Shown here: piece by piece, positions 1-64,000 of the stretch | Position numbering within the stretch: the first letter of the stretch is position 1 | How the letters are laid out: each line of letters starts with the position of its first letter | Assembly (NCBI GenBank): GCA_030750975.1 | Contig: JASMHC010000001.1 | Location: 186,001 to 250,000, forward strand | Direction of reading: 5' to 3' | Source: Paracoccaceae bacterium | GTDB lineage: Bacteria; Pseudomonadota; Alphaproteobacteria; Rhodobacterales; Rhodobacteraceae | Length of the DNA stretch: 64,000 nt | Notes under the pieces: generated by a model | What the model saw: the letters and a program-made list of their open reading frames with translations, nothing else | Told to the model about the DNA's origin: nothing | Databases searched by the model: none | Program-made: the position numbers and the translations under genes

Positions 1-52
1 TCCTGCCAAAACCCTTTTCACTGGCCGAGCTGACAACAACCGTCGCCCGACT

Positions 53-271
53 TCACTGATCGCGATACCAGTTCAATACATACACCCGAATGGCCGAGGC
101 TAAACCACGCTCCATCCCGCGTTCGGCGTCAATTTCGGCTGTCAGGGCATTGATCGGAATGTTGCGGACGCGGGCAATTTCCTGCAAGGCCGCCCAGAAC
201 TCTGGCTCAAGGCTGATGCTGGTCCGATGGCCCTTCAATGTGACCGAATGTTTGACAGGGCGCAGGCTCAT
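53..271 (-). CDS. ribbon-helix-helix domain protein
   Basis: A 72-residue protein with the short basic N-terminus and beta-strand TSISLEPEFW (residues 17-26) followed by two helices, the layout of small ribbon-helix-helix DNA-binding proteins (RHH_4-like) common in Rhodobacterales. Such proteins usually dimerise and bind DNA, but no target is evident here. Its ATG overlaps the stop of the upstream DUF4169 gene in an ATGA arrangement, so the two are translationally coupled. The assignment to the fold is by pattern; the function is unknown. Confidence 0.7.
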   Translation of the reverse strand: MSLRPVKHSVTLKGHRTSISLEPEFWAALQEIARVRNIPINALTAEIDAERGMERGLASAIRVYVLNWYRDQ

Positions 272-447
272 CTGTCGCGCCGATGCCCGTCCAGCATCCT
301 GTCTGTCTTCTTGGCTTTTTTCCTGTTCAGGTCACGTTCGGCCTTGCTTTGGCCGAACTTCACCGCGTTCTCGTCGGCGTTGCGTGTCTTCTCGGCCTTG
401 CTGCGCTTTTTGCGGAACTTGTTCAGATTGACGATCTGGCCCGACAT
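268..447 (-). CDS. DUF4169 family small basic protein
   Basis: A 59-residue, very lysine/arginine-rich protein beginning MSGQIVNLNKFRKKR, the typical start of DUF4169 proteins, which are always short and found mainly in Rhodobacterales. I placed the start at 447 and not at the upstream in-frame codon at 471 because the conserved family N-terminus begins there. It is co-transcribed with the ribbon-helix-helix gene downstream (4-base overlap). No function is known. The N-terminal motif resembles the C-terminal tail of the SspB encoded nearby (see findings). Confidence 0.7.
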   Translation of the reverse strand: MSGQIVNLNKFRKKRSKAEKTRNADENAVKFGQSKAERDLNRKKAKKTDRMLDGHRRDR

Positions 448-617
448 GATGATCTCCACGATTGCCACCACCCTACAGCCTTTCGACAGTTTGTTACAAC
501 GTTTCGCCCTATTGTTGTTGCAAAATAAAGTGGCGCAACACGCAAAATCTGCGGATCAGGTGCGTGCTGCAAAATCTATCGGCCCAAAGTCATCCCAAAA
601 CACCTAGGCCAACCTCG

Positions 618-651
618 TAAAAAAAGCCCGCCATTACGAATGGCGGGCTTT
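618..651 (-). terminator. intrinsic terminator of fumC
   Basis: A perfect 13-base stem (arms 623-635 and 639-651, AAAGCCCGCCATT) with a 3-base loop. Read on the minus strand it is followed by a run of T, just after the fumC stop, as expected of a rho-independent terminator. Confidence 0.85.
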
Positions 652-668
652 CTTGGATTGCCTTGGTC

Positions 669-2063
669 TTACGCCTTCGGGCCGACCATGTTTTCCGGCC
701 GGACCACACGTTCGAACGTCTCTTCATCGACAAAACCAAGTCTGATCGCTTCTTCCTTCAGCGTGGTTTTGTTCTTATGGGCGGTCTTGGCCACGGTCGT
801 TGCATTGTCATACCCGATCTGAGGCGCCAGCGCGGTGACAAGCATCAGCGATTCCCGCATCAGTTTCTCGATCCGGTCTTTATCGGCCTGAAGCCCGTCT
901 ACAAGATTATCGGTAAATGTCGAGGCCGCATCGCCAAGCAGCTGCATCGATTGCAGCACGTTATAGGCCATCATCGGCTTGTAGACGTTCAGCTCAAAAT
1001 GCCCTTGCGATCCTGCAAAACCAACCGCTGCGTCATTGCCCATGACATGCGCACAGACTTGTGTCATCGCCTCGCACTGGGTCGGGTTCACCTTGCCCGG
1101 CATGATCGAAGACCCCGGTTCATTCTCGGGCAGGATCAGCTCGCCCAGACCGCAGCGCGGGCCCGAGCCGAGCAGGCGGATGTCATTGGCGATCTTGAAC
1201 AGCGATGCGGCGACGGTTTTCAACGCCCCCGAAATCTCGACCATCGCGTCATGTGCGGCCAGCGCTTCGAACTTGTTCGGCGCGGTCACGAAAGGCAGGC
1301 CGGTGATTTCGGCCATATTGGCCGCAACCATCTTGTCCCAACCGGGTTTGGTGTTCAGGCCGGTGCCAACGGCGGTGCCGCCCTGCGCCAGTTCATAGAT
1401 ACGGCCAAGGGCATCTTTCACACGCTGAATGCCCATGGCGATCTGATGGGTATAGCCCGAAAATTCCTGGGAAAGCGTCAGCGGCGTTGCATCCTGCGTA
1501 TGTGTGCGGCCGATCTTGATGATACCATCGAATTCCTCGACCTTCGTCTGCATCGCCGCATGCAGCTTTTCCAGCCCCGGCAGCAGCACGTCATGCGCCA
1601 TCATCGCGGTCGAGATATGCATGGCGGTCGGGAAGGTGTCATTCGACGACTGGCCCATATTGCAGTGATCATTCGGGTGCACCGGATCTTTCGATCCGAT
1701 CACGCCGCCCATGATCTCGATCGCGCGGTTGGCGATCACCTCGTTCGAATTCATGTTCGACTGGGTGCCCGAACCGGTCTGCCAGACCACCAGCGGGAAG
1801 TTGTCGTCAAACTTGCCCTCAAAAACCTCACCAGCGGCCTGAATGATCGCATCGGCGCGGTCCGCGTCCAGATTGCCAAGCTCTTTATTGGCCATGGCGC
1901 AGGCTTTCTTGATCACCCCCAGCGCCCGGACAACCGCGACGGGCTGTTTTTCCCAGCCAATCGGGAAATTCATGATCGAGCGTTGGGTCTGTGCCCCCCA
2001 ATATTTGTCGGCGGGCACTTCCAGCGGGCCGAAACTGTCGGTTTCAGTGCGGGTAGAGGACAT
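669..2063 (-). CDS. fumC: class II fumarate hydratase
   Basis: The 464-residue protein is full length for the iron-independent class II fumarase, which interconverts fumarate and L-malate in the TCA cycle as a cytosolic homotetramer. Diagnostic motifs are GSGTQSNMN near residues 97-105, THTQDA with the catalytic histidine at 188, and the lyase-superfamily signature [11 protein letters not shown] at 317-327 carrying the catalytic serine loop. A strong AAGGAG lies 6 bases before the ATG. It is a single-gene unit ending in the terminator at 618-651. Confidence 0.97.
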
Positions 2064-2178
2064 TGCGAACTCCTTTTGTATTCATTCGTATACCAAATAT
2101 CGATTTGCCGCCGATTGGGCAATCGCCAGTTCGACGCAGGTTAGCGCAATCATGCGTGTGAACGAAAAGAACCGGCGC

Positions 2179-2646
2179 CTATTTGCGGAACTTGTCGAGG
2201 CTGACCACCTCGGCGTCATGGGGTTCTTCCTCGGCATCGACCTGCATCGGCGCGGGTTCGATTTCGGGGGCGGTGTCTTCATCCTCGTCGCTCTCTTGCG
2301 ATTCGAAGCGCAAGCCGAACTCAACCGACGGGTCCACAAAGGTACGGATCGCGTCATAAGGGATATAAAGCGGCTCGGGGCTGTCGCCGAAATTCAGCGT
2401 CACCGCAAAGCCGCTATCCTCGACCGTCAGATTGTCAAACCAATGCTGCATGACGATGGTCATTTCCTCGGGGTAACGGTCAGACAGCCAATCGGCCATT
2501 TCCACATCCGGATGCAGCGTATCGAAGGTGATGAAGAAATGGTGATCGCCGGGCAGGCCGTCGCGCACGACACCGTCAAGAACCTTGCGGATCAACGACC
2601 GCATCGCATCATGCATCAAATGACCGTAATCAATTTTTTCCCACAT
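2179..2646 (-). CDS. sspB: ClpXP adaptor SspB (alpha type)
   Basis: A 155-residue protein of the SspB family, which tethers ssrA-tagged proteins to the ClpXP protease. The N-terminal helix begins WEKIDYGHLMHDAM; the beta-sandwich region includes FFITFDT and the YIPYDAIRTFVDPSV strand-helix region; an acidic linker follows and then the short tail VVSLDKFRK, presumably the ClpX-docking peptide. The start at 2646 is preferred to 2712 because the family N-terminus starts there and a GGGGG ribosome site precedes it. The substrate of this adaptor, tagged by the tmRNA gene at about 4.2 kb, is encoded in the same window. Confidence 0.9.
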   Translation of the reverse strand: MWEKIDYGHLMHDAMRSLIRKVLDGVVRDGLPGDHHFFITFDTLHPDVEMADWLSDRYPEEMTIVMQHWFDNLTVEDSGFAVTLNFGDSPEPLYIPYDAIRTFVDPSVEFGLRFESQESDEDEDTAPEIEPAPMQVDAEEEPHDAEVVSLDKFRK

Positions 2647-2731
2647 GGCAGGCCCCCATTCGTCAAATATGGTCAAATCATATGGGAAGTTTCGCGAAAC
2701 AAAAGACCTCAAATCACCCGATCGCGCAGTT

Positions 2732-3982
2732 TCACGGCAATGCGCTTAGCCAGCCCGCCAAACCCATCACGCCAAGCGTTGTCAGGATGGAAAATCTGAA
2801 CCGGAAAAGCAGAACCGCCGTGATCAGCGCCAGCCCGAGCGCCACCGGTTGGAACGAGCCGGGCACCGGCGTGGCCAGCGTCAGCCAGCCAAGCTTTGTT
2901 TGTGTTACATCGGCAAAGAAAACGTGCAGGCCAAACCAGATCGACAGGTTCAGGATCACCCCGACCACCGCCGCCGAGATCGACGTCAGCGCCGCGCTCA
3001 GACGCGGGTTTGACGACAGCCAAACCAGATAGGGTGCGCCGGAAAATATCCAGAGAAAACAGGGGATGAATGTCACCCAAAGCGTGACAAAACCGGCCAG
3101 TACACCGAACCATAACCCCGATGCCTTGACCCCGGTCAGAACGCCGACGAACTGGGTCACAAGAATAAGCGGTCCCGGCGTGGTTTCCGCCAGCCCCAGC
3201 GCGTCAATCATTTCGGGCGTTGTCAGCCAGTTGTAGTCACTGACCACCTGTTGGGTCATATAGGCCAGCACCGCATAGGCTCCGCCAAAGGTGACAACGG
3301 CGAGCTGCGAAAAGAACAGCGCGATCTGAAGCAGCAGGGCCTGATCTAAAAGCCAGATCACCGCGACCGGCGCGGCCCAAAGGCCGCCCCATATCAGCAC
3401 GGTCTGTATGGTCCTTGCCTTCGATGGCCGCGCCACGGTTTCGGTGTTGTCGGTTGTGGCCGAAAGAAACCCCCATATACCCGCCGTGACGATGATGGCG
3501 GGAAAGGGGATATTCAGCGCATAAACCCCTAGAAACGATAACCCGGCGATGCCCCAGGCGCTTGCCGTGGTCAGCGACTTTTTTGACAGTTTCAGCAATG
3601 CCTGCATCACGATGACAATCACCGTTGCCTTGACCCCCACAAACACCGCCTGAGCCGCCGGAACGCTGCCCCAATAGGCATAAAGCAGGGCCAGCGTCAA
3701 AATCACGGCGGCACCGGGCAGGACGAATAAAAGCCCGGCGATCAATCCGCCCAAAGTGCCGCGCAGTTTCCATCCCGCGTAGGTGGCCAACTGCATGGCC
3801 TCGGGGCCGGGCAGCAACATGCAAAAAGACAGGGCCGACAGGAAATCCTTTTCCTCCAGCCAGCGCCGGTCATCGACCAGTTCCTTGTGCATCAGCGCAA
3901 TTTGCGCCGCCGGGCCGCCGAAGGAAACAAGCCCGATGCGGCCGAAAACGCGAAATAGGTTGCCAAGCGATATTGATCCCAT
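2732..3982 (-). CDS. chrA: chromate transporter family protein
   Basis: A 416-residue inner-membrane protein made of two homologous CHR halves (about residues 5-175 and 205-410), the long-chain form of the ChrA family, which exports chromate. The N-terminal half shows the family features FGGPAAQIALMH and LPGPEAMQLATYAGW, and the second half FGGAYAVLAYM and AETTPGPLILVTQFVG. Around ten hydrophobic segments are visible. The gene lies just downstream of the tmRNA gene on the same strand with no clear terminator between them. Many family members have not been tested for chromate, so the substrate is inferred. Confidence 0.88.
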   Translation of the reverse strand: MGSISLGNLFRVFGRIGLVSFGGPAAQIALMHKELVDDRRWLEEKDFLSALSFCMLLPGPEAMQLATYAGWKLRGTLGGLIAGLLFVLPGAAVILTLALLYAYWGSVPAAQAVFVGVKATVIVIVMQALLKLSKKSLTTASAWGIAGLSFLGVYALNIPFPAIIVTAGIWGFLSATTDNTETVARPSKARTIQTVLIWGGLWAAPVAVIWLLDQALLLQIALFFSQLAVVTFGGAYAVLAYMTQQVVSDYNWLTTPEMIDALGLAETTPGPLILVTQFVGVLTGVKASGLWFGVLAGFVTLWVTFIPCFLWIFSGAPYLVWLSSNPRLSAALTSISAAVVGVILNLSIWFGLHVFFADVTQTKLGWLTLATPVPGSFQPVALGLALITAVLLFRFRFSILTTLGVMGLAGWLSALP

Positions 3983-4044
3983 GACCTTCGCTTAAGGCGA
4001 TCGGGGGGATTGCGCAACGTGCGGCGCGCGATTGACCGGATTAT

Positions 4045-4371
4045 TCAGGGCTGGAAGTGCAGGCTTCTGTTGCCAGGTGCCTGCGAACCCCGCCAGCCTT
4101 TGCTAGAAGACTGGGCTTAAAGTCGGCGACTGGGACTGCTTACGCAGCCATAGCCATTGCCGGAGCACGATTGTCATTTGCAATTGTACATAGCGGACCG
4201 ATAACGGTGGTACCCCGCCGGAACAAAGCCAACCCCTTTAGACGTCCGTCGATCCTGTTTCGGCCCCATGATCCCTCAAATGACGGGAATTTGGTGGAGC
4301 CGCCGGGTACCGCCCCCGGGTCCGATCCGCTTATTACGAGCGCGTTTATGTCCATAGTCCCGCAAGGGGAC
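4045..4371 (-). ncRNA. ssrA: tmRNA, circularly permuted two-piece form
   Basis: The alphaproteobacterial two-piece tmRNA gene. Reading the minus strand, the acceptor piece comes first and ends in CGGCTCCACCA at 4292. A 24-base intervening segment follows, then the coding piece starts at 4267 with GGGGCCG, which pairs base for base with the CGGCTCC acceptor strand (one G-U). The tag reading frame at 4181-4140 encodes ANDNRAPAMAMAA and a TAA stop. The 5' limit is inferred from the promoter. The 3' limit is approximate, after nested stems (GCAGGC/GCCTGC and GGCTGG/CCAGCC). The RNA rescues stalled ribosomes and marks products for ClpXP. Confidence 0.93.
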
Positions 4372-4377
4372 CTCTTA

Positions 4378-4406
4378 CATATAGAAATCAGCGGGTCGGG
4401 GCGCAA
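4378..4406 (-). promoter_or_regulatory. probable ssrA promoter
   Basis: On the minus strand TTGCGC (4401-4406) and TATATG (4378-4383) are separated by exactly 17 bases and lie directly upstream of the tmRNA acceptor segment, matching a sigma-70 promoter. The predicted transcription start is near 4371. Confidence 0.7.
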
Positions 4407-4513
4407 GGGCCTTTGGCGCCGGATGCAGCGCTTGTAGGCGGGGCTTAAAAAAATGGTTCATATTTGATAATGCGAATATATACTAGGCGAAATTGCGCAA
4501 CAGGAAGGATAGG

Positions 4514-4855
4514 ATGATGGCAATAACCTTTAACGGCCAGACGATCGAAACCAACGACCAGGGCTATCTGGTCAATCACGAAGACTGGAGCAGCGATCTG
4601 GCCGCATTCATCGCCGAAAGCGAAGATGTGGCCCTGACCGAGCGGCATTGGGATGTGATCAACTATCTGCGTTCGGAATATTTTGAAAACCGGGAAAATC
4701 AGCCCAACACCCGCACGATCATGAAAGCGATGAGCGAAGAATGGGGCGAGAAAATCAAGCAGGGCGATCTGTACGAGCTGTTTCCGGGGGATCCGTCGAA
4801 ACAGGCCGGCCGGATTGCGGGATTGCCTGAAAGCCGGCGCAAGGGCGGGTATTAA
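4514..4855 (+). CDS. DsrC/TusE family protein lacking the catalytic cysteines
   Basis: A 113-residue protein of the DsrC/TusE/DsvC family: NGQTIETNDQGYL at the start, DWSSDLA, the ALTERHWDVINYLR helix and the PNTRTIMKAM segment are all family features. DsrC carries two cysteines in a C-terminal arm and TusE one penultimate cysteine, but this protein ends AGLPESRRKGGY and contains no cysteine at all. It therefore cannot act as a persulfide carrier and fits the cysteine-less, possibly regulatory subgroup described for the family. AGGAAGG precedes the start (4514 or 4517). It stands alone between the tmRNA gene and the GntR gene. Confidence 0.85.
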   Translation: MMAITFNGQTIETNDQGYLVNHEDWSSDLAAFIAESEDVALTERHWDVINYLRSEYFENRENQPNTRTIMKAMSEEWGEKIKQGDLYELFPGDPSKQAGRIAGLPESRRKGGY

Positions 4856-4890
4856 TGATTTGCGCCGCGACTTCGTCGCGTCGCCGTAGG

Positions 4891-4966
4891 GCAGGGGGCT
4901 TTGCCCCCTCCCCAGCCGCGGTTCGCGGCTGGGTTCACCCCCAAAGTATTTTATAAAAGATGAAAG
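4891..4966 (+). repeat. dispersed intergenic repeat, copy A (double hairpin)
   Basis: Two adjacent GC hairpins (AGGGGGC-TTT-GCCCCCT at 4893-4109 of the series 4893-4109 being 4893 to 4909, and CCCAGCCGCG/CGCGGCTGGG at 4911-4933) are followed by ACCCCCAAAGTATTTTATAA and AAGATGAAAG. The same composite occurs at 7230 and, inverted, at 52655. It lies between convergent genes and can serve as a bidirectional terminator. Confidence 0.65.
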
Positions 4967-4975
4967 CAGATGGGG

Positions 4976-5701
4976 TTATTTTGCCCGTGCGGCGAAAACA
5001 TCCCGGGCCAGCTGATTTGTATAGCGCTCCAGCTCGGAAAGGCTGCATTCGGCAATCCGCGCGTCGCGCGTTGCGATCGCGTCGGCGATGGTCGTGTGCA
5101 GGCGGATGATTTCCTCGCGCGAGCGGGCGGTAAAGGTGATCATGTTCATCAGAGGCTGCATGCCCTCGACAGCTCCGGCCAGTTGATAGGACAAGACCGG
5201 ATTTCCCGCCGCATCCACCAATGCGCGGTGAAAAGCCACGTCCGAGGCGCAGAAGCTTTCATCCGACAGGCCGGGCTGGCCCTGACGCACAATCTCGGCC
5301 CGCATAGTTGCCAGATGGTCGGGCGTTCTGCGGTCAACCGCCAGCGGGGCGCAGGCGCGTTCCAGCGTATAGCGGGCCTCGCAGGCGGTTTCGAAGCTGA
5401 CCTCGTTCATCGATATCAGCAGGGTCGAGGTGGTGATCTGCTGACCATAGGCTTCCTCAAAGCTGAGGCGGTTGACGAACGCGCCGCCAAAGGCCCCCCT
5501 TTGGGTGCGGATCAGCGATTGCGCGGCCAGACGTTTCAACGCCTCGCGCACCGTGGCGCGGGACACGTTGAATTGCTCGGACAGTTCCGCTTCGGAGGGC
5601 AGTCGTTCATCCACGATCAGCTGACCCGCAACGATGGCATCGCGGATCGCCTTGGCGATTTGGGCCGATAAATCTGACGTAGCGTTTGGATCAATTTTCA
5701 T
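4976..5701 (-). CDS. GntR-family transcriptional regulator, FadR subfamily
   Basis: A 241-residue regulator with an N-terminal winged helix-turn-helix (LPSEAELSEQFNVSRATVRE at about residues 34-53) and an all-helical FCD ligand-binding domain (about 85-225). Members usually repress genes for uptake or breakdown of small organic acids or acyl-CoAs. A perfect palindrome sits immediately upstream of its ATG, and no ribosome site separates them, so the mRNA may be leaderless and autoregulated. It is divergent from the DUF2182-DUF1326 pair and 1.6 kb from dmdA; in other roseobacters a GntR regulator of this kind (DmdR) is encoded beside dmdA, so a role in DMSP control is plausible but unproven. 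Confidence 0.85.
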   Translation of the reverse strand: MKIDPNATSDLSAQIAKAIRDAIVAGQLIVDERLPSEAELSEQFNVSRATVREALKRLAAQSLIRTQRGAFGGAFVNRLSFEEAYGQQITTSTLLISMNEVSFETACEARYTLERACAPLAVDRRTPDHLATMRAEIVRQGQPGLSDESFCASDVAFHRALVDAAGNPVLSYQLAGAVEGMQPLMNMITFTARSREEIIRLHTTIADAIATRDARIAECSLSELERYTNQLARDVFAARAK

Positions 5702-5727
5702 TTGTCAGACATTTAAAAGTCTGACAA
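5702..5727. promoter_or_regulatory. palindromic operator, probable GntR/FadR site
   Basis: TTGTCAGAC (5702-5710) and GTCTGACAA (5719-5727) form a perfect 9-base inverted repeat with an 8-base A/T spacer. Each arm is itself close to the FadR-subfamily half-site pattern GTnnnAC. It touches the start codon of the GntR gene and lies 35 bases before the DUF2182 gene, so it can control both. Confidence 0.75.
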
Positions 5728-5762
5728 TTGTTTTGCAAGTATTGAGTCGCATCGGAGCTGAC

Positions 5763-6521
5763 ATGCTTGCATCCCGGATCAGAGCAATGGGCGCGCCGCA
5801 CTGGCTGGCGCTGTTCGGCCTGATTCTGGCCGGTTGGGTGGCGCTTTGGCTGATGTCGGTGCCCGCCGAGATGCGCGAACTGTCGCGCATCTATGGCGCT
5901 GATTTCTGGCGCGCTTTGTGCCTTGCGACCCCGGATATCAGCGGGTTTCCGCGATTGTTCCTGATGTGGTCGCTGATGGCGGCGGCGATGATGCTGCCGA
6001 CGGCCTTGCCGGCTTTTGCCACCTATGAGGATCTGGGCCATAGTTCAGAGATCCGATTTGGCATGCTGATCCTTGGGTATCTGACGATCTGGCTTGGCTT
6101 TGCCGCCCTGGCCGCCGGTGCCCAGATCGGGTTCATGCGTCTGGGGCTGCTTGACGGGCTGGGCACCAGCCGGTCGGCGGCGTTTTCGGCTTTTCTGCTG
6201 GCTTTGGCCGGGGGGTATCAGTTTTCAAAGCTGAAAGACGCCTGTTTAAGCAAATGCCGGATGCCGCTGACCTTTTTCATGCAACACTGGGACGAAGGCC
6301 CGTATCGCAACGGAATGCGGTTGGGGGCGGTCTGTCTGGGTTGTTGCTGGGCGCTGATGCTGCTTGGCTTTGTCGGCGGTGTCATGAGCCTTGGTTTCAT
6401 GGGGCTGGCGACCCTGATTATGGTATTGGAAAAACTGCCCGATATCGGGCGGTATGTATCGGCTCCGCTAGGAGTGGTTTTGCTGGCAAGCGCCCCTGTC
6501 GTGCTGCTGGCGGGAATGTGA
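5763..6521 (+). CDS. DUF2182 integral membrane protein
   Basis: A 252-residue membrane protein with about seven hydrophobic segments. It has the hallmarks of DUF2182: WSLMAAAMMLPTALP, the FGMLILGYLTIWLGF helix, YQFSKLKDACLSKCR with its paired cysteines, and GMRLGAVCLGCCWALM. The start at 5763 is preferred because GGAG lies five bases upstream; the longer reading frame would run through the operator and into the GntR gene. DUF2182 proteins are described as predicted metal-binding membrane proteins and are commonly paired with DUF1326, as here. The biochemical role is unknown. Confidence 0.85.
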   Translation: MLASRIRAMGAPHWLALFGLILAGWVALWLMSVPAEMRELSRIYGADFWRALCLATPDISGFPRLFLMWSLMAAAMMLPTALPAFATYEDLGHSSEIRFGMLILGYLTIWLGFAALAAGAQIGFMRLGLLDGLGTSRSAAFSAFLLALAGGYQFSKLKDACLSKCRMPLTFFMQHWDEGPYRNGMRLGAVCLGCCWALMLLGFVGGVMSLGFMGLATLIMVLEKLPDIGRYVSAPLGVVLLASAPVVLLAGM

Positions 6522-6536
6522 GAGAGGAGACTGGAC

Positions 6537-7220
6537 ATGGCCAGTGACAAAATTGACGTACCGGCACGGATCGACAACCGTCATCCCGAGGGCGAGCGCA
6601 AAGAGGCCGCGCAAACCCCCTGGGCGATCAAGGGCGAACTTATCCTGAACTGCAACTGCACGGTGTTCTGCCCTTGCGTTGTTTCGCTGGGCAACCACCC
6701 GCCGACCGAGGGCTATTGTCAGGCATGGGCCGGTGTACGCATTGACGAAGGGCACTATGGCGACGAAGACCTCAGCGGTTTGAATGTCGGGCTGGTGTTG
6801 GAAATTCCCGGCATGATGGCACGGGGAGGCTGGAAAGCGGCAGCCTATATTGACGAGCGCGCCAGCCATGCGGCCTATCATGGGCTGATCCAGATATTCT
6901 CGGGCGCGGCGCGGGGCACGACCGGCCTGTTCAAGGTTCTGGTCAGCGAATTTCTGGGGGCCGAACGTGCGCCTGTTGAGTTCACCACCGAAGGCAAATC
7001 CCGCCGCTTGATGGTTGGCAAGAAAATCCAGGGGGCGGTGGAACCGGTTCCGGGGGCCGATGGCGGCGATCAGGTTGTCACCAACACCAAATACTGGATG
7101 GGGCCGGATATCACCGTGGCCACCGCAACCCAGGGCCGGGTCCGCGCCTTTGGCCGGGTTTGGGATTTTGACGGGCGCTCGGCCGAGATTTGCCAGATCG
7201 ACTGGAAAGGCCCGCGCTGA
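6537..7220 (+). CDS. DUF1326 domain protein
   Basis: A 227-residue soluble protein of the DUF1326 family. The N-terminal motif CNCTVFCPC (cysteines 39, 41, 45 and 47) could bind a metal or act in thiol chemistry. It begins 15 bases after the DUF2182 gene behind GAGAGGAG, so the two form one operon and probably act together at the membrane. No enzymatic activity is established for the family. A strong hairpin after the stop separates it from dmdA. Confidence 0.85.
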   Translation: MASDKIDVPARIDNRHPEGERKEAAQTPWAIKGELILNCNCTVFCPCVVSLGNHPPTEGYCQAWAGVRIDEGHYGDEDLSGLNVGLVLEIPGMMARGGWKAAAYIDERASHAAYHGLIQIFSGAARGTTGLFKVLVSEFLGAERAPVEFTTEGKSRRLMVGKKIQGAVEPVPGADGGDQVVTNTKYWMGPDITVATATQGRVRAFGRVWDFDGRSAEICQIDWKGPR

Positions 7221-7229
7221 GGCAAGGGC

Positions 7230-7283
7230 AAAAGGGGGCGCTGCCCCCTTTTGAAACCCCCGAAGTATTTCGGAAAAAATGAA
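7230..7283 (+). terminator. terminator hairpin within dispersed repeat, copy B
   Basis: AAAAGGGGGC (7230-7239) pairs perfectly with GCCCCCTTTT (7243-7252) across a 3-base loop and ends in T, giving an intrinsic terminator after the DUF1326 gene. It continues as ACCCCCGAAGTATTTCGGAA and AAAATGAAA, matching the tail of copies A and C. Confidence 0.75.
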
Positions 7284-7309
7284 ACTAGGGATTTTTTGGA
7301 GGCTGGGAT

Positions 7310-8416
7310 ATGACGCTGATTTCACCTTCTCGCCGTTTGCGGCGCACGCCTTTTTCCGACGGTGTCGAAGCCGCCGGTGTCAAAGGGTATACGGTCTATA
7401 ACCGGATGTTGCTGCCCACGGTGTTCCGGTCGGTTGAGGAAGATTACCGCCATCTGAAAGAGGCGGTGCAGATCTGGGATGTGTCCTGCGAACGGCAGGT
7501 CGAACTGCGCGGCCCGGATGCGACCCGGCTGATGCAGATGCTGACCCCTCGGGATTTGCGCAAGATGCAGATCGGCCAGTGTTATTACGTGCCGATCGTG
7601 GATGAAACCGGCGGCATGCTGAACGATCCGGTGGCGGTGAAACTGGCCGGGGATCGCTGGTGGATTTCCATCGCCGACAGTGATCTTCTGTTATGGGTCA
7701 AGGGGCTGGCTTACGGGTTCCGGCTGGATGTTCTGGTGGACGAACCCGATGTCAGCCCACTGGCGGTCCAGGGTCCGAAATCTGACGATCTGATGGCCGA
7801 TATATTTGGCGACGCGGTGCGCGACATCCGGTTTTTCCGCTTTGGCGTGTTTAGCTTTCTGGGCCATGATCTGGTCATCGCGCGGTCGGGCTATTCCAAG
7901 CAGGGCGGTTTTGAAATCTACGTGGAAAGCACCGAAATCGGCATGCCGCTTTGGAATGCCCTGATGGAAGCAGGCCGCAAATATGACGTTTACGCCGGAT
8001 GTCCGAACCTGATCGAGCGGATCGAGGGCGGATTGCTGAGCTATGGCAACGACATGACCGATGAAAACACCCCCCATGAATGCGGGCTGGGCAAGTTCTG
8101 CAACACCCATTCGGCCATTGGCTGCGTCGGGCGCGATGCGCTTTTGCGGGTCGCCCATGAGGGGCCGGTGCGTCAGATCAGGGCGATCGAGATCGCCGGA
8201 CCAGCGGTGCCGGGCTGTGACAGGGTTTGGCAGGTCCGGTCGGGCGAACAGCTTGTCGGGCGGATCACCTCGGCCACGTGGTCGCCGGATTTCAACACGA
8301 ATGTCGCCATCGGCATGGTGCGGATGACCCATTGGGATGCAGGCACAGAGCTGAATGTTGAATTGCCCGACGGTTCACGCCGCGCGGCATTGGTACACGA
8401 AAAATTCTGGAATTAG
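7310..8416 (+). CDS. dmdA: dimethylsulfoniopropionate demethylase
   Basis: A 368-residue GcvT-fold protein that transfers a methyl group from DMSP to tetrahydrofolate, giving methylmercaptopropionate. The N-terminus (PSRRLRRTPFSDGVEAAGVK, then YTVYNRMLLPT) and the segments WDVSCERQVELRGPDA, QCYYVPIVDETGGMLNDPV, SGYSKQGGFEIYVE and GLLSYGNDMT closely follow the sequence of Ruegeria pomeroyi DmdA as I remember it, and the length matches. It is preceded by TTGGAGG and followed 42 bases later by acuI. An unrelated aminomethyltransferase is unlikely given this likeness. Confidence 0.93.
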   Translation: MTLISPSRRLRRTPFSDGVEAAGVKGYTVYNRMLLPTVFRSVEEDYRHLKEAVQIWDVSCERQVELRGPDATRLMQMLTPRDLRKMQIGQCYYVPIVDETGGMLNDPVAVKLAGDRWWISIADSDLLLWVKGLAYGFRLDVLVDEPDVSPLAVQGPKSDDLMADIFGDAVRDIRFFRFGVFSFLGHDLVIARSGYSKQGGFEIYVESTEIGMPLWNALMEAGRKYDVYAGCPNLIERIEGGLLSYGNDMTDENTPHECGLGKFCNTHSAIGCVGRDALLRVAHEGPVRQIRAIEIAGPAVPGCDRVWQVRSGEQLVGRITSATWSPDFNTNVAIGMVRMTHWDAGTELNVELPDGSRRAALVHEKFWN

Positions 8417-8458
8417 GCGCGCAAGCCGCGGCCATTCCCCCCATAAAAGGAGAAAAAG

Positions 8459-9454
8459 ATGTTTAATGCATTGGTTGTCGAAAAGGACGAAGACAGTGGC
8501 AAGACCTCTGCCTCGGTGCAACAGATCGCGGACGAGGCGCTGCCCGAAGGTGATGTGACCGTTGCCGTCGCCTATTCCACGGTGAATTACAAGGACGGGC
8601 TGTGTATCGGTCCGGGCGGTGGACTGGTGCGCAAGTATCCTCATGTGCCGGGGATCGATTTCGCCGGAACGGTCGAAGCATCCGGGGATGACCGCTATAA
8701 GCCGGGCGACAAGGTGGTTCTGACCGGTTGGCGCGTGGGTGAAAACCGCTGGGGCGGTTATGCGCAGAAGGCGCGGGTGAAGGCCGATATGCTGGTGCCT
8801 TTGCCGCAGGGGCTGGATGCGCGTCAGGCGATGGCCGTGGGCACGGCGGGCTTTACCGCGATGCTGGCGGTGATGGCGCTGGAAGATCATGGGCTGACAC
8901 CCGGGGACGGTCCGGTTCTTGTTACCGGCGCCGCCGGAGGTGTCGGGTCGGTCGCAACCGCGATCCTGGCCAATCTGGGATACGACGTGGCGGCAGTAAC
9001 CGGCCGCGCGGACCAGGCGGATTACCTGACCTCGCTGGGGGCCACCCGGATTGTGGCGCGTGACGATCTGACCGAAGTCACCCGCAAGCCGCTGGAGGCC
9101 GAACAATGGGCCGGCTGCATTGATGCGGTCGCCGGGGCGATGCTGGGCCGGGTGCTGAAGCAGATGAATTATGGTGCGTCGGTTGCCGCGATCGGTTTGG
9201 CGGGGGGGGCCGCGATTGACGGGGCGTTGATCACACCCTTCATCTTACGCGGCGTGAACCTGCTGGGGATCGACAGTGTGATGCAGCCCTATGACAACCG
9301 CGTCCGCGCGTGGCAGCGGATTGCCAGCGACCTGCCGATGGACAAGCTTGAGGCGATGATCCAGCCGGCGACTCTTTCGGACCTGCCACAATTGGGTAAA
9401 GATATTCTGAAAGGTCAGGTCAAAGGCCGCGTCGTGGTCGATGTGAACGCCTGA
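8459..9454 (+). CDS. acuI: acryloyl-CoA reductase (MDR family)
   Basis: A 331-residue medium-chain dehydrogenase/reductase of the YhdH/AcuI type, reducing toxic acryloyl-CoA to propionyl-CoA with NADPH. The N-terminal GroES-like half contains STVNYKDGL and VPGIDFAGTV; the nucleotide-binding loop GAAGGVG is at residues 157-163, and ATRIVARDD follows. There are no zinc-binding cysteines, as expected. It sits directly after dmdA, the usual roseobacter arrangement in which the two are co-transcribed, and the unit ends at the hairpin at 9467. Confidence 0.92.
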   Translation: MFNALVVEKDEDSGKTSASVQQIADEALPEGDVTVAVAYSTVNYKDGLCIGPGGGLVRKYPHVPGIDFAGTVEASGDDRYKPGDKVVLTGWRVGENRWGGYAQKARVKADMLVPLPQGLDARQAMAVGTAGFTAMLAVMALEDHGLTPGDGPVLVTGAAGGVGSVATAILANLGYDVAAVTGRADQADYLTSLGATRIVARDDLTEVTRKPLEAEQWAGCIDAVAGAMLGRVLKQMNYGASVAAIGLAGGAAIDGALITPFILRGVNLLGIDSVMQPYDNRVRAWQRIASDLPMDKLEAMIQPATLSDLPQLGKDILKGQVKGRVVVDVNA

Positions 9455-9466
9455 ACGCTGCCCTGC

Positions 9467-9501
9467 GCCGCCCCGGACATGCCTCTGGGGCGGCTATTTT
9501 T
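9467..9501 (+). terminator. terminator of dmdA-acuI
   Basis: GCCGCCCC (9467-9474) pairs with GGGGCGGC (9487-9494), followed by TATTTTT. It lies 13 bases after the acuI stop. Confidence 0.8.
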
Positions 9502-9610
9502 GAAAAATTTTGCGTGATATTTGGCTTTTGCAATATGTAGCATTTCAGCGTGCATATTTTACAAATGTCATCAAACTCAAGCGGGTGCGGGGGTAAATTG
9601 CGGCGCCGTT

Positions 9611-10795
9611 TTAGCGCCCCAACTCTTTCATTCCGCGCTCGATCCCTTCCAGGGTCATCGGCACCATCCGGTTCTCAAAAATCTCGCGGATCATGCCGAT
9701 GGACTGGGTATAAGCCCAGTGGTTTTGCGGCACCGGATTGATCCAAAGATGCTCGGGCCATTGTTGCCGCGCCCGCTCCAGCCAGGTCTGGCCGGATTCC
9801 GCGTTCCAATGTTCATTGGCACCACCGGGATAGGCGATCTCGTAGGGGGACATGCTGGCGTCTCCTACGAAAATGCATTTGTAATCAGAGCCATAGGTGT
9901 TCAGCACCTCATGGGTCGGTGTCACCTCATCCCAACGCCGCGCATTGTCGCGCCAGACGCCTTCGTAAAGGCAATTGTGGAAATAGTAATATTCCAGATG
10001 CTTGAACTCGGCCCGCGCGGCGCTGAACAGTTCTTCCACCACTTTGATATGGTCATCCATCGAGCCGCCGACATCCAGAAACAGCACCACCTTGACGGCA
10101 TTGCGTTTTTCAGGCCGGGTTTTGACATCGAGATACCCATGCTCGGCCGTCGCGCGGATCGTGCTATCGAGATCCAATTCTTCATGCGCCCCGTCCCTGG
10201 CCCAGCGGCGAAGGCGTTTCAGGGCCACTTTGATATTGCGTGTGCCCAGCTCAACGGAATCGTCCAGGTTCTTGAATTCCCTTTTATCCCAGACCTTTAC
10301 AGCCCTTCGATGGCGGCTTTCATGCTGACCGATGCGGATGCCTTCGGGATTGTAGCCATAGGCCCCGAACGGCGATGTGCCCGCCGTGCCGATCCATTTG
10401 CTGCCCCCCTGATGGCGCTTCTTTTGTTCCTCAAGACGTTTTTTCAACGTCTCCATCAGCTTGTCAAAACCGCCCGCGGCGTCGATGGCGGCTTTCTCTT
10501 CCTCGGTCAGGTGCTTTTCCGCCATCTTACGCAACCAGTCTTCGGGCAGGTCAAGCGCCTTGAGCACCGCGTCATTTGGGATTTCCTCGATCCCTTTGAA
10601 GGTCTCGGAAAAGGCGATGTCGAACCGGTCGAGATTGCGTTCGTCCTTCACCATGACCGAGCGCGAAAGATAATAAAATCCTTCAATATCATAGGTGACA
10701 AGGCCGGCCTTCATGGCTTCGAGAAAGCTTAGAAATTCCCGCAAAGACACAGGGATACCGGCTTTGCGAAGGTTCTCGAAGAAGGGCAGAAACAT
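9611..10795 (-). CDS. CoxE-type VWA domain protein
   Basis: A 394-residue protein of the CoxE-like family. The N-terminal helical part (1-200) contains KAGIPVSLREFLSFLEAM, and a von Willebrand A domain occupies roughly 232-394. The metal site reads DVGGS (241-245) in place of the canonical DxSxS, a variant I consider normal for this family. Such proteins pair with MoxR AAA+ ATPases to assemble or insert metal cofactors into client enzymes; the likely partner is at 12885-13727 on the same strand. The client is not apparent in the window. Confidence 0.88.
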   Translation of the reverse strand: MFLPFFENLRKAGIPVSLREFLSFLEAMKAGLVTYDIEGFYYLSRSVMVKDERNLDRFDIAFSETFKGIEEIPNDAVLKALDLPEDWLRKMAEKHLTEEEKAAIDAAGGFDKLMETLKKRLEEQKKRHQGGSKWIGTAGTSPFGAYGYNPEGIRIGQHESRHRRAVKVWDKREFKNLDDSVELGTRNIKVALKRLRRWARDGAHEELDLDSTIRATAEHGYLDVKTRPEKRNAVKVVLFLDVGGSMDDHIKVVEELFSAARAEFKHLEYYYFHNCLYEGVWRDNARRWDEVTPTHEVLNTYGSDYKCIFVGDASMSPYEIAYPGGANEHWNAESGQTWLERARQQWPEHLWINPVPQNHWAYTQSIGMIREIFENRMVPMTLEGIERGMKELGR

Positions 10796-10798
10796 GGG

Positions 10799-10966
10799 TT
10801 ACAATATACGAAGCAGGACCGTATTCAACAACACGCCCAGAACGCCAAAGGCCAGGAAATAGACCCCTGCATATTGGAGAATGTCCAGAATTTTGCCTTT
10901 GCGTTTGCGTGCCAGATACGCGCCCAACACCGCACCGGCAAGGCCGATCAGAAGTCCCAGAAGCAT
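10799..10966 (-). CDS. 55-residue membrane protein
   Basis: A small reading frame starting MLLGLLIGLAGAVLGAYLA, then a basic stretch RKRKGK, then a second hydrophobic helix ending LLNTVLLRIL. AAGGGA precedes the ATG at suitable spacing. It fits exactly between the DUF2927 gene (12 bases away) and the VWA gene (3 bases away), which supports it as a true member of the operon. The two helices joined by a positive loop suggest a hairpin membrane protein. Function unknown. Confidence 0.75.
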   Translation of the reverse strand: MLLGLLIGLAGAVLGAYLARKRKGKILDILQYAGVYFLAFGVLGVLLNTVLLRIL

Positions 10967-10978
10967 GTGCAATCCCTT

Positions 10979-12340
10979 TTAGCGCGGGCTCAGGGCTGCA
11001 ATTTCCCGTATACGTGCCTGAACCGCTGTTTCCGAGCCAAAGCCGTAACGTGCCCAGCCTAAACTGTCCAGCCGCACCGAGCGGGCTTCTGCCGGTCGCC
11101 CGGCCAGATCCAGCGCTTCGGCTTCCAATAGCTGAAGTGTCGATAAAAGCGAGGCGTTTTCGTGATCGCGGGCGATTTGCAGGTAAGGGCGCACCAGCGC
11201 CAGCGTGCCGGAACTGTCGCCTTTGGCCAAAGTGAACGCGGCCAGCTGGGTGGCGATTATCGCCCGTTGGACATTTGCGTCCGGCACCGAGGAATAGGCA
11301 AGATCAGCTTTCAAGAACGCTTCGCGGCTTTTTGACGGATTGGTGGTCATCGTCACCCGGCCCAGCACGTAATAGCTAAAGCCCAGGCGCACATCGTTAA
11401 ATTGATTGGACCGGGCAATAACCACAGCCCGTTCCGCCGCGCGAATACGCTGATCAACCGAAACCCCGACACCCAACGCGGTTTCAACCTGATCGTTCCA
11501 ATCCGGCGATATCTGCTGACGCTGGCTGCCCCCGATCTGATCTCCGGTCGGGTTCAGCTTCGACAGGATCATTGAAAGCCGTGCCGCCACATCGCCTCGG
11601 CCCATGCCGTTTGACAGCTGATCGTCATAGAGAACCCGCAGGACGAGCATATCGAAATCGGTCAGGACCGCATGGGAATCGTCGTCGTTGAACACGCTGT
11701 CGGACAGGTAATAAAGGTCGTTCACCGGGCCAAGCGACTGCGCCAGTTCTTCCTGCATACAGTCGCGGATCTCCTGCGGGCTGGAATCCTTGGGCAGGAA
11801 AATCGTCATCACGCTGCGTTCGGTCAGTTTCGACCAGGCGTTGGCCGAAGAATTGCGCGACGACAGATATTCACGCAGTCCCCGCACATTCGGGGCAACG
11901 AAACACGCGGCATTGGGGATCAGGCGGTTGATCTGCGCACGCGGGATAAGCTCGAGCGTGATATTGGCGGTGTCAGAACCGGTTGTGCTGATATCTATCC
12001 CGGCCTCGTTTCGCAGGCGGGACAGAAGGTTGGCCAGATCGTTGCGCATCGTCGCCGGAGCCTCGCCCGAGATGCGGACCGTAATCGGGCCTTCAAAGCG
12101 CGTCAGCCGACTAAGCGGCGTACCGTTTTCAAGGAAAAAGGTCAGCATCAGGATATCGCGCGCGATGGAACTGTTGGACCGCAACACGCTGCTCGGCTGT
12201 GTGTTTTGCGGTGCGAATACCGGCACCTGCTGCGGGGCCGACGCGGGTGTGAAGGCACGGGTGGTCGTCTCGTATGGACCACCCGGCGCAGAGCACGAGG
12301 CCGCGACCAAACAGAAAGGGAACATAAGGCGTTTCATCAT
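10979..12340 (-). CDS. DUF2927 domain lipoprotein
   Basis: A 453-residue secreted protein. The start KRLMFPFCLVAASC looks like a lipoprotein signal with the acylated cysteine at 16. A DUF2927 domain follows (about 60-260), including AARDILM-like SIARDILMLTFFLENG, and the cysteine pair ACFV/RDCMQEELAQSLG with its ELAQ helix recalls the family's metalloprotease-like helix without HExxH. The C-terminal third is helical, like TPR units. Its ATG overlaps the stop of the acetyltransferase gene. It sits inside the MoxR-VWA cluster, so a role in the same process is possible. Confidence 0.78.
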   Translation of the reverse strand: MMKRLMFPFCLVAASCSAPGGPYETTTRAFTPASAPQQVPVFAPQNTQPSSVLRSNSSIARDILMLTFFLENGTPLSRLTRFEGPITVRISGEAPATMRNDLANLLSRLRNEAGIDISTTGSDTANITLELIPRAQINRLIPNAACFVAPNVRGLREYLSSRNSSANAWSKLTERSVMTIFLPKDSSPQEIRDCMQEELAQSLGPVNDLYYLSDSVFNDDDSHAVLTDFDMLVLRVLYDDQLSNGMGRGDVAARLSMILSKLNPTGDQIGGSQRQQISPDWNDQVETALGVGVSVDQRIRAAERAVVIARSNQFNDVRLGFSYYVLGRVTMTTNPSKSREAFLKADLAYSSVPDANVQRAIIATQLAAFTLAKGDSSGTLALVRPYLQIARDHENASLLSTLQLLEAEALDLAGRPAEARSVRLDSLGWARYGFGSETAVQARIREIAALSPR

Positions 12341-12798
12341 CAGCCCCGCGCGTACCGGATAAACGGTGTAACTGTGCCGATCTTATCGTAAAGCGAACGG
12401 GCTTTGTGATTGAATTCCTGTGTCATCCAGTAAACCGACGGCGCCCCGGCCATGTCGGCGGCCTCGTAAACGGCGTTGATTAATGCCCGGCCAGTGCCCT
12501 TGCCACGCTGATCGGCCTTTGTGTAGAGGTCTTGCAGATAGCAGACATTTTCAATTTTCCACGCATGGCGGTGAAACAAATAATGCACCAGCCCAATGGC
12601 AAAGCCGCTTTCATCAATGGCAAGCAAGCCTGAAAATTCCTGCGGATCATCGCTTAGTAAGCGGGCAAAGGTCGTCTGATAGACCGCTTCGTCAACGGTT
12701 GTCTCGTAAAACGCCAGATACTCCGTCCAAAGACGGTGCCACGCTTGATAATCCTCTTCGCCCAGCGGGCGAATCACAACAGCACTGGAAACTGACAA
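12340..12798 (-). CDS. GNAT family N-acetyltransferase
   Basis: A 152-residue GNAT protein: the acetyl-CoA loop is TKADQRGKGTGRALINAVY (matching Q/RxxGxG/A), preceded by the YLQDLYT strand. The start is TTG at 12798, supported by GAGGTG six bases upstream; the N-terminal strand SSAVVIRPLGEEDY is the expected beta-1/alpha-1 of the fold, so a later start would truncate it. The stop overlaps the start of the DUF2927 gene. The acceptor substrate cannot be told from sequence. Confidence 0.85.
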   Translation of the reverse strand: MSVSSAVVIRPLGEEDYQAWHRLWTEYLAFYETTVDEAVYQTTFARLLSDDPQEFSGLLAIDESGFAIGLVHYLFHRHAWKIENVCYLQDLYTKADQRGKGTGRALINAVYEAADMAGAPSVYWMTQEFNHKARSLYDKIGTVTPFIRYARG

Positions 12799-12884
12799 TT
12801 GGGCACCTCAATATTTACAATTCCTAGGTATTTCCCGAAATTGGGTCGGGATAAGGAACGGTTTTGGGCAAAACCGAGGCATTT

Positions 12885-13727
12885 TCACTGACGTTGGCGT
12901 CGGGCCATGAATGCCAGCCGTTCAAACAGGTGGACGTCCTGTTCGTTCTTCAAGAGCGCACCATGCAGTGTCGGCAAGGCACTCGCACCATCGCGTTTCA
13001 GATCCTCGGCGGTCAGGTCTTCGGCCAACAGTAATTTGAGCCAATCCAGAACCTCGGATGTTGAGGGTTTTTTCTTCAGGCCGCTTTGTTCGCGCAGCTC
13101 GTAGAATTGGGTCAGGGCTTCGGTCAGCAATTGCGGTTTGACACCCGGATGATGCACTTCGACGATTTGTTTCATCGTCTCCATGTCGGGGAAACGAATA
13201 TAATGAAAGAAACAGCGCCGCAGAAAGGCGTCGGGCAATTCTTTTTCATTGTTCGATGTGATGATCACAATCGGGCGCACTTTGGCGCGGATCGTTTCGC
13301 CGGTTTCATAGACGTGAAACTCCATTTTATCGAGTTCCTGCAACAAATCGTTGGGAAATTCGATGTCGGCCTTGTCGATCTCGTCAATCAGCAGAACCAC
13401 TTTTTGCTCGGCCTCAAAGGCCTGCCACAGCTTGCCTTTGCGGATATAGTTCTTCACATCGTGAACACGCTCTTCGCCCAGCTGACTGTCGCGCAGGCGA
13501 CTGACGGCATCGTATTCATATAGCCCTTGTTGCGCACGAGTGGTGGACTTGATCGACCATTCAAGCATTTCCAGGCCAAGCGCTTCCGAAATCTGCTTGG
13601 CAAGTTCGGTTTTGCCGGTTCCGGGTTCACCTTTTACCAGCAAAGGGCGCTCTAGCGTTACAGCGGCGTTAACGGCGATGGTCAGGTCGTCCGTCGCAAC
13701 ATAGGTCTTGGTGCCTTCAAATTTCAT
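12885..13727 (-). CDS. MoxR-type AAA+ ATPase
   Basis: A 280-residue AAA+ ATPase of the MoxR group with Walker A GEPGTGKT (33-40), Walker B LLIDEID (112-118), sensor-1 region IITSNNEKELPDAF and the arginine pair LRRCF. It is cytosolic and probably drives cofactor insertion or complex maturation with the CoxE-type VWA protein encoded 2 kb downstream on the same strand. The start at 13727 follows GGAAAG. An 87-base gap separates it from the acetyltransferase gene, so the cluster may have a second promoter. Confidence 0.9.
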   Translation of the reverse strand: MKFEGTKTYVATDDLTIAVNAAVTLERPLLVKGEPGTGKTELAKQISEALGLEMLEWSIKSTTRAQQGLYEYDAVSRLRDSQLGEERVHDVKNYIRKGKLWQAFEAEQKVVLLIDEIDKADIEFPNDLLQELDKMEFHVYETGETIRAKVRPIVIITSNNEKELPDAFLRRCFFHYIRFPDMETMKQIVEVHHPGVKPQLLTEALTQFYELREQSGLKKKPSTSEVLDWLKLLLAEDLTAEDLKRDGASALPTLHGALLKNEQDVHLFERLAFMARRQRQ

Positions 13728-13860
13728 ACAGTCTTTCCAAATCTTTAGATTTTGCCGAACCTTGCGGCACTTCAACGCTTTTCACCACAAATGCGCCGCT
13801 TTGTGTAGTGACAATCCCACGTCAGAGGACTATGACCACCGCAGAAAGAGGAGGTTTCGG

Positions 13861-14334
13861 ATGTCGAGCGAACTTAGTGCAGCTGACGCCGGACGAGTAG
13901 GGGGAAAGAGCTTGAAACAAGAAGTGTTTTTGCCCGAGGATTACAGACCGGCCGAAAACGAACCGTTTATGAACGAGCGCCAGTTGGAATATTTCCGCCG
14001 CAAGCTCATAGATTGGAAAAACGAACTTCTTGCAGACAGTCGTGACACGATCGAGGGTCTGCAAGACAACACCCGCAACATTCCTGACGTGGCGGATCGC
14101 GCAAGCGAAGAAACCGACCGCGCCCTGGAGCTGAGAACCCGTGACCGTCAGCGCAAGCTGGTGGCCAAGATTGAATCGGCGCTGCGCCGCATCGACGAGG
14201 GCGAGTATGGGTATTGCGAAGTAACGGGCGAGCCGATTTCCCTGAAACGGCTGGACGCGCGACCCATCGCAACCATGAGCCTTGAGGCACAGGAACGTCA
14301 CGAACGCCGCGAAAAAGTTCATCGCGACGACTGA
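13861..14334 (+). CDS. dksA: RNA polymerase-binding transcription factor DksA
   Basis: A 157-residue DksA. The coiled-coil tip motif DVADRA (76-81, DxxDxA) that reaches the RNA polymerase active site is intact. The zinc-finger positions read C119, T122, S140 and A143, so only one of four ligand cysteines remains; the single-cysteine form is known in Rhodobacter and does not need zinc. It modulates rRNA and stringent promoters with ppGpp. The start at 13861 follows AGAGGAGG. A 33-base terminator lies after the stop. Confidence 0.93.
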   Translation: MSSELSAADAGRVGGKSLKQEVFLPEDYRPAENEPFMNERQLEYFRRKLIDWKNELLADSRDTIEGLQDNTRNIPDVADRASEETDRALELRTRDRQRKLVAKIESALRRIDEGEYGYCEVTGEPISLKRLDARPIATMSLEAQERHERREKVHRDD

Positions 14335-14359
14335 TCAAAGTCGGCTGCGGACGAAATTG

Positions 14360-14393
14360 ATGCGTCGGGGCGTTCAGCTTCGGCGCATTTTTT
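14360..14393 (+). terminator. terminator of dksA
   Basis: A 12-pair stem with three G-U pairs (arms 14360-14371 and 14377-14388), a 5-base loop and six T follow dksA. Confidence 0.75.
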
Positions 14394-14413
14394 GATGATT
14401 GAAGGGGCAGGTC

Positions 14414-15574
14414 ATGAAAGTTTGCGTCATCGGGGCAGGGATCGGGGGGCTGGCCGTCGCACGCGCTCTGGCTTTGCGCGGTATGCAGGTTACTGTCCTT
14501 GAGCAAGCGGAAGAAATTCGTGAAGTCGGCGCCGGGTTGCAGATCAGTCCGAACGGCATTCGGGTTATCGAAGCCCTTGGGTTGCGCGGCGCATTAGAGG
14601 AAAACGCCGTTCAGGCCTGCGCTGTGTCACTTCGGAATTACAGCGACGCGCGCGAGGTGGCCCATCTTGATCTGAGCGCCAGCGCCCATGGGCGGGATTA
14701 TTACTTTGTTCACCGCGCAGACCTGATCGATCTGCTGGCGCAAGGGGCACGCGACGCCGGTGTGAAGATCAGACTTCTACAAAAGGTTTCCAGGATTGAC
14801 TGGTCAGAAACGCCATCGGTCGAAACAAGCAATGGCAACTTCGTTCATGCCGATGTGGTGATCGGTGCGGATGGATTGCACTCGGTCCTTCGCAAACAGA
14901 TCCTTGGAACCGTGGCGCCCTTTTTCACGCATCAAACGGCGTGGCGCGCCGTTGTGCCCAATGATTTGCACCTTCCCGCCGAGGCCCGCGTTTACATGGG
15001 GCCGAAACGTCATCTGGTTTGTTACCCCATGAGAAATGGCAGTGTCGTGAATATTGTCGCGGTTCAGGAAAGGCCGGATTGGGTTGAGGAAGGCTGGCAT
15101 CACAAAGACGATCCCAAAAACCTGATCGCCGCTTTCGCGGATTTCGGCCACGAGGTGCATAGCCTGCTTGAACGGGTCGAGGATGTATCGTGCTGGGGAT
15201 TGTTCAGGCATCCGGTGGCGTCAGAGTGGTACAAGGGCCGTGCCGTTTTGCTGGGCGACGCGGCGCATCCTACGCTGCCATTCATGGCGCAAGGGGCGAA
15301 TATGGGGCTTGAGGATGCCTGGGTGCTGGCCGAAGCGCTGTCCTTATCAGATAATGTTGAAGCGGCCTTGGCCGCCTATCAGGCCAAACGCAAGGCGCGG
15401 GTGACAAAGGTTGTGGATACGGCCTCGGGCAATGCGTGGAAATATCACCTAAGCTCTGGTCCTGTCCGGCTGGCGGCGCATCTGGGGCTGCGATTGACCA
15501 GCCGATTGTCGCCATCTTTGCTTTTGCGCCAATACGAGTGGATTTATGGCCACGACGTGACCAAAAACCCCTAG
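14414..15574 (+). CDS. FAD-dependent monooxygenase (salicylate hydroxylase-like)
   Basis: A 386-residue class A flavoprotein monooxygenase. The N-terminal dinucleotide fold is VIGAGIGGLAVARALALRG, the second motif is VIGADGLHSVLR (DG motif) and the third is GRAVLLGDAAHPTLPFMAQG (GD motif, binding FAD and positioning NADH). This group hydroxylates aromatic acids such as salicylate or 3-hydroxybenzoate. GAAGGGG precedes the start. No aromatic-degradation partner genes are nearby, so the substrate is unknown. It is convergent with xthA, overlapping by four bases. Confidence 0.85.
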   Translation: MKVCVIGAGIGGLAVARALALRGMQVTVLEQAEEIREVGAGLQISPNGIRVIEALGLRGALEENAVQACAVSLRNYSDAREVAHLDLSASAHGRDYYFVHRADLIDLLAQGARDAGVKIRLLQKVSRIDWSETPSVETSNGNFVHADVVIGADGLHSVLRKQILGTVAPFFTHQTAWRAVVPNDLHLPAEARVYMGPKRHLVCYPMRNGSVVNIVAVQERPDWVEEGWHHKDDPKNLIAAFADFGHEVHSLLERVEDVSCWGLFRHPVASEWYKGRAVLLGDAAHPTLPFMAQGANMGLEDAWVLAEALSLSDNVEAALAAYQAKRKARVTKVVDTASGNAWKYHLSSGPVRLAAHLGLRLTSRLSPSLLLRQYEWIYGHDVTKNP

Positions 15575-16350
15575 GCCGCGAGGTCTACCCAGACCGGAAC
15601 ATGATCAGACGGCTTGGATCGACCGCGCATTTCGCTTTCGATCCAGCAATCATTTAACAAGTCAGCGCATTCCGGTCCGAGCAGGAAATGATCGATGCGG
15701 ATACCGTCATTGCGATCCCAGGCCCCGGCTTGGTAGTCCCAGAAAGAATAGTGGCCAGCGCCCTGAACCCTTGCCCGGAAGGCCTCGGTATAGCCTTGGT
15801 TTAACAAACGGCGAAAAGCTGCGCGACTTGCGGGCAGGCCAAGGGCATCATTCACCCAGGCCTCGGGCCGCTTGGCGTCTTCATCCTGGGGGATGATGTT
15901 GAAATCTCCAGTCAGAAGGCAGGGCGTTTCGGCGTCCAAAAGCGTCTTCGCCCGGTGATCAAGCCGCTCCATCCACGCCAGCTTGTATTCATATTTCGGT
16001 CCGGGGGCGGGATTGCCGTTGGGAAGATAAAGGCCGCAGATCCGAACTGGTGTGTCGCCCATTACCGTGGCTTCGATCCAGCGGGCCTGTTCATCGCTGT
16101 CGTCACCGGGCAGGCCGCGGCTGACGTCTTCCAATGGAAGCTTTGACAGGATGGCCACGCCGTTAAAGCTTTTCTGGCCATGGGTTTCGACAACATAGCC
16201 CAGATCCTCGATCAGCTCGCGCGGGAAATTTTCGTCGATGGATTTGATTTCTTGAAGCACGGCGACATCGGGGGCGCTGTCCTCAAGCCATTTCAAAAGA
16301 GTCTCAATCCGCGCTTTGACGCCGTTGATGTTGAAAGTCGCAATCTTCAT
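15571..16350 (-). CDS. xthA: exodeoxyribonuclease III
   Basis: A 259-residue endonuclease/exonuclease/phosphatase-fold enzyme that incises abasic sites in base-excision repair. Visible motifs are FNINGVKAR, LQEIKS (metal-binding glutamate), GLYLPNG, TGDFNI and the C-terminal SDHVPV with the catalytic histidine. Its length matches the bacterial XthA family. It is a single gene, divergent from the repeat-protein operon. Confidence 0.95.
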   Translation of the reverse strand: MKIATFNINGVKARIETLLKWLEDSAPDVAVLQEIKSIDENFPRELIEDLGYVVETHGQKSFNGVAILSKLPLEDVSRGLPGDDSDEQARWIEATVMGDTPVRICGLYLPNGNPAPGPKYEYKLAWMERLDHRAKTLLDAETPCLLTGDFNIIPQDEDAKRPEAWVNDALGLPASRAAFRRLLNQGYTEAFRARVQGAGHYSFWDYQAGAWDRNDGIRIDHFLLGPECADLLNDCWIESEMRGRSKPSDHVPVWVDLAA

Positions 16351-16677
16351 GGATTTCCCCCGCGCATTGACCTTCTATCGCTTAATCCCGTGGTTTCGAC
16401 AAGTCAGGTTCGCATTTTGGGCGGGGCCAAATTCATGGCGGGTTTTGCCGTTGATTCGTGCAATTTCGTAAGTTGACCGGTGGGTTATGTCAGTCGATCT
16501 TCCCTAGATTTAACCCAATTTTAACATCCATTAATCAATATATGGTATCTCAATCCGGTTTGTCGTCAATATATTGCATTTACACAATTGATTTTCACCT
16601 TTGGTTAGAATTTCCTTGCGTCATACAACCTTAAGTAACATCGTGTTGATATCACGCAACCAAAAGGAGAAATCAAA
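16351..16677 (+). promoter_or_regulatory. A/T-rich upstream region of the repeat-protein operon
   Basis: This 327-base stretch has no plausible gene. From about 16480 it becomes much richer in A and T than its surroundings. Several -10-like hexamers occur (for example TATATG near 16539 and TAGAAT near 16605), but I cannot choose one promoter. TTGCGT (16616-16621) and ACGCAA (16654-16659) could pair in the leader. AAAAGGAG at 16662-16669 is a very strong ribosome site eight bases before the ATG. Confidence 0.5.
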
Positions 16678-17232
16678 ATGACCGCACTTAGAAAAGAAGA
16701 GCTGTTCACAGCAACCCAAACCGCCGAAACCACACATGATGACATGCTGGTTGGCGAAGTGACCGGCGGATTTATTTCCGGCTCGGCCCCAACCATGAAT
16801 GCCGACACCGTTATGGGTGACGAAACCGGCGGCTTCATTTCCGGTATCATTGCCCCGGCAGAAAAAGGCGACGCCAAATTGGGTGAAATCACCGGCGGCT
16901 ACATTTCAGGCTCTGCGCCAACAATGACGTCTGACACCGTCATGGGCGATGAAACCGGTGGATTCATTTCAGGCATCATAGCGCCGGCTGAAAAGGGCGA
17001 TGGCAAACTGGGCGAAATTACGGGCGGCTTCATCTCTGGCTCTGCTCCGACCCTTCAGTCAGACGCCAAGATGGGCGAAGTGACCGGCGGCTTCATTTCC
17101 GGTTCGGCCCCGACCATGACATCGGACGCGCAGGTAGGCGAAGTCACGGGCGGCTTTATCTCAGGTTCGGCCCCGACAATGGTCAGCCTGCCGCATAATG
17201 GCGATCAGGACCTGCCCCAGATCAAGAAGTAA
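16678..17232 (+). CDS. seven-repeat protein, candidate multi-core peptide precursor
   Basis: I do not recognise this 184-residue protein. It has a 25-residue N-terminal segment with no signal peptide (MTALRKEELFTATQ), then seven tandem repeats of 21-22 residues, then the tail LPHNGDQDLPQIKK. Every repeat contains TGG(F/Y)ISG. Five continue as SAPT (type A) and two as IIAPAEKGD (type B), in the order A-B-A-B-A-A-A. It has no cysteine, histidine only in the leader and tail, and no recognisable domain. A very strong ribosome site suggests high expression. The layout (leader, repeated cores, downstream unknown protein and transporter) suggests a ribosomal peptide precursor; a repetitive structural protein is the alternative. 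Confidence 0.75.
   Translation: MTALRKEELFTATQTAETTHDDMLVGEVTGGFISGSAPTMNADTVMGDETGGFISGIIAPAEKGDAKLGEITGGYISGSAPTMTSDTVMGDETGGFISGIIAPAEKGDGKLGEITGGFISGSAPTLQSDAKMGEVTGGFISGSAPTMTSDAQVGEVTGGFISGSAPTMVSLPHNGDQDLPQIKK
16753..17181 (+). repeat. seven in-frame 63/66-base repeats
   Basis: Repeat units start at 16753, 16816, 16882, 16945, 17011, 17074 and 17137. The codons for the shared TGG(F/Y)ISG core differ between copies at many third positions, and the two type B copies also differ by many synonymous changes while encoding almost the same protein. The repeats are therefore old and held by selection on the protein, not recent DNA duplications. Confidence 0.9.
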
Positions 17233-17252
17233 GCCCCCCACAGAGCTGAACG

Positions 17253-17269
17253 GGCGCTGCGTCAGCGCC
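17253..17269 (+). promoter_or_regulatory. intercistronic hairpin after the repeat gene
   Basis: GGCGCTG (17253-17259) and CAGCGCC (17263-17269) form a 7-pair GC stem with a 3-base loop and no following T run. Placed between the repeat gene and the next gene, it could protect the upstream message or lower transcription of the downstream genes. Confidence 0.6.
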
Positions 17270-17286
17270 ATAACAGGAGAGAAAAA

Positions 17287-18360
17287 ATGTCAAATGTTAT
17301 CGCACTCAACGCTTCGTCCCGTTTGGCTCCGTTGGACACCCGCATCGCCAATCTTGCATCCTGCTTCGGCTTTCACCGACGCAAAGGGGATGATGTTTAC
17401 TGGCTAAAGGAAAATGCGGAACTTCTGAATATCGTGGAAACATCTGGCAACCATCCCAACCCTCAGGCGTTCAACCCCTTGCGCAAATTCTACGACACGG
17501 TCGAAGAGCGGATGGAATTCTTTCCCCAATATTATCGCTTCTTTCTGTCAATGGTCACGGATCTGGAAGATATGGGGTTCGAGGATGACAAAGCCGAAAA
17601 GCTAAGCCATTGGGCGAATACGCAGCAAATGCCGCAGGGCGAAATGTCTGACCTGCAACGGCTTGAGGCCCGCCGCCTGATGAGCCGCAGAGGGGTCGAG
17701 CCTTTTCCGAATGACCCCGGTCTGGAAGATCGTGTGCGCGCCTTTGCCGGGGCGACCGACTTTTTCGCGATCCCGAATAAAAAGGCTGCATATGAGCTGA
17801 CACATGCCGTGTTCTATCTAAGTGAATACGGCCGGAAAGACCCGAATCTGGACACAGCGGCCGTCAATTCTTTGCTGAATGTGGGCATTCTTGCGATGCT
17901 CGAGCAGAACGGTGATCTGGTCGCCGAGGTTTGTATTGCCTTGCGCTTTGCCGGTCAAACTCCACCAGTTTACTGGGAAAACTGGCTGCGCCGCGATCGC
18001 CGGGGCTATGCGGTTGATCCGGATGGAATGTGGATGGGCGACGATTATCACAGTTATTTCATGGCTTTCTGGCTGGAAGGCGTTGCCGGTAATCCAATGT
18101 TTACCGACAAGTATTCCGATGAATCCATGTCGTTCCACAAAGCCCCGCGGGCTTGTGTTCCGCTGCGGGATTTGTCGAAGGTTTTGCTTAATCTCGATGA
18201 AGACAGACCGTCGGAATGGCAAAAACTACAACCCCAAGTAGAAAAAACACTTGAAAAAAATTCTTTAGCGGTTCTGAATACGGTACAGGAATCCACGTCA
18301 CGGTTCGAAGCCTTCTTTGAAAGCTTTGCCCGCGCCGACCGTATCAGGAAGAGTGCATGA
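17287..18360 (+). CDS. uncharacterised 357-residue protein of the repeat-peptide locus
   Basis: A soluble, mainly helical protein with no signal peptide or membrane segment. I do not recognise a catalytic motif. Noticeable conserved-looking stretches are GDDVYWLKENAELLNIVET, FFPQYYRFFLSMVTDLED, SDLQRLEARRLMSRRG and YELTHAVFYLSEYGRKDP. From memory it resembles a Rhodobacterales family of unknown function (possibly DUF6902), with low certainty. CAGGAGAG precedes the ATG. Its stop overlaps the transporter start in an ATGA, so the two are coupled. Given its place between a repetitive peptide and an exporter-like protein, a role in processing the peptide is a reasonable inference only. Confidence 0.7.
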   Translation: MSNVIALNASSRLAPLDTRIANLASCFGFHRRKGDDVYWLKENAELLNIVETSGNHPNPQAFNPLRKFYDTVEERMEFFPQYYRFFLSMVTDLEDMGFEDDKAEKLSHWANTQQMPQGEMSDLQRLEARRLMSRRGVEPFPNDPGLEDRVRAFAGATDFFAIPNKKAAYELTHAVFYLSEYGRKDPNLDTAAVNSLLNVGILAMLEQNGDLVAEVCIALRFAGQTPPVYWENWLRRDRRGYAVDPDGMWMGDDYHSYFMAFWLEGVAGNPMFTDKYSDESMSFHKAPRACVPLRDLSKVLLNLDEDRPSEWQKLQPQVEKTLEKNSLAVLNTVQESTSRFEAFFESFARADRIRKSA

Positions 18361-19379
18361 GATTTGAAAAAGTTCAGAAAACGGCGACTATCGGTGCATT
18401 ATTCGTACTTATCTACACCTTGATCGCCGCAACCGGCGACGCAGCCGCGAAACATATTGCGCAGGACTATTCGGCCCCTCAATTGTTTGCCTTTTCCGGC
18501 GGGATGGTCGCGCTGTTTTCCTTTATACTGGGAACGAAAGGTAAAGGGCTGTCGGGTCTGAAAACCAAATGCAAAGGGGCGATGGCCTTGCGTTCGCTTG
18601 CAACTGTCATCTCGGCCGTTTTGTATTTTTTTGCCTTTCGCGAATTGTCGCTGGCCGAAGTGTTCATCTTTATCGGGATCATGCCGATCCTCGCGGCACT
18701 GATGACGCCGCGGGTGTTGAACGAAGCGGCAGATCGCAATGCGTGGCTGGCCCTGGGCTTTGGATTTATGGGCGTGCTGTGGCTTTTTCCTGAAGGCTTG
18801 TCAGGTGTGACCCGCGGACACGGGATAGCCTTTGCAGCAAGCCTTAGCGGCGTTGTGTCGATGGTCATGGCCCGATTTATCGGGCGTCAGGAAAACAATC
18901 CGATGGCTTTGCTGTTTTATCCGCATATTCTGATGTTTCTGGTAATGAGCTTTGCATTGCCGTTCGTCTATAAAACGATGCCAATCAGTGATCTGCTTGT
19001 TGCCGGCCTTTACTCTGCATTGCTGTTTGCCGGCCGGTATTTTCTGGTCAGGGCGCTTTCAATGGCCCCGGCGCATGTTGTCATGCCGATCATGAATTTC
19101 CAGTTTTTATGGATGGTTCTGCTGGGCATGGGGATTTTCGCAGAAAGCCCAACACTGAATATCTATATCGGGGCGTCGATAGTCATTCTTTCCTGCACCA
19201 AGCTGGTGTTGGATGCCGGAAAACCCGCATCTGTCAAAATCGGCGCACAACACCGCATCGATGCACCCAGAAGCGGGCGGCTAAAATGGCCTAGATCGAA
19301 AAGCTTGTCCCGCAACCGCAGGAACTTGATGCGTTCGGGTTATCGATCACAAATCGCGCACCGATCAATTCCTCGGTAA
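18357..19379 (+). CDS. EamA/DMT-superfamily transporter
   Basis: A 340-residue membrane protein with about ten hydrophobic helices arranged as two EamA halves (about 10-140 and 155-290). Features include GDAAAKHIAQ in the first helix region, ALRSLATVISAVLYFFAFRELSLAE at the end of the first half, and APAHVVMPIMNFQFLWMVLLGM in the second. Members export or exchange metabolites. It is translationally coupled to the 357-residue protein. The last 30 residues are basic, outside the fold, and encoded antisense to the erpA-like gene, an 89-base convergent overlap suggesting loss of an earlier stop. Confidence 0.85.
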   Translation: MRFEKVQKTATIGALFVLIYTLIAATGDAAAKHIAQDYSAPQLFAFSGGMVALFSFILGTKGKGLSGLKTKCKGAMALRSLATVISAVLYFFAFRELSLAEVFIFIGIMPILAALMTPRVLNEAADRNAWLALGFGFMGVLWLFPEGLSGVTRGHGIAFAASLSGVVSMVMARFIGRQENNPMALLFYPHILMFLVMSFALPFVYKTMPISDLLVAGLYSALLFAGRYFLVRALSMAPAHVVMPIMNFQFLWMVLLGMGIFAESPTLNIYIGASIVILSCTKLVLDAGKPASVKIGAQHRIDAPRSGRLKWPRSKSLSRNRRNLMRSGYRSQIAHRSIPR

Positions 19380-19614
19380 AATCAATGGTCGCACCTTCCA
19401 GAAACGGCAGCGACACCTGATCCACCACCACGGTCTCACCCTGACCATTCAGAACCAGATCATCCTTTGCAGGAGCATCCAGCGTAATTTCATACTGAAA
19501 GCCCGAGCACCCGCCGCCTTCAACGGCCACGCGCAGGGCCTGCCCCTGATCGGCGGCTCCGATTTCGTTGAGCCGTGCAAATGCCCTGTCAGTCACCCGA
19601 GGAGGAAGGTTCAT
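19291..19614 (-). CDS. erpA: HesB/IscA family iron-sulfur cluster insertion protein
   Basis: A 107-residue A-type carrier that delivers Fe-S clusters to apoproteins. It has the three conserved cysteines: C36 in GGGCSGFQY and C99/C101 in SSSCGCGTSF. The spacing is that of the ErpA/IscA family; assignment to ErpA rather than IscA or SufA is a preference because it stands outside isc and suf operons. It is divergent from dgt and its 3' end overlaps the transporter gene. Confidence 0.88.
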   Translation of the reverse strand: MNLPPRVTDRAFARLNEIGAADQGQALRVAVEGGGCSGFQYEITLDAPAKDDLVLNGQGETVVVDQVSLPFLEGATIDFTEELIGARFVIDNPNASSSCGCGTSFSI

Positions 19615-19695
19615 AATCTGTACACCGTGGATGTTTCGTTCTTCGCGTCGATGTGAATATAAGGGGGCGGGACAAAGGCGACAAGGACAGGCAGT

Positions 19696-20856
19696 ATGAT
19701 TGCGCCATTTGCGTGCAACCCGGCAGAAAGCCGGGGGCGGTTATATCAAGAAGAAGAAAGCGCGTTTCGGTCATGTTTTCAGCGGGATCGCGACCGGATC
19801 ATCCATTCGGGCGCTTTTCGCCGACTGAAGCACAAGACACAGGTTTTTGTGGAACATGAAGGCGATTACTTCCGCACTCGACTGACGCATTCCATTGAGG
19901 TGGCACAGGTCGCGCGGACCATTTCGGGTGCGCTTGGATTGAACTCGGAACTGACCGAGGCGGTGGCTTTGGCGCATGATCTTGGCCACACACCCTTTGG
20001 GCACACGGGCGAAGATGCGCTTGACCTGATGATGCAACCATTTGGCGGGTTCGATCACAATGCGCAAACCCTGAGGATCGTCACATCGCTCGAAGACCAT
20101 TATGCGGATTTTGACGGGTTGAACCTGACCTGGGAAACCCTGGAAGGTATTGCGAAACACAACGGACCGGTGACGGGCGAGTTGCCATTTGCTCTGAGCA
20201 CCTACAATAGCCGGCACGATCTTGAACTTCATACCCATGCCAGCGCCGAGGCCCAGACGGCGGCGTTGTCCGACGATATTGCCTATAACAACCACGATCT
20301 ACAGGACGGGCTGCGCGCTGGTCTGTTCACTGAAAAAGACATCGCGGAATTGCCGATCATTGGCGAGGCTTATCATCAGGTGGATCGGATCTATCCCGAT
20401 CTTCATCCAAACAAACGCAAACACGAAGCCCTCAGGCGGGTATTCGGGGCCATGGTCGCCGATGTCATCGAAACCTCGCGGATTGTGCTTGCCGATCAAA
20501 ATCCCGCCACGGTCGAGGAACTGCGGCATTTGGGGGTGCAGGTTATCCGGTTTTCCGACGGTTTCTGGAGCGATCTAAAGCAAATTCGCGCCTTTTTGTT
20601 TGCGCGTATGTATCGTGCGCCGTCCGTGATGATCATGCGCAACGAGGTAACGGACGTGGTGAAACGGTTGTTTGCGCTCTACCTCGAAGATCCGTCGCAA
20701 TTGCCGCAATCCTGGCAACCCGAAATCCGCAACTGCGCCACCGAAACCGAACTTGCCCGCATCGTTGCGGACTATGTTGCCGGAATGACCGACCGTTATG
20801 CAATTCAGGCGCATGAAAGGCTGATCGGTCCGGTGGAAATGCCACTGGCACGTTGA
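19696..20856 (+). CDS. dgt: dGTP triphosphohydrolase-like HD protein
   Basis: A 386-residue HD-domain enzyme of the type 2 dGTPase-like family, hydrolysing dNTPs to nucleosides and triphosphate. Motifs: [31 protein letters not shown] (metal histidine), [18 protein letters not shown] (HD pair) and [13 protein letters not shown]. Length and motifs match proteins annotated as deoxyguanosinetriphosphate triphosphohydrolase-like. It is 46 bases upstream of argS, the usual alphaproteobacterial order dgt-argS-SPOR-scpAB, and probably shares its transcript. Confidence 0.93.
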
Positions 20857-20902
20857 CGCCCCTGTGCAAGGTGCTAAACCCGCGCCAGATAAGGATGATG
20901 CA

Positions 20903-22648
20903 ATGAACCTGTTTACCGATATCCGCGCACTTGTCATTTCAAAGCTGGACGAAATGGTTCAGGCAGGTACTCTGCCTGACGGGCTGAATTTTGCCAACGT
21001 AACGGTTGAGCCTCCGCGTGATCCGTTGCATGGCGATATGGCGACAAACGCAGCAATGGTTTTGTCCAAGCCCGCGAAAATGAAGCCGCGCGATATTGCC
21101 GAGGTTCTGGCCGACAAGTTGGCCGAAGATGATCGTATCCGCACAGCCGAAGTTGCAGGCCCCGGTTTCCTGAACATGCGCCTTACAGCCGACATCTGGC
21201 AAAATCTGATCAGCCACGTGCTGGGCGCGGGGGATAGTTTTGGCCGGTCTGACATGGGGCAGGGCAAGCGTATTAACGTAGAATATGTCTCGGCCAACCC
21301 GACCGGTCCGCTGCATGTGGGGCATACACGCGGGGCAGTGTTCGGCGATGCGCTGGCCAGCCTGCTGGATTACGCTGGTTATGACGTCACCCGCGAATAC
21401 TATATCAACGACGGCGGTGCCCAAGTCGATGTTCTGGCGCGCTCGGTCTACCTGCGATATCTCGAAGCGCATGGGCGGCAGGTTGCATTCGAAGACGGCA
21501 CCTATCCCGGCGAGTATCTGATTGAGGTCGGGGAAGCCTTGAAGGCTGAAAAGGGTGACGCCTATGTCGGCCAGCCGGAAAGCGTTTGGCTGGCTGAAAT
21601 CCGCGACTTCGCCACCGGGAAGATGATGGATCTTATCCGCTCTGATCTTGCGGCGCTTGGAGTGAAGATGGATGTCTTTTATTCCGAGAAATCCCTTTAC
21701 GGCACCGGCCGTATCGAGGCCGCGCTGAAATCGCTGGAGGATAAGGGTCTTATCTACGAAGGCGTTCTCGAACCACCCAAGGGCAAAAAACCCGAAGATT
21801 GGGAGCCGCGCGAACAAACCTTGTTCAAGTCAACCGAACATGGGGATGATGTCGATCGGCCGGTGAAAAAGTCGGATGGCAGCTGGACCTATTTCGCGCC
21901 TGACATTGCGTATCACTATGACAAGGTGACACGTGGGTTTGACGCTTTGATCGACGTGTTCGGGGCGGATCACGGTGGCTATGTGAAACGGATGAAGGCG
22001 GCGGTTTCGGCGCTTTCGGATGGGCAGACTCCGCTGGATATCAAGCTGACCCAGCTGGTGAAACTTTACAAGAATGGCGCACCATTCAAAATGTCCAAGC
22101 GGGCAGGGACCTTCGTGACCTTGCGCGATGTGGTCGATCAGGTCGGGTTGGATGTGACCCGATTTGTGATGTTGACCCGAAAGAACGATGCACCTTTGGA
22201 TTTTGATTTCGACAAGGTGCTGGAGCAATCCAAAGATAATCCGGTTTTTTATGTGCAATATGCCCATGCCCGCGTTTGTTCGGTTTTGCGCAAAGCGACC
22301 GAGCTTGGGTTTGATGTGACGGATGCGGAATTGCAAAATGCCGATCTGTCGAAAATCGCCCATGACAGCGAGCTTGCGGTTGCCCAAAAGCTTGCGGAAT
22401 GGCCCCGTCTGGTCGAGATCGCCGCCCGCACACACGAGCCGCATCGCGTGGCATTTTTCCTGTACGAACTGGCCAGCGAACTTCACGCCTTGTGGAACAA
22501 AGGCAACGAGTTGACCGAGCTGCGGTTCATTCAGGAAGAGGATCAGGCGACCAGTCAGGCGAAAATCGCGCTTGCCCGCGCCGTGGCCGTTGTTATTTCC
22601 TCAGGTCTTGGTATTCTTGGCGTCACTCCGGCGGAAGAAATGCGCTAG
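20903..22648 (+). CDS. argS: arginyl-tRNA synthetase
   Basis: A 581-residue class I synthetase charging tRNA-Arg. It shows the N-terminal additional domain ([17 protein letters not shown]), the HIGH-type signature [16 protein letters not shown], the KMSKR-like loop [10 protein letters not shown] and the C-terminal anticodon-binding helical bundle ending LGVTPAEEM. The start at 20903 gives the family N-terminus [11 protein letters not shown]. It follows dgt and precedes the SPOR gene on the same strand. Confidence 0.97.
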
Positions 22649-22718
22649 CAGCCAAACCGTCGGCCGAGGCAGTTCGGAAAAACCAAGGGGGTCCAAATTC
22701 CCCGCAGCATGAGGCGGC

Positions 22719-23633
22719 ATGGCAGAGAACCAGCCAAATCCCGAATTCGGCGATGCGCCGGATCAGGTTTCGATGTCGCGCGTCGCCCAGTGGGGCGGGG
22801 CGCTTGTTTCTGTTGCTTTGATCATCGGAATGGCGTTTTGGGTCTATAGTATCGTTTCGCGCGACGTGACCGGGGTGCCGGTGGTCAGGGCTGCGGATGG
22901 TCCGTTGCGTGTTCAACCGGAAACCCCAGGGGGACAGCCTGCGGACAATCAGGGCTTTTCGGTAAATGACGTGGTATCCGAAGGCGAAGCAGGTCCTTCG
23001 CCCGATCGGCTGGTGCTGGCCCCCGAACCCGAAACCCTGGAAGATGAAGATCAGGCGATCAGAGAACTCAGCCCGTCATCCATCGCGCCGCTGGCGTCGC
23101 AGGCACTTGCGGATTCGGACAGCGAAGAAGATCGGATGGAAGCCGTGATCGGATTGGCGGATCAACTGATTGCAAACGAACAAAATGACAGCGCTGCTAC
23201 CGCCGGGAACCAGGCAATCCTGTCGGCAGTGTTGGAAGCCGTGTCCACACCCGATGCGCCGTCTGGCCCCGACGCGGCCCCGTTCCCTCGGTTGCGACCG
23301 TCAGGACCCGCCTCTGGCACGGTGACGCAACCTGTCTCGCGCAGTGCAAGCGTTCGCGAACTTGCGCCCGAGGCGGTGCCGGACGGCTCGCGTCTTGTGC
23401 AGCTTGGTGCGTTCAACAGTGCCGAGGTTGCCCGCTCTGAATGGGATCGCATGGCCAAATTGTTTGCAGGGTATCTGGACGACAAAACCCGCGTGATCCA
23501 GCGTGCTGAAAGCGGTGGTAAGATTTTTTACCGTCTGCGTGCCCTTGGGTTTGAAGATATTGATGATGCCCGCCGTTTCTGCGCCGCGTTCAAATCCAGA
23601 AACGTGGATTGCGTACCTGTTCTGGTGCGTTAA
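22719..23633 (+). CDS. SPOR domain protein
   Basis: A 304-residue bitopic membrane protein: a cytosolic N-terminus, one transmembrane helix at about residues 24-46 (GGALVSVALIIGMAFWVYSI), a long acidic and proline-rich periplasmic linker, and a C-terminal SPOR domain (about 225-304, beginning VQLGAFNSAEVARSEWDRM). SPOR domains bind denuded peptidoglycan at division sites. Its stop overlaps the scpA start. The linkage to chromosome-segregation genes fits a division role. Confidence 0.9.
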   Translation: MAENQPNPEFGDAPDQVSMSRVAQWGGALVSVALIIGMAFWVYSIVSRDVTGVPVVRAADGPLRVQPETPGGQPADNQGFSVNDVVSEGEAGPSPDRLVLAPEPETLEDEDQAIRELSPSSIAPLASQALADSDSEEDRMEAVIGLADQLIANEQNDSAATAGNQAILSAVLEAVSTPDAPSGPDAAPFPRLRPSGPASGTVTQPVSRSASVRELAPEAVPDGSRLVQLGAFNSAEVARSEWDRMAKLFAGYLDDKTRVIQRAESGGKIFYRLRALGFEDIDDARRFCAAFKSRNVDCVPVLVR

Positions 23634-24445
23634 TGTCTTCCGCTATGGGGGAGTTTTCGGAAGAATCACCGGTATTGGGCTCGGATGTGTCTGTTGCTGA
23701 CAGGATTGCCGCCGAGGCGTTGATTGTCGATGTGGACGGCTATGAAGGCCCGCTTGATGTATTGCTGACCTTGTCGCGCACGCAAAAGGTTGATCTGCGT
23801 AAGATCTCGGTGTTGCATCTGGCGCAGCAATATCTGCTGTTCATCGAACAGGCCAAATCCTTGCGGATCGAACTGGCTGCGGATTATCTGGTGATGGCCG
23901 CTTGGCTGACTTTCCTGAAGTCGCGTCTTCTGCTGCCGCCCGATCCGGCAGAAGACGGGCCGTCGGGCGAAGAACTGGCCGCACATCTGGCATTTCAACT
24001 CGAGCGGCTTCAGGCAATGCGCGAAGCGGCAGCGAAACTCATGGCGCGGGACCGGTTGGGGCGGGATATCTTTGCACGCGGCATTCCCGAGCATGTTTCA
24101 ACCATTCGAAACGTCACCTATTCGGCATCGCTGATGGATCTGATGCAGGCTTATGCGCGTCTTCGAACAAAGGACGAATTCCGCCCCTATGTGATGGAGC
24201 GAGAGTCTGTTCTGACGCTCGAGCAGGCCCTGGAACGAATGCGCGGGTTGGTGGGCTATGCGGTGGAATGGACAGACATCTCCAGCTATCTGCCCGACGG
24301 ATGGGGCAGTGATCCTGCGAAACGGCGCTCGGCTACTGCGGCCACTTTTGCGGCATCTTTGGAACTGGCCAAGGAAGGAAAGGTCGAGATTCATCAATCC
24401 GAGACCTTTGCGCCGATACTTCTGCGAAAAAGGGACGCACCGTGA
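23633..24445 (+). CDS. scpA: segregation and condensation protein A
   Basis: A 270-residue kleisin subunit that with Smc and ScpB condenses and segregates the chromosome. The signature YEGPLDVLLTLSRTQKVDLRKISV and the helix DYLVMAAWLTFLKSRLLLPP are typical, and the C-terminal winged helix follows. The ATG at 23633 overlaps the SPOR stop (TAATG); a second ATG at 23645 is possible. The stop overlaps the scpB start. Confidence 0.93.
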   Translation: MSSAMGEFSEESPVLGSDVSVADRIAAEALIVDVDGYEGPLDVLLTLSRTQKVDLRKISVLHLAQQYLLFIEQAKSLRIELAADYLVMAAWLTFLKSRLLLPPDPAEDGPSGEELAAHLAFQLERLQAMREAAAKLMARDRLGRDIFARGIPEHVSTIRNVTYSASLMDLMQAYARLRTKDEFRPYVMERESVLTLEQALERMRGLVGYAVEWTDISSYLPDGWGSDPAKRRSATAATFAASLELAKEGKVEIHQSETFAPILLRKRDAP

Positions 24446-25089
24446 GCGAACAAGACGATAACCGCGAGGAAAGCCTGTTCGAAGCGCCCCCGATTTCCGA
24501 ACAAGAGCGGATGGTCGAGGCAATTCTCTTTGCATCCGCCGAGCCCGTTTCCGTGCGGGATCTGAACAACCGGATGCCGCATGGCTGTGACGCGGCCGAA
24601 GCATTGGTGCACCTGCGCAAACGATATCTTGGCCGGGGGGTGAATGTCGTCAAGGTCGGGGATGCATTTGCATTTCGGACATCGGCGGACATGTCGTTTC
24701 TGATGAAGAAGGAAACGGTTGAGACACGAAAACTTAGCCGCGCTGCCATCGAGACACTTGCGATCATCTCTTACCATCAACCGGTTACACGCGCCGAAAT
24801 CGAAGAAATCCGTGGTGTCAGCGTATCGCGCGGGACGCTTGATCAGCTGCTTGAGCTTGAGTGGATTCGTTTTGGACGCCGGCGCATGTCGCCGGGCCGT
24901 CCTGTGACCTTTATCGTAACAGAATCCTTCCTTGATCATTTCGGATTAGAGAGTGCGCGGGATCTTCCCGGGCTGAAAGAACTGCGGGCCGCCGGGCTTT
25001 TGGACAGCCGGCCACCGCCGGGTACTGAAATGGCGCCGGAAGAGGGCGGTGACGGGGACGAGGATCAAAGCGAATTGTTCGAGGAATAG
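24442..25089 (+). CDS. scpB: segregation and condensation protein B
   Basis: A 215-residue winged-helix partner of ScpA. Family features are RMVEAILFASAEPVSVRDL, FRTSADMSFLM, ALETLAIISY-like AAIETLAIISYHQPVTRAEIEEIRG and the VSRGTLDQLLELEWI helix. Translation starts at GTG (24442) in a GTGA overlap with scpA. The C-terminal tail after residue 190 is acidic and probably disordered. Confidence 0.93.
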   Translation: MSEQDDNREESLFEAPPISEQERMVEAILFASAEPVSVRDLNNRMPHGCDAAEALVHLRKRYLGRGVNVVKVGDAFAFRTSADMSFLMKKETVETRKLSRAAIETLAIISYHQPVTRAEIEEIRGVSVSRGTLDQLLELEWIRFGRRRMSPGRPVTFIVTESFLDHFGLESARDLPGLKELRAAGLLDSRPPPGTEMAPEEGGDGDEDQSELFEE

Positions 25090-25172
25090 CAACAATTCCT
25101 GCCTATTGGCCCAATTTTGACCACAATCCTTTTGTATAAACGCAGTGAGGAAAGACTTGTCAGGAGAGTGCA

Positions 25173-25298
25173 ATGAGCATCGATCGCGTGATTAACATGG
25201 TTATCAACCGTGTCCTTCGTGTCTTGGTCAACAAAGGTGTTGACGGGGCCATCAATGCCGCGAGCGGCAAGAAAAAGCGCCGTAATCGGCAAGAATAA
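25173..25298 (+). CDS. 41-residue basic small protein
   Basis: A short frame behind CAGGAGAG starting MSIDRVINMVINRVLRVL and ending GKKKRRNRQE. The first 30 residues form an amphipathic helix with regularly spaced valine, isoleucine and leucine; the end is strongly positive. This could sit on a membrane surface or bind nucleic acid. It follows scpB by 83 bases on the same strand. Function unknown; support comes from the ribosome site and the amphipathic pattern. Confidence 0.65.
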   Translation: MSIDRVINMVINRVLRVLVNKGVDGAINAASGKKKRRNRQE

Positions 25299-25326
25299 TG
25301 GCCAAGACTGCGTTAAATTCGGCGCT

Positions 25327-26403
25327 TTAAGGTTTGAAATGTTTGGATAATTTCAAACCCTGTCCCTGATAGTTCGATTTGATCCCCGCGCCATAAAGGG
25401 TTGTGGGGATTTCTGACATCCGCTCATAAACCAGCCGTCCGACGATTTGGCCATGCTCCAAAACAAAGGGCGCTTCGTGGCAGCGCACTTCCAGCACGCC
25501 GCGTGACCCTGCGCCGCCTGCGGCATCAAATCCAAAGCCGGGGTCAAAAAATCCGGCGTAATGCACGCGGAACTCACCGACCATTGCAAGATAGGGGGCC
25601 ATTTCAGCGGCGCAATCGGGCGGAATGGCGATGCTTTCGCGTGATACCAGAATATAAAATGCACCGGGATCAAGGATAATGCGCCCGTCTTTTGTGCGCA
25701 CTTCCTCCCAATATTCGGCAGGATCGTAATGGCCCAGTCTGGACAGGTCGATGACGCCTGTATGCCGCTTGGCCCGATAGCCCACCAGATCACCGGATTT
25801 GGGTTGCAGATCTACGGAAAACCCCAACCCGTCCGAAATGACCGGATCACCCGACACGATAGGTGTTCGTTCATGCACCTCGCGCAGTTGATCATCTGTC
25901 AGGAAGGTGCGGCCCTGACGGAAAATCACCTGGGTCAGCATTTGTTCCGGCTTTACGACGACCGAAAAGCTTTGCGGGCAAATCTCTGCATAAAGCGGGC
26001 CTGAATAGCCATCAGGGATGCGGTCAAACTCAACACCCTGATCCGTGATGACCCGCGTCATCAGATCCAACCGACCGGTTGAGCTTTTGGCCGATGCAGC
26101 CCCCGTCAAACCGTCCGGCAGGTTCAGATTTTCCATCAGAGGAACGACATAAACGCAGCCCTTTTCCAAAACCGCCCCGCCTGTCAGGGCAATTTCGTGC
26201 ATGGTCAATTCATCAAGGCGCTGCTCTACGCTGTTTTGAAGCCCGGGCAAGAACGATGCGCGCACGCGATACGCCTTGTTGCCAAGGCGAAGATCAAGGC
26301 TGGCAGGTTGAATTTGATCCTTCACAATGGGCGAGGACGCGTCGATCACCCCTTCGGAAATCATGTGTTTGATTTGGCTGTCGGACAGAACACCGGTTTT
26401 CAT
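25327..26403 (-). CDS. dcd: 2'-deoxycytidine 5'-triphosphate deaminase, long form
   Basis: A 358-residue protein about twice the length of E. coli Dcd, made of two dUTPase-fold halves. The first half contains IQPASLDLRLG and the family active-site stretch SAKSSTGRLDLMTRVI; the second contains YILVSRESIAIPPDCAAEM and the GFFDPGFG loop. It deaminates dCTP to dUTP for thymidylate synthesis. The doubled form is usual in Rhodobacterales and other alphaproteobacteria. It is followed upstream by the tRNA-Pro terminator. Confidence 0.9.
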   Translation of the reverse strand: MKTGVLSDSQIKHMISEGVIDASSPIVKDQIQPASLDLRLGNKAYRVRASFLPGLQNSVEQRLDELTMHEIALTGGAVLEKGCVYVVPLMENLNLPDGLTGAASAKSSTGRLDLMTRVITDQGVEFDRIPDGYSGPLYAEICPQSFSVVVKPEQMLTQVIFRQGRTFLTDDQLREVHERTPIVSGDPVISDGLGFSVDLQPKSGDLVGYRAKRHTGVIDLSRLGHYDPAEYWEEVRTKDGRIILDPGAFYILVSRESIAIPPDCAAEMAPYLAMVGEFRVHYAGFFDPGFGFDAAGGAGSRGVLEVRCHEAPFVLEHGQIVGRLVYERMSEIPTTLYGAGIKSNYQGQGLKLSKHFKP

Positions 26404-26419
26404 GTCGTCCCTTTCGGAT

Positions 26420-26457
26420 ACAAAAACGCCCGCCCGGATTGCGGGCGGGCGGTTTTT
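26420..26457 (-). terminator. terminator after tRNA-Pro
   Basis: CGCCCGCCCG (26427-26436) pairs with CGGGCGGGCG (26442-26451) across a 5-base loop. On the minus strand the stem is followed by TTTTTG, ending the tRNA-Pro transcript; the plus-strand side is also T-rich. Confidence 0.85.
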
Positions 26458-26461
26458 GATA

Positions 26462-26538
26462 TGGTCGGGCTAGCAGGACTCGAACCTGCGACCTTCCGTC
26501 CCCCAGACGGACGCGCTACCAGGCTGCGCCATAGCCCG
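26462..26538 (-). tRNA. tRNA-Pro (GGG)
   Basis: A 77-base cloverleaf on the minus strand: acceptor CGGGCTA/TAGCCCG, anticodon stem TCCGT/ACGGA with loop CTGGGGG (anticodon GGG), T-arm GGTTCGAGTCC, and an encoded CCA. Confidence 0.97.
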
Positions 26539-26598
26539 ACGATTGGTGTTTCATACCGTGTTTGATCGTGGTGGCAAGCGGAAATTCCCATCCTGAAA

Positions 26599-27327
26599 TC
26601 AAGAATTTTCCGGTTTTGCCCGCGCCTCGGCGATGGTGGCCAGTTTTTCGACGGCGTCCCTTAATCCCAATGGCGATCCGGCAAGGCTTCCTGTTTTCAT
26701 GGCCAGCAATTTTCCAAGCAGCCCGGATTGCCCGAAATCTGCGTTTTCGTCGGGATCAAGAGGGATATGTGTAATATCAATAGGTTCTGAGCGAATTTCA
26801 GGTTCTGAAACCACATCCGCTGCGACCGGTTGCTGCTCAGGGGCCGGGTCTTCGACGTCGGCTAGTTTTTCCGCCTTGGGCCTTTCGGATGAGAACCCAA
26901 AACCCGGGAATTGCATTTGATCCTGATCATCAGGCAGTGTCTCTGCCGAAGAACCAATGGATTGGAAAATCGGTTCGTCTGACGCCACCGCCGGAGTTTC
27001 TGCATCTTCGGTGGCCAGTGACGCTTCGACCTTTTTCATCGGTTCGCCGTCAAGCTGATGCAAGGACAACCCGGCCACATGTGCGGCCCCTTTTTCGCGC
27101 AGCAATTTCTGAACGCCTTTGATGGCCATGCCGTCATGATGAAGCAGGCGTTTGATGCCCCCCAGAAGCAACATGTCATCACGGCGGTAATAGCGCCGCC
27201 CCCCAGCGCGTTTAACCGGTTTGACCTGACTGAAACGACTTTCCCAGAAGCGAAGCACATGCGCAGGGGTATCCAGCCAGTCTGCGACTTCGCTGATGGT
27301 CCTGAAAGCGTCTGACGCTTTGCTCAT
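26599..27327 (-). CDS. MerR-family transcriptional regulator
   Basis: A 242-residue protein with an N-terminal MerR winged helix: [25 protein letters not shown], then [24 protein letters not shown] (residues about 8-80). The remaining 160 residues are acidic and of low complexity, unlike classical metal-sensing MerR proteins. This long-tailed form next to ihfA is typical of alphaproteobacteria. It lies 23 bases after the ihfA stop, so the two are probably co-transcribed. Targets unknown. Confidence 0.85.
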
Positions 27328-27350
27328 ATTGGCGGGACCCTAATAGGTGG

Positions 27351-27653
27351 TTACGATTTGTTACCTGCGGCAACACGCTCTTTCAAAAGATGGGACGGGC
27401 GGAACGTCAAAACACGTCGCGGTGAAATCGGAACTTCTTCGCCGGTTTTCGGATTGCGGCCTACGCGCGCCGATTTGTCTCGGATGCTGAAAGTGCCAAA
27501 TGACGAGATCTTAACCTGATCGCCGGCGACCAACGAATCCGAGATATGATCCAGAACGGTTTCAACCATTTCAGCGGATTCATTACGTGAAAGACCGACA
27601 TTACGAACGATAGCGTCGCTCAGGTCCATTCTGGTCAAAGTCTTTTCACTCAT
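27351..27653 (-). CDS. ihfA: integration host factor subunit alpha
   Basis: A 100-residue HU/IHF-fold protein that, with IhfB, bends DNA at specific sites. The beta-arm [25 protein letters not shown] and the [19 protein letters not shown] start are those of IhfA. The start at 27653 gives the family N-terminus; the longer frame lacks homology. It follows the fabH-plsX unit on the same strand, the usual alphaproteobacterial order plsX-fabH-ihfA-merR. Confidence 0.95.
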
Positions 27654-27756
27654 GCGTATCCCCTTGCTCCGGCGTTCACCAAGCATAGGGTGAACAGATT
27701 TTCCGAGTCAATATCAACAGCTTGTAGAGCAAAGCGAAAGTGCCTGAAAAAGGCAT

Positions 27757-28728
27757 CTACCAGCGCAGAACCACGGATCCCCAGGCAAGACCGCCGCCAA
27801 TCGCCTCGGTAACGACAAGATCGCCTTGTTTTATCTGGCCATTGGCCTTCCCGACCGACAGGGCCAGAGGAATGGACGCAGCCGACGTATTGCCGTGATC
27901 CTGCACTGTCACCACAACCCGTTCCATCGGAACCTTCATTTTTTTCGCGGTGCCCTTGATGATGCGGATATTCGCCTGATGCGGGACGATCCAGTCCACG
28001 TCATCTCCGGTCAGTCCAAGCTTATCAAGGCTGGTATGCGCTGTTTGGGCAAGCTTATCGACCGCGTGGCGGAAAACCTCTTTGCCTTCCATTTTCAAAT
28101 GGCCGGTGGTTTTTGTCGAGACGCCGCCGTCAACATAAAGAATATCACGATAGCGGCCGTCCGAGTTCAGATCCGTCGCCAATACTCCGCGATCCGCATT
28201 GGTTCCTTCGCCGTCATCTGCCTGTAAAATCAATGCCCCGGCCCCATCGCCGAAAAGCACGCATGTGGTTCGGTCTTCCCAATTCAGGATGCGGCTGAAG
28301 GTTTCCGCGCCGATCACCAGCGCTGTTTTTGCCTGTCCCGAAACGATTAGCGCATTTGCATTTGCGAGCGCAAAAACAAAGCCGGCACAAACGGCCTGAA
28401 CATCAAAAGCAAAGCCCTTGGTCATGCCCAAATTGGCCTGCACCATGGTTGCGGCGGACGGAAAGGTCAGATCGGCGGTGGATGTCGCGACGATGATCGC
28501 ATCCACGTCCTCAATCCTGATCCCCGCATCCTTCAATGCATTCTGGGCCGCATTTGTCGCCAGATCAGAGGTTGTTTCATCCTCTGCGGCAAAATGGCGG
28601 CGTTCGATTCCGGATCGGGATTTGATCCATTCGTCGGACGTATCAAGGAAGCTTTCGAATTCCGAATTCGGAACGACACGCGCGGGCAGATAATGGCCGA
28701 CACCTTTTACAACTGCCCGAATTGTCAT
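27757..28728 (-). CDS. fabH: 3-oxoacyl-ACP synthase III
   Basis: A 323-residue ketoacyl synthase III that condenses acetyl-CoA with malonyl-ACP to begin fatty acid synthesis. The catalytic triad is visible as Cys in VQAVCAGFVFA, His in VPHQANIRI and Asn in DHGNTSAASIP. The start at 28728 gives MTIRAVVKGVGHYLPARVV, the family N-terminus. It lies 22 bases after plsX. Confidence 0.95.
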   Translation of the reverse strand: MTIRAVVKGVGHYLPARVVPNSEFESFLDTSDEWIKSRSGIERRHFAAEDETTSDLATNAAQNALKDAGIRIEDVDAIIVATSTADLTFPSAATMVQANLGMTKGFAFDVQAVCAGFVFALANANALIVSGQAKTALVIGAETFSRILNWEDRTTCVLFGDGAGALILQADDGEGTNADRGVLATDLNSDGRYRDILYVDGGVSTKTTGHLKMEGKEVFRHAVDKLAQTAHTSLDKLGLTGDDVDWIVPHQANIRIIKGTAKKMKVPMERVVVTVQDHGNTSAASIPLALSVGKANGQIKQGDLVVTEAIGGGLAWGSVVLRW

Positions 28729-28750
28729 TCTTTGCCCCTTGATCTTTGTT

Positions 28751-29821
28751 CTATTGGTCTTGGTCCGGCGGCGTGATCGATGCAACCCGCGCCGCCAGTT
28801 TCTGATTAAAGTCCGATTGCGTAAGCTGCAAAGCCAGCTTCACCGCTGCCGCAATACTGGTTGCGTCCGCCGACCCATGGGATTTCACCACGGTACCATT
28901 CAGCCCGAGGAAAACGCCCCCGTTGACCCGCCGCGGATCAATGCGATTCGAAAGACGGCGCAACGAGGTATAGGCCAGCAGCGTTGCAAGACGGGAAAGG
29001 ATCGAATGATTGAACGCCTCGCGCAGGAAGCCACGGATCAGCTTTGCTGTGCCTTCGGCACTTTTAAGCGCGATATTGCCGGTAAAGCCGTCGGTGACGA
29101 TCACATCCACCTTGTTTGAGGGTATGTCATTGCCTTCGACAAAGCCCACATATTCGAAATTTGCGTCATCGGCGTTTTGGGAAATCAGATCACTTGCCGT
29201 CTTCAGTTCGGTCCGGCCTTTGAATTCCTCGGTCCCGACATTCAGAAGGCCGATGCGTGGACGATGGATGTCAAACCCGTTCCGAGCATAAGACGCGCCC
29301 ATCAATGCATATTGCAGAAGGTCATTTTCGTCGGCTTTGATATCCGCGCCCACATCCAGCATCACGTTCGAACCGGACGGGTTGGTCGAGGGCCACAGCA
29401 CCGCAATCGCCGGGCGTTTTACGCCTGGCAGTTTGCGCAGTCTGACTGTGCTAAGCAGCATCAGAGCGCCGGTATTGCCGCAGGACACGGCAACGCTGGC
29501 GTCCCCATTGCGCACCGATTCAATTGCGGACCACATGGATGTGCCTTCGCCTTTGCGTAACGCCTGGCTTGGCTTGTCGTCCATATGAACGACGTTTTGC
29601 GCATCAACGATTGTCACACGATCCGAAAGCTTCCGCTTTTTCACAAGGCGGTCAAGCTCGGCCTCGGGACCATGAAGGATAAAGGCGATGTCCGGATTTT
29701 TGCTTGCGGAACGCGAAATGCCGGCGACAACAGCCGCCGGCCCACGATCTCCGCCCATGGCGTCGATTGAAATGACGCATCGCTTACCAGCAGTTTCTGT
29801 TTTTTCAGCTGTGCTGGTCAT
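28751..29821 (-). CDS. plsX: phosphate acyltransferase
   Basis: A 356-residue peripheral membrane enzyme making acyl-phosphate from acyl-ACP for phospholipid synthesis. The signatures ISIDAMGGDRGPAAVVAG at the start, SCGNTGALM, the RPAIAVLWPS segment and TDGFTGNIALKSAEG are present. It sits between rpmF and fabH, the conserved rpmF-plsX-fabH lipid operon. Confidence 0.95.
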   Translation of the reverse strand: MTSTAEKTETAGKRCVISIDAMGGDRGPAAVVAGISRSASKNPDIAFILHGPEAELDRLVKKRKLSDRVTIVDAQNVVHMDDKPSQALRKGEGTSMWSAIESVRNGDASVAVSCGNTGALMLLSTVRLRKLPGVKRPAIAVLWPSTNPSGSNVMLDVGADIKADENDLLQYALMGASYARNGFDIHRPRIGLLNVGTEEFKGRTELKTASDLISQNADDANFEYVGFVEGNDIPSNKVDVIVTDGFTGNIALKSAEGTAKLIRGFLREAFNHSILSRLATLLAYTSLRRLSNRIDPRRVNGGVFLGLNGTVVKSHGSADATSIAAAVKLALQLTQSDFNQKLAARVASITPPDQDQ

Positions 29822-29843
29822 GCAAGAGGACTTTCAGAGTGGC

Positions 29844-30050
29844 TTAAGCCGCATCCTCGTCCAGATCGATTTCATCTGCAAGTGCTACGACTTCACGATC
29901 CGCATAATGTCCGCAAGACGGGCATACGTGATGAGGGCGCTTCAGTTCGCCGCAATTGGTGCATTCGTTCGGGTTGCCTGCAACCAATGCGTCATGTGCG
30001 CGGCGGTTGTTGCGGCGTGATTTCGATACTTTGTTCTGTTGGACGGCCAT
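29844..30050 (-). CDS. rpmF: 50S ribosomal protein L32
   Basis: A 68-residue ribosomal protein beginning [19 protein letters not shown] with a zinc ribbon formed by CTNCGELK and CPSCGHY. It is located at the 23S rRNA near the exit tunnel. The C-terminal tail is acidic. It follows DUF177 at 145 bases and is 22 bases from plsX. Confidence 0.95.
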
Positions 30051-30195
30051 GTCTCAACCTCAATCTATGCAAGTGGGCGTGCCGCCCGGTTATTCCGTGT
30101 ATCCAAGGGCTGCTAGGCGTCTAGCGGCGCCCTGTCCAGCACTTTTTTGGATGAGGGCGCGAAAATACTCAGAATCGATTGATGTGCAAGGGCAA

Positions 30196-30747
30196 TTATT
30201 GCCCGTCATCGGTTTTTCCCAACTTATCTTTCAGGCCAGCCAGTGACGCAAAAGGACGTGCATCTTCATCGGTCATCGCAGCCTTGCCGGGTTCGGTGAA
30301 ATTGGCGCTTTGCAATTCTGCTGCGTCTTTTCTGGGATAGTCTGGCAGCTCGATCGAAAGGGCCTCGATCATCACGTTATAAGGATCAATAAATTCGCCC
30401 AGATCTTCGATACTATCATCTTCGGGCATTTCAACCTCGGCCGCGTCCGGCGCATCCAGACCCGCAAGGAACCGACGAGAGGTTTTGCTGTCAATCCGCG
30501 TGTTCACCGGCTCGAGCGTGATGACGCAGCTTTGGATGACCGTCGCCCCCAGATCAGCCTCGAGCTTCCAGTCTCGTTTGCCAAGCGGAGCAATCTGGCC
30601 CTGAAACGTCAGCTTTTTGATCCCGACTATACCCAATTCTTTGGCGATCCGCGCACGTTCGTCTGCGGCGGGCGAATAAGAAAAGCGCGTCGCCTTGCGA
30701 TTTGCAAGCTCGGCGACGCGGAAAGCTTTGGAAGAAATATCTGGCAT
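30196..30747 (-). CDS. DUF177/YceD family protein
   Basis: A 183-residue protein of the YceD family, which is linked to 23S rRNA in plants and bacteria and is usually encoded just before rpmF, as here. Visible features: the beta-rich segment QGQIAPLGKRDWKLEADLGATVIQSCVITLEPV with the conserved cysteine, and the acidic EDLGEFIDPYNVMIEALSIELPDYPRK stretch. The normally paired CxxC motifs are reduced to one cysteine. It is divergent from bamE. Confidence 0.85.
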   Translation of the reverse strand: MPDISSKAFRVAELANRKATRFSYSPAADERARIAKELGIVGIKKLTFQGQIAPLGKRDWKLEADLGATVIQSCVITLEPVNTRIDSKTSRRFLAGLDAPDAAEVEMPEDDSIEDLGEFIDPYNVMIEALSIELPDYPRKDAAELQSANFTEPGKAAMTDEDARPFASLAGLKDKLGKTDDGQ

Positions 30748-30837
30748 ATTCGTCTGTGCGCCTTTGTTTTCTTGAACACCCGTCTTACCTTATGTATCCG
30801 ATTAGAAGGCAACAAGCGGCGGCACAAGGGGGCAGCG

Positions 30838-31293
30838 ATGCAAGGACGGTCCAAACGCGCAATTGCGGTGGTTTTTCTGGCAAGCGCTCTTCTGGTTTCT
30901 GGCTGCGCTCAGGACATCCGTAAAACCGGATATTTCCCGCTTGAGCAGGATTTGGCGCAAATTCAGGTTGGCACAAGCTCGAAAGAGGATGTGATCGGAG
31001 CCATCGGCTCACCGTCCGTCACCTCTGGCAGCGGCAATGCGATCTATTATGTCGGCCAGCGCACACAGTATATCGGCCCGCTGCCGCCCCAATTGCTGGA
31101 ACGGCAGGTCATCGCGGTCTATTTCGATTCGCGCGACCGCGTCAGCAGTGTTGAGACTCTATCAGCCGAGGATGGTGCGGATGTTGTTCTGGCCCAGAAA
31201 ATCACCGAACCGGCGGGTGAAGGGCTTTCCTTCTTCCGTCAGCTGTTTGGCAATATCGGCAATGTGGATGCGGGCCAGTTGGTTGGTAACTGA
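30838..31293 (+). CDS. bamE: outer membrane assembly lipoprotein BamE
   Basis: A 151-residue lipoprotein with signal AIAVVFLASALLVSGC (lipobox VSGC) and a SmpA/OmlA domain: TGYFPLEQDLAQIQVGTSSKEDVIGAIGSPS and the AIYYVGQRTQYIG strand. It stabilises the BAM complex that inserts outer-membrane beta-barrels. The start at 30838 follows AGGGGGCAGCG; the longer frame upstream overlaps DUF177 in antisense and has no signal peptide. Confidence 0.9.
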   Translation: MQGRSKRAIAVVFLASALLVSGCAQDIRKTGYFPLEQDLAQIQVGTSSKEDVIGAIGSPSVTSGSGNAIYYVGQRTQYIGPLPPQLLERQVIAVYFDSRDRVSSVETLSAEDGADVVLAQKITEPAGEGLSFFRQLFGNIGNVDAGQLVGN

Positions 31294-31363
31294 TGTGCTG
31301 ACGCAAGGCCGACAGGGATTTGATTTGGGGACCCGCAGGTGAGGTCGTGAGAAGGCGAACCCG

Positions 31364-32116
31364 ATGGTGATGCTGGCAAAGGGAAAATTACAGGCCAGGC
31401 TGGCCGAGACGCCCGAAGACATCCTTGCCGTGCAAAGGCTTCGTTACCGGGCCTTTATTGCCGACACCGGTGCGCAGAATGACAAAATCGGGCTGGATCA
31501 GGACCCGTTTGACCAAATGTGCAACCACGTGATGATCGAGGATATGTCCGAAGGCAAATTGCTTTGTTGTTTTCGTATGATGACGCTGAATGATGCAAGC
31601 AAGATCAGTGACAGTTATTCGGCACAATATTACGAACTGTCGGCGCTACAAAAATTCAATGGACCAATGGTCGAGATGGGCCGGTTTTGCATTGATCCTT
31701 CAGTGAATGACCCGAATGTTCTGCGGCTGGCCTGGGCCGCAATGGCGAAATATGTGGATGACAACAAGGTCGAATTGTTGTTTGGCTGTTCATCCTTCAA
31801 GGGCACGGACGAGCAGGCCTATGCCGACAGTTTCGCGATGCTGCGCGACAGGTATCTTGCGCCAAAGCGATGGCTTCCTCGGGTAAAGGCGCCCAAGGTG
31901 TTCCGTTTTGCCGCGAAACTGCGTCTGGCGCCCAATCCCAAAAATGCCATGCGGTCGATGCCGCCATTGCTGAAAACTTATCTGCTGATGGGCGGCTGGG
32001 TCAGCGATCACGCGGTCATTGATCGGCATATGAACACGCTGCATGTGTTCACCGGCGTGGAAATCCGCTCAATTCCCCCGGCCAGAAAGCGATTGCTGCG
32101 GGCAATAGCCGGCTAG
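31364..32116 (+). CDS. olsB: L-ornithine N-alpha-acyltransferase
   Basis: A 250-residue GNAT-like acyltransferase that transfers a 3-hydroxyacyl group from ACP to ornithine, the first step of ornithine lipid synthesis. Characteristic stretches are AVQRLRYRAFIADTG, DQMCNHVMIED, VEMGRFCIDPS and LFGCSSFKGTD. Ornithine lipids replace phospholipids under phosphate limitation in marine bacteria. GAGAAGG precedes the ATG. The partner olsA is not next to it. Confidence 0.9.
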   Translation: MVMLAKGKLQARLAETPEDILAVQRLRYRAFIADTGAQNDKIGLDQDPFDQMCNHVMIEDMSEGKLLCCFRMMTLNDASKISDSYSAQYYELSALQKFNGPMVEMGRFCIDPSVNDPNVLRLAWAAMAKYVDDNKVELLFGCSSFKGTDEQAYADSFAMLRDRYLAPKRWLPRVKAPKVFRFAAKLRLAPNPKNAMRSMPPLLKTYLLMGGWVSDHAVIDRHMNTLHVFTGVEIRSIPPARKRLLRAIAG

Positions 32117-32158
32117 CTGGTTCTTGATCTTTTCACGATGCAGCGATAGCTGCTGCCC

Positions 32159-33973
32159 ATGTCCAAAGCCCCCTTGCTTCAACTTTCGAATATTTCGCTG
32201 ACATTTGGCGGCGATCCGCTGTTTCACGATCTTGGTCTGGTCGTTCAACAGGGGGATCGTGTGGCCTTGGTCGGGCGAAACGGGTCAGGCAAGTCAACCT
32301 TGATGAAGGTGATGGCGGGATTGGTCGAAGCGGATCAGGGGGATCGCGCGGTCCCGCCGGGCATGTCGGTCGGGTATATGCAGCAAGAACCGGACATGAC
32401 GGGTTTCGCGACTTTGGGCGATTACGCGGCCAGCGGTTTGGGGCATGCGGAAAGCTACAAAATTGAAATGGTCGCGAATAATCTGAAGTTCGACCCCATG
32501 ACAGAGGTATCTGTTGCGTCAGGGGGCGAACGCAGACGTGCGGCTTTGGCCAAGCTGATGGCGGAAGAGCCGGACCTGATGCTTTTGGACGAACCGACCA
32601 ACCATCTGGACATCGAAGCGATTGCCTGGCTTGAGAATGAGTTGAAGCAAACCCGCAAAGGTTATGTACTGATCAGCCACGATCGCGCATTTTTGCGTGA
32701 ACTAACGAAGGCAACTCTTTGGATTGACAGGGGAAAAGTGCTTCGAAACGAACGTGGTTTCGCTGAATTCGAAAGCTGGCGCGACAAGATTTGGGATGAA
32801 GAAGATACCCAACGCCACAAGATGGACCGTAAGATCAAGGCGGAAAGCCGCTGGGCGGTCGAGGGCATTTCAGCCCGCAGAAAACGCAATCAGGGGCGTG
32901 TGCGTGCCTTGCAGGAACTTCGGGCTGAGCGTGCATCGATGATCCGCCGGCAGGGCACTGCGTCAATGGCATTGGCAACCGCGACAAAAAGCGGCCGCAA
33001 GGTGATCGAGGCTGATGAAATTTCCAAAGCCTTTGGAAAAACGCCAATTGTGCGCAAATTTTCGTTGAAAGTGTTGCGCGGCGACCGAATTGCTTTTGTG
33101 GGACCGAATGGAATTGGCAAAACCTCGCTTCTTAAGCTGTTGTTAAAGCAGGATGATCCAGACGAAGGGAAGGTCACGCATGGCACAAATCTGGCATTGG
33201 CCGTCTTCGATCAAACCCGTGCCCAGCTTGATCCCAATGCCTCGCTTTGGGAAAACTTGACCAGCGATCCTGACATGCGGATATCGGGCAAGGCCGATCA
33301 AATTCTGGTACGTGGCCAGCCAAAACATGTCGTCGGGTATCTGAAAGAGTTTCTGTTTGACGAATCTCAGGCCCGCGCTCCGGTCAGATCCCTTTCTGGT
33401 GGTGAAAAGGCGCGACTTTTGCTTGCCAAGCTGATGGCACGGGAAAGTAATCTGCTGGTGCTGGACGAACCGACAAACGATCTTGATGTTGAAACGCTTG
33501 ATCTGCTGCAAGAGCTTTTGGACGATTATGACGGTACGGTGTTGCTGGTCAGCCATGACAGGGATTTTCTTGATCGCGTGGCGACGGCAACCATCGCCAT
33601 GGAGGGTGGCGGCAAGGCAACCGTCTATGCCGGCGGGTGGAGCGATTATCAGTCTCAAAAGGCGGAAACGTCTGACGAAACCAAACCGGTTGAAAAGCAA
33701 AAATCAGCAAAGAAAGACAAGCCGAAGCCCAAGGCCCGGACACCAAAGGGCTTAAGTTTTACCGAAAAGCACAGGCTTGAGGAATTACCGTCGGTGATCG
33801 AGCGTCTGGAAGCGGAAATCGCCAAGTTGGAACAGCTGATGTCTGATCCCGAATTGTTCACGCGCGAGCCGGTAAAATTCAAAAAGGCAACCGAGGCTTT
33901 GGCAGACCGTCAGCAAAAGCTTTCGCACGCGGAAGAAGAATGGCTGGCACTTGAAGAAAAGGCCGAGGGATAA
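32159..33973 (+). CDS. ABC-F family ATPase (Uup-like)
   Basis: A 604-residue cytosolic protein with two ABC domains and no membrane segments. Walker A motifs are GRNGSGKST and GPNGIGKTS; signature motifs are SGGERRR and SGGEKAR; Walker B motifs are LMLLDEPTNHLD and LLVLDEPTNDLD. The C-terminal region from about 515 is a lysine-rich linker and coiled coil (EELPSVIERLEAEIAKLEQL), as in Uup. Such proteins act on ribosomes or on branched DNA intermediates. Assignment to Uup in particular rests on the C-terminal domain. Confidence 0.9.
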   Translation: MSKAPLLQLSNISLTFGGDPLFHDLGLVVQQGDRVALVGRNGSGKSTLMKVMAGLVEADQGDRAVPPGMSVGYMQQEPDMTGFATLGDYAASGLGHAESYKIEMVANNLKFDPMTEVSVASGGERRRAALAKLMAEEPDLMLLDEPTNHLDIEAIAWLENELKQTRKGYVLISHDRAFLRELTKATLWIDRGKVLRNERGFAEFESWRDKIWDEEDTQRHKMDRKIKAESRWAVEGISARRKRNQGRVRALQELRAERASMIRRQGTASMALATATKSGRKVIEADEISKAFGKTPIVRKFSLKVLRGDRIAFVGPNGIGKTSLLKLLLKQDDPDEGKVTHGTNLALAVFDQTRAQLDPNASLWENLTSDPDMRISGKADQILVRGQPKHVVGYLKEFLFDESQARAPVRSLSGGEKARLLLAKLMARESNLLVLDEPTNDLDVETLDLLQELLDDYDGTVLLVSHDRDFLDRVATATIAMEGGGKATVYAGGWSDYQSQKAETSDETKPVEKQKSAKKDKPKPKARTPKGLSFTEKHRLEELPSVIERLEAEIAKLEQLMSDPELFTREPVKFKKATEALADRQQKLSHAEEEWLALEEKAEG

Positions 33974-34010
33974 TCCCCCGGACAATATGAATTCTGTAAT
34001 GATCCAAGGG

Positions 34011-34763
34011 TCATTGCATACGCAATGCGCCGTCAATACGGATCGTTTCGCCGTTCAGGTATCCATTTTCCACGATAAAACGCGCCAATGCGGCGTATTC
34101 AGACGGGTCGCCAAGGCGTTTGGGGCAGGTGACAGACGCAGCCAATCCGGTTTGAACATCCTCGGGCAGGCCTGCCAGCATCGGGGTCATGAAGATACCG
34201 GGCGCAATGGCCATCACGCGAATGCCGTTCCGCGCCAGATCGCGGGCCATAGGCAGCGACATACCCGCTATCGCGGCCTTGGAAGATGAATACCCAACCT
34301 GACCCATCTGTCCGTCAAAAGCCGCGATTGAAGCCGTGTTGATGATCACACCACGGGCGCCGTCGCTTTCCGGGTCATTCTTGGCAATTTCCGCCGAAGC
34401 CAGACGCGCAACGTTGAAGGTTCCGACAAGATTGATGTCGATGATGCGCTTATAGTGATCCAAAGAATGCGGCCCGTCGCGGCCCAGAGTTTTTTCAGCG
34501 GTTCCAATGCCCGCACAATTCACCGCTGCGGTGATTTTTCCCATCTTTTTAACGGCAAATCCTATCGCAGCCTGAACACTTTCTTCACCGGTCACATCCG
34601 TTTGGATGAAATGCGCCCCGATGCTTTCGGCGGCTTCGGCGCCTTTCGCATCCCGATCCAGAATGGTCACCTGTGCCCCGCCTTCACGAAAGTTTTTCGC
34701 CGTCGCAAACCCAAGCCCGCTTGCGCCGCCGGTGATGACTGCCGCAGTGTTTTCAATCCGCAT
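34011..34763 (-). CDS. 3-hydroxyacyl-CoA dehydrogenase type 2-like SDR
   Basis: A 250-residue short-chain dehydrogenase: TGGASGLG cofactor loop, NCAGIG, the catalytic serine in NTASIA and YSSSKAA (YxxxK). The segments [33 protein letters not shown] and [12 protein letters not shown] are those of the HSD10-like group, which oxidises 3-hydroxyacyl-CoA (for example in isoleucine and fatty-acid breakdown). GGGGAAG lies before the ATG at 34763. It is convergent with the ABC-F gene. Confidence 0.88.
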
Positions 34764-34866
34764 CAAATCTTCCCCCAATGTCAGAGATTTGCCAACAGAT
34801 AGGGGGGTGCGGATCGGGGTGTCAAATCAGTCGTTACGTTACAAACCTTTTAATCCAGCCCGATTG

Positions 34867-35814
34867 TCAGGCAGAGCAGGATGCGCCGCCCAGAACACAA
34901 AACTTGGCACAATGGGGGTGATTAAGAAAAACGTCTTTTTCAGCCAGTTCAAGCGTGGGACCCATTTCAAACCCTTTGTCATAGGCGATCAAGGTGCAGG
35001 CCAGCACCGTCGGTTGGGTTGCGCCCTTGCGTTTCACCACCATGCGGGACGAGGCGCACATCACCTCGTCGGGTGATTTATTCAAGATACCCCAGCAAGC
35101 GGTCGTGATCTCTGGAACCTCGGCCCGAATATCCATTTCCGGAAACAAAACTGTCTGGGCGGGATTATCCGCGTCGATCTCAAACCCGTGTGTCGCGAAC
35201 AATCTGGCATAGCCACTGCGGGCGGACGCTTCGGATTCAGCAAAGGCAACGCGGCCGGCCACCGCAATCTTTATGCCGGAATCGCGTAGCCACTTCATGC
35301 CCTTCATCGTTATGTCAAAACTGCCTTTGCCGCGTTCCTTGTCGTGAATTTCGCGCTCGTAATGATCCAAAGACACCCGCAAGGTCATTTTATCGGGAAA
35401 ATCGCGGTTCAAGTTTTCAAGACCGTCCCGTATCTTGGGGCGCATCATCGGTTGCATGGCGTTGGTCAGAACCAACAACTCGTATCCCCAGTCTAAAGCG
35501 GCTCTGAGAATCTCAATAATCTCGGAGTTCATAAATGGTTCGCCGCCGGTAACACCAATTTCGCGCACATTCCAATGGCGTTCTTCGAGCTGATCAAGAA
35601 AGCCGGTGACGTCGGCCTTGGTCAAATAAACCAGCGCATCATTGGTCGGCGAGCTTTCGATATAGCAATTTGCACAGGTGATGTTGCACAAGGTTCCGGT
35701 ATTGAACCAAAGTGTCTGCGGGCGTGTCAAAGACACAACCGCACGCGCCTGGCCGTCCGCCGTTACATATTTGTCTGAAAACTTTGCCTGTTGTGTTTGG
35801 GCATTATCTTTCAT
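34867..35814 (-). CDS. radical SAM protein with C-terminal cysteine cluster
   Basis: A 315-residue radical SAM enzyme. The SAM-binding cluster motif is CNITCANCY (CxxxCxxC), followed by GVTGGEPFM and the strand LLVLTNAM. The C-terminus ends CAKFCVLGGASCSA, and with CWGIL and MCASS upstream it suggests an additional, SPASM-like cluster. The start at 35814 is the first codon after which family-like sequence appears. The reaction is unknown; no obvious peptide substrate gene is adjacent. The nearest same-strand neighbour is the HSD10-like gene. Confidence 0.85.
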   Translation of the reverse strand: MKDNAQTQQAKFSDKYVTADGQARAVVSLTRPQTLWFNTGTLCNITCANCYIESSPTNDALVYLTKADVTGFLDQLEERHWNVREIGVTGGEPFMNSEIIEILRAALDWGYELLVLTNAMQPMMRPKIRDGLENLNRDFPDKMTLRVSLDHYEREIHDKERGKGSFDITMKGMKWLRDSGIKIAVAGRVAFAESEASARSGYARLFATHGFEIDADNPAQTVLFPEMDIRAEVPEITTACWGILNKSPDEVMCASSRMVVKRKGATQPTVLACTLIAYDKGFEMGPTLELAEKDVFLNHPHCAKFCVLGGASCSA

Positions 35815-35948
35815 GCGCCAGTTCCCTATTTTCGGAGGACAGTAATTCACTCAGATTGCGCAATAAAGTCGTAATCGGGCGTATTACCTTTTTGTGAAAT
35901 TTGGTGAGGGCTGTAGACAAGAACGGCATGTGGTTATAAACAGCACCC

Positions 35949-35960
35949 GTTAGCGCTAAC
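35949..35960. promoter_or_regulatory. LacI-type palindromic operator before zwf
   Basis: GTTAGCGCTAAC is a perfect 12-base palindrome with the central CG step typical of LacI-family operators. It lies nine bases downstream of a -10-like TATAAA (near 35935) and one base before the zwf ribosome site, a position fit for repression. No LacI-family gene is in the window. Confidence 0.65.
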
Positions 35961-35973
35961 AGGAGTGTGCAAC

Positions 35974-37419
35974 ATGGTCTCGCGCGTCATACCGGTAGAA
36001 CCGTTTGACTTGGTTATCTTTGGCGGAACTGGCGATTTATCCCGCCGAAAAATCCTGCCCGGATTGTTCAGAAGATTCTGTGACGGGCAATTCGCAGGGG
36101 AATCACGCATTATCGGCGCGGCCCGTGGTGATTTAAGCACCGATGATTTTCGCCAGTTTGTGTCCGAATCCATTGATGAATTCGGGGGCGTCGATAGCTG
36201 TTCAGCCGGCACCAAGGCCGCGTTTCTGGATATTCTGAGGTTTGTATCGGTTGATGCCAAAGGCGAAGGCGGATGGGAAGATCTGAAAGCGATTGTTCGC
36301 CCGGATGCGGTCCGTGCCTTTTACTTCTCGGTTTCTCCGGCGCTTTTTGGTGATCTTGCCAGACAATTGACAAGTCACGACCTGGCGGATGGCCAAGCCC
36401 GCATTGTTGTCGAAAAACCCTTTGGCCATGATCTGAAAACAGCCAAGGCGCTTAACGCCGTTCTGGCCGCGCATTTTGACGAACATCAGATATATCGAAT
36501 TGACCATTACCTTGGCAAAGAAACCGTTCAAAATCTGATGGCCGTGCGGTTCGGCAATATGCTGTTTGAGCCGCTTTGGAATTCGCAATATGTCGATCAC
36601 ATCCAGATCACCGTTGCCGAAACCGTCGGTGTCGAAGGCCGGGGCGAATATTATGATCGGTCCGGTGCCATGCGGGACATGGTGCAAAATCACCTGATGC
36701 AGCTTTTGTGCCTGATCGCGATGGAGCCGCCGGCGAAATTCGAACCGGATGCGGTACGGGACGAAAAGCTGAAAGTCATCCGTGCGCTCGAACCGGTGGA
36801 TTGGCATCATGTCGTGCGTGGCCAGTATTCCGAAGCAGGCGATGCGAATGGATACCGTGAAGCGGTCGGGGACCCGCGCTCGACAACCGAAAGCTTCATT
36901 GCGCTGAAGACCCATATCAGCAATTGGCGTTGGGCGGGCACTCCGTTTTACCTGCGGACCGGCAAAAAGCTGCGTGCACGCGCAAGTGAAATCGCGGTTG
37001 TTTTCAAGGATGCCCCGCATTCGATCTTTGGTGCCGAGGCCGGGCGACACCGGAACGCGCTGATTATCCGCCTTCAGCCAAACGAAGGCATGACGCTTGA
37101 CGTAACCATCAAGGAACCGGGACCGGGCGGTATGCGTCTGCTCGACGTTCCTTTGGATATGAGCTTTGCCGAAGCGCTTTCGGGGGCCGAAGTGCCTGAC
37201 GCCTATGAACGGCTGATTATGGACGTGATCCGGGGCAACCAGACGCTGTTCATGCGCAGCGACGAAGTGGAAGCAGCCTGGGCCTGGACGGATCCAATTA
37301 TCGAAGGGTGGACAGCACGTAAAGATGTGCCCAAGCCCTATGATGCAGGCAGTGCCGGACCAGAGGACAGTTTGATGCTGATGCACCGCGATGGGCGGCG
37401 TTGGAGGGAAATCCGTTGA
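35974..37419 (+). CDS. zwf: glucose-6-phosphate 1-dehydrogenase
   Basis: A 481-residue enzyme that oxidises glucose 6-phosphate to 6-phosphogluconolactone with NADP, feeding the Entner-Doudoroff and pentose phosphate pathways. Motifs: GGTGDLSRRKILPGLF (cofactor fold), VEKPFGHD, the catalytic RIDHYLGKE and GPGGMRLL-containing C-terminal sheet. The ATG at 35974 follows AGGAG at eight bases; a GTG nine bases earlier overlaps that ribosome site and is less likely. First gene of zwf-pgl-pgi. Confidence 0.96.
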   Translation: MVSRVIPVEPFDLVIFGGTGDLSRRKILPGLFRRFCDGQFAGESRIIGAARGDLSTDDFRQFVSESIDEFGGVDSCSAGTKAAFLDILRFVSVDAKGEGGWEDLKAIVRPDAVRAFYFSVSPALFGDLARQLTSHDLADGQARIVVEKPFGHDLKTAKALNAVLAAHFDEHQIYRIDHYLGKETVQNLMAVRFGNMLFEPLWNSQYVDHIQITVAETVGVEGRGEYYDRSGAMRDMVQNHLMQLLCLIAMEPPAKFEPDAVRDEKLKVIRALEPVDWHHVVRGQYSEAGDANGYREAVGDPRSTTESFIALKTHISNWRWAGTPFYLRTGKKLRARASEIAVVFKDAPHSIFGAEAGRHRNALIIRLQPNEGMTLDVTIKEPGPGGMRLLDVPLDMSFAEALSGAEVPDAYERLIMDVIRGNQTLFMRSDEVEAAWAWTDPIIEGWTARKDVPKPYDAGSAGPEDSLMLMHRDGRRWREIR

Positions 37420-38090
37420 CGGAATTCAAGGAATATCAAGATCGAGAGATCATGATGATCGATATGGCCGGCATTATTGCGTCCGAGCTTGAAAATGTTC
37501 TGCACCATCAGGAACGCGCCACGCTGGTTGTGCCGGGCGGCACCACACCCGGCCCGATATTTGACGACCTGTGCGCCGTCCAGATGGAGTGGGATCGGGT
37601 CGATGTCATGCTGTCAGACGAACGCTGGGTGCCGGAAGAAAGCGAACGGTCGAATACGCGGCTTTTGCGCGAGCGTCTGTTGATCGATCAGGCCGAAAAG
37701 GCGCGATACCTGCCGCTATTTGCACAGGCGGAAAAGCCCGAGGATGTATTGGCCGAGTTGGAAAGCGTTATTCTGCCCGCCTTGCCGATTTCAGTTCTGT
37801 TGCTGGGCATGGGCGCGGATATGCACACAGCCTCGATTTTCCCAGGTGCGGATAATCTGGAAAAGGCTTTGGACCGGAACGGTCCGGTGTTGGTTCCGAT
37901 GCGGGCCCCCGGCGCGCCGGAACCTCGTGTTACGCTTGGCGCCCGCGTTTTGGATCAGGCCTTGTCCAAGCATATCGTCATTACCGGTGCCGAGAAGCGT
38001 GAAGCGATCGAGAAAGCCCGACTATTACCGACAAATCAGGCGCCGATCCGGGCGGTTCTATCCGGCGCAACAATTCATTGGGCGGAATAA
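37416..38090 (+). CDS. pgl: 6-phosphogluconolactonase
   Basis: A 224-residue SugarP-isomerase-fold lactonase hydrolysing 6-phosphogluconolactone. Motifs are VVPGGTTPGPIFDDL, VDVMLSDERWVPEESERSNTRLL and LLGMGADMHTASIFPGA. Translation most likely begins at TTG (37416), overlapping the zwf stop in TTGA and sitting eight bases after GGAGG (37403-37407); no ATG or GTG fits the conserved N-terminus. The rare start may keep Pgl at a lower level than its neighbours. Confidence 0.92.
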   Translation: MTEFKEYQDREIMMIDMAGIIASELENVLHHQERATLVVPGGTTPGPIFDDLCAVQMEWDRVDVMLSDERWVPEESERSNTRLLRERLLIDQAEKARYLPLFAQAEKPEDVLAELESVILPALPISVLLLGMGADMHTASIFPGADNLEKALDRNGPVLVPMRAPGAPEPRVTLGARVLDQALSKHIVITGAEKREAIEKARLLPTNQAPIRAVLSGATIHWAE

Positions 38091-38092
38091 CC

Positions 38093-39697
38093 ATGTGGAA
38101 AAAGCTTGAAAATCTGCATGCCGGAATGAACGGCACACATATCCTTGATTTGTTCGGCGCCGATGCGAACCGGGCTGCAAATATGTCAGTTCGTTTCGAT
38201 CAGATGCTATTTGATTATTCCAAGACGCTGATTGATGCGGATGTGCGCACAGCCCTGGTTGAATTGGCAGAAGAAGCCGGCGTTGAATCCCGCCGTGATG
38301 CCATGTTTTCGGGCGAAAAGATCAATGAAACCGAAGGCCGCGCGGTGCTTCACACGGCGCTTCGCAATCTGGACGGCGGCCCGGTAACGGTTGACGGGCA
38401 AAATGTCATGCCCGAGGTTCTTGCCACTTTGGACCGGATGGAGGGTTTCGCGAATTCGGTGCGCAGCGGAACATTCAAAGGGCAGGGCGGTCAGATCACC
38501 GATGTTGTGAATATTGGTATCGGCGGGTCCGATCTTGGGCCGGTGATGGCAACCTTGGCGATGGCACCTTATCATGACGGTCCTCGGGTTCACTATGTCT
38601 CGAACGTAGACGGGGCGCATATCGCGGACACGCTTCGCGGGCTTGATCCGGCGACCACGTTGGTCATCGTCGCGTCAAAAACCTTCACCACCATCGAAAC
38701 AATGACAAACGCCCGCACTGCTAAAGCATGGATGGGCGACAGCGTTGCCGATCCTGCCGCACAGTTTGCGGCGCTGTCTTCGGCGGTCGATAAAACCTCG
38801 GATTTTGGAATAGCGCCCGACCGAGTATTCGGTTTCGAAGACTGGGTTGGCGGCCGGTATTCGCTTTGGGGACCGATTGGACTGGGGATCATGATCGCCG
38901 TCGGACCAGACGCATTCCGCGCATTCCTTCGTGGCGGGCAGGCCATGGACAGGCATTTCAAATCCGCGGAACTGCATGAAAACCTGCCGGTAATGCTGGC
39001 GTTGATCGGCATTTGGCACAACCAGATTTGCGGTCACACCACACGCGCGGTGCTTCCCTATGATCAGCGCTTATTGCGCCTTCCGGCCTATTTGCAGCAG
39101 CTCGAGATGGAATCAAACGGCAAATCGGTGCTGATGGATGGCACAACAACCCCGCGCCACACAGGCCCGATCGTCTGGGGCGAGCCGGGCACGAATGGCC
39201 AACATGCATTCTATCAGCTTATCCATCAGGGAAGCCGCATTGTGCCGTGTGAATTCATCGTTGCAGCCGAGGGACACGAGATGGATCTGGCGCATCATCA
39301 CCAATTGCTGGTCGCGAATTGCCTCGCGCAGTCCGAAGCGCTTATGCGCGGACGCAATCTTGCCGAAGCCCGTGAAAAAGTCCGCGACACGTTTAGTGGA
39401 GATGAGCTTGAGCGGCAGGCCCGTCATCGGGTGTTCCCCGGCAACCGGCCTTCGACGACGCTGATCTATCCAAAACTGACGCCCGAAATTCTGGGGCAAA
39501 TCATTGCCCTTTACGAACATCGTGTGTTTGTTGAGGGGATCATACTTGGCATCAACTCGTACGATCAATGGGGTGTTGAACTGGGTAAAGAACTGGCCAC
39601 GGCGCTTGGACCGATTGTCAGCGGCGACGTTTCGGCTGAACAGAAAGACGGATCGACACGTCAATTGGTCGAATTCATCCACTCCAATCAGCGCTGA
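38093..39697 (+). CDS. pgi: glucose-6-phosphate isomerase
   Basis: A 534-residue enzyme interconverting glucose 6-phosphate and fructose 6-phosphate. The stretches VVNIGIGGSDLGPVM, VASKTFTTIETMTNA, GGRYSLWGPIGLGIM and GINSYDQWGVELGKELA are the family active-site and signature regions. The ATG is three bases after the pgl stop. Its end is followed by the terminator at 39723. Confidence 0.96.
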   Translation: MWKKLENLHAGMNGTHILDLFGADANRAANMSVRFDQMLFDYSKTLIDADVRTALVELAEEAGVESRRDAMFSGEKINETEGRAVLHTALRNLDGGPVTVDGQNVMPEVLATLDRMEGFANSVRSGTFKGQGGQITDVVNIGIGGSDLGPVMATLAMAPYHDGPRVHYVSNVDGAHIADTLRGLDPATTLVIVASKTFTTIETMTNARTAKAWMGDSVADPAAQFAALSSAVDKTSDFGIAPDRVFGFEDWVGGRYSLWGPIGLGIMIAVGPDAFRAFLRGGQAMDRHFKSAELHENLPVMLALIGIWHNQICGHTTRAVLPYDQRLLRLPAYLQQLEMESNGKSVLMDGTTTPRHTGPIVWGEPGTNGQHAFYQLIHQGSRIVPCEFIVAAEGHEMDLAHHHQLLVANCLAQSEALMRGRNLAEAREKVRDTFSGDELERQARHRVFPGNRPSTTLIYPKLTPEILGQIIALYEHRVFVEGIILGINSYDQWGVELGKELATALGPIVSGDVSAEQKDGSTRQLVEFIHSNQR

Positions 39698-39722
39698 TGC
39701 GCTTTGTGTTGCAATCATCTGA

Positions 39723-39763
39723 GGAAACCCCACAATCACTCTGACAGATTGTGGGGTTTTCCT
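39723..39763 (+). terminator. terminator of zwf-pgl-pgi
   Basis: AAACCCCACAATC (39725-39737) pairs perfectly with GATTGTGGGGTTT (39747-39759), followed by TCCTTT. The right arm ends only six bases before the ATG of the next gene. Confidence 0.88.
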
Positions 39764-39765
39764 TT

Positions 39766-40527
39766 ATGGAACTAAGACTGGACGGAAAGACAGCGCTGGT
39801 CACAGGCGCATCAAGCGGCCTTGGCCGCCATTTCGCCAGCGTATTGGCCGCTTCTGGTGCCCATGTCGCCCTTGCGGCGCGGCGGAAGGATCGGATCACG
39901 GCGCTGGCAGATCAGATCAATACGTCGGGCGGCAAGGCGCTGGCTGTTGAGCTGGATGTTTCGGATCGCGCGGCGCTTAGTCCCGCGCTTGATCACATCG
40001 AGGCAAATCTTGGTCCGGTAGACATATTGGTCAACAACGCCGGAATCGCGGTCGAAGGGTCGACGTTGGACATGTCGGACGATGATCTTGATCGGATCAT
40101 GGATGTAAACACCAAAGCGCTGTGGCATCTGGCCCGACGGGTTTCTGAACGGCTGGTCAAAGGGGGATTGCCCGGCAGTATCATCAACACGGCTTCGATC
40201 CTGGGTCTGAACGCCGCCCCGGGATTGTCGCTTTACGCCATCAGCAAGGCGTCTGTGGTTCAGATGACCAAGGCTTTGGCGCTGGATTTGTGGCGCTACA
40301 ACATCCGCGTGAATGCGATTTGCCCGGGCTATTTCAAAACCGAAATCAATGCGGATTTCTTTGAAACCGAAGCAGGCAAGAAAGCCATCAACCGCCTGCC
40401 ACCCCGCAGATTGGGGGCGTATGAGGAACTTGACGGGCTGTTGATACTGCTCGCCTCCGATGCGTCTTCGTTTATTACCGGCACCGCCATTCCGGTTGAT
40501 GGGGGCCACGCGGCCAAGCTTGCCTGA
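39766..40527 (+). CDS. short-chain dehydrogenase/reductase
   Basis: A 253-residue classical SDR with TGASSGLG, VNNAGIA, catalytic serine in NTASILG and YAISKAS, and the C-terminal GGHAAKLA typical of FabG-like and gluconate/alcohol dehydrogenase relatives. The substrate is unknown. The only possible ribosome site (GGGG) is buried in the right arm of the preceding terminator, so translation may depend on how that hairpin folds. It is convergent with the histidine kinase gene. Confidence 0.88.
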   Translation: MELRLDGKTALVTGASSGLGRHFASVLAASGAHVALAARRKDRITALADQINTSGGKALAVELDVSDRAALSPALDHIEANLGPVDILVNNAGIAVEGSTLDMSDDDLDRIMDVNTKALWHLARRVSERLVKGGLPGSIINTASILGLNAAPGLSLYAISKASVVQMTKALALDLWRYNIRVNAICPGYFKTEINADFFETEAGKKAINRLPPRRLGAYEELDGLLILLASDASSFITGTAIPVDGGHAAKLA

Positions 40528-40530
40528 ACA

Positions 40531-41856
40531 TCACCGGGCGATTGTGATTTCTGCGCGAAGGCCGCCAAGTTTTATGCTTTCTCCAAGCTCGAGCTTGCCG
40601 CCATGTGCTCGGGCCACATCCGCCGCGATGGAAAGGCCCAGACCCACCCCAGCCGAGATATTTTGGTTGCGGGCGGGATCAAGCCGCGCGAAAGGTTTCA
40701 GCGCTTCTTCTCTTCGACCCTCGGGAATGCCTGGCCCGTCATCCTCGACGCGAATGCGCAGGCAGTCCGGTTCAACAAATGCAGACACTTCAGCAATGGT
40801 TCCGTACTGGGTTGCGTTGCCGATCAGGTTGATCACCGACCGCCGGATGGCCAGCGGGCGCAATTCGACCATCCCGCTTCCCTGAACTTCAACCAGCGCC
40901 ACATTCACACTTCGGTTTGCCTCGCTTTCCACCACGTCTTTGATCAGGGCAAGCGGATCAGTGGTTTCAGCCTCAAGGGCGGCTTCGGCATCCCGCCGTG
41001 CAAACATGAGAAACTCGTCTAGCAGCCGCTGCATATCAACGACATCCTTCTCCATTTCCTTCGCGGCAGGATCGTCCGACATCGACAATGCGAGCTTCAG
41101 ACGGGTCAGCGGCGTTCGAAGATCATGGCTGACCCCCGAAAGAATAAGGGTTCTTTGCTCAATATAGCGCTCGATTCTTGTGCGCATTTCAAGAAAGGCA
41201 TTTCCGGCGGACCGAACTTCGGAAGCACCAGTCGGGCGATAGGGCAGGTGGCGGCCCTTGCCAAAGGCCTCGGCGGCGTAAGACAGCCGCATAATTGGCC
41301 GCAACTGGTTGCGTAGAAACAAATAGGCGATCAGTATCATCAACCCACCAATCCCAACGGTCCAGACGATCAGTTGATGAGAGTTGTTGGGGGACACCCG
41401 ACCGCGCGGAGTGCCAATTTCGATGGGACCGTATCGGCTGGGCAAATAGGTTTGAAACCGGACATCGCCTTCCAGAATGATCGGCCCGAGATCAGGTATG
41501 CCCGCGCGAAGTGTCTTCTCCACCCAAATTCCGGTGATATCCCAGATCTGCTGAAAGCTTTCATCCGGGATTGCGTCCTGCGACACAAAGCCGGCGTTCA
41601 GGCGCAGGCTTTGACCCAATTCATCCAACACAGCTTCGGCCGCAATCCTGTCCGGCGCGTCGTTGACATTGTCTTGAAGAAGCAGCAACTCCATAACCAT
41701 GTTGTCCGAAAGCACACGGGTGACGCCTTCGAAATGGCGCTGGATGAAAACCAGCGACACCACTATTTGCAGGGTCAGAATCGGGACGATCAAAATCATC
41801 GCCGCACGCCCGTAAAGCGTTGTCGGCATGTATCGTTTGAGCCAGGCGAAAAACAT
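40531..41856 (-). CDS. EnvZ-like sensor histidine kinase
   Basis: A 441-residue membrane kinase: transmembrane helix at about 17-37, a periplasmic sensor of some 120 residues, a second helix at about 163-183 (LIVWTVGIGGLMILIAYLFL), a HAMP linker, the phospho-acceptor motif SGVSHDLRTPLTRLKLAL, and the ATPase domain with N-box NLIGNATQYG and G-boxes DDGPGIP and GVGLGLSI. This is the EnvZ architecture. No response regulator gene is adjacent on either side, so it is an orphan here. The start at 41856 gives the expected FFAWLKRYMP N-terminus. Confidence 0.9.
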   Translation of the reverse strand: MFFAWLKRYMPTTLYGRAAMILIVPILTLQIVVSLVFIQRHFEGVTRVLSDNMVMELLLLQDNVNDAPDRIAAEAVLDELGQSLRLNAGFVSQDAIPDESFQQIWDITGIWVEKTLRAGIPDLGPIILEGDVRFQTYLPSRYGPIEIGTPRGRVSPNNSHQLIVWTVGIGGLMILIAYLFLRNQLRPIMRLSYAAEAFGKGRHLPYRPTGASEVRSAGNAFLEMRTRIERYIEQRTLILSGVSHDLRTPLTRLKLALSMSDDPAAKEMEKDVVDMQRLLDEFLMFARRDAEAALEAETTDPLALIKDVVESEANRSVNVALVEVQGSGMVELRPLAIRRSVINLIGNATQYGTIAEVSAFVEPDCLRIRVEDDGPGIPEGRREEALKPFARLDPARNQNISAGVGLGLSIAADVARAHGGKLELGESIKLGGLRAEITIAR

Positions 41857-41896
41857 AATTAAACCGTAATGGACGTTGTTGAGGGATGAAAGGGCG

Positions 41897-42799
41897 ATGG
41901 CAAACGTGAAACCGGAAACTGGTGTGGCCATGATCCTTGAAACGGGGGTTCGGCGTATACTTGCCCCCAATCCGTCGCCAATGACCTATTGGGGCACCAA
42001 CACCTATCTTGTTGGGGAAAAACAGGTGGCGGTGATCGATCCCGGCCCGTTGGACGAGACCCATTTCAAAGCCATCTGTGACGCCACCGCGGGGGGATCA
42101 TCCGTGTCCCATATTGTTGTAACGCACGCTCATTTGGATCACTCGGCCGGTGCACCGGAACTGGCCCGGCGGTTAGATGTCCCGTGTGTTGCGTTCGGAC
42201 CGGCGTCACGGGGCGTGTCACCACTGATGCAGCGCCTGATCGAGGAAGGGCTGGAAAGCAGCGGCGAGGGCGTGGACCGGCAATTTTCGCCCGATATCAC
42301 TTTGGAGGACGGAGAGGTTCTTTCAGGCGATACCTGGTCGCTCGAGGCGATCTGGACGCCCGGCCATCTGTCCAACCATATTTGTCTGGCAATGGGCGAC
42401 GCGGTATTCACCGGCGACCACGTGATGGATTGGGCAACTTCGATTGTCTCTCCGCCGGACGGGGATGTGGGCGCGTTTCTGGCAAGCTGTGAGAAGTTGT
42501 TAATGCGCAGTGACCGAATCTTTTACCCCGGCCATGGCGCACCGGTTCTTAACCCGACCGAACGAACGCAGTGGCTGATCGACCACCGCAAGGAGCGGGA
42601 ATCACAAATCCTCGAATTGCTGTCCAATGGGCCGCAAGCCCTTCAATCCATTGTCGAGACGATCTATGCCGATGTCCCAAAATCACTGTTCGGTGCGGCC
42701 AAACGCAATGTATTCGCCCATCTGATTGACTTATACGAGCGTGATGTCGTCTCGGTTACGCCGATGCTAACCGACAATGCGACCTATGCACTGAAATAA
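41897..42799 (+). CDS. MBL-fold metallo-hydrolase (LACTB2-like)
   Basis: A 300-residue metallo-beta-lactamase-fold protein with the zinc motif THAHLDHSAG (HxHxDH), the later ligand histidines in TPGHLSNH, TGDHVMDW and YPGHGAP, and a C-terminal winged-helix tail as in LACTB2-type hydrolases or nucleases. GAAAGGG precedes the start. The divergent partner is the histidine kinase gene 40 bases away. The substrate is unknown. Confidence 0.9.
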   Translation: MANVKPETGVAMILETGVRRILAPNPSPMTYWGTNTYLVGEKQVAVIDPGPLDETHFKAICDATAGGSSVSHIVVTHAHLDHSAGAPELARRLDVPCVAFGPASRGVSPLMQRLIEEGLESSGEGVDRQFSPDITLEDGEVLSGDTWSLEAIWTPGHLSNHICLAMGDAVFTGDHVMDWATSIVSPPDGDVGAFLASCEKLLMRSDRIFYPGHGAPVLNPTERTQWLIDHRKERESQILELLSNGPQALQSIVETIYADVPKSLFGAAKRNVFAHLIDLYERDVVSVTPMLTDNATYALK

Positions 42800-42871
42800 T
42801 TTAGTTTCCGAAATTTTTGTGACAAATCCCTCTGGACGTCATGAATCGCTGTTGCTATATCGCCCTCACAT

Positions 42872-42946
42872 TCCGGCGTAGCTCAGCGGTAGAGCAGTTG
42901 ACTGTTAATCAATTGGTCGTAGGTTCGATCCCTACCGCCGGAGCCA
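42872..42946 (+). tRNA. tRNA-Asn (GTT)
   Basis: A 75-base cloverleaf: acceptor TCCGGCG/CGCCGGA, D-arm GCTCAGCGGTAGAGC, anticodon stem GTTGA/TCAAT with loop CTGTTAA (anticodon GTT), T-arm GTAGGTTCGATCCCTAC, and GCCA at the end with CCA encoded. Confidence 0.98.
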
Positions 42947-42954
42947 AAGTTTCC

Positions 42955-42992
42955 AAGGGCTTAGCAGATATTTGCTAAGCCCTTACTTTTTG
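42955..42992 (+). terminator. terminator of tRNA-Asn
   Basis: AAGGGCTTAGCA (42955-42966) and TGCTAAGCCCTT (42973-42984) form a perfect 12-pair stem followed by ACTTTTT. Confidence 0.88.
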
Positions 42993-42994
42993 GG

Positions 42995-44305
42995 TCAGTG
43001 CAGCGGGCGTATCTTCAGTTTTGTAATGCGGTTTGCGTCCCTTGCAACCACTTCAAACCGGAAGCCGTGGAATGTGAAGACCTGACCGATTTCCGGTATG
43101 ATCATGGCTTCGTGAATGACCAGCCCCGCGATTGTATTGGCTTCGTCGTCTGGCAGGCTCCAGTCTGTTGCACGGTTCAGATCGCGGATGGTCATGGCCC
43201 CATCGACGATGAACTGGTTGTCATCCGACTTTCGAATTTGGTGGGTGGCATCCACGTCAAACTCGTCTGTGATTTCTCCGACGATTTCCTCAAGAATGTC
43301 TTCCAGGGTAATCAGACCCTGAAGGCTGCCATATTCGTCCACAACCAAGGCAAAATGGGTATGGCGACGCAGGAATTGCCGCATCTGATCATCAAGCGTG
43401 GTTGTTTCCGGAACGAAATAGGGCTTCATCGCCACGTCTTGAATGCTGAAATCATCCAGCCCGTTGGGCGAGGCATTGTCGCCGAACATAAGGCGATGCA
43501 TGGCACGCAGAAGGTCTTTTGCGTGAATGACCCCGATAATGTTTTCGGCTTCTTCGTGAAACACCGGCAACCTTGTGTGGGGGCTGCTTAGACATTGGGC
43601 CAGAATATCCTCGGGTGCCGAGCTTGCATCGATCATTTCTATGTCCGATCTGTGCAGCATGATTTCTTCGACTGTCCGGTCGCCAAGGTCCAGCGCCCCG
43701 AGAATGCGGTCGCGGTCTTCTTTTTCAACGATACCTTCCGAATGGCCAAGCTGCAGGGCGCCCGCGATTTCTTCGCGAACGGCGTGGATATGTACGTCAG
43801 GATCGGTTTTCACCCCAAACAGCCGAAGGATCAGACGCACCAGCAAGCGCACCGCGGAAACCACGGGCGAGAAGACGGCGATGACGACGCCAATCAGCGG
43901 GGCCACGCGCGAAGCGGCTGTTTCGGCATTGGTGATGGCGTAGGTTTTTGGCAGAACCTCAGCAAAAATCAGAACAAGCAGGGTCATGACCAGCGTCGCC
44001 ATGGCGATCCCGCTATCGCCGAAAGCGCGGGTGAAAAGTGCGGTCGCAAGCGATGTTGCGAAAATATTGACCAGATTGTTGCCCAGCAGAACCGACCCGA
44101 TCAGCCGTTCATTGTCTTCGGTGATTTTCAACGCGCGTTGGGCGCCCCGAGATCCCTTTTCGGCCCTGTTGGCCAGCTTGCCACGCGAGGCGGCCGTCAA
44201 AGCGGTTTCCGAGCCGGAAAAGAGGGCCGAGAGCACGATAAGCAATAGGATTCCGGCGGCGGAAATCCAAAACGCAATGTCGGAAGTTAACGGTGTTGTT
44301 TCCAT
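42995..44305 (-). CDS. HlyC/CorC-type hemolysin family protein
   Basis: A 436-residue membrane protein: an N-terminal CNNM/DUF21 domain with about four helices (SAAGILLLIVLSALFSGSETALTA, then AEVLPKTYAI), two CBS domains (about 210-335, including RTVEEIMLHRSDIEMID and the FALVVDEYGSLQGLITLEDILEEIVGE region) and a C-terminal CorC_HlyC domain. Members are linked to magnesium and cobalt efflux. It is the gene after xerD on the same strand. Confidence 0.9.
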   Translation of the reverse strand: METTPLTSDIAFWISAAGILLLIVLSALFSGSETALTAASRGKLANRAEKGSRGAQRALKITEDNERLIGSVLLGNNLVNIFATSLATALFTRAFGDSGIAMATLVMTLLVLIFAEVLPKTYAITNAETAASRVAPLIGVVIAVFSPVVSAVRLLVRLILRLFGVKTDPDVHIHAVREEIAGALQLGHSEGIVEKEDRDRILGALDLGDRTVEEIMLHRSDIEMIDASSAPEDILAQCLSSPHTRLPVFHEEAENIIGVIHAKDLLRAMHRLMFGDNASPNGLDDFSIQDVAMKPYFVPETTTLDDQMRQFLRRHTHFALVVDEYGSLQGLITLEDILEEIVGEITDEFDVDATHQIRKSDDNQFIVDGAMTIRDLNRATDWSLPDDEANTIAGLVIHEAMIIPEIGQVFTFHGFRFEVVARDANRITKLKIRPLH

Positions 44306-44357
44306 TTAGAAAATAGGCTCCTTCACCGCGAAGTTATGGGGATTGTGAAGGTTCGGA

Positions 44358-45296
44358 TCAAGAGGTCTGCGGGGATTTGGCCAATGGGTGTTTTTCCAGC
44401 ACCAGCGATTTCAGACGTTCTTCAAGCACGTGGGTGTAAATCTCGGTGGTTGAAACATCCGCATGTCCCAGCAAGGTCTGGATAACCCGCAAATCAGCGC
44501 CATTTTGAAGTAGGTGGGTTGCGAACGCATGGCGCAGCACATGGGGGGTTACTTTTGACGGTGATACATTCGCTTTAACGGCTATATCTTTGATTTTAAG
44601 ATAGAAAGAATGCCGCGTCAGGTGCCCTTCCTTGCCGCGGGACGGAAACAGAAAACGCGAGACGGGTTTGCCGTTCGAGCGGTTGCTTTCATCCTGGGCG
44701 TCGCGGATATCCATCCAGGTTTTCAAAGCTGTCTTTGCGGCCACGGAAAGAGGAACAAGTCGTTCCTTGCCGCCTTTTCCAAGCACCAAAAGCATGTCCG
44801 GATTTCCCTTGGCGGACGTTAGGGGCAGGCTTACCAATTCGCTGACCCGCATCCCTGTGGCGTAGAGAAGCTCCATCAAACAGACGTTTCGCGACCTTTC
44901 GATATGGGTGCGACCTGTTTGCGCGGCGGCGGAAAGCAGGCGTTCAACTTCTTCAATGCTTAGGGTCTTGGGAAGCTTTTTATCCTTCCCCGGCCCTTGG
45001 ATATCGATGGCAGGGTTGGACGCGATCCAGCCTTCCTGAAAGGCAAAGGCATAAAGCTGTTTTATCGCGGATAATCGACGCGCCCTTGTTGATTTGGCCA
45101 AGCCTTGTGCATCGCAATGAAGAAGATAGTCCTCGACGATCCCCCTGTCAGCCTGTTCGAAGGAAATGGATTTGGATTCAAGGAATTCCGAGACATTCTT
45201 AAGGTCGCGGCCATAGGCAAGAAGCGTGTTTTGGGACGCCCCGAATTCCGCGGCCTGTGCTTCAAGAAACAAGGATATCCAGCCGTCGTTATTCAT
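44358..45296 (-). CDS. xerD: site-specific tyrosine recombinase XerD
   Basis: A 312-residue tyrosine recombinase that with XerC resolves chromosome dimers at dif. An N-terminal SAM-like core-binding domain (5-95) precedes the catalytic domain with Arg in ATGMRVSEL, Lys in GKGGKERLVP, HxxR in TPHVLRHAFATH, His in LLGHADVSTTEIY and the nucleophile tyrosine in that last motif. Absence of mobile-element features around it argues for chromosomal XerD, not an integrase. The ATG overlaps the end of the upstream secreted-protein gene by eight bases. Confidence 0.9.
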   Translation of the reverse strand: MNNDGWISLFLEAQAAEFGASQNTLLAYGRDLKNVSEFLESKSISFEQADRGIVEDYLLHCDAQGLAKSTRARRLSAIKQLYAFAFQEGWIASNPAIDIQGPGKDKKLPKTLSIEEVERLLSAAAQTGRTHIERSRNVCLMELLYATGMRVSELVSLPLTSAKGNPDMLLVLGKGGKERLVPLSVAAKTALKTWMDIRDAQDESNRSNGKPVSRFLFPSRGKEGHLTRHSFYLKIKDIAVKANVSPSKVTPHVLRHAFATHLLQNGADLRVIQTLLGHADVSTTEIYTHVLEERLKSLVLEKHPLAKSPQTS

Positions 45297-46815
45297 CACC
45301 GGATAACATCAGCTGCAACGCAACCTGCCTTGCGAAATCACCCAGTCCGAGCACCTGAAACACAGAAATCGCCTGGCTTATGTCATCGGGGAAACTGTCC
45401 CGACCGGTTGCGATCTTCGAGATCGCGGATAGCAGGGCCTCGCCATCTGCATCCCTGGCAAGCAGGAACATATGCTCTGCTGCCGGCGGGTCCGAGAAAC
45501 CTGCGCGGATCGCGTCGGCCATGATACCGGGGTAGGTGGTTCCCGCCGTTTCGCCCAATGCGATTGCGTTCAGGAAGGCCTCTTTATGGTTGGACGGCCA
45601 ATAGGTTCGTGCGACGCTTTCATAGGCGCGGGACAGCATCGCGACCTCGTGTACAAGCGCCTTCATCTCGCTGGTATCCCACTCAAATCGCATAAGGGCT
45701 TCGCCGTAGAGATTTGAAATGACGTGTCGCAAGCCGACCGTTTCAAAGGACTGCCATGCCTTGGCCAAGGTGTAAGCGATTGCATCCTTTTCGCCTGTCT
45801 CAACCGCTTTGTCCAACGCCTGAATGTCGGCAACGCGATCCCAAACCCCGCCAGAAGCCGAGGGCAGGTTGGCCGTATAGATGCCCAGCAGCCGGTTTTC
45901 GCTGACCGCCCCCGTGCGCGCCAGACGTTCTGCTGCGGTGATTTGTGTCCGCCACCCGGCCAAACCACGCAAGTCGGAATGGGCAAAGGCAAGCGGCAGG
46001 CGATCTGTGGGCCATGGTTCGCCAATGCCCTCATAAAGCCGGAAAGTAAGCGGTGTCAGGGATTGTTCGGATATCTGAACCACCGGCATGCCTTCAAACA
46101 GCTCGGGATCCAGATAATGGGCAAGCAGTAGGACTAATTCCGGGTCCAATTCCCCCAAAGCTTCGGCTGCCAATACGGTGGTTGCGGCGGCGCTCCAATT
46201 GCCCGTTCTCGACAGGCAATAGATTTGGTATTCGTAACCCGGCGAAAGCTGCGGTTTGTTGATCAGGGTTTGACAGAACTCGTTCTCTTCTCCGGCCAGA
46301 AGGCTTAGATCTGCCCAAAGCTGAAACAGGCGCGGGGTGGCCTCGGGGTCGGCCCGTTCCAGCAAAGCGATGGCTGGCTCGATCTCACCCAGCTTCATCA
46401 GCGTTTCAATTCGCGTGGCAAGATAGGCGCCCGGCTCTCCGATCGGCGACTCCGCTTCCGTTAACATCAGGCGCGTAAGCAAAATGGTCAAAGCCGGTAG
46501 TCGTGGAATGGGCATTTCACCCAGAATTTCTGCCAGACGGTCTGTTTCCGAGTTTTGCCAGATCGTAGGGGCAAAGCCTGATACGGCGCTGCTGGTCAGC
46601 CCGACAGCGTCAGGGGATTGCGGTGCAAGAATTGAGACCTCGATACCGGGCGTTGGTTCCGGTTCGAGCAGTTCTTCCGGTTCAGTTTCCTTTTGCTCAA
46701 CGGATTGGTGCTGCTTGAACCAGTCGATGGCGGACAATGGGCTATTGTCACCTTGCGCCCCGGCCGAATTGGCCAGAATGAACGCAAAAAAGGTCGCAAG
46801 GCCCGCCCGGCGCAT
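45289..46815 (-). CDS. secreted helical repeat protein of unknown function
   Basis: A 508-residue protein that I do not recognise. The start at 46815 gives a Sec signal (RRAGLATFFAFILANSAGA, cleaved about residue 22); the longer frame lacks one. A proline- and glutamate-rich linker (PEELLEPEPTPG) follows, then about 400 residues of helix pairs resembling TPR-type repeats. It probably resides in the periplasm. It is coupled to xerD downstream and to a 50-residue membrane protein upstream (start one base after that gene's stop region), so the three form an operon divergent from aroK-aroB. Confidence 0.75.
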   Translation of the reverse strand: MRRAGLATFFAFILANSAGAQGDNSPLSAIDWFKQHQSVEQKETEPEELLEPEPTPGIEVSILAPQSPDAVGLTSSAVSGFAPTIWQNSETDRLAEILGEMPIPRLPALTILLTRLMLTEAESPIGEPGAYLATRIETLMKLGEIEPAIALLERADPEATPRLFQLWADLSLLAGEENEFCQTLINKPQLSPGYEYQIYCLSRTGNWSAAATTVLAAEALGELDPELVLLLAHYLDPELFEGMPVVQISEQSLTPLTFRLYEGIGEPWPTDRLPLAFAHSDLRGLAGWRTQITAAERLARTGAVSENRLLGIYTANLPSASGGVWDRVADIQALDKAVETGEKDAIAYTLAKAWQSFETVGLRHVISNLYGEALMRFEWDTSEMKALVHEVAMLSRAYESVARTYWPSNHKEAFLNAIALGETAGTTYPGIMADAIRAGFSDPPAAEHMFLLARDADGEALLSAISKIATGRDSFPDDISQAISVFQVLGLGDFARQVALQLMLSGDE

Positions 46816-46816
46816 T

Positions 46817-46969
46817 CTATTTGTCCGTTTGCAGCGTGACCGGCTGGATCTGGGTTGACGACTGCGCCGAAAAATCAACGCCGAGATAAGGACCCGCATA
46901 GGCGTAGAGGATCAAAAGAACCAACGCCAAAATTAGAATGTATACCAGCCACTTGATCAGTCGCCCCAT
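46817..46969 (-). CDS. 50-residue single-pass membrane protein
   Basis: A short frame starting MGRLIKWLVYILILALVLL with one transmembrane helix (about 6-26) and a polar C-terminal part GVDFSAQSSTQIQPVTLQ. The basic N-terminus predicts the tail in the periplasm. Its stop lies just before the start of the secreted helical protein, which has a signal peptide, so the two may act together in the envelope. The larger frame extending to 47479 is antisense to aroK and is not credible. Confidence 0.7.
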   Translation of the reverse strand: MGRLIKWLVYILILALVLLILYAYAGPYLGVDFSAQSSTQIQPVTLQTDK

Positions 46970-47075
46970 TTGCCTGCTGCCTTTGTCCGAGTTTTCTGTT
47001 TTTATATATGGAAATTCCGGTAAGTTCACGTCATTCAGGGGGGCGACGGAAAAAAAGCAGGCAATTGCCGAGCAT

Positions 47076-47633
47076 ATGAGTGAATATAGCCCCAAACTGA
47101 AGAAAACGGTTGTTCTTGTCGGCATGATGGGATGCGGAAAAACAGCCGTGGGTCGTGCGCTTTCGGAAAAACTGTCGGTTCCGTTTCTCGATTCCGACCA
47201 TGAAATCGAATCTGCCGCTGCAATGAGCATCGCCGAAATATTTGAACGCGACGGCGAGGATTTTTTCAGAGCAAGAGAAACCGAAGTTATCCGACGTCTG
47301 CTTGATAACGAAACCGGAATCCTGTCAACCGGCGGGGGGGCTTTCATGTTTCCAAATAACCGCGAAATGATCTCGAAGCTTGGCGTATCCGTCTGGCTGG
47401 ATGCTGATCTGAACCTGTTATGGAGCCGCGTAAAACACAAGGATACGCGCCCGTTGTTAAGAACTCCGGACCCGCGCAAGACCCTTTCGGAACTTTACGA
47501 AAAAAGGGTGCCATCCTATGCGCTGGCTGATCTTTCCGTAAAAGCCCAGCCGGAATATGCGATCGGCGACATGGCGGAAGCCGTATTGAAAAAATTAAGA
47601 ACACGCCCCGATGTATTGGAGGACCTGTCGTGA
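47076..47633 (+). CDS. aroK: shikimate kinase
   Basis: A 185-residue P-loop kinase phosphorylating shikimate in aromatic amino acid synthesis. Walker A is VLVGMMGCGKTAVGRAL; the shikimate-binding FLDSDHEIE and the STGGGAFM motif and the LID arginine region KDTRPLL are present. The start at 47076 gives the family N-terminus. Its stop overlaps the aroB GTG start, so the two are translationally coupled. Confidence 0.95.
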   Translation: MSEYSPKLKKTVVLVGMMGCGKTAVGRALSEKLSVPFLDSDHEIESAAAMSIAEIFERDGEDFFRARETEVIRRLLDNETGILSTGGGAFMFPNNREMISKLGVSVWLDADLNLLWSRVKHKDTRPLLRTPDPRKTLSELYEKRVPSYALADLSVKAQPEYAIGDMAEAVLKKLRTRPDVLEDLS

Positions 47634-48739
47634 CCGAAACCGTTCATGTCCCACTGGGTGATCGCGCCTATGATATCCTGATCGGACCGGGTTTACTGGC
47701 CAACGCGGCACTGCATCTGGACCCGTTGCTCAGCCGCCGCCGCGTGGCGGTGATCACCGACGAAACGGTTGCCAGCCATCATTTGGAAACTTTGACAACG
47801 GCGTTGAAGACAGCGGGCATTGCTGTTGATGCTTTGGCTTTGCCACCGGGCGAAGCCACGAAAGGCTGGCCACAATTCACCCGCGCGGTGGAATGGCTGC
47901 TGGAATGCAGGGTTGAGCGTAATGACATCGTAATTGCCCTTGGTGGCGGGGTTATCGGTGATCTGGCCGGTTTTGCCGCTGCGGTGCTGCGACGTGGTGT
48001 GCGGTTTGTGCAAATTCCCACCAGTCTGCTGGCACAGGTTGACAGCTCGGTCGGGGGGAAAACCGGGATCAATGCGCCTCAGGGCAAAAACCTGATCGGC
48101 GCGTTTCACCAACCCAGTCTGGTGCTGGCCGATACCGACGTGTTGAAAACATTGCCCCGCCGGGATTTTTTGGCGGGCTATGGCGAGGTTGTGAAATACG
48201 GCCTTCTTGGCGATGCCAACTTTTTTGACTGGCTGGTTCAGAATGGTCCCGCCATGGCCGACGGAGACGCGGCGGCCCGCATCTACGCCGTCAAACGGTC
48301 TTGCGAGATGAAGGCGGAAATCGTGGTCCGCGACGAAACCGAGCAAGGCGATCGGGCGCTTCTTAATCTTGGACATACGTTTTGTCATGCGCTGGAAGCC
48401 GCCACAGGCTATTCCGACCGATTGCTGCACGGAGAAGGGGTTGCCATAGGCTGCGCCCTTGCTTTCGATCTGTCTGCAAAAATGGGCTTGGTATCGCAAG
48501 AAGCCCCCAGCCGCGTCCGCGAGCATTTGCAGGCGATGGGTATGAAAACCAACTTGCGCGACATTCCCGGCGAATTGCCACCGGCCGAGAAATTGCTTGA
48601 CCTGATGGCGCAGGACAAAAAGGTCATTAACGGGCAGTTAAGGTTCATTCTGGCAAAGGACATTGGCAATGCTTTTGTAACGGCAAAGGTTGCTTCTGCC
48701 GATGTGCTGGACGTGCTCAACAATGGTTTCCTTCGCTGA
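47630..48739 (+). CDS. aroB: 3-dehydroquinate synthase
   Basis: A 369-residue NAD- and metal-dependent enzyme forming dehydroquinate from DAHP in the shikimate pathway. Motifs: ALGGGVIGDLAGFAAAVLRRGVRF, PTSLLAQVDSSVGGKTGIN, GYGEVVKYGLL and the metal-binding LLNLGHTFCHALE and LHGEGVAIG. Translation starts at GTG 47630 in a GTGA overlap with aroK. Confidence 0.96.
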   Translation: MTETVHVPLGDRAYDILIGPGLLANAALHLDPLLSRRRVAVITDETVASHHLETLTTALKTAGIAVDALALPPGEATKGWPQFTRAVEWLLECRVERNDIVIALGGGVIGDLAGFAAAVLRRGVRFVQIPTSLLAQVDSSVGGKTGINAPQGKNLIGAFHQPSLVLADTDVLKTLPRRDFLAGYGEVVKYGLLGDANFFDWLVQNGPAMADGDAAARIYAVKRSCEMKAEIVVRDETEQGDRALLNLGHTFCHALEAATGYSDRLLHGEGVAIGCALAFDLSAKMGLVSQEAPSRVREHLQAMGMKTNLRDIPGELPPAEKLLDLMAQDKKVINGQLRFILAKDIGNAFVTAKVASADVLDVLNNGFLR

Positions 48740-48792
48740 TCCCGCGGCTTGTGCTAGCGTGCCAATACACTGACAGATTAAGGATTTAGGTC

Positions 48793-49443
48793 ATGTCCGA
48801 TTTCAAGCCGGAACAGGTTCTGACATTTTGGTTTCCGGATAACGGTCACTGGAAATCAAGGGAAGATCACGGCGCGTTCTGGGATGAACGGATGCAGGGC
48901 GGCATGGATGAACGCATTTGCCGCGAATATGCCGAGCTGACAATCGCAGCGGCCACGGGGGCCTTGGATCATTGGACAGACACGCTTCGCGGTCGGTTGG
49001 CGCTTTTGATTGCGTTGGATCAGTTTCCAAGATCGCTATGGCGCGATACGCCAGCTGCGTTTGCGCAGGATAACAAAGCCACAAAAATGGCGATGGAAAC
49101 CGTGTTTCGTGACGATTTTGACGACCTGGCCCCGTGGGAGCAGGTGTTCTTCATTATCGCAATATCGCATTGTGAAGGGCCAGAGCATCTTGCCAGATTC
49201 ACTTCCGTTATGCCTGTGGTCTACCATATCGCGGATCGTTTGCGGGGCGGGGTGTTGGAGGACTTGGCCGACGGGGTTATCGCTCAGAATGAACGTGTGC
49301 TGGGCAATATTCAAAGATTTGGCCGCCACCCGCACCGCAATCCGATTTACGGCCGCGTCTCAACACCCGATGAAGAAGAGTATATCGCCGCAGGCGACTT
49401 TCCCCATAAAAGGAAGGTCGAGGACATTGCGCAGGGCGATTGA
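48793..49443 (+). CDS. DUF924 family protein
   Basis: A 216-residue helical protein of DUF924, which has a TPR-like fold: EQVLTFWFPDNGHWKSREDHGAFW at the start, LALLIALDQFPRSLWRDTPAAFAQD, the WEQVFFIIAISHCEG helix and the terminal GRHPHRNPIYGRVST, all standard for the family. Length is normal. No biochemical function is known. It ends before a hairpin shared with ssb. Confidence 0.9.
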   Translation: MSDFKPEQVLTFWFPDNGHWKSREDHGAFWDERMQGGMDERICREYAELTIAAATGALDHWTDTLRGRLALLIALDQFPRSLWRDTPAAFAQDNKATKMAMETVFRDDFDDLAPWEQVFFIIAISHCEGPEHLARFTSVMPVVYHIADRLRGGVLEDLADGVIAQNERVLGNIQRFGRHPHRNPIYGRVSTPDEEEYIAAGDFPHKRKVEDIAQGD

Positions 49444-49495
49444 CCGCTTGATCCAAATGCGTTGCGGAATTGACTTACGACAAAGGTTGATATCA

Positions 49496-49529
49496 AAACA
49501 CGCGCAATATCAACAAGTTGCGCGTGTTT
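49496..49529. terminator. bidirectional terminator between DUF924 and ssb
   Basis: AAACACGCGCAA (49496-49507) and TTGCGCGTGTTT (49518-49529) form a perfect 12-pair stem with a 10-base loop, lying between two converging genes. T runs are short on both sides. Confidence 0.75.
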
Positions 49530-49567
49530 CGCCATTTTGTCGTGTCACAGAAATGTCTGTGCAGGCT

Positions 49568-50050
49568 TTAGAACGGGATTTCGTCATCCAGATCGCGTGA
49601 TGGTGCTGATCCACCTGACGGGCCGCTTCCGCCACCATATCCCTGATCGTAGCCACCGCCATATCCGCCGCCGCTGCCGCCGCCCGAACCGCCATCATTG
49701 CGGCCATCCAGCATCACCAGCGTCGCGTCAAAACCCTGCAATACCACCTCGGTCGAATACCGGTCTGCACCGGATTGATCCTGCCACTTACGTGTTTGCA
49801 GTTTGCCTTCGATGTAAACCTTCGAACCTTTGCGCAGATACTGTTCGCAGACGCGAACCAAACCGTCCGAGAATACCGCGACCGAGTGCCATTCCGTCTT
49901 CTCACGCCGCTCGCCGGTGTTGCGGTCTTTCCAGGTTTCCGAAGTGGCGATCCGCAGATTGCAAACTTTCCCGCCATTCTGAAAGCTGCGCACCTCGGGG
50001 TCGCGGCCCAGATTGCCGATGAGAATGACTTTGTTCACGGAACCGGCCAT
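49568..50050 (-). CDS. ssb: single-stranded DNA-binding protein
   Basis: A 160-residue SSB: an OB-fold ([21 protein letters not shown] through [16 protein letters not shown], 1-108), a glycine-rich linker of [15 protein letters not shown] type, and the acidic protein-interaction tail DLDDEIPF. It coats single-stranded DNA in replication and repair. A single gene with its own terminator. Confidence 0.96.
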
Positions 50051-50120
50051 AGGTGTCTCCTGTCGAATCTTGTTTGTTGCTTTAAGCTCTTAGACCACCG
50101 CAGAAGGGTTAATGAAACCC

Positions 50121-50468
50121 TTATTGTCGGGCGGAACGTCCCTCGGGGCCTTCATATTGGCGCTCAACCTTCGCAATTCGCAAAGTATAGTGATCGTACC
50201 AGCGCTCCATCCCCAGTTTTTGCGCGGCCATATGGCCAAGGTTGTCGCGCCAGTTCCGGATCGATGTTTCATCTTTCCAATAGCTTATCGTGATACCAAA
50301 TCCGTCACCGGCTCTTGTGCTGTCAATCCCAAGAAACCCGGGCTGGCTGGACGCTTGCGCAACCATGGCTTCGGCCATGACGTCATATCCCGATAAATCC
50401 GCGCTGGCCTGATTGGCGAATATTACCGCGTAATATGGCGGCTCGGGCATGGGGGCAAATTTGGTCAT
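50121..50468 (-). CDS. antibiotic biosynthesis monooxygenase (ABM) domain protein
   Basis: A 115-residue ferredoxin-like ABM-domain protein: YYAVIFANQASADLSGYDVM, QPGFLGIDSTRAGDGFGITISYW and RYDHYTLRIAKVERQY-like C-terminus (WYDHYTLRIAKVERQY). Homologues are heme or quinone monooxygenases or of unknown role. The start at 50468 follows GAGG; an ATG at 50450 is possible. It lies beyond the terminator of the peptide transporter operon, so it has its own expression or depends on readthrough. Confidence 0.8.
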   Translation of the reverse strand: MTKFAPMPEPPYYAVIFANQASADLSGYDVMAEAMVAQASSQPGFLGIDSTRAGDGFGITISYWKDETSIRNWRDNLGHMAAQKLGMERWYDHYTLRIAKVERQYEGPEGRSARQ

Positions 50469-50485
50469 CAGAACCTCAAACGAAA

Positions 50486-50510
50486 AACACCGCCCGATCA
50501 GGGCGGTGTT
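50486..50510 (-). terminator. terminator of the peptide ABC transporter operon
   Basis: AACACCGCCC (50486-50495) and GGGCGGTGTT (50501-50510) form a 10-pair stem followed on the minus strand by TTTTTCG. It lies 21 bases after the ATPase stop. Confidence 0.85.
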
Positions 50511-50530
50511 TGTGTCGGTTGTCAACGATG

Positions 50531-52618
50531 TTACTCGGCCGCGACCTTGATGACAGGCTCCATCGCATCAAACTCTTCCTGACTGAGGTGGCATTTGATC
50601 TGATGCCCATCCGCCATGGTTTTCTGCGTTGGAACGTCTTTTTCGCAAAGACCGCCCTGCACCTTGTCTTTCCACCGGCAGCGCGTCTGGAACGGGCATC
50701 CGGTCGGAGGGTTCATCGCCGATGGAATGTCGCCCTCGAGAACGATGTGCTTTTTCTCAATTGATGTATCCGCAATCGGAACAGCAGAAAGAAGCGCTTC
50801 GGTATAAGGATGATACGGCGGCGAGAATACCTGATCGGTGGTGCCCAGTTCGACCACATGACCCAGATACATCACCATCACCCGGTCCGACAGATAGCGC
50901 ACGATTGACAGATCATGGCTGATAAACAGCAACGTCGTTTTGTGCTCTCGCTGGATTTCCATCAGAAGATCCGTCACAGCCGCCTGCACCGAGACGTCAA
51001 GCGCCGATACAGGTTCGTCTGCCACAACGATCCGCGCGTCTCCGGCAAAGGCACGGGCAATGCCGACCCGTTGTTTCTGGCCGCCCGAAAGCTGGCGCGG
51101 CATGCGATCCGCGAATTCACGCGGCAGTTTCACCAGATCAAGCAATTCCAGCATGCGCTGTCGGCGCTCGTCCTCATTATGACCCACGCCGAAGATTTCC
51201 AGAGCCCGCATGATCTGCCGCCCGACGGTCATCGATGGGTTCAATGTGTCAAACGGGTTTTGGAACACCATCTGGATGTCGGCAACGGTTTTGGTGTCGC
51301 GGTTTTCAATCGGGATGGATTCAATACCGTGGTTATCCAGCAGAATTTTACCGTCTGTTGCGGTTTCCAGCCCCATTAGAACCTTGGCAAATGTGGATTT
51401 GCCACATCCCGATTCCCCAACAATGGCCAGGGTTTCGGATTCCCGCGCCTCAAAGCTGAGGGTCTCGTTGGCTTTGACAACTTTCTTGTCACCACCACCG
51501 AACATCGCGTTTGCCGAAACCTCGTAATATTTTTTAAGGTTGTCCATTTTCAGAACAACTTCACCCGGTTCGGTCTTGGCGGATTCATCCCCCGCTTCAA
51601 CCGGCGCATTCCAGTCGATCTCGTTGAATTTCAGGCAACGTGTTTCGTGGCGATCCAACCCTTCCACATGGGCCATCGGGATGTCGCCCGAATTACAGCG
51701 GCCATCTTCGAAATAGTTGCACCGGGGACCGAAATTGCAGCCCTGAGGGCGTTCATGTGGCAAAGGAAAATTGCCGGGAATGGCGACCAGAGGGTGGGCG
51801 TTTTTGTCCGCCCCAGGCAAAGGGATCGAGCGAAACAGCGCTTGTGTATAAGGGTGCTGCATATGATCGAACACGTCCTCGATCGAACCCGTCTCAACCG
51901 CTTCGCCCGAATACATCACGCAAAGACGATCACAGGTTTCCAGAACCAGACCAAGGTTGTGCGAGATAAACAGCATCGACGTGCCGTATTTCTTGCCCAA
52001 ATCCTTCACCAGTTCGACGACAGCGGCTTCAACCGTCACGTCAAGCGCTGTGGTCGGTTCGTCAAGGATCAGCAGCGACGGCTTCGACATCAGCGCCATG
52101 GCGATCACGATGCGCTGCTGCTGGCCACCCGAAAGCTGATGAGGGAAGGATTTCAAAATCCGCTCCGGGTCGGGAAGTTTCACATCCGTGACCACTTCCA
52201 GCGCCCGTTTATAGGCTTCGTCTTCTGATACACCTTCGTGGATCATCGGAACTTCCATCAGCTGCTTGCCGATTTTCATCGCCGGGTTCAGCGACGCCAT
52301 CGGTTCCTGATAGATCATCGCGATTTCATTGCCGCGAATGTCGCGCAGCTCTTCGGCGCTCATCTCGTTCAGGTCACGGCCCTTGAACTTGATTGTTCCG
52401 CCAACGATTCTGCCGTTCACCCCGAGGTCCTGCATGACCCCAAGCGCCACGGTGGATTTCCCGCAACCGGATTCCCCAACTAGGCCCATTGCTTCGCCGG
52501 GCTGGACCGTACAGGAAAAATCCATCACCGCCGGAATTTCCCTCAGGCGGGTAAAAAATGAAATCGACAGGTTTTCGATCTCGAGAATGGGGCCATCGTA
52601 ATCAGCCAGTTTTGACAT
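50531..52618 (-). CDS. fused dipeptide/oligopeptide ABC transporter ATPase
   Basis: A 695-residue protein with two complete ABC domains in one chain, equivalent to DppD plus DppF. The halves carry Walker A GESGCGKST twice, signatures LSGGQQQRI and LSGGQKQRV, and Walker B LLILDEPTTALD and IVVADEPVSALD. Each half ends in an oligopeptide/dipeptide C-terminal domain with cysteines (CNFGPRCNYF and CPFQTRCRW), which may bind an Fe-S cluster or disulfide. It energises uptake by the downstream-named permeases (encoded upstream on this strand). GGAG precedes the ATG. Confidence 0.93.
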   Translation of the reverse strand: MSKLADYDGPILEIENLSISFFTRLREIPAVMDFSCTVQPGEAMGLVGESGCGKSTVALGVMQDLGVNGRIVGGTIKFKGRDLNEMSAEELRDIRGNEIAMIYQEPMASLNPAMKIGKQLMEVPMIHEGVSEDEAYKRALEVVTDVKLPDPERILKSFPHQLSGGQQQRIVIAMALMSKPSLLILDEPTTALDVTVEAAVVELVKDLGKKYGTSMLFISHNLGLVLETCDRLCVMYSGEAVETGSIEDVFDHMQHPYTQALFRSIPLPGADKNAHPLVAIPGNFPLPHERPQGCNFGPRCNYFEDGRCNSGDIPMAHVEGLDRHETRCLKFNEIDWNAPVEAGDESAKTEPGEVVLKMDNLKKYYEVSANAMFGGGDKKVVKANETLSFEARESETLAIVGESGCGKSTFAKVLMGLETATDGKILLDNHGIESIPIENRDTKTVADIQMVFQNPFDTLNPSMTVGRQIMRALEIFGVGHNEDERRQRMLELLDLVKLPREFADRMPRQLSGGQKQRVGIARAFAGDARIVVADEPVSALDVSVQAAVTDLLMEIQREHKTTLLFISHDLSIVRYLSDRVMVMYLGHVVELGTTDQVFSPPYHPYTEALLSAVPIADTSIEKKHIVLEGDIPSAMNPPTGCPFQTRCRWKDKVQGGLCEKDVPTQKTMADGHQIKCHLSQEEFDAMEPVIKVAAE

Positions 52619-52654
52619 GTCTTTCTCCTTGTTGGAGCGATCAGTTCATCCTGA

Positions 52655-52708
52655 TCTTTTTCTTTGTTCAAATACTCCGGGGGTCCCGGGGCAGGCCCCC
52701 CGGTCCCA
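52655..52708 (-). repeat. dispersed intergenic repeat, copy C
   Basis: Read on the minus strand, a GC-rich imperfect hairpin is followed by ACCCCCGGAGTATTTGAACA and AAGAAAAAGA, matching copies A (4891) and B (7230). It sits between the second permease gene and the ATPase gene and could lower expression of the ATPase. Confidence 0.6.
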
Positions 52709-52715
52709 ATCTCAA

Positions 52716-53885
52716 TCAGTCACGCAGACTTTCTTCGCGCAGACCATCCGCCAGTAGGTTCAGACCAAGCACCAGCGACAGCAGCGACAATGCCGGCGCA
52801 AGGGCAGGGTGCAGATAAACCGACAGAAGCTTGCGGCCGTCATTGATGGTCGATCCCCAATCCGGGCTTTCCGGGCTAAGGCCGAGGCCGAAGAAACCCA
52901 AGGTTCCCAAAAGGATCGTCACATAGCCGATCCGTAGGCAGAAATCGACGATCAGCGGGCCACGGGCGTTGGGCAGGATTTCCCAAAGCATGATGTACCA
53001 TGGGCCTTCTCCGCGTGTCTGCGCCGCCGCCACATAGTCGCGGGTCTTGATGTCCAGCGTCAGGCCGCGAACAATACGGAAAACCGTAGGAGAGTTCACG
53101 AAGACCACCGACACGAACACGACAAGCACGTTCGGCGGGAAAGACACGATGCCCAGCGGATCAGCGTTCCACGCAATACCGAGATACAGCCACCCCCCCA
53201 GCAGAATTGTTACCGCCAAATAGATGTTGCGCTTATTCGGCTGGGTGTAAAAACGCGAGTTGAACAGGATCACGAAAAACACGATCGGGAATATGAACAA
53301 CACACCCGCCATATAGACCGGAATCCCCGTTGCAATGATCTCGGGCGTGACCAGCAGATAGAACAGCAGGATAACAGGGAAGGCCAGGATCAGGTTCGCA
53401 AGGAAAGACAGGAACGTGTCCAGACGCCCGCCATAATATCCCGCGGGCAGGCCCAGCGTGATACCCACCATAAAGGCAAAAATCGTTGCGAAAGGTGCAA
53501 TCTTGATCACCTCCCACGACCCTTTGACCATGCGGGTATAGACATCCCGGGCAAGGTTATCGCCTCCCAGAAGATAGTATTCATAGACCCCTTCGGGGTT
53601 CCCGCGTACCGGCGTTCCGGGCACTTTGTTTTTCATGCCGGAAATCTGCCCCAGAGGATCGTGGGTTCCGATCATGTCCACGGCCGAGAATATTCCGGTG
53701 AAGACCCAGAACATGACCATCGCAAGACCGATCATGCCGATGGTGCTGTCAAACAGCTTGCCGTAAAGACCAAGCTTGCGCTTGTAAAAGAAGGACAGGG
53801 CAAACATGACAACCAGCGCAATCCAGGTCGGTGTCAGGTCTGAGAAGATGCGGGCGATAATCTCGCCCCAGCTTAGCGGTTCCAT
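52716..53885 (-). CDS. peptide ABC transporter permease (DppC type)
   Basis: A 389-residue inner-membrane permease with about six to seven helices. The N-terminal OppC-like segment precedes the BPD_transp_1 domain, whose EAA loop region reads TRDYVAAAQTRGEGPWYIMLWEILPNARGPLIVD. The helix FGLGLSPESPDWGSTINDGRK is the DppC/OppC signature. It is longer than E. coli DppC (about 300) because of an expanded N-terminal and middle part. It pairs with the DppB-type permease 12 bases upstream. Confidence 0.92.
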   Translation of the reverse strand: MEPLSWGEIIARIFSDLTPTWIALVVMFALSFFYKRKLGLYGKLFDSTIGMIGLAMVMFWVFTGIFSAVDMIGTHDPLGQISGMKNKVPGTPVRGNPEGVYEYYLLGGDNLARDVYTRMVKGSWEVIKIAPFATIFAFMVGITLGLPAGYYGGRLDTFLSFLANLILAFPVILLFYLLVTPEIIATGIPVYMAGVLFIFPIVFFVILFNSRFYTQPNKRNIYLAVTILLGGWLYLGIAWNADPLGIVSFPPNVLVVFVSVVFVNSPTVFRIVRGLTLDIKTRDYVAAAQTRGEGPWYIMLWEILPNARGPLIVDFCLRIGYVTILLGTLGFFGLGLSPESPDWGSTINDGRKLLSVYLHPALAPALSLLSLVLGLNLLADGLREESLRD

Positions 53886-53897
53886 ATCATCCCCTCC

Positions 53898-54944
53898 TTA
53901 GCTGACTTTGATCCGGGGATTCAGATAGACATAGCCGATATCGGATATCAGCTGCGTAATCAGAACCACCACGACCGAAACTACGGATACGCCCAGCAAC
54001 AACTCAACATCGTTGTTGCCGGCCGCCTGGACCAGAACCCATCCAAAGCCCTTATAGTTGAACAGTGTCTCAACGATGACAACGCCGTTCAACAGCCACG
54101 GAACCTGAAGCATGATGACTGTGAAGGGTGCAATCAATGCGTTTCTGAGGGCGTGTTTCATCACGATGTTGCGAAAGCTGACACCTTTCAGGCGGGCTGT
54201 GCGGATATACTGGGCCGTCATGACCTCGGCCATCGAAGCCCGCGTCATCCGCGCCACATACCCCATGCCGTAAAGGGCAATGGTGATAACTGGCAGGGCG
54301 AAGTTTTCGAAATTCGCGCTTTCCATCGCCGAGGTCGCAGACCCCTTGAACCACTTCAGGCCCACAGCCGAGGATGCGAACACCGCGATAAAGATAACGC
54401 CCGACACATATTCCGGCGTCGCGGTTGTGGCGATCGAGAAAGTCGATAACGAGCGGTCGAGAACCGATCCTTCACGCATACCGGCGAGGATACCGACAAT
54501 CAGCGCCGTGGGGATCATCACGATCAATACCCACAGCATCAGTTTGCCGGTCAGACCAAGGCGGGTCGCGATGATGTCAGAGGACGGTTCCTTGAAGACA
54601 GTTGAAAAGCCCCAATCGCCTTGAAGAACACCACAGAATTTCGGGGCCTCATCCGGATTGTCATTCGAATTAAAGCAACGCCCGCGGATTTCGCCGTCTG
54701 AGCCTTCAATGACATAACCCGGCGCGACGCCAAGCCATTCGCCGTACTTGATCAAGGTTGGTTCCAGATATCCCCGATTGCCAAGCCACGTTTCGACTTG
54801 CTCATCCGACATGCGGAAGTTGCCTTGTGTCTTCGCGAGTTTTTCAAGGTTGGGATAAAGGTTCGTCAGGAAGAAGACGATGAATGTCAGGCAAAGTGCC
54901 GTCAACAACATCACGCCAACCCGGCGGAGAATGAAAAGTCCCAT
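53898..54944 (-). CDS. peptide ABC transporter permease (DppB type)
   Basis: A 348-residue permease with an N-terminal helix (FILRRVGVMLLTALCLTFIVFFLTN) and a BPD_transp_1 domain with five further helices. The EAA loop is YIRTARLKGVSFRNIVMKHALRNALIAPFTV. The periplasmic insert (about 75-125) contains two cysteines in GRCFNSNDNPDEAPKFC. It forms the channel with the DppC-type permease. Confidence 0.92.
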   Translation of the reverse strand: MGLFILRRVGVMLLTALCLTFIVFFLTNLYPNLEKLAKTQGNFRMSDEQVETWLGNRGYLEPTLIKYGEWLGVAPGYVIEGSDGEIRGRCFNSNDNPDEAPKFCGVLQGDWGFSTVFKEPSSDIIATRLGLTGKLMLWVLIVMIPTALIVGILAGMREGSVLDRSLSTFSIATTATPEYVSGVIFIAVFASSAVGLKWFKGSATSAMESANFENFALPVITIALYGMGYVARMTRASMAEVMTAQYIRTARLKGVSFRNIVMKHALRNALIAPFTVIMLQVPWLLNGVVIVETLFNYKGFGWVLVQAAGNNDVELLLGVSVVSVVVVLITQLISDIGYVYLNPRIKVS

Positions 54945-55003
54945 ATCGACCCCTGTTGGTCTGATTGATTTTCCTCCGATTGGACATTCGGAGGCTTAGG
55001 TAA

Positions 55004-55031
55004 AATGGGCCGCCGACATCGGCGGCCCATT
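55004..55031 (-). promoter_or_regulatory. intercistronic hairpin after the binding-protein gene
   Basis: AATGGGCCGCCG (55004-55015) pairs perfectly with CGGCGGCCCATT (55020-55031) across a 4-base loop, followed on the minus strand by TTTTA. Located between the substrate-binding protein and the first permease, it can act as a partial terminator or message stabiliser, allowing more binding protein than permease. Confidence 0.75.
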
Positions 55032-55055
55032 CGTTTTTAATCACGGTGGGTTCGC

Positions 55056-56711
55056 TTATGCTTCCCAACCCCACTTGTAGATCTGGGGCAGATACGCGAT
55101 GTGCATATCCACGCCCACCAGACCTTCAACATGGTGACGCATGATCGAGCGGAAATAGGGCTGGATCGTCACGCCTTCGTTGATGATCAGGGCCTGACAC
55201 TGTGCCGAAACCGCGCGGCGCTCGTCGGCGTCCGCCAGCGAGTTTGCTTTGGTCAACAGGGCGTCAAATTCGGCGTTTTCCCAGCCGAATTCGTTCCAGG
55301 CTTCACCCGAACGATAAGCAAGGCCCCAAACCTGGGTTTCCAGCGGACGGTGGTTCCAGTTGGTGGACGAGTAAGGATAGTTCACCCAGTCGTTCCAGAA
55401 GGTCGAACCCGGCATGATCGTCCGCTTGACCTTGAAACCGGCATCACGCAGCTGTGCCGCAACGGCGTCGGTTGTATCTTTACGATATCCGTCGTCGATC
55501 GAGATGATTTCATGCTCGAAGTCCATTTGGCCGGCTTCTTCCATCAAAGCCGCAGCGCCCGCAGGATCGAACGGGATGCGGGTAACGGACGGATCATAGC
55601 CAGGGTGCATCGGACCTGCGTGGCAGTTGTCGGCTGGGATGCCGAGACCTGCGTAGCCAAGCTCGAGGCAGACATTGTTGTCCACGGCCATCGACAGCGC
55701 TTTGCGAACGCGAACGTCATCATACGGGGCGTGCTTCTGGTTTGGACGGATCACGATGGTCGCGCCGGACGCTACTTGCGATTTGTTCAGGCCCAGACCG
55801 TCGAGAACGTCAACAAACTCGCCCACCGATTCCCAGTTCATGTCGATTTCGCCCGCATCATATGCGGCAACCATGGCGGCCGGATCGGTGCCGTAGTCGG
55901 TGAATTCGATACGATCGACATAACCGCCTTTACCGGCGGCATATCCCCACCAGTCATGGCCTTCGTTACGCACCAGGATCGATTTCACACCAACCTCGTG
56001 GGTTTCAGGCAGCATATAGCCGGTGCCCACGGGGTTTGACAGCATCGTGTCAGCTGAATGCGAGCTGTGAACGATGGCTGCCGGATAATCGGCAAAGCCC
56101 GGAACAATCGTAATGTCCGAAGCCGGCAGGTTCAGCTGAACGGTGTGGCTGTCTACGACAACGATTGCCCCATCGCGGGCCATGTTGGTGTCCGGGTCGA
56201 TCAGCGAAGCCATACGACCGGCCATCGAGTTGCCTTCGACGTCTTTTTCACACCACATCGCAATGTTGCGGGCCACGTCCTCTGCGGTGAAATCGTCGCC
56301 GTTGTTCCACTTGACGCCTTCACGCACCTTCAATGTGTATTGGGTCGCATCTGCGTTCGCATCCCACGACGTCAGCAGCATCGGTTCAAACGAACCATCC
56401 GAGTTATATTCAACCAGATATTCCAGCCAGCCAGCGGTAACGGTCGCAATCTGGGTCCAGTCATAGGTGCGCGGATCTTTCAACGCACGAACTTCCATTT
56501 CCATACGGATCGTCCCGCCCTGTTTGGGGTGGCCTTCATCCGCAAGGGCAGGGGCCGCACCGATCAGTGCGTAAGCAGCCGGCGTTGCAACACCCAGCGC
56601 CGTTGCCCGTGACAAGAACTCGCGGCGGCTAAGCTTGCCTTCCTTGAATTCTGCCGCGTACATTTCGGCTGCCGGGTGGATCTGGCTGCCTTTCATCATA
56701 TTTTGCGTCAT
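55056..56711 (-). CDS. peptide ABC transporter substrate-binding protein, Tat-exported
   Basis: A 551-residue periplasmic binding protein of the SBP_bac_5 family for di- or oligopeptides. The signal contains the twin-arginine motif [13 protein letters not shown] and an ALA cleavage region (PALADEG), so it is exported folded. Family regions: [22 protein letters not shown], and [19 protein letters not shown]. The start at 56711 follows GGGAG. First gene of the importer operon on the minus strand. Confidence 0.92.
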
Positions 56712-57142
56712 CAATAATCTCCCTGTGACACGTTTGGGTATTTTTTGAGGATTTGGTGCGGTCCCTGCCGCCGTCAACTGATTTCGATTTTCAGCGGATA
56801 ATTCGACTTTCGGATGCACCTCCCCCTAAGTGCTGTACGGCACCAGAATTTTGCGGAGCCGTCAATTGCCGCTTTCGTCATATTGCGTTCCAAAAGCGAC
56901 ATCGACAATCAGCAAATGCGACATGCTGTTGAGATGCAAGCAAATACTGGCCAGATCATCGAAAATTGATATTTCGCTGATGCGTGGCACGGGGCAGTGA
57001 TGCCGAACACGCCCCTGTCGATCCAAATTCATATCGCTGGATCGTGCATATATTCATATTGAATTAAGTGCGGGCAGAATTCACCCCGATCACGCATCGC
57101 ATCAACCCGGCAGGCGTTAAAACAACATGCAGTCCGGTTTCC
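56712..57142 (-). promoter_or_regulatory. upstream region of the peptide transporter operon
   Basis: This 431-base stretch between the binding-protein start and the miaA stop has no convincing gene. A -35-like TTGACG occurs on the minus strand at 56860-56865, but no good -10 element is in place. The part around 57030-57070 is A/T-rich with ATTCATAT-type short inverted sequences. I could not identify an operator. Confidence 0.4.
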
Positions 57143-58024
57143 TTACAGCTGCGTTGCGTCAATAATTTCCCAGGCTTTCATTCTGGCCCGAAACCAGGTG
57201 CGTTGCCGCTTTGCGTATTGGCGCGTGGTAATCGTCGCCTTTTCGCGCGCCTCATCCAGGGTCAGATCACCGCTCAAATAAGAAATCAGCTCTGGCGCGC
57301 CGATGGCCTTTGAGGAAAGTCGGCTCGGATCCCAATTGGTCAGATTGGCCCGCGCTTCCTCAATAGCGCCTTGTGAAAGCATCGAATCAAAGCGCCGCGC
57401 AATGCGTTCGTTCAGCCACTCTTTCGGGCTGTCCAAAACAAAACGGTTGGTTTGCCCCAAGGAAAGCAAGGGTGGCGGGGTTTCATCCTGCCAGTCCGAG
57501 ATTTGACGACCGGTGGAACGCCAAACCTCCCACGCTCTTTGAACACGCATCGGATTTAGCGTATCAATTCGCCCGATTGTCTTTTCGTTAAGGTCGGTTA
57601 GAAAAACATTGAAACCATTCGTTTTTTTGATCTCTTCCGCTTCTTCCCGAATGTCTGGCGGGATGGGCGGTATTTCCGCCAAACCTTCTGTAAGGGCGGA
57701 GAAATACAACCCCGTTCCACCCACTATGATTGGTCTCATGGCCTCGCCCAATATGGGCTGAATTTCCCGCAGCCAATGACCGACGGAATAGTCAAAATGG
57801 CATGGGACATGACCGTAAAGCCGGTGCGGAACCTTGGACATTTCCTCGTCATCCGGCCGGGCAGTCAGAACTTGCCAGCACCCGTACACCTGCAATGCAT
57901 CCGCATTGATGATTTGCCCGCCGAATTCTTGGGCTATGTGTAAGGCCAAAGCTGACTTGCCACTTGCCGTCGGCCCCGCAATCAGGACCGGCCCATCGGC
58001 GATTTTCAAGCTTTTGGACGGCAT
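57143..58024 (-). CDS. miaA: tRNA dimethylallyltransferase
   Basis: A 293-residue P-loop enzyme adding a dimethylallyl group to A37 of tRNAs that read UNN codons. Motifs: GPTASGKSALAL, the substrate loop INADALQVYGCWQVLTARP (DSxQ region with A in place of S), PIIVGGTGLYFSAL and the C-terminal KRQRTWFRAR. Length is normal. It uses DMAPP, made from the product of Dxr encoded at 61 kb. Confidence 0.93.
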   Translation of the reverse strand: MPSKSLKIADGPVLIAGPTASGKSALALHIAQEFGGQIINADALQVYGCWQVLTARPDDEEMSKVPHRLYGHVPCHFDYSVGHWLREIQPILGEAMRPIIVGGTGLYFSALTEGLAEIPPIPPDIREEAEEIKKTNGFNVFLTDLNEKTIGRIDTLNPMRVQRAWEVWRSTGRQISDWQDETPPPLLSLGQTNRFVLDSPKEWLNERIARRFDSMLSQGAIEEARANLTNWDPSRLSSKAIGAPELISYLSGDLTLDEAREKATITTRQYAKRQRTWFRARMKAWEIIDATQL

Positions 58025-58181
58025 AAATCAGATGACCTTTCACGCTTTGCCAGAAAAAGCGCGGTAAAAAGATGAAGTCAACGGAATATCTGTGGAAGTC
58101 CGCATTGAATTCACGGCGTGTTTCGGACATTTTGCGCAAAGTTTTTTTATCCCGCGCCGGGATCTTACTTTGGAGTGCGCA

Positions 58182-58919
58182 ATGCCAGACGACGCCAACC
58201 CCGAGCAGCCTGCTTTCAAACGAGTTCTTCTAAAGATTTCAGGCGAAGCCCTGATGGGCGATCAGGGGTTCGGCTTGCATCCGCCAACTGTTGAGCGAAT
58301 CGCGCAAGAGGTGAAATCGGTTCACGATCTGGGCGTCGAGATCTGCATGGTTATCGGCGGCGGCAACATCTTTCGGGGGCTGCAAGGCTCGGCCCAGGGG
58401 ATGGAGCGCACGACCGCCGACTACATGGGTATGCTGGCGACGGTCATGAACGCATTGGCCATGCAATCTGCACTGGAAGGGCTGGGCGTTTACACTCGTG
58501 TCATCAGCGCCATTCCGATGGATCAGGTTTGCGAACCCTATATCCGGCGCCGTGCGGTCCGCCACCTTGAGAAAAAGCGCGTCTGTATCTTTGCCGCCGG
58601 CACCGGCAACCCGTATTTTACCACTGATACGGCCGCGACTTTGCGCGCTAATGAAATGTCCTGCGAGGCGATTTTCAAGGGCACGAAAGTTGACGGTGTT
58701 TACGACAAGGATCCTGTGAAGTTTCCCGACGCCAAGCGCTATGACAAAGTGACATATGACGAGGTGCTGGCGCAGCATCTTGGTGTTATGGATGCATCGG
58801 CGATTGCTTTGGCGCGGGATAATAACCTGCCGATCATCGTGTTCTCGCTGGATGAACCGGGCGGGTTTCGCGGCATTCTGGCGGGCGAAGGCACCTATAC
58901 AAAGGTTGCCGCGAAATAG
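58182..58919 (+). CDS. pyrH: UMP kinase
   Basis: A 245-residue amino-acid-kinase-fold enzyme phosphorylating UMP to UDP. Features: [53 protein letters not shown] and [12 protein letters not shown]. The start at 58182 follows TGGAG; the longer frame runs into the divergent promoter area. It heads pyrH-frr-uppS-cdsA-dxr-rseP. Confidence 0.95.
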
Positions 58920-58976
58920 TAGAGTTGCTGAAATCGCCCATAACGGGCCAACAAACATAAGAAGACGAGAGCTGTT

Positions 58977-59543
58977 ATGTCCGACGAAGACTTTGAAATC
59001 GACACCGACGATCTTTCCCGCCGTATGGACGGGGCGATGACGGCTTTGCGCACTGAATTCGCCTCGTTGCGGACCGGGCGAGCTTCGGCCTCGATGCTGG
59101 AACCGGTGATGGTTGAAGCTTACGGCCAGCGAACCCCCGTTAATCAGGTCGGAACCGTGAACGTGCCTGAATCGCGCATGGTGACGATCAATGTCTGGGA
59201 CAAATCGCTTGTCGGCGCAGTTGAAAAAGCCATTCGCGAAAGCGGATTGGGCATCAACCCTCAGCTAAACGGCACGATCATCATGCTGCCGATCCCGGAA
59301 TTGAACGAAGAACGTCGCCGCGAGCTGACGCGCGTTGCGGCACAATATGCCGAAAGCGCTCGTGTGGCCGTGCGCAATGTGCGGCGTGATGGGATGGATC
59401 AGGTAAAAAAGGCGAAAGCCGCCGGAATGTCGGAAGATGATCAGAAGCTTTGGGAAGACGAAGTTCAGGAATTGACCGACAGTTTCATCAAACAGGTTGA
59501 TCAGGCGCTTGAAAACAAACAAGCCGAAATCATGCAGGTCTGA
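58977..59543 (+). CDS. frr: ribosome recycling factor
   Basis: A 188-residue factor that with EF-G splits post-termination ribosomes. The sequence shows [27 protein letters not shown]-like [15 protein letters not shown], and the long helix [26 protein letters not shown]. Length is typical. The stop is followed immediately by the uppS frame. Confidence 0.96.
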
Positions 59544-59564
59544 TTGGCCGAGTTGGACGGTGTG

Positions 59565-60290
59565 ATGGCCAAGCCAGAGGATCAACAAATGGGACCTCGC
59601 CATGTGGCGGTCATCATGGATGGCAACGGCAGATGGGCCCAGATGCGGGGCCGTCCGCGCCTGTTCGGCCATCATGCGGGCGCTAAGCGGGTGCGCGAAA
59701 TTGTTGAATCCTGCCCTGGTTTCGGGGTCAAGTACCTGACAATATTCGCATTTTCGACGGAAAATTGGAAGCGTACCCAATCCGAAGTCGCCGGGCTGAT
59801 GAGCCTGTTCAAAAGATACATAACCGGCGAGGCCGAGGCCCTGCGCAAAAACGGCGTGCGGGTCCGGTTTATCGGTGATCGGGTCAGGCTGGACCCCAAG
59901 CTGACCCAGTTGATGGACGAGCTTGAACAGATGACCGCAGAAAATGATCTTGTTCATTTGACGGTCGCGATAAATTACGGTGGCCGGGACGAGGTTGCGC
60001 GGGCCACCAAGCGCCTTGCTCGCGACGTGGCAGCCGGAAAACTCGATCCTGAAGACATCGACGTTGAAACCCTGCCCAGATACCTTGACACGCGGGTCTT
60101 GCCGGACCCTGATCTGGTGATCAGGACCAGCGGCGAAGCGCGTGTTTCAAACTTCCTTCTGTGGCAGTCGGCCTATAGCGAATATGAATTCATCGATACA
60201 CTGTGGCCAGATTTCACACCCGAAGAATTCAGCAAGGTTCTGGCGCGATTTGGCAAGCGGGACCGTCGCTTTGGTGGTGTGAAGGCATGA
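59565..60290 (+). CDS. uppS: isoprenyl transferase (undecaprenyl diphosphate synthase)
   Basis: A 241-residue cis-prenyltransferase making the C55 lipid carrier for cell-wall synthesis. Motifs: HVAVIMDGNGRWAQMRG (catalytic Asp), FGHHAGAKRVREIV, FAFSTENWKR and DLVIRTSGEARVSNFLLWQ with YSEYEFIDTLWPDF. The start is uncertain: ATG 59565 is chosen, but a TTG at 59544 directly after the frr stop is also possible. The stop overlaps the cdsA start. Confidence 0.93.
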   Translation: MAKPEDQQMGPRHVAVIMDGNGRWAQMRGRPRLFGHHAGAKRVREIVESCPGFGVKYLTIFAFSTENWKRTQSEVAGLMSLFKRYITGEAEALRKNGVRVRFIGDRVRLDPKLTQLMDELEQMTAENDLVHLTVAINYGGRDEVARATKRLARDVAAGKLDPEDIDVETLPRYLDTRVLPDPDLVIRTSGEARVSNFLLWQSAYSEYEFIDTLWPDFTPEEFSKVLARFGKRDRRFGGVKA

Positions 60291-61081
60291 CTGAAAACCG
60301 CTGGCCGGATTTATGGCAACGTCTCTTGTCTGCGCTTGTTCTGGCGGGGCTTGGAATAACAGCCGTAATACTGGGCGGCTTGCCGTTTGCTGCATTCATC
60401 GCAGCCCTTACTGGCGTGATGGTTTGGGAACTGGCGCGAATTGCGACCGGAAATGCTGGTTACGCTTTCGGATTGGCAATTGTTTCGGGCCTGTTGCTGT
60501 TTTTTGAACCAGGCGGTTATCGGATTGCGCTGACTGTGCTGATTTTGGGAATTCCACTTATTATTTCGATGCTTGCCACCGATCATAAACTTCAGGTGGG
60601 TTTGTTCGCGGTCATGGTCGCAGCATCGGGGTTTGTCATGGAAATCCTGCGTTTTGATTTGGGGCTGGTTTGGGTTCTGTGGCTGGTGTTGGTTGTGATT
60701 GCAACAGACGTTGCCGGATATTTTGCCGGCCGAACATTTGGCGGGCCTAAGTTTTGGCCGTCTATCAGCCCCCAAAAAACCTGGTCAGGGGTGATCGCCG
60801 GTTGGATTGCCGCCGCGCTGGTCGGCGTGATCTTTGACGGGGGCAGTTTGGGTGTCTTGGCCGTTCTAAGTATGCTCGTATCATTCGCTTCGCAAATGGG
60901 CGATATCGCGGAAAGCTCGGTCAAGCGCCGGTTTGCGGTCAAGGACAGTTCTAACCTGATACCGGGGCATGGTGGATTTCTGGACAGGTTCGACGCAATG
61001 ATTGCCGCAACCTTGCTGCTTGGGGTGCTTAACCTGATATTGCCTGATGGGTTGCACTTTTTTGATATGGCGTGGCAATGA
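60287..61081 (+). CDS. cdsA: phosphatidate cytidylyltransferase
   Basis: A 264-residue integral membrane enzyme with seven to eight helices, making CDP-diacylglycerol. The signature SQMGDIAESSVKRRF with KDSSNLIPGHGGFLDRFD is complete. The ATG at 60287 overlaps the uppS stop (ATGA). Confidence 0.95.
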   Translation: MTENRWPDLWQRLLSALVLAGLGITAVILGGLPFAAFIAALTGVMVWELARIATGNAGYAFGLAIVSGLLLFFEPGGYRIALTVLILGIPLIISMLATDHKLQVGLFAVMVAASGFVMEILRFDLGLVWVLWLVLVVIATDVAGYFAGRTFGGPKFWPSISPQKTWSGVIAGWIAAALVGVIFDGGSLGVLAVLSMLVSFASQMGDIAESSVKRRFAVKDSSNLIPGHGGFLDRFDAMIAATLLLGVLNLILPDGLHFFDMAWQ

Positions 61082-62256
61082 CGCGCAGAATTTCTATCCT
61101 TGGGGCAACCGGTTCAATCGGTCAGTCAACGATTGATCTGATCCGTCGTAATCGTGACGCCTATGACGTGGTTGCGCTGACCGGCGGTCGAAATGTGCCT
61201 CAACTGGCCAAAGACGCGATCGAGCTTGGCGCTGACATCGCGGTCACGGCAGATGAAGGCAGCTTGCAGGATCTGAAAGATGCCCTTGCGGGCAGTTCGG
61301 TTCAGGCCGCCGCCGGACGGTCCGCTTTGATCGAGGCCGCGCGGCGACCCACCGATTGGACAATGTCCGCCATTGTCGGCGCCGCAGGGCTGGAACCGGG
61401 TATGGTGGCGCTTGAACAGGGTGGAACGCTTGCGCTGGCAAACAAGGAATCACTGGTAACAGCGGGGTCGCTTTTGCTTGAAACCGGCAATGCGCATGGG
61501 GCAAAGATCCTGCCGGTCGACAGCGAACATTCCGCTATTTTTCAGGCCCTTGTCGGAGAAGAGATTGACGCCGTTGAACGGGTGATCATTACCGCCTCTG
61601 GCGGGGCATTTCGTGACTGGCCGCTTGAGCAAATCGCCAAAGCAACGCCGGAACAAGCCGCGACTCACCCAAACTGGGATATGGGGCAGCGCATTACGAT
61701 TGACAGTGCGTCAATGTTTAACAAGGCCATGGAAGTTATTGAGGCAAATGAGTTTTTCAGGCTGTCACCCGATTCCATCGAAGTCTTGGTACACCCCCAG
61801 TCATTGGTCCACGCGCTGGTGGGTTTTTACGACGGCGCTTTAATGGCGCATGTCGGCCCGCCCGATATGCGCCACGCCATTGGTTACGCGCTTCATTGGC
61901 CGCGGCGAGCACCGCTTCCGGTTGAGCGGCTGGATCTGGCGAAAATCGGACAGCTGAATTTCCGCGAACCCGAGGCGGCGCGTTATCCCGCCTTGGGGCT
62001 GGCAAAAATTGTCATGAACGAAGGCGGTTTGGCAGGGGCGATATTCAACGGCGCCAAAGAGCTTGCGCTGGATGCCTTCATCGCCAGGCAAATCGGCTTT
62101 CTGGACATGGCGCGGCTGGTTGAGATGGTTCTCGACAGGCTGGTGTCACGCGAGGGCCTTAATAAGGACGTGATGAGCCTTGATACGGTCCATCATGCTG
62201 ATCAGATAGCAAGAAGAGCAGGGCAAGAGATCATTTCGCAAGGAATGCTTTCTTAA
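61078..62256 (+). CDS. dxr: 1-deoxy-D-xylulose 5-phosphate reductoisomerase
   Basis: A 392-residue NADPH enzyme of the MEP isoprenoid pathway. Motifs: ISILGATGSIGQSTIDLI, LANKESLVTAG, LPVDSEHSAIFQ (metal Asp and Glu), SGGAFRDWP and MGQRITIDSASMFNKAMEVIEA. The ATG at 61078 overlaps the cdsA stop; a GTG at 61072 is possible. Confidence 0.96.
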   Translation: MTRRISILGATGSIGQSTIDLIRRNRDAYDVVALTGGRNVPQLAKDAIELGADIAVTADEGSLQDLKDALAGSSVQAAAGRSALIEAARRPTDWTMSAIVGAAGLEPGMVALEQGGTLALANKESLVTAGSLLLETGNAHGAKILPVDSEHSAIFQALVGEEIDAVERVIITASGGAFRDWPLEQIAKATPEQAATHPNWDMGQRITIDSASMFNKAMEVIEANEFFRLSPDSIEVLVHPQSLVHALVGFYDGALMAHVGPPDMRHAIGYALHWPRRAPLPVERLDLAKIGQLNFREPEAARYPALGLAKIVMNEGGLAGAIFNGAKELALDAFIARQIGFLDMARLVEMVLDRLVSREGLNKDVMSLDTVHHADQIARRAGQEIISQGMLS

Positions 62257-62274
62257 CGAAAAGGGCTGGTAACA

Positions 62275-63618
62275 ATGGATTTTATGTCGCTGATTCCGCA
62301 ATTCGGAAATCTGGCTTTCACGATTGCGGCCTTCGTCATCGCCTTGGTCGTCATTATCTTCGTACATGAGTTTGGCCACTATATTGTCGGCCGGTGGAGC
62401 GGTATCAAAGCCGAAGTATTCAGCCTCGGGTTCGGGCCGGTGATTTGGTCACGTCATGACCAGCACGGCACCAAATGGCAGATCGCGGCGATCCCCTTTG
62501 GGGGCTATGTACGGTTTTTAGGCGATTCCAATGCAGCAAGCGGGAAAGCCTCGGACGTGATGGACAGCCTGCCCGAAGCCGAAAAACGCCATTCCATGCA
62601 TGGCGCCCCGCTCTGGGCACGGGCCGCAACTGTCGCGGCGGGGCCGATATTCAATTTCATCCTGGCCATACTGGTCTTTTTCGTTCTGGCCTTGTCGACC
62701 GGTAATGTGCGCGAACCGCTGACAGTCGGAGAACTGCTTCCTCTGCCGCAAGGCACCTATGAGCTGAAGGTTGGCGACGAAATTCTTGCGATTGAGGGAA
62801 ATGATATCGAAGACCTGACGGGAATGGATGGTCTGAGCGACAAGTTGCCCGTGCAGCAAACCCTGACCTACACGATTTCCCGTGACGGCAGCGTTTTGGA
62901 TGTGCAAGGCCCCTATACATATCCGCCCATGATTACCTTTTTGATCCCCCGTTCCGCGGCTTTCGAGGCGGGAATGAAAGTGGGTGATGTGGTTACGCAT
63001 GTTGATGGCGAACCGATTGTTGCCTTTAGCCAGCTAAAAACAGCCGTCGAAGCTTCGCAGGGCGCGGCCGTTGATCTGACGGTTTGGAACGGGGGCGACG
63101 TGCGCAATGTAAGCCTTGAACCGCGACGCACGGATGAACCGCAGGCCGATGGCAGTTATCAGACGGTGTACCGGATCGGGGTCGTTCTGGATTTCATGTT
63201 CGAACCCCAGCGCGAGATGATCGGACTTGGCGAAGCCGCCAGATACAGCGCTGCCCAGGTTTGGAATATAATCGGGGCAAGTTTCTCGGGTCTTTACAAT
63301 GTTGCCATCGGCGCAATTTCAACATGCAATCTGTCTGGCCCGATCGGTATCGCGGAAACTTCCGGGGCAATGGCCAGTCAGGGAATCGATGATTTCGTCT
63401 ATTTCATTGCTTTTCTGTCATCGGCGGTCGGATTGATGAATCTATTGCCGGTCCCGGTACTGGATGGCGGGCATCTTGTTTTTCACGTCTATGAATCGCT
63501 GACCGGCCGCCCACCAAGCGATGGCGTTTTCCGGGTGCTTATGACCGCTGGTTTGTTTGTTTTGCTGGCCTTCATGGCCTTTGCCATAACCAATGACGTG
63601 GCCTGCCTGGGCGGGTAA
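62275..63618 (+). CDS. rseP: RIP metalloprotease RseP
   Basis: A 447-residue site-2 protease in the inner membrane. The zinc motif HEFGH is in the first helix (IFVHEFGHYIVG), two PDZ-type domains follow (about 130-300), and the second active-site segment is NLLPVPVLDGGHLVF. It cleaves anti-sigma factors or signal-peptide remnants. It follows dxr by 18 bases; bamA is the expected next gene. Confidence 0.95.
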   Translation: MDFMSLIPQFGNLAFTIAAFVIALVVIIFVHEFGHYIVGRWSGIKAEVFSLGFGPVIWSRHDQHGTKWQIAAIPFGGYVRFLGDSNAASGKASDVMDSLPEAEKRHSMHGAPLWARAATVAAGPIFNFILAILVFFVLALSTGNVREPLTVGELLPLPQGTYELKVGDEILAIEGNDIEDLTGMDGLSDKLPVQQTLTYTISRDGSVLDVQGPYTYPPMITFLIPRSAAFEAGMKVGDVVTHVDGEPIVAFSQLKTAVEASQGAAVDLTVWNGGDVRNVSLEPRRTDEPQADGSYQTVYRIGVVLDFMFEPQREMIGLGEAARYSAAQVWNIIGASFSGLYNVAIGAISTCNLSGPIGIAETSGAMASQGIDDFVYFIAFLSSAVGLMNLLPVPVLDGGHLVFHVYESLTGRPPSDGVFRVLMTAGLFVLLAFMAFAITNDVACLGG

Positions 63619-63636
63619 ATTCAAAAAACCGTCGCT

Positions 63637-63698
63637 TGGTCGTCCATTTTCTGCCCGATTCCCAGTCTACGAATGGAAGGCAGATAAGGAGACGACCA
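63637..63698 (+). promoter_or_regulatory. long hairpin covering the ribosome site of the 49-residue protein
   Basis: TGGTCGTC (63637-63644) pairs with GACGACCA (63691-63698), and TCTGCC (about 63650-63655) with GGCAGA (63679-63684), making an imperfect 19-pair hairpin with a 23-base loop. The ribosome site AAGGAG (63686-63691) lies in the 3' arm and would be hidden when folded. Confidence 0.6.
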
Positions 63699-63848
63699 AT
63701 GCAGACCATCGCTAACAGCTCGAATGCCCTGGCGTTTTTGTTCGGCCTGAACTGGGACCGGATTGTTTTTCTTGCCGCTGTCGCCGGTGCTCTGACACTG
63801 GCCGCGCTGATCTTCTCGATGCAAACCGCGGCACCTTTTTCCGTTTAA
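63699..63848 (+). CDS. 49-residue single-pass membrane protein
   Basis: A short frame starting MQTIANSSNALAFLFGLNWD with one strong transmembrane helix (about 22-42) and a short C-terminus TAAPFSV. AAGGAG lies seven bases upstream. It sits between rseP and the probable bamA, and its ribosome site is within a long hairpin. Function unknown. Confidence 0.65.
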   Translation: MQTIANSSNALAFLFGLNWDRIVFLAAVAGALTLAALIFSMQTAAPFSV

Positions 63849-63956
63849 TCCGAAGCTGAGCCAACAAATTCTTGCCGAATGGCAGGGATCATTTTGACAT
63901 GCCCGTTTAATCCCGATACGAAACTTGGGACTGGGATGTCTTAAAAGGTTGTCTTC

Positions 63957-64000
63957 ATGCGCAAATCTGCGGCGCCGCGGGCTATGGCCCGGGCTGAAAC
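63957..64000 (+). CDS. start of the next gene, probably bamA (partial)
   Basis: An ATG eight or so bases after AAAAGG opens a frame MRKSAAPRAMARAE that runs off the window. The basic start could be the n-region of a signal peptide. BamA usually follows rseP in alphaproteobacteria, which is the main reason for the suggestion; only 14 codons are visible. Confidence 0.35.
   Translation, partial: MRKSAAPRAMARAE

Follow-up and report, generated by a model that had tools for sequence, protein, structure and literature searches.

What is made by an operon in which a repetitive peptide gene is followed by a gene for a helical protein and by a transporter gene? Such an operon lies in the window, the 64,000-nucleotide stretch of DNA analysed here. 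The explanation considered best, and held to be reasonably probable, is a multi-core operon of the RiPP type, in which the helical protein (DUF6902) most likely epimerises every core, copies of the core are released, and an EamA protein exports them where it is present. From comparisons across the family we infer the chemistry, release and export of this pathway. The features of the locus are as follows.

16510..16534: triple TTAA array TTAA-N7-TTAA-N6-TTAA, presumably CtrA-like, about 160 bp upstream of the precursor start
16664..16669, + strand: ribosome-binding site AAGGAG of the precursor (direct reading)
16678..17232, + strand: multi-core precursor peptide gene, 184 residues, seven units (ORF reading)
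16678..16752, + strand: leader of the precursor, 25 residues, starting MTALRK (sequence reading)
16753..16791, + strand: precursor unit 1, GEVTGGFISGSAP
16816..16854, + strand: precursor unit 2, GDETGGFISGIIA
16882..16920, + strand: precursor unit 3, GEITGGYISGSAP
16945..16983, + strand: precursor unit 4, GDETGGFISGIIA
17011..17049, + strand: precursor unit 5, GEITGGFISGSAP
17074..17112, + strand: precursor unit 6, GEVTGGFISGSAP
17137..17175, + strand: precursor unit 7, GEVTGGFISGSAP
17253..17269, + strand: intergenic hairpin GGCGCTG-CGT-CAGCGCC, 7 bp, G+C (sequence and fold)
17287..18360, + strand: DUF6902 protein, 357 residues, predicted peptide maturase, epimerase-like (profile search, model, conservation)
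17803..17805, + strand: codon of H173, ELTH motif (alignment)
17914..17928, + strand: D210 to E214, D-x-x-x-E, in common with DUF6895 (alignment)
18046..18051, + strand: Y254-H255, in common with DUF6895 (alignment)
18357..19379, + strand: EamA/DMT transporter, translationally coupled, of a system-specific clade (ORF, Pfam, tree with the same-genus copy L003)

The elements named in the initial annotation (184-residue ORF, 25-residue leader, ribosome-binding site, hairpin, 357-residue ORF and coupled EamA gene) are all present where it had placed them. The AAGGAG ends 8 nt ahead of the precursor ATG, and the EamA ATG overlaps the stop of the 357-residue ORF (ATGA). There are indeed seven GG[FY]ISG units, but they are not uniform, five reading GG[FY]ISGSAP and two GGFISGIIA. 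Judged by its sequence, the 184-residue protein is precursor-like: a short leader precedes seven cores, all set in the fixed frame G[DE]xTGG-[FY]-I-S-G-[S/I]; its C-terminus does not coincide with the core, and two of the seven units deviate at position 10. Nothing resembling a signal peptide was seen by eye at its N-terminus, and a weak Pfam match to Peptidase_G2 (E 0.1) was disregarded. The neighbours are an FAD monooxygenase, xthA and a dksA-like gene upstream (scanned), and erpA and dgt downstream (named by eye).

Of 394 genomes sampled from this bacterial family, with one per genus in nearly every case, 108 encode DUF6902; a plasmid search for it gave no match. A fragment in G877 was left out, as were second fragments in G918, G1095 and G771. 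The 143 loci with a match gave 128 distinct proteins after identical ones had been removed, and 127 DUF6902 loci once L055 had been classed as DUF6895-type. At least one of xthA and erpA flanks the locus in 125/128, and its inheritance is mostly in place between these two genes.

The repeat-peptide gene lies directly upstream of the DUF6902 gene in 125 of the 127 distinct loci; nine of these 125 precursors were accepted on two or three units recognised by eye, the three of locus L046 all differing from one another. A spaced 4-mer in at least four copies occurs in the ORF upstream of 102/128 DUF6902-type genes and in 0/1450 control ORFs of the same loci; with at least three copies the counts are 115/128 and 6/1450, and exactly two copies are common among the controls (375/1450). 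The arrangement seen in the window is far beyond chance. The 788 units from 121 precursors follow a common frame, G[DE]-x-[VT]-x-x-F-x-S-x-x-x-P, mostly at a spacing of 20/21, and their number per precursor varies widely, with a maximum of 20 (matrix count). Among 115 complete precursors 64 begin with M[ST]A..K, the leader motif being only partly conserved, and the cores, of which 47 natural types were counted, are rich in Ser and Thr, some with Cys. A gene-encoded precursor, comprising a leader and a repeated core, lies beside a dedicated enzyme, as in multi-core RiPPs.

Core positions 7-10 are 97-99% identical within a genome and mostly 32-38% identical between genomes. Position by position, pairwise identity is 0.99-1.00 within precursors and 0.36, 0.77, 0.32 and 0.38 between them, and with precursors equally weighted the amino-acid differences come to 2-3.4%. 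The ratio of amino-acid to synonymous differences is 0.056 in the core (48% synonymous differences) against 1.95 in the flanks, and the precursor ends exactly at core position 10 in 77/121. These comparisons show that selection keeps the core nearly constant within a genome, while it differs between lineages.

The 357-residue protein, previously given no known function, belongs to Pfam DUF6902 (PF21843; 484.7 bits, cut-off 27, E 1.9e-145, profile 1-351 of 351) and also exceeds the cut-off of DUF6895 (PF21836; 82.2 bits, cut-off 23.8, E 5.4e-23, profile 21-235 of 289). The motifs Y-xxx-H, D-xxx-E and YH are conserved in DUF6902 and in four aligned DUF6895 proteins, despite identities of only 15-18% and separate Pfam families, and the common Y, H, D, E and YH residues may be catalytic. 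C216 is nearly invariant in DUF6902 (at least 90% of 20 sequences) and absent from the four DUF6895 proteins. Two of the 128 proteins, those of loci L028 and L133, are the only ones to lack H173 and D210, and the same two loci are the precursor-less ones. Homologues occurring widely without a repeat protein had been named as what would refute the proposal; the search did not refute it, with a precursor in 125/127 and the two exceptions having also lost H173. As far as sequence can tell, the evolution of the enzyme is bound to that of the precursor. The predicted structure is nearly all-helical and may resemble the alpha/alpha toroid of terpene cyclases and prenyltransferase beta subunits (VIA Z 12.4, rmsd 3.9, 226 aligned), although helical Z scores below about 13 may mean a mere common arrangement. 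Foldseek with this model gave no match at E <= 0.001, and a sequence search for solved-structure relatives gave none that was credible.

The expectation that the chemistry would be new is not supported as worded, given the homology to DUF6895, within which a lasso-peptide epimerase is reported (Shi et al., ACS Catal. 2026). Since the epimerisation of peptides is itself an established reaction, what is new is the enzyme family and the pathway. Pfam and NCBIfam scans of the three operon proteins showed no radical SAM, YcaO, ATP-grasp or LanB/LanM domain. A small Trp-core peptide gene adjoined the enzyme, by eye, in nine of ten DUF6895 loci examined; matches L067 and L068, below the cut-off, were left out, as were the plasmid matches H5, H7, H8 and H9, H5 and H8 sharing their records with H2 and H3.

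The window transporter matches EamA (PF00892) in two stretches, corresponding to its two halves, at 65.6 bits (cut-off 28.2). The view of a DMT transporter as a constant companion could not be maintained: among loci whose downstream sequence extends for at least 900 bp, EamA is present in 94/124 and missing in 30 (94/121 once L055, L028 and L133 are excluded). Strict query and HMM agree on this number; a count of 120/124 was rejected, the iterated search having apparently taken in neighbouring ORFs. The EamA gene overlaps the enzyme gene in 82/95, and 25 cluster EamAs form one clade (support 100/99), separate from 20 of the further EamAs that the genome encodes; the tree lost two of the 27 cluster rows selected for it, including the copy of the window, for which L003 of the same genus stood in. 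The enzyme tree (123 rows, seven without a core label, with five short or divergent rows excluded) shows at least 15 changes in the presence of EamA, and its frame is interrupted in genome G010. In 13 genomes lacking EamA at the locus, two of them precursor-less, the best matches elsewhere reach approximately 22-31% identity and at most 109 bits; for reference, the cluster-less G007 gives 97 bits and four genomes with a cluster copy give 197-266 bits. No copy scoring as cluster-type was found elsewhere in the 11 of these genomes with precursor and enzyme, where a strongly diverged copy could escape, nor was one found in three genomes without the cluster. Because of the 30 loci without EamA, the at least 15 changes and the lack of a relocated copy in the 11 genomes, export by EamA cannot be general. 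On these comparisons the transporter is an optional partner of the system, with a clade of its own.

Within 500 bp upstream of xthA, DnaA boxes were found in none of 17 cluster-less genomes, compared to 66 of 114 upstream regions of cluster loci; no p-value is given for this contrast because the lineages are not independent. Of 20 cluster-less genomes searched, G009, G022 and G023 had been excluded (paralogue only, or gene split), and the intergenic DNA upstream of xthA is short in part of the 17. This upstream enrichment was unexpected. The boxes were also considered as a trait of the xthA promoter, which the 0/17 does not bear out. The window itself has no DnaA box in its upstream region, and its TTAA array is what we take, by the CtrA consensus, to be a CtrA-like site. 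The 113 upstream regions hold 40 sites of the pattern TTAA-N6/N7-TTAA, and approximately 569 kb elsewhere in the same loci, mostly coding, hold four; TTAA pairs at other spacings from 1 to 14 occur in 0-4 of the 113. The GC hairpin after the precursor is present in the window, where the gap folds at z -2.5 (against 40 mononucleotide shuffles), but the expression-favouring hairpin that had been proposed is not conserved: z falls below -2 in only 25/114 precursor-enzyme gaps (median -0.5), and the hairpin was dropped as a general family feature. Of the earlier interpretation, the idea of a multi-core precursor served by its own processing protein is supported, with linkage in 125/127, whereas unknown function, new chemistry, a constant DMT transporter and a conserved hairpin are not supported as worded.

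In the proposed mechanism DUF6902, all-helical and kin to the DUF6895 peptide epimerase, would bind the G[DE]-x-[VT] flank that recurs along the precursor and alter the stereochemistry of one or more residues in every core, with the near-invariant aromatic F/Y6 or S8 as candidates. The operon of the window contains no protease gene; housekeeping proteases would cut the spacers, leaving a core C-terminus at position 10, and cleavage would free copies of one short D-residue peptide, which the EamA protein, where present, could export. Linkage, core constancy and the C-terminal core support the pathway, and epimerisation is its most likely chemistry in view of DUF6895 homology and the common residues. 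A signal or another lineage-specific effector is a more probable product than a structural protein.

The same multi-core pathway with another DUF6902 chemistry, such as cyclisation, dehydration, oxidation or repeat cleavage, is possible but doubtful. The linkage tells only that the enzyme acts on the peptide, the alpha/alpha toroid, which the predicted fold may resemble (Z up to 12.4), serves many chemistries, and both the Ser/Thr-rich cores with occasional Cys and the near-invariant C216 would suit such reactions. However, the precursor-associated conserved residues are those common to DUF6895, whose one reported member is an epimerase, and C216 is not among them. Repeat proteins often serve as scaffolds, adhesins or storage proteins, and an operon encoding no protease would fit a repeat protein that stays whole, with DUF6902 as chaperone or decorator. 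This is very improbable, as the lack of a signal peptide (by eye), the highly variable unit number of up to 20, flanks that are free around four near-fixed core positions, unlike a folded repeat protein, and the 77/121 precursors terminating exactly at the core all speak against it.

The role of the product and of its transporter could likewise be read differently. An antimicrobial peptide, with EamA as exporter and immunity protein, would agree with cores that differ between lineages and with an EamA specific to the system, but is unlikely where the locus is mostly inherited in place (xthA/erpA neighbour in 125/128), the transporter is missing from 30/124 loci, no further immunity-like gene was recognised in the operon, and the cores are short and polar. 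That EamA is unconnected with the peptide, being a neighbour retained by operon structure, would explain the loci without it and the interrupted frame in G010; the single supported clade, the 82/95 overlaps and the lack of a copy in the three cluster-less genomes make this rather improbable.

If DUF6902 is an epimerase, it would be a small tool acting on cores of five residues, which occur in up to 20 copies and come in 47 natural types. More broadly, since 108/394 genomes carry DUF6902, and DUF6902 and five core strings were all absent from the literature searched, a large, mostly marine group appears to carry an undescribed peptide pathway, and the operon suggests a class of bacterial peptide that has gone unrecognised. 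More speculatively, the operon could serve peptide communication in the Roseobacter/Rhodobacter group, as a widespread system passed on mostly by vertical descent. Each lineage would have one short D-residue pentapeptide-like 'pherotype', of which a tandem precursor supplies many copies; the new helical epimerase family DUF6902/DUF6895 would mature it and, in many lineages, DnaA boxes (and CtrA-like sites) in the promoter region would time it to chromosome replication. Core constancy within a genome, turnover between lineages and DnaA boxes make a cell-cycle-linked signalling role directly testable.

Among known systems, the yeast alpha-factor precursor strings identical short peptides together in tandem, separated by spacers; the peptides are the same throughout a species and vary from one species to another. 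The likeness to our tandem cores, constant within a genome and variable between lineages, is an analogy only, as the present system is bacterial, has a dedicated enzyme adjacent, and showed no secretion signal or linked receptor. Cyanobactins and other multi-core RiPPs have many cores per precursor and repeated recognition flanks, as does the window precursor. In contrast to these, none of the three operon proteins has a domain of the protease, YcaO, ATP-grasp or radical SAM type, and neither a PatA/PatG-type subtilisin protease nor a cyclase was found among the operon proteins and scanned neighbours. Similarly, the lasso B and C maturation proteins (leader peptidase and macrolactam synthetase) were not found in the three operon proteins and the three upstream neighbours scanned. 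MslH, the epimerase of lasso peptide MS-271, has an unrelated fold, that of a metallophosphatase, whereas the DUF6902 model is nearly all-helical. It is described as epimerising a ribosomal peptide on its own, by a metal-dependent acid/base mechanism (PMC10406935), and the role proposed for DUF6902 is likewise that of a stand-alone epimerase. From the DUF6895 system DUF6902 differs as a separate Pfam family with multi-core precursors and a five-residue F-x-S-x-x core. The DUF6895 family, with its reported lasso-peptide epimerase (Shi et al., ACS Catal. 2026), is nonetheless homologous to DUF6902; four of its proteins have the same Y-xxx-H, D-xxx-E and YH, and in nine of the ten loci examined a small peptide gene lies beside the enzyme.

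The initial annotation described three genes as a candidate multi-core peptide operon, and all of them are present as described. The features of the locus are:

16510-16534: triple TTAA upstream of the precursor gene, CtrA-like
16678-17232: repeat protein (precursor), 184 aa; AAGGAG precedes the start
54-nt gap between the repeat gene and the 357-aa gene, containing a 7-bp hairpin
17287-18360: DUF6902 protein, 357 aa
18357-19379: EamA protein; ATGA overlap with the 357-aa gene

The 357-aa protein is a full-length DUF6902 protein (PF21843, E 1.9e-145) that also exceeds the DUF6895 cut-off (PF21836, E 5.4e-23), and an NCBIfam scan of precursor and enzyme returned no convincing match for either. 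Housekeeping genes lie on both flanks: upstream are a FAD monooxygenase gene and xthA (profile scan), downstream erpA-like and dGTPase-like genes (named by eye from sequence). Judged from sequence comparison, the operon is very probably a multi-core peptide system, a strongly supported reading.

Fetched flanks provided 128 distinct proteins, one of which (L055) is better matched by DUF6895, leaving 127 DUF6902 proteins; all counts are subject to the fact that related sequences are not independent samples. A spaced 4-mer occurs in at least three copies in the upstream ORF at 115 of 128 loci versus 6 of 1450 control ORFs taken from those loci, and in at least four copies at 102 of 128 versus none of 1450. 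Tandem DNA repeats also yield wrong-frame repeats, so individual ORF picks may be off (L023 is one doubtful pick), but the contrast with the controls is still clear. The other 13 loci were read by eye: at nine, two or three cores fit the same frame, which is weaker evidence since controls often hold a 4-mer twice and the three L046 units are not alike; the L099 precursor has clear units before an assembly gap interrupts it; another of the 13 is the DUF6895-type locus L055; and the upstream ORFs of L028 and L133 hold no repeat precursor. When DUF6902 homologues were checked for occurrence without a repeat protein, a repeat precursor was found at 125 of 127 loci (L055 excluded). The conserved residues H173 and D210 are missing only in L028 and L133 among the 128 proteins, and EamA is missing there as well. 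This coincidence of precursor loss with the loss of conserved enzyme residues, though limited to two cases, is the strongest evidence and argues that the DUF6902 enzyme acts on the peptide. Both homologues still adjoin the housekeeping genes of the usual site, and look like remnants of the system.

An iterated weight matrix detected 788 units across 125 precursors (at least two in 119, at least three in 114; none in L023, L050, L099 and L146, a single unit in L027 and L147), with the frame G-[DE]-x-[VT]-x-x-F-x-S-x-x-x-P and a spacing of mostly 20 or 21. Among the 114 precursors with at least three units, pair identity within a precursor is 0.99-1.00 at positions 7-10 and 0.62-0.74 at positions 1-5 and 11, and identity between precursors at positions 7-10 is 0.36, 0.77, 0.32 and 0.38. 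Giving every precursor the same weight puts the amino-acid differences at positions 7-10 at 2.1, 1.9, 3.4 and 3.4%. The most common five-residue cores of 119 precursors comprise 47 distinct sequences, led by FSSGS (22), FTSWS (13) and FTSSL (9), and at least 66 core changes fall on the enzyme tree (116 labelled rows), a quick tree of 123 enzymes whose inner branches are mostly weakly supported. Between repeats, core codons differ synonymously at 48% and in amino acid at 2.7% (ratio 0.056), flank codons at 23% and 45% (ratio 1.95). These ratios come from simple counting and not from a codon model, and Ser, Gly and Thr codons leave more room for synonymous change than those of the flank residues; even so, the amino-acid difference rates alone are sixteenfold apart. 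Because the repeats have diverged in DNA, the near-constancy of the core per genome is, by this codon comparison, held by selection and not by recent copying alone. Of 121 precursors, 77 end directly after core position 10, which suggests that the mature peptide has its C-terminus there; unlike these, the window's precursor continues beyond its core. An M[ST]A..K start is found in 64 of 115 complete precursors. As the core is constant within lineages and turned over between them, a signalling role for the peptide might be guessed at.

The enzyme was found in 27 of 147 relatives' genomes by protein search, the window's genome counted, and by DUF6902 profile search in 108 of the 394 genomes sampled from the same bacterial family, nearly all of them single representatives of their genus. 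A class-wide sample of 385 genomes gave five with the enzyme; four belong to that family, and the fifth match is weak and falls short of the cut-off. Named genomes yielded 22 loci (Roseovarius, Sulfitobacter, Planktotalea and relatives) and one further locus in a Granulosicoccaceae MAG. The contig of the latter (L050) carries a full system outside Rhodobacterales, with a different core (ELFGCY) and without adjoining xthA or erpA, which suggests horizontal transfer or mis-binning. To judge by gene neighbourhood, the system has in most cases been inherited in place, because at least one of xthA (upstream) and erpA (downstream) is retained at 125 of 128 loci, and both at 98.

The window's genome has 53 EamA half-matches, reflecting many other EamA proteins, so mere proximity of an EamA gene would mean little. 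Of 124 loci with 900 bp or more downstream, 94 have a cluster-type EamA after the enzyme (strict query and HMM agree); a transporter does not always accompany the enzyme, and the 30 loci without it include L055, L028 and L133. The EamA gene overlaps the enzyme gene in 82 of 95 cases, and the enzyme tree requires at least 15 changes between its presence and absence. Twenty-five cluster EamAs, including the same-genus copy L003 and not the window's own, group in a single clade (100/99) that is distinct from 20 other EamAs encoded by the window's genome. Thirteen genomes with an EamA-less locus (two precursor-less) contain no cluster-type-scoring match elsewhere; a cluster-type EamA is also missing from three genomes that lack the system. 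On this pattern of one clade, no cluster-type copy elsewhere and yet 30 of 124 loci without it, EamA is a dedicated but dispensable partner. Where present, it plausibly exports the peptide, with chances about even or slightly better. At L012 (G010:C3:1029650-1030623) the EamA reading frame is interrupted and the adjoining precursor and enzyme look intact.

Exact copies of the DnaA box TTATCCACA occur 99 times in 66 of 113 upstream regions (up to 350 bp; e.g. L010, L013, L031) and nowhere else in 569 kb of the same loci. They often come as a pair ~75 bp apart, at about -187 and -111 relative to the precursor start. None of 17 genomes that lack the system has a DnaA box within 500 bp upstream of xthA (erpA inside the examined stretch in 15). 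TTAA-N6/7-TTAA, which resembles CtrA sites, occurs 40 times upstream of precursors versus 4 times elsewhere in the same loci; spacers of any other length from 1 to 14 appear in at most 4 of 113 upstream regions. Tandem TTAA, 6 or 7 bases apart, was also seen at L008, L014, L017, L096, L105 and others. The window's upstream region has no DnaA box, even with one mismatch. We infer that the system may be tied to the replication cycle.

The AlphaFold2 model of DUF6902 is confident and nearly all-helical (pLDDT 90, pTM 0.89), and Foldseek gave no match to it at E 0.001 or better. VIA-align placed it among alpha/alpha toroids (class II diterpene cyclases, prenyltransferase beta subunits; Z up to 12.4), which for helical proteins possibly reflects only a common arrangement. 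No credible sequence relative was found in the PDB for DUF6902 (best E 0.17) or four DUF6895 proteins; at 15-18% identity, the latter have Y-xxx-H, D-xxx-E and YH in common with DUF6902.

Ten DUF6895 loci of other lineages, Streptomyces, Kitasatospora and a Bacillaceae plasmid among them, were read by eye. At nine, a small gene encoding a Trp-containing core adjoins the enzyme gene (one has two genes, two have two repeats), often with a leader of the type LxxSGLINxxTLxQL before the core; the Streptomyces fungicidicus locus (L219) has no such adjoining gene. DUF6895 genes beside small Trp-core peptides, often sharing the leader pattern, were seen at L066 (within L184), L180-L183 and L215-L218. 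L180:3119-6406 encodes a papain-like cysteine protease (Peptidase_C70/C39_2), an O-methyltransferase and an MFS protein, close to a DUF6895 gene that is accompanied by two small peptide genes. None of the papers in the collection searched mentions DUF6902, and a DUF6895 protein is named a lasso-peptide epimerase in the title of one paper (Shi et al., ACS Catal. 2026). On homology to DUF6895 and that title, epimerisation is the best-supported chemistry for DUF6902; that the enzyme epimerises the peptide is likely but unproven, with the chances near even. DUF6895 proteins and their Trp-core peptides look like a wider peptide family that extends beyond lasso peptides.
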